The notes beneath the pieces were generated by a model. That model was not told the origin of the DNA. It saw nothing but the letters and a program-made list of their open reading frames with translations, and searched no databases. A stretch of DNA of 8,525 nucleotides, from NCBI GenBank assembly GCA_040757115.1, contig JBFLYA010000161.1, forward strand, positions 1-8,525. Direction: 5' to 3'. Positions 1 to 8,525 of this stretch are shown here, piece after piece (positions within the stretch are counted from its first letter, which is position 1; every line of letters begins with the position of its first letter). This DNA comes from a bacterium (GTDB taxonomy: Bacteria; UBA9089; CG2-30-40-21; SBAY01). Both the position numbers and the translations under genes were made by a program.

Positions 1-1328
1 TGATTCCTTTATACCAGAAAACATTAAATAAGTGTGGTATGGAGAAAACAAAAGATTTTATCAAGTCTATTTTTACCTTTACCAGTATAACCTCTATTTT
101 ATTGATGATTGCTGTATTTGTTTTATCTAAATATGTAATCAAAATTATTGCCCCATCACTTCCAGAATCAACGATGAAATTGTCAGTTGAAATGTTAAAA
201 TGGTTATCTTTATTAGTATTGGGAAACGCCCTTTTTAATGTTTTATCTTCAGTCTATAATGCACTACATCATTTTAAGATTCCAGCACTAACTGATTTAT
301 TAAGTAATTTATGTGTCATAATTACTTTAATCTTCTTTTCTGGGCTATGGGGGATATATGCCCTGGTAATAGGATTAATTATAGGCATCTATTTTGTAGT
401 GTTAATTTTATTTTTTAATGCTTTAAGGTTGGAGATTATAGGATTCAGAATGGATTTCAAGACAGAAGAATTCAAAAATTTCATTTATTTCAACTTGCCA
501 ATCTTACTTTATATATTCCTTCCACAGTTAACGGGGATTATAGAGAACTTTTTTGCTTCCTCGTTAAAACAAGGAAGTATATCTACACTTGGATATGCAA
601 AACGACTATCTGAGGTAGTATCTACATTATTGGCAGCAAATATAGCTAAGGCAACATTTCCAACATTTTCATTACTATCCACAGAAAAGAAAATAGTGCA
701 ATTACAAGATATTGTTGTTAAACTTAACAAGCAGATAATAGTTTACTTCTTACCATTGAGCTTTGGATTGGTATTTTTTAGCAAAGAAATTATTACACTT
801 GTTTTTATGAGAGGAGCATTTGACTCTTTAGCGGTAGAGATGACTTCCAATGTTTTTAAATTTTATGCCGCCATATTAATAGCAAATATGATACTACCTA
901 TTTATTTCCGACTATGTTACGCTTTTTCAGATACTACAACTCCTATTAAGGCATTTGCTATAAGTATTGTATTTATGATTCCACTTTATTATTATTTGAC
1001 CCCAATTTTAGGAATAAACGGGATTGCATTGACAAGTTCTATATCAATTTTACTTACATTAATTTTTACAGGTATCTCTGTGAGAAAAAAAATTCAAGGA
1101 TTAAATATCTTTGCATTAGGCAAACTCTTTGCCAGGTCTTTCTTGTGTGCTTCATTAGCCATACTTCCTTTGTTGAAATTTAAGCCTACCAATAACTACG
1201 AGATTATAATTTTAATAGGCGCCTACTTTATATTTTATTTTATTTTGGCCTGGTTTATTATGAACAAAGAAATAAAAAGGGTCGGAAAATCACTCTGGAG
1301 GATTAAAGATGATCCGGATGGTCAATGA
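1..1328 (+). CDS. murJ: MurJ/MviN-type lipid-linked oligosaccharide flippase, 5'-truncated by window edge
   Basis: This is an integral inner-membrane protein of the MviN/MurJ branch of the MOP exporter superfamily, which flips undecaprenyl-linked glycans or lipid II. The frame is open to the left edge: the codons before the ATG at 39 read IPLYQKTLNKCG without a stop. That matches the F-(I/V)-P-x-(Y/L) stretch near residue 65 of MurJ proteins, so the ATG at 39 is internal and roughly 65 residues lie outside the window. About twelve hydrophobic segments are visible, which with two missing gives the usual fourteen. The family signature GS-x-S-x-L-x-Y-A-x-R-L is present at about nt 573-608, with its arginine kept. 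The TGA at 1326-1328 lies downstream of the 1309 start candidate of the next gene. In a polysaccharide operon the substrate is more likely the locus's own lipid-linked glycan than lipid II, but sequence alone cannot separate these. The family call is firm; the symbol is not. Confidence 0.88.
   Translation, partial: IPLYQKTLNKCGMEKTKDFIKSIFTFTSITSILLMIAVFVLSKYVIKIIAPSLPESTMKLSVEMLKWLSLLVLGNALFNVLSSVYNALHHFKIPALTDLLSNLCVIITLIFFSGLWGIYALVIGLIIGIYFVVLILFFNALRLEIIGFRMDFKTEEFKNFIYFNLPILLYIFLPQLTGIIENFFASSLKQGSISTLGYAKRLSEVVSTLLAANIAKATFPTFSLLSTEKKIVQLQDIVVKLNKQIIVYFLPLSFGLVFFSKEIITLVFMRGAFDSLAVEMTSNVFKFYAAILIANMILPIYFRLCYAFSDTTTPIKAFAISIVFMIPLYYYLTPILGINGIALTSSISILLTLIFTGISVRKKIQGLNIFALGKLFARSFLCASLAILPLLKFKPTNNYEIIILIGAYFIFYFILAWFIMNKEIKRVGKSLWRIKDDPDGQ
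1297..1301 (+). promoter_or_regulatory. Candidate ribosome binding site for the longer start (1309) of the ligase/polymerase gene
   Basis: GGAGG lies seven bases before the in-frame ATG at 1309, inside the end of the flippase gene. It is a plausible Shine-Dalgarno sequence and keeps the longer form of the next protein possible. Confidence 0.4.
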
Positions 1329-1350
1329 AATTATTGAACTGGATGAAGAA

Positions 1351-1358
1351 AAAGGAGG
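1351..1358 (+). promoter_or_regulatory. Strong ribosome binding site deciding start 1366
   Basis: AAAGGAGG is an extended match to the 16S rRNA 3' end and sits seven bases before ATG 1366. It is the best Shine-Dalgarno of the two candidates and is the main reason for preferring the 425-residue protein. Confidence 0.65.
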
Positions 1359-1365
1359 ATTTACT

Positions 1366-2643
1366 ATGTTGTCGTCTTGGGAAAAACTAAAAACTAGAAA
1401 AATATGGATGAGTTCTATTTTTAGTGCCCTATGCTTTCCTGAAATAATATTTGCCATATTTATTGCTCCAACCAAATATACCTTTATCAGACAGACATAT
1501 TTACCTTTTTTACCATCCCCATTAATAATTTTTTATATTATTATTATTTTTCTAATTACCTTACAGATATTTCAGAAAGGTAAATTACCGCATATCCCTT
1601 TAAGTTTATTATTACCTTACTTTATCTTGGCGTGTATCATAGCCTTAAGTTTAATATACACATCTAATTTAGAGTATGGTAAAATTAAGTGTTTGGAATT
1701 TATGATGTATAGCACTTTAGCTCTGTTTGCACCATTTTTTTTATTTAGAGGTTTAAACAATATAAACCGCTTTATCTATACGCTACTTGTCATGGGCATC
1801 TTTTTATTTATTATTCTTTTTATTTCAAACCCTTATTTACTTACACGCACTTTTAGTACTATATTTGGGTCCAACTATTTATTAATACAGCATATCTCAG
1901 GGATGGCAGTATTAATAATTTGCTACTACTTTCTTTTAAAAAATCAACCATTAAAAAAACAAGTAATATGGGTATTTCTATTGGTGATACTTATAATGGC
2001 AATTATTTACCCGGGTGGGAAAGGAGCTGTTTTTACATTACTTATAACAACAATTATTATCGCAATTCCCTCCATAAAATTTAAGAATAAATTTAAAATA
2101 ATGAATAAGCGTCTTCTAATCATCCCACTTATAATTTTTATCATAGAGTGTGGGACACTAGGGTATTTTCATTTTGTTATGAAGTTTAGTGCTTTAACAG
2201 GTCGTCTTGGAGCTATATCATCACCACAACACTACAATCGAATAGAAAGACTGGAGAATGCTAAAGTCGCTTTAAAGCTATTTTCTCAATATCCTCTATC
2301 AGGGGTAGGGATTGGTGGATTCAGTGTCTATTCATATAAATTAGAGGGGATAGAAAGATTTAAATATCCTCATAATATCCTTCTGGAGGCTTTGGCTGAA
2401 TTAGGATTAATTGGATTCATCTCCCTTTCCCTTATTTTATTTTTTGCCTTTAAGAACCTTCTCTATTTGCAAAAAATATATAAATATTCACTTTTACCAG
2501 GAGTCTTTATGAGTATTTTTATCTTCACTTTTTTAAATTCTTTAACTTCTCAAGACATCACTAATCTTGCATTGTTCGCTTTCATTGGTTGTTCATATGC
2601 AATCGAACATAGCTTGAAAGATGAAAAGGAATGTGAGGGATGA
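1366..2643 (+). CDS. O-antigen ligase/polymerase-like polytopic membrane protein (WaaL/Wzy family)
   Basis: This very hydrophobic protein of about 425 residues has roughly a dozen membrane segments. One long extracytoplasmic loop sits before the last membrane helices, the layout of O-antigen ligases and Wzy polymerases. The loop carries the family pattern R-I-E-R-L-x-N-A followed by hydrophobic residues, then P-L-S-G-V-G-I-G-G-F (about nt 2239-2325) and Y-P-H-N-I-L-L-E-A-L-A-E-L-G (about nt 2365-2406); the HN-x3-E element is typical. The usual SRG-like motif after the middle helices reads GGKGA here (about nt 2014-2028), with Lys in place of Arg. I chose ATG 1366 because AAAGGAGG lies seven bases upstream. 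An in-frame ATG at 1309, preceded by GGAGG, would add 19 acidic residues and overlap the flippase gene. The end overlaps the next start as ATGA. Ligase and polymerase roles cannot be told apart from sequence. Confidence 0.85.
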   Translation: MLSSWEKLKTRKIWMSSIFSALCFPEIIFAIFIAPTKYTFIRQTYLPFLPSPLIIFYIIIIFLITLQIFQKGKLPHIPLSLLLPYFILACIIALSLIYTSNLEYGKIKCLEFMMYSTLALFAPFFLFRGLNNINRFIYTLLVMGIFLFIILFISNPYLLTRTFSTIFGSNYLLIQHISGMAVLIICYYFLLKNQPLKKQVIWVFLLVILIMAIIYPGGKGAVFTLLITTIIIAIPSIKFKNKFKIMNKRLLIIPLIIFIIECGTLGYFHFVMKFSALTGRLGAISSPQHYNRIERLENAKVALKLFSQYPLSGVGIGGFSVYSYKLEGIERFKYPHNILLEALAELGLIGFISLSLILFFAFKNLLYLQKIYKYSLLPGVFMSIFIFTFLNSLTSQDITNLALFAFIGCSYAIEHSLKDEKECEG

Positions 2644-3887
2644 ATATCTGGTTAATTCAAACAGGTGAAGTTTTACCCATAGAAGAAGATGTTTGCCAGA
2701 TGAGAACCTCTTTTTTGGCAGATAAACTTATTGAGAGAGGGCAAGATGTTCTATGGTGGGCGAGTGCCTTTGACCACTTTAAGAAAGATTGGATAGTTAG
2801 AAAAGATACCGAAATACCCATAAGTAAAAGATACAAAATTTTTGTGTTGAAAGGAATAGGCTACCGCAAGAATATCTCTTTATCCCGTTTTATAGACCAT
2901 AGAATTGTTGCCTGGAAGTTTAAAAAGATAGCTCCAAAAATGACTAAACCTGATATAATAATAACTTCAATGCCACCACATGATTTGGCTTATGAGGTGG
3001 TTATGTTTGCTAAGAAATATGATATACCCCTATTGGTTGATATAAGAGACCCCTGGCCTGACATATTTCTAAATCATACCACCAGAGTCTTCAGAGGATT
3101 AGCTAAGGCGATGCTTCAATATGACTTCCATATGATTAGAACAACTATGCAAATGGCTGATGGATTGATCGCAGTTACAGATACATTTTTGGGGTGGGGA
3201 TTGAGGTATGCAAAGAGGGATAGATGTCCATTTGACAAGATATATCCTCTTGGCTATAAAAGGTTAATATCCAGTGATACTTCAGAAGTCAGTGAAAGAT
3301 TTCTACCTCTCCTTCAATTCTTGAATGATAAATTTATCGTCTTCTTTGTAGGTACAATCTCAGAGGGTCATCATGATCCCTCTATACTTATAAAGGCAGC
3401 AGAGAAGTTTAAAGAAGATAAAAGGATTCATTTTATGCTCGCTGGCGATGGAGAACTCTTTGGTAGAGTGAAAGAAATGTCTGTGAACCTTCCAAATGTA
3501 ACCCTAACTGGATGGCTTAATCAGAATGAAATAGAGTTTTGGTTGCAAAGAGTTATGGTTGGTATATGTCCTGCTACAAAAAATGTAGATTTACCTACCA
3601 ATAAAGCTTTTATCTATCTTTCAGCAGGTTTGCCTATTATATCAGCCTGGCAAGGAGAGCTGAAAGAAACTATCGAAAAAGACCAGATTGGGTTTTATTA
3701 TCCCCCTAATAATGTTGATGCCCTTGTAAATTGTATTATAAATCTGTATAACAATCCTGAAATTTACAAAAACATGTCAGAGAATGCCAAAAGGGTTTTT
3801 GATGAGTTGTTTGATGCAGATAAAATATATACAGAGTATGCGGAGCACATTGAAAAAGTAGCGATTGAATATAGAAAAAGGGGATAG
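2640..3887 (+). CDS. GT-B fold glycosyltransferase, GT4-like
   Basis: This soluble protein of 415 residues has two Rossmann-like halves and probably transfers a sugar from a nucleotide-sugar donor to the growing lipid-linked glycan at the inner face of the membrane. The N-terminal half begins with a beta strand, W-L-I-Q-T-G-E (4-10), and has V-D-I-R-D-P-W-P-D (133-141), both typical of a GT4 subgroup found in capsule and O-antigen loci. The C-terminal donor domain shows F-V-G-T-I (236-240), L-A-G-D-G-E (267-272) and L-S-A-G-L-P-I-I-S (327-335) followed by Q-G-E. At the position where relatives usually carry Glu in N-K-x-F-E-Y, this protein has Ile325. No membrane segment or signal peptide is seen. 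The ATG overlaps the preceding stop as ATGA, with AAGGA nine bases upstream, so translation is probably coupled. The sugar and linkage are unknown. Confidence 0.88.
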   Translation: MNIWLIQTGEVLPIEEDVCQMRTSFLADKLIERGQDVLWWASAFDHFKKDWIVRKDTEIPISKRYKIFVLKGIGYRKNISLSRFIDHRIVAWKFKKIAPKMTKPDIIITSMPPHDLAYEVVMFAKKYDIPLLVDIRDPWPDIFLNHTTRVFRGLAKAMLQYDFHMIRTTMQMADGLIAVTDTFLGWGLRYAKRDRCPFDKIYPLGYKRLISSDTSEVSERFLPLLQFLNDKFIVFFVGTISEGHHDPSILIKAAEKFKEDKRIHFMLAGDGELFGRVKEMSVNLPNVTLTGWLNQNEIEFWLQRVMVGICPATKNVDLPTNKAFIYLSAGLPIISAWQGELKETIEKDQIGFYYPPNNVDALVNCIINLYNNPEIYKNMSENAKRVFDELFDADKIYTEYAEHIEKVAIEYRKRG

Positions 3888-3932
3888 TGGGTAGGGTAAA
3901 AGAGATATTCTAAACTAAAGAGGTAATAATTA
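3888..3932 (+). other. Short intergenic gap, the longest between genes in the operon
   Basis: These 45 bases between the glycosyltransferase and the sugar-phosphate transferase hold the transferase's ribosome site. I see no hairpin, no T-run and no properly spaced promoter pair, so transcription probably reads through. Confidence 0.5.
3917..3924 (+). promoter_or_regulatory. Ribosome binding site for the GTG start of the sugar-phosphate transferase
   Basis: AAAGAGGT lies eight bases before GTG 3933. It supports the non-ATG start, and the product from this codon begins with the K-R-L-F-D motif normal for the N-terminus of this family. Confidence 0.7.
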
Positions 3933-4553
3933 GTGAAGCGGTTATTTGATATAGTTTTTTCGTTAATTGGTTTAATTTTCCTTTTTCCGTGCTTTGGAAT
4001 AATATCCTTTTTAATAAAAAAGGAAGATAGAGGTCCTGTATTTTATCGGGGACTGAGGGTTGGGATATGTGGAATACCTTTCAGAATTTTTAAGTTCAGA
4101 ACAATGGTAATTAATGCAGATAAAATTGGAGGTCTTTCAACCGCAGATGATGACCCAAGGATTACAAAAATTGGCAAAAGACTCAGGAAATATAAACTTG
4201 ATGAGTTACCACAATTAATAAATGTGCTAAAAGGTGATATAAGTTTTGTGGGACCAAGGCCAGAAGTTCAACATTATGTTAATATGTTCACCGAGGAAGA
4301 AAAGGCTATTCTAAGTATCCGTCCAGGGATCACAGATTGGGCTTGTCTTTGGAATTCAGATGAAGGGGCAATTCTCTCAGGAAGCCCTGACCCTGAAAAA
4401 ACTTATATGGAAAAGATTCGTCCAACAAAGCTCAAACTTCAATTAAAATATGTGAAAGAACAATCCTTGTGGACAGATTTAAAAATTATATATCTAACCA
4501 TTATGACTATTCTAACAAGGAAGCAGGTGTGGAATTATGAGGAAGAAATATAA
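3933..4553 (+). CDS. Undecaprenyl-phosphate sugar-1-phosphate transferase (short monotopic type)
   Basis: This is a bacterial sugar transferase of the PglC/WcaJ superfamily. It moves a sugar-1-phosphate from a nucleotide sugar to undecaprenyl phosphate and so starts glycan assembly on the cytoplasmic face of the inner membrane. At 206 residues it is the minimal catalytic form, without the extra N-terminal membrane domain of WcaJ. The order is: basic K-R-L-F-D start; a re-entrant hydrophobic helix (about 7-28) with a central Pro19; G-P-V-F-Y-R and R-V-G; K-F-R-T-M (54-58); the catalytic Asp90-Glu91 in K-L-D-E-L-P-Q-L; G-P-R-P-E (107-111); and R-P-G-I-T-D-W. The start is GTG, supported by AAAGAGGT eight bases upstream. 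The stop is a tandem TAATAA, and the next gene begins 16 nt before the end of this one. The family call is firm; the donor sugar is unknown. Confidence 0.93.
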   Translation: MKRLFDIVFSLIGLIFLFPCFGIISFLIKKEDRGPVFYRGLRVGICGIPFRIFKFRTMVINADKIGGLSTADDDPRITKIGKRLRKYKLDELPQLINVLKGDISFVGPRPEVQHYVNMFTEEEKAILSIRPGITDWACLWNSDEGAILSGSPDPEKTYMEKIRPTKLKLQLKYVKEQSLWTDLKIIYLTIMTILTRKQVWNYEEEI

Positions 4554-5523
4554 TAAGAACTTTTTGGTAGGATTATATCGGACGATGATGAGGATACGGA
4601 TATGTGAGGAGAGTTTAGTAGAACCTATTCTGAGGGGTGAGGTTAAATGCCCATGCCACCTTTATTCTGGGGAGGAAGCAATAGCCACAGGAGTTTGTGC
4701 GGCTTTAGATGAAAGTGATTATATCTTCGGAAGCCATCGTTCTCATGGCCATTATCTGGCTAAGGGAGGTAGTATGCCAGAACTTATAGCTGAGATTTAC
4801 GGTAAGGAAACAGGTTGTTCAAAGGGTAGAGGTGGGTCGATGCATCTAATTGCTCCTGAAAAAGGTATGCTTGGGGCAGTGCCTATTGTAGGTGGGACTA
4901 TCTCCATAGCTCTGGGTGCGGCATTGGCTTCAAAGATAAGGAAACAAAAGCGGGTAACCGTAAGTTTCTTTGGTGATGGAACAACTGGAGAAGGTGTGCT
5001 CTATGAATCTCTTAATTTTGCCTCCCTTAAAAAACTGCCCATTATTTTTGCCTGCGAAAACAACCTTTATTCAACCCATCTGCCAATTAGGGAATGCCGC
5101 TTACAAAATAATATTTTTAAAACGGGTGTGCCATTTGGTATTCCAGGGGACAGGGTGGATGGCAATAATGTTTTAAAGGTTTATGAATCAACTAAAGCGG
5201 CAGTTGAGATTTGCAAAAAAGGTAACGGCCCGGTATTCATTGAATTTTTAACTTATAGATTACGAGGACATGTTGGGCCTGATGATAATATTCATGGGAT
5301 GCGGACAGATATCAGACCAAAGGAAGAAATAGAAAGATGGCAAAAAAAGGACCCTATTAAAAGATATGAAAGATTTCTTTTTAAAAATAAGATTTTGGTA
5401 AAGCAAGAGGTTGAAATGATTAGAAAAGAAGTAGAACAAGAGGTTAACAATAGCTTTGCCTTTGCTCTAAGCAGTTCATATCCAAAAGAAATGGAGTTAA
5501 CAAAATATGTCTTTAAAGAATAG
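4537..5523 (+). CDS. ThDP-dependent 2-oxo-acid dehydrogenase E1-like enzyme, alpha subunit
   Basis: This 328-residue protein is the cofactor-binding half of a two-subunit thiamine-diphosphate enzyme related to pyruvate and acetoin dehydrogenase E1. Visible family elements are G-S-H-R-S-H-G-H (65-72), whose His70 lies where the human E1 alpha HG-F histidine sits; G-R-G-G-S-M-H (98-103 and following); and the ThDP motif G-D-G (146-148) with Asp147, Asn176 and Tyr178 spaced as the Mg2+/diphosphate ligands of human E1 alpha. The R-G-H-V-G-P-D-D loop (243-250) keeps the catalytic-loop His245, but the position after it is Val, not the phosphorylated Ser of animal enzymes. The ATG lies inside the end of the transferase gene, with AGGTG seven bases upstream. 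It is followed by the beta subunit with a 17-nt overlap. No E2 or E3 gene is in view. From memory, such pairs recur in surface-polysaccharide loci, which argues for a sugar-related rather than central-metabolic role. Confidence 0.92.
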   Translation: MRKKYNKNFLVGLYRTMMRIRICEESLVEPILRGEVKCPCHLYSGEEAIATGVCAALDESDYIFGSHRSHGHYLAKGGSMPELIAEIYGKETGCSKGRGGSMHLIAPEKGMLGAVPIVGGTISIALGAALASKIRKQKRVTVSFFGDGTTGEGVLYESLNFASLKKLPIIFACENNLYSTHLPIRECRLQNNIFKTGVPFGIPGDRVDGNNVLKVYESTKAAVEICKKGNGPVFIEFLTYRLRGHVGPDDNIHGMRTDIRPKEEIERWQKKDPIKRYERFLFKNKILVKQEVEMIRKEVEQEVNNSFAFALSSSYPKEMELTKYVFKE

Positions 5524-6505
5524 AAAATTGCAATACAGCTTAGCCATAAATGAGGCAATCCATCAGATGATGGAGATTGATGAATCTGTTTTTCTTATAG
5601 GCCAGGGGGTGAAAAGTCCATGGTATGTCGGAAATACCGCCAGAGGGCTTTTGGAGAGATTTGGAGATGAGCGGGTTATTGATACCCCGGTTTCTGAAAA
5701 TGCCATAACAGGTGCCGCTGTTGGTGCCGCTATTGCCGGAATGAGACCAATAGTTGTTCATCCAAGAATGGATTTTATGATGTATGCTATGGACCCCATC
5801 ATTAATGAATCAGCAAATTGGCATTATATGTTTGGTGGAAATTCAACAGTGCCTGTGGTGATATGGAGTATTATCAACCGGGGTGGAGAGCAGGCCGCAC
5901 AACATTCCCAGTCATTACATACCCTTTGTGCTCATATCCCGGGGTTAAAGGTTGTTATGCCTGCAACACCTTATGATGTCAAGGGACTTATGATCGCCGC
6001 CATAAAAGATGATAATCCAGTTATCTATATAGATGATAGATGGCTATATAATTTAGAAGGTGATGTTCCTGAAGAAATCTATTCAGTACCTATTGGAAAG
6101 GGTATCATCTGCAAAAAGGGTAAGGATATTACTTTAGTATCTGTATCCTACATGGCAATTGAAGCCATAAAGGCGGCTGAATATCTTAAAAAAGAAGGAA
6201 TTGATGTAGAAGTTATTGACCTTCGGTCTGTTAAACCTATTGATAAAGAACTTTTATTTGAATCTGTAAAAAAAACAGGTAGACTTATTATTGCTGATTG
6301 TGGTTGGAAGACATGTGGATTTGCGGCTGAGATATCGGCGATGGTGTGTGAAAATATCTTTGAGTATCTTAAGTCACCGATAGCCCGAATTACCTTACCT
6401 GATACTCCAGCTCCAGCAAGTTTTGCCTTAGAAAAGGTATATTATCCAAAGAGTGATAATATTATCGCCAAAATACAGGAGGTTCTCAAATGGGAAACCA
6501 AATAA
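5507..6505 (+). CDS. ThDP-dependent 2-oxo-acid dehydrogenase E1-like enzyme, beta subunit
   Basis: This 332-residue partner of the preceding alpha subunit has a transketolase-like pyrimidine-binding domain (about 1-175) and a transketolase C-terminal domain (about 195-320). D-T-P-V-S-E (59-64) supplies the Glu64 that activates the ThDP aminopyrimidine ring, followed by N-A-I-T-G-A-A-V-G-A-A. A-Q-H-S-Q-S-L-H (131-138) contains the active-site-entrance His133, then H-I-P-G-L-K-V-V-M-P-A-T-P-Y-D. Compared with classical PDH beta subunits, the stretches I-G-Q-G-V-K-S-P-W-Y-V-G (31-42) and D-D-R-W-L-Y-N-L-E-G (176-185) are distinctive, and I associate them with the polysaccharide-locus subgroup. 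The ATG lies 17 nt inside the alpha gene with a modest GGAG ten bases upstream, so coupled translation would help keep subunit amounts equal. The expected assembly is an alpha2beta2 heterotetramer in the cytoplasm. The substrate is unknown. Confidence 0.92.
   Translation: MSLKNRKLQYSLAINEAIHQMMEIDESVFLIGQGVKSPWYVGNTARGLLERFGDERVIDTPVSENAITGAAVGAAIAGMRPIVVHPRMDFMMYAMDPIINESANWHYMFGGNSTVPVVIWSIINRGGEQAAQHSQSLHTLCAHIPGLKVVMPATPYDVKGLMIAAIKDDNPVIYIDDRWLYNLEGDVPEEIYSVPIGKGIICKKGKDITLVSVSYMAIEAIKAAEYLKKEGIDVEVIDLRSVKPIDKELLFESVKKTGRLIIADCGWKTCGFAAEISAMVCENIFEYLKSPIARITLPDTPAPASFALEKVYYPKSDNIIAKIQEVLKWETK
6477..6483 (+). promoter_or_regulatory. Strong ribosome binding site for the aminotransferase, inside the E1 beta gene
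   Basis: AGGAGGT lies six bases before ATG 6490, within the last codons of the E1 beta gene. It fixes the start and the 16-nt overlap, and suggests that the aminotransferase can be initiated efficiently on its own. Confidence 0.75.
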
Positions 6506-7599
6506 GATTCGTCAATTACCCCAGACAATATCAACAACTGAAGTCAGAGTTTGACAGCGTCTTTGAAAGGATAATGTCAAATGGTGATTTTATTCTACGG
6601 CAGGATTTAGAGGAATTTGAACATAATATTGCCCAATATGTTGGGACTAAACATGCTATTGGTGTCAATACAGGAACTGATGCCTTGTATCTTTCTGCAC
6701 ATGCCTTAGATTTTGGTGCAGGAGATGAAATCATTACTGTCGCTCATACATTTGTAGCTACTATTGGTGCTATTGTTCAATGTGGTGCCACACCTATACT
6801 TGTAGATATTAAAGATGATTTTAATATAGATGTTGACCAGATTGAACCCGCTATTACCCCTAAGACAAAGGGGATAATTCCAGTTCACCTTAATGGACAT
6901 TCATGCAATATGGATAGGATTATGCAATTAGCACAAAAATATAATCTTATGATTATTGAGGATGCCGCCCAGGCATTGGGTGCAAAATTCAAAGGCAAAC
7001 GATGTGGCTCTTTTGGTCATACCAGCATATTTAGCTTTTATCCAGCCAAAATGTTAGGCACAGCAGGTGATGGAGGAATAATATGCACGGATGACGATAG
7101 ATTGGCAAGAAAACTTAGGGCATTTCGAGATAACGGAAGGGTTGATACGGTTGAAGTGATAGAATGTTTTGGATGGTGCAGCCGTCTTGATAACCTACAT
7201 GCCGCTTTACTTAATATGAAATTCAAATATTTTGATAAATGGGTAAATCGCCGTAGAGAGATTGCCAGATTATATGATGAAGGGTTGTCAAACATTCCAG
7301 AAGTAATTACTCATCCTCGTCCAAATGATGACTACTTTGATGTATATCAAAATTATGTCATTCGAACTAAAAGACGCAATGAATTAGCTCAATATTTGCG
7401 TAAATGTGGGATAGAAATATTAATTTCCTGGCCTACACCTCTACATAAACAGAAGGCTTTAGGACTTAGTGATTTCAGTTTACCTGTGACTGAACAAATA
7501 TCAACTGAAGTTATTTCTCTACCAATGTATCCCGAGTTGACTGATGATGAAGTACAAATAGTTATAGAGACTATCTATGATTTTTTTAAGAAGGAGTGA
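6490..7599 (+). CDS. DegT/DnrJ/EryC1/StrS-type PLP-dependent sugar aminotransferase
   Basis: This 369-residue fold-type I aminotransferase probably transfers an amino group, usually from glutamate, to a keto group on a nucleotide-activated sugar. Motifs run in family order: N-T-G-T-D-A-L (60-66) for cofactor phosphate binding; P-V-H-L-N-G (131-136); I-E-D-A-A-Q-A-L-G-A (156-165), with Asp158 contacting the PLP ring nitrogen and Gln161 alongside; F-S-F-Y-P-A-K (181-187), with Lys187 as the Schiff-base lysine, followed by G-D-G-G; and R-L-D-N-L-H-A-A-L-L (232-241). The end has the usual L-P-M-Y-P-E-L-T. All key residues are present and the length is normal. The start is set by AGGAGGT six bases upstream, and the gene overlaps the E1 beta end by 16 nt. 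Whether it acts at C3 or C4, and on which sugar, cannot be read from sequence. No dehydratase or oxidase that would make its keto sugar lies in this window. Confidence 0.94.
   Translation: MGNQIRFVNYPRQYQQLKSEFDSVFERIMSNGDFILRQDLEEFEHNIAQYVGTKHAIGVNTGTDALYLSAHALDFGAGDEIITVAHTFVATIGAIVQCGATPILVDIKDDFNIDVDQIEPAITPKTKGIIPVHLNGHSCNMDRIMQLAQKYNLMIIEDAAQALGAKFKGKRCGSFGHTSIFSFYPAKMLGTAGDGGIICTDDDRLARKLRAFRDNGRVDTVEVIECFGWCSRLDNLHAALLNMKFKYFDKWVNRRREIARLYDEGLSNIPEVITHPRPNDDYFDVYQNYVIRTKRRNELAQYLRKCGIEILISWPTPLHKQKALGLSDFSLPVTEQISTEVISLPMYPELTDDEVQIVIETIYDFFKKE
7591..7596 (+). promoter_or_regulatory. Probable ribosome binding site for the methyltransferase
   Basis: AAGGAG overlaps the last codons of the aminotransferase and lies 13 bases before ATG 7610. 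The spacing is longer than ideal, but it is the only good match near either candidate start. Confidence 0.5.
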
Positions 7600-7609
7600 T
7601 GATAGAAAT

Positions 7610-8377
7610 ATGTCTGATTTTTCAACAGTGACAGAAATAACCGGCTATAATGTTACACAGGAACAAATAGAAAGGATGTATACTCGCTACCACTTTGCAG
7701 GTTTGTTTTGTGAAGGGAAGAATGTCCTGGAAGTCGCCTGCGGTTCTGGACAGGGGTTAGGTTATTTAACTCATAAGGCAAAAAAAGTCGTTGGGGTAGA
7801 TATTGATAAAAAACTATTAGAAACTATCCAGAGACATTATAAAGACAGGATACAACTCTTGCGAGCAAATGCACAACAATTGCCTTTTAAGGATAAAAGT
7901 TTTGATGTGGTCATCCTCTATGAGGCTATTTATTATCTATCTTGCCCGGAAAGATTTATAGAAGAATCAGCTCGCATACTTACAGATAAAGGCATTCTTC
8001 TTATTTGCACAGTCAACAAAGAATGGCATGATTTCAACCCATCTCCTTATAGTACTAAATATTTCTCTGTTAGAGAGTTATATTCTCTTTTGAAACAAAG
8101 ATTTATCAATGTAGAAATTTATGGGGCATCGCCAATATCTGATGCGGTAAAGGATAAGATTATTTCCATAATAAAAAGATTTGCCGTTAAATTTCACCTG
8201 ATACCAGAGACAATGAAAGGTAAGGAGTTTTTTAAAAGGATTTTCTGTGGGAAATTAGTTCCTCTGCCTCCTGAAATAAAGGATGGCATAGCAGAATACA
8301 TCCCACCTGTGCCAATATCTTATGATTTACCAATTTATCAATATAAAGTTTTATTTGCGGTAGGGAAATTAAGTTGA
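7610..8377 (+). CDS. Class I SAM-dependent methyltransferase
   Basis: This 255-residue protein has a standard Rossmann methyltransferase core in its first two thirds. Motif I is V-L-E-V-A-C-G-S-G-Q-G (39-49). The acidic end of strand beta2 is V-G-V-D-I-D (61-66). N-A-Q-Q-L-P-F (87-93) and F-D-V-V-I-L-Y-E-A-I-Y-Y-L (98-110) follow, then the helix R-F-I-E-E-S-A-R-I-L and G-I-L-L-I-C (128-133). The last third (about 170-255), rich in Pro and basic residues, is not a motif I recognise and may bind the acceptor. I chose ATG 7610 over the in-frame ATG at 7577 because AAGGAG (7591-7596) lies between them and the longer start would overlap the aminotransferase by 23 nt without a good ribosome site. 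The gene ends in tandem TGATAA. In context it is likely an O- or N-methyltransferase for a sugar or amino sugar; the acceptor is unproven. Confidence 0.88.
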   Translation: MSDFSTVTEITGYNVTQEQIERMYTRYHFAGLFCEGKNVLEVACGSGQGLGYLTHKAKKVVGVDIDKKLLETIQRHYKDRIQLLRANAQQLPFKDKSFDVVILYEAIYYLSCPERFIEESARILTDKGILLICTVNKEWHDFNPSPYSTKYFSVRELYSLLKQRFINVEIYGASPISDAVKDKIISIIKRFAVKFHLIPETMKGKEFFKRIFCGKLVPLPPEIKDGIAEYIPPVPISYDLPIYQYKVLFAVGKLS

Positions 8378-8433
8378 TAAGGAAATAAATTGACGGAGGG
8401 TAATGGGTCAGTGAAATGGGGGATTCTCCTGAA

Positions 8434-8463
8434 AGTAGGAAGTAGGAGAGTAGGAAAGTAGGA
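8434..8463. repeat. Short tandem array of AGTAGGA units
   Basis: Four perfect copies of AGTAGGA start at 8434, 8441, 8449 and 8457, so the period is seven then eight bases. From 8441 the unit is best read as AGTAGGA plus one purine, and a decayed further copy (AGGGGGAG) follows at 8465-8472. The strand is almost entirely purine plus T. The array lies in non-coding DNA just after the last gene, and its function is unknown. Confidence 0.85.
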
Positions 8464-8525
8464 AAGGGGGAGACATTGCCCCCAGAAGAGGAATACCGTG
8501 CACATCCTTTATCCCTTTCCTACTT
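8456..8525. repeat. 13-bp perfect inverted repeat overlapping the array and running to the window edge
   Basis: AAGTAGGAAAGGG at 8456-8468 is the exact reverse complement of CCCTTTCCTACTT at 8513-8525, with 44 bases between. The left arm is part of the AGTAGGA array and the right arm is cut by the window end, so the true repeat may be longer. This could be a small non-autonomous element with inverted ends, a dispersed intergenic repeat, or a large RNA hairpin at the operon end. No T-run is visible, so I do not call it a terminator. Confidence 0.7.
8466..8483. repeat. Small GC hairpin inside the inverted repeat
   Basis: GGGGG (8466-8470) and CCCCC (8479-8483) can pair around an eight-base loop. 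Its left arm shares three bases with the larger inverted repeat, so the two structures would partly compete. It is not followed by a run of T and is not a standard terminator. Confidence 0.45.

Follow-up and report, generated by a model that had tools for sequence, protein, structure and literature searches.

An E1-type enzyme pair in a conserved surface-glycan gene cassette as a probable ketosugar carboligase

Why would a pair of E1 subunits, of the kind known from 2-oxo acid dehydrogenase complexes, be encoded between a phosphoglycosyl transferase and a sugar aminotransferase? We addressed this question for a window, i.e. the whole stretch of DNA analysed, that comprises one entire contig (C161) of 8525 bases from a 4.3-Mb genome with an estimated completeness of 99.87%.

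Gene content and order of the locus

The plus strand carries every gene of contig C161. Positions 3–1328 encode a MurJ/Wzx-like lipid-linked glycan flippase (PF03023 MurJ, E = 1e-58), the 5' end of which is cut by the contig; a full-length copy of 514 aa is present in a sister genome (L035). It is followed by genes for a Wzy/O-antigen-ligase-like polymerase (1309–2643; PF04932 Wzy_C, E = 1e-11), a GT4-type glycosyltransferase (2640–3887; PF00534, PF13692), and a monotopic phosphoglycosyl transferase (PGT) of 206 aa with a PglC/WcaJ-type core and a GTG start (3933–4553; PF02397, E = 2e-58). Next come the two subunits of the proposed ketosugar carboligase, the ThDP-binding E1 alpha-like protein of 328 aa (4537–5523; PF00676 E1_dh, E = 2e-72) and the E1 beta-like protein of 332 aa (5507–6505; PF02779 Transket_pyr, PF02780 Transketolase_C). 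A DegT/DnrJ/EryC1/StrS sugar aminotransferase with its catalytic Lys187 (6490–7599; PF01041, E = 1e-106) and a class I SAM-dependent methyltransferase (7577–8377; PF08241, E = 2e-22), whose family MT8 recurs in related cassettes, complete the set. From the PGT onward, each gene overlaps the next by 16–23 bases, with 17 bases for both PGT/E1 alpha and E1 alpha/E1 beta. Thus, translation of these genes is very likely coupled within one operon.

The contig ends with a spacer (8378–8525) containing purine repeats of the AGTAGGA type 3' of the methyltransferase gene. Its last 120 bases match bases 2–121 of contig C90 from the same genome, where complementary CCTACTT repeats continue. This spacer rich in inverted repeats probably broke the assembly; a spacer with AGTAGGA/CCTACTT repeats also occurs in the sister genome. 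The first gene of contig C90 (207–2018) encodes a Polysacc_synt_2/CapD protein that shares 99% identity over 604 aa with its counterpart in sister genome G001, encoded there 3' of the methyltransferase gene. Its closest solved relative is WlaL, known as PglF, the UDP-GlcNAc 4,6-dehydratase of C. jejuni. Judged by its sequence, the gene following the methyltransferase on the overlapping contig is one for a PglF-type UDP-GlcNAc 4,6-dehydratase.

Relation of the E1 pair to 2-oxo acid dehydrogenase complexes

Both E1 open reading frames are whole, and the ThDP-binding, metal-binding, and catalytic residues are in place (alpha H70, D147, N176, Y178, and H245; beta E64 and H133), being invariant or nearly so. 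The original prediction had described the two subunits as complete and catalytically equipped and had named a phosphoglycosyl transferase and a sugar aminotransferase as their neighbours, in agreement with our analysis. Its further claim that the locus provides no lipoyl E2 or E3 partner also held, as neither was found within the window.

The pair might nevertheless be the E1 component of a conventional 2-oxo acid dehydrogenase complex with E2 and E3 encoded elsewhere, since PDH E1 enzymes are the closest solved structures and NCBIfam models, and E1 alpha is the only full-length representative of its kind in the genome. However, the E2 catalytic domain (PF00198) was found neither next door nor anywhere else in the 4.3-Mb genome, while the identical search was positive in 10 of 14 control genomes. 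Nor was a second full-length E1 alpha detected: the three other matches to PF00676 are weak and partial, covering approximately 65–110 profile positions in open reading frames of approximately 275 aa, and are taken to be split transketolase. The genome contains instead two genes for POR_N-type 2-oxo acid:ferredoxin oxidoreductases, and a PDH is thus not required as a source of acetyl-CoA. Moreover, E1 alpha scored 319.8 and 223.9 bits against the two PDH E1 alpha equivalog models of NCBIfam, the cut-offs of which are 393.85 and 411.35 bits, respectively, and E1 beta reached only a subfamily-level model.

Phylogenetic trees of both subunits placed the pair outside the E2-linked E1 proteins. All 83 cassette rows and one duplicate formed a single clade of the beta tree (SH-aLRT support 99), nested in a larger group that lacked linked E2 and was split from all E2-linked rows. 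The alpha tree was concordant (76 rows plus the same duplicate, support 99). The antibiotic E1 pairs AviB1/B2, Pau11/12, and KbDH were not among the rows of these trees. While the catalytic residues are all kept, sequence positions close to them are fixed, and the residues found there are absent or rare in PDH-like rows. In the alpha chain, these are S69, T180-H181, and V246-G247-P248, the latter directly after His245; in the beta chain, H85-P86-R87, W120, N124-R125, G127-E128-Q129 (before His133), D176, and R178. Alpha P39 and F64 are likewise clade-specific. The two search patterns of our genome scan fall in beta 32–39 and 79–86, so that conservation is partly imposed there and not elsewhere. 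The beta-chain signature (GQGVxSPWYVG, HPRMDF, INRGGEQ, IDDRWLY) makes cassette E1 pairs easy to find. Because of the missing E2 and the separate clade, we rejected ordinary PDH membership, and the assignment to a dehydrogenase complex with remote partners is already contradicted to a degree that leaves it almost no probability.

A recurrent cassette in bacteria and archaea

An alignment of E1 beta was scanned over 84,980 species genomes, which yielded 131 relatives. The best 80 were kept; they comprise 73 bacterial and six archaeal relatives and one without assignment, and cover 24 named phyla. Clustering of the neighbours and tblastn with the cassette proteins revealed the order [GT2] – [methyltransferase] – PGT – E1a – E1b – DegT – [class I aminotransferase] – [methyltransferase] – CapD in most bacteria, where the PGT adjoins the E1 pair in most cassettes, and GT4 – SDR – E1a – E1b – DegT – methyltransferase in archaea and Chloroflexota. 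Flanks of at least 4 kb on each side were available for 41 loci; among these, DegT occurred in 35, the PGT in 32, and CapD or SDR in 31. The CapD motif STDKA is kept in 33 of 34 proteins, the catalytic lysine of DegT in 79 of 80 aligned, and both S/T-S-E and YxxxK are present in the SDR whose gene precedes E1 alpha in archaeal and Chloroflexota cassettes. None of the 80 cassette loci had an E2 nearby, whereas the same probe was positive in 11 loci with PDH-like relatives; a lipoyl-motif protein was likewise not found near cassette loci. No E2 was present anywhere in 25 of the 41 cassette genomes tested, including those of Parcubacteria, ANME-1, and Methanothrix, although most of the 25 are metagenome assemblies and may be incomplete.

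The distribution is patchy, as a close E1 alpha was seen in only three sampled genomes of the window's own phylum, namely its own, one from the same genus, and another from the same family. The archaeal cassettes with an SDR before E1 alpha in place of PGT and CapD (L090:484–3517, L114, L115, L121, L122, and L110) belong to Thermoplasmatota, ANME-1, Methanothrix, Bathyarchaeota, and Nitrososphaeria. A family mate (G002, isolate Yes70-31; L036 and L070) apparently has E1 beta twice, once beside a PGT and once in a PGT-free locus of the archaeal-type order; a second E1 alpha would lie in a masked stretch. Searches of plasmids returned distant relatives only (<60% identity), with the three E1-pair records examined there on deeper branches of the wider clade, and phage matches did not exceed 40% identity and were mostly in unannotated records. 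A more distant pair on plasmid pDMC1 of Solidesulfovibrio magneticus (L144:10970–12993) is accompanied by a GDP-fucose-synthase-like SDR, DegT, a kinase, a nucleotidyltransferase, and an SIS protein, which suggests another ketosugar acceptor, perhaps a heptose. On plasmid pSGRIFU1 of Streptomyces griseofuscus (L145:10998–13044), the E1 pair lies in a polyketide/NRPS cluster, presumably lankacidin-like, with no annotated E2 nearby; both trees placed it in the wider group that lacks a linked E2.

Six cassettes (L086, L092, L095, L103, L120, and L124) contain an aldo-keto reductase (AKR) gene just upstream of E1 alpha and lack DegT. At loci with full flanks, DegT was present in none of the five with AKR but in 35 of the 36 others (Fisher p = 8e-6, not corrected for phylogeny). 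On the tree, the distribution of AKR requires five changes; there are four to five independent AKR/DegT pairs, and all four on supported branches behaved as expected, a number too small for the sign test to reach significance (p = 0.125). In L127, DegT lies between PGT and E1 alpha, in the slot taken by AKR in the close relative L103. We conclude that AKR stands in for DegT in some cassettes. A class I/II amino-acid-type aminotransferase of the kynurenine/aspartate type was observed in 18 of the 35 full-flank DegT cassettes (e.g. L075:12136–13302) and in no AKR cassette.

A predicted branching reaction and related systems

With pyruvate, an E1 enzyme forms a ThDP-bound hydroxyethyl carbanion, which can attack a ketone when lipoamide is not available. 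The cassette holds what characterises pathways of the alpha-KADH2 kind: an E1 pair without E2/E3 in a sugar cluster, a ketosugar-forming enzyme (CapD/SDR), and a DegT or AKR. We consider it probable that the E1 pair is a stand-alone ThDP carboligase of this kind, which uses pyruvate to put an acetyl branch on a 4-keto nucleotide sugar, and that DegT or AKR then converts the branch ketone. Gene content, gene overlaps, the missing E2, clade separation, recurrence of the cassette, and the exchange of AKR for DegT form the observed basis of this proposal. The PglF-type dehydratase would make UDP-2-acetamido-2,6-dideoxy-4-ketohexose, and the E1 pair, having no lipoyl acceptor, would decarboxylate pyruvate, its presumed donor, to a C2 carbanion. 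Attack of this carbanion on the ketone of the presumed acceptor would create a C-acetyl branch on a tertiary alcohol, predicted at C4 rather than C3. Transamination of the branch ketone by DegT may subsequently give an aminoethyl branch, and reduction by AKR in some relatives a hydroxyethyl branch. In this putative order of steps, the methyltransferase would finish the sugar, and the adjacent PGT would start a surface glycan by transferring this predicted final sugar to undecaprenyl phosphate. From the lack of an E2 in the genome and the separate clade we infer, in line with the original prediction, a carboligase acting on a nucleotide sugar and not an acyl-transferring dehydrogenase.

A single ketone can be consumed in two ways, by an aminotransferase or by a reductase. 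If the branch ketone is the one in question, DegT would have to act on a side chain, yet its nearest solved structures are 7b0d, 5u1z, QdtB, 2oga, and WbpE, and its resemblance to sugar 3-aminotransferases (QdtB, DesV, WbpE), which use ring ketones, counts against our proposal. DegT and AKR could instead act on a ring ketone at C4, as in bacillosamine- or QuiNAc-type sugars, with C3 of that sugar, or a different ketosugar altogether, left to the E1 pair. Relatives of DegT do use C3 or C4 ring ketones, a shared ring ketone would also fit the AKR/DegT exchange, and branches are located at C3 in kibdelomycin and aldgamycin (PMC12247030). This arrangement would, however, leave the E1 pair without a ketone acceptor wherever the cassette has only one ketosugar-forming enzyme, and neither a 3,4-ketoisomerase nor a 3-dehydrogenase was recognised among the annotated recurrent neighbours, so we regard it as unlikely.

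A role as decarboxylase or acyloin synthase, which would supply a small metabolite or an acyl group (e.g. for N-acylation) to decorate the glycan without any C-branch, appears more improbable still. The E1 pair does sit where the acetyltransferase PglD would be in an otherwise Pgl-like set, and the class I aminotransferase of about half of the cassettes could provide a 2-oxo acid. N-acylation would nonetheless need an oxidant, and the surroundings offer neither an E2 or lipoyl-motif protein nor, among the recurrent neighbours, a recognised redox partner; in AKR cassettes, there would be no new amine to acylate because DegT is absent. Two further observations count against the branching scheme that we favour: a 4,6-dehydratase was not seen nearby in 10 of the 41 full-flank loci, and the class I aminotransferase of 18 of the 35 DegT cassettes has no place in it.

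The original prediction expected new biology at this locus. This applies to the setting, a conserved glycan-priming cassette of bacteria and archaea, but not to the chemistry, as C2 branching of ketosugars by alpha-KADH2 enzymes is already in the literature. Such enzymes put C2 branches on ketosugars, and KbDH-alpha/beta has been shown to do so in vitro with pyruvate as donor and sugar-analogue pyranones as acceptors (PMC12247030). According to a 2025 review, the branch ketones may be reduced, as in paulomycin F, or transaminated, as in kibdelomycin (PMC12247030); in paulomycin, the AKR Pau7 reduces the acetyl-branch ketone that originates from an E1-like pair (PMC4753412). Earlier work has proposed or supported C2-branching E1-like pairs, with AviB1/B2, Pau11/12, Plm8/9, and EvdU5/S3 as precedents, in the pathways to avilamycin, paulomycin, everninomicin, kosinostatin, and aldgamycin. 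The review connects branching in LPS with YerE-like enzymes and alpha-KADH2 mainly with antimicrobial natural products (PMC12247030). In the open-access literature, we found no report of a surface-glycan cassette with E1-type branching and nothing relevant on E1 pairs in O-antigen, Coxiella virenose, or Archaeoglobus transaminase contexts. The kind of enzyme is thus known, while its use in a conserved cassette for glycan priming, shared by bacteria and archaea, appears to be undescribed.

More tentatively, bacteria and archaea might share a widespread but so far unrecognised class of surface glycan whose priming sugar is a C-branched amino octose, for example 2-acetamido-2,6-dideoxy-4-C-(1-aminoethyl)hexose, made with an E1-derived carboligase, the branch being switchable between amine and alcohol by exchange of one gene. 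E1 pairs of such loci match PDH models and would be tallied as central metabolism. Should our reading hold, these pairs are markers of a family of branched surface sugars whose carriers range from Thermodesulfobacteriota and Bacteroidota to Parcubacteria, ANME-1, and Nitrososphaeria, and ketone-accepting alpha-KADH2 enzymes would extend from mainly antibiotic pathways to cell envelopes (PMC12247030). Geomonas paludis, a named species that carries the AKR cassette L120, makes the prediction testable.

The cassette pair shares fold, ThDP site, and catalytic His and Glu with pyruvate and branched-chain 2-oxo acid dehydrogenase E1, but differs in the lack of E2/E3, the residues specific to its clade next to the active-site His and Glu, and its separate branch. 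The Pgl bacillosamine set (PglF, PglE, PglD, PglC) likewise combines a PglF-type dehydratase, a DegT protein, and a small PGT acting on a UDP-HexNAc; the window, in contrast, has the E1 pair instead of a PglD-type acetyltransferase, and its DegT is nearer to 3-aminotransferases than to 4-aminotransferases. With YerE and YerE-like enzymes of yersiniose and caryophyllose, the pair has in common the surface-polysaccharide setting and the proposed chemistry, in which pyruvate donates an acetyl group to a 4-keto nucleotide sugar. YerE, however, is a single-chain flavoprotein of the acetohydroxyacid synthase type (ThDP/FAD), whereas the cassette enzyme consists of two chains with E1_dh and Transket_pyr/C domains. 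Like AviB1/AviB2, Pau11/Pau12, Plm8/Plm9, EvdU5/EvdS3, and KbDH-alpha/beta, it is a two-chain E1 in a sugar pathway, encoded beside ketosugar-forming and branch-modifying enzymes, the latter role being predicted here for DegT and AKR, and it would share with them a C2 branch derived from pyruvate. The antibiotic pairs belong to actinobacterial antibiotic clusters, whereas the pair described here belongs to a glycan operon with a PGT and a PglF-type dehydratase and is spread over many phyla and archaea.
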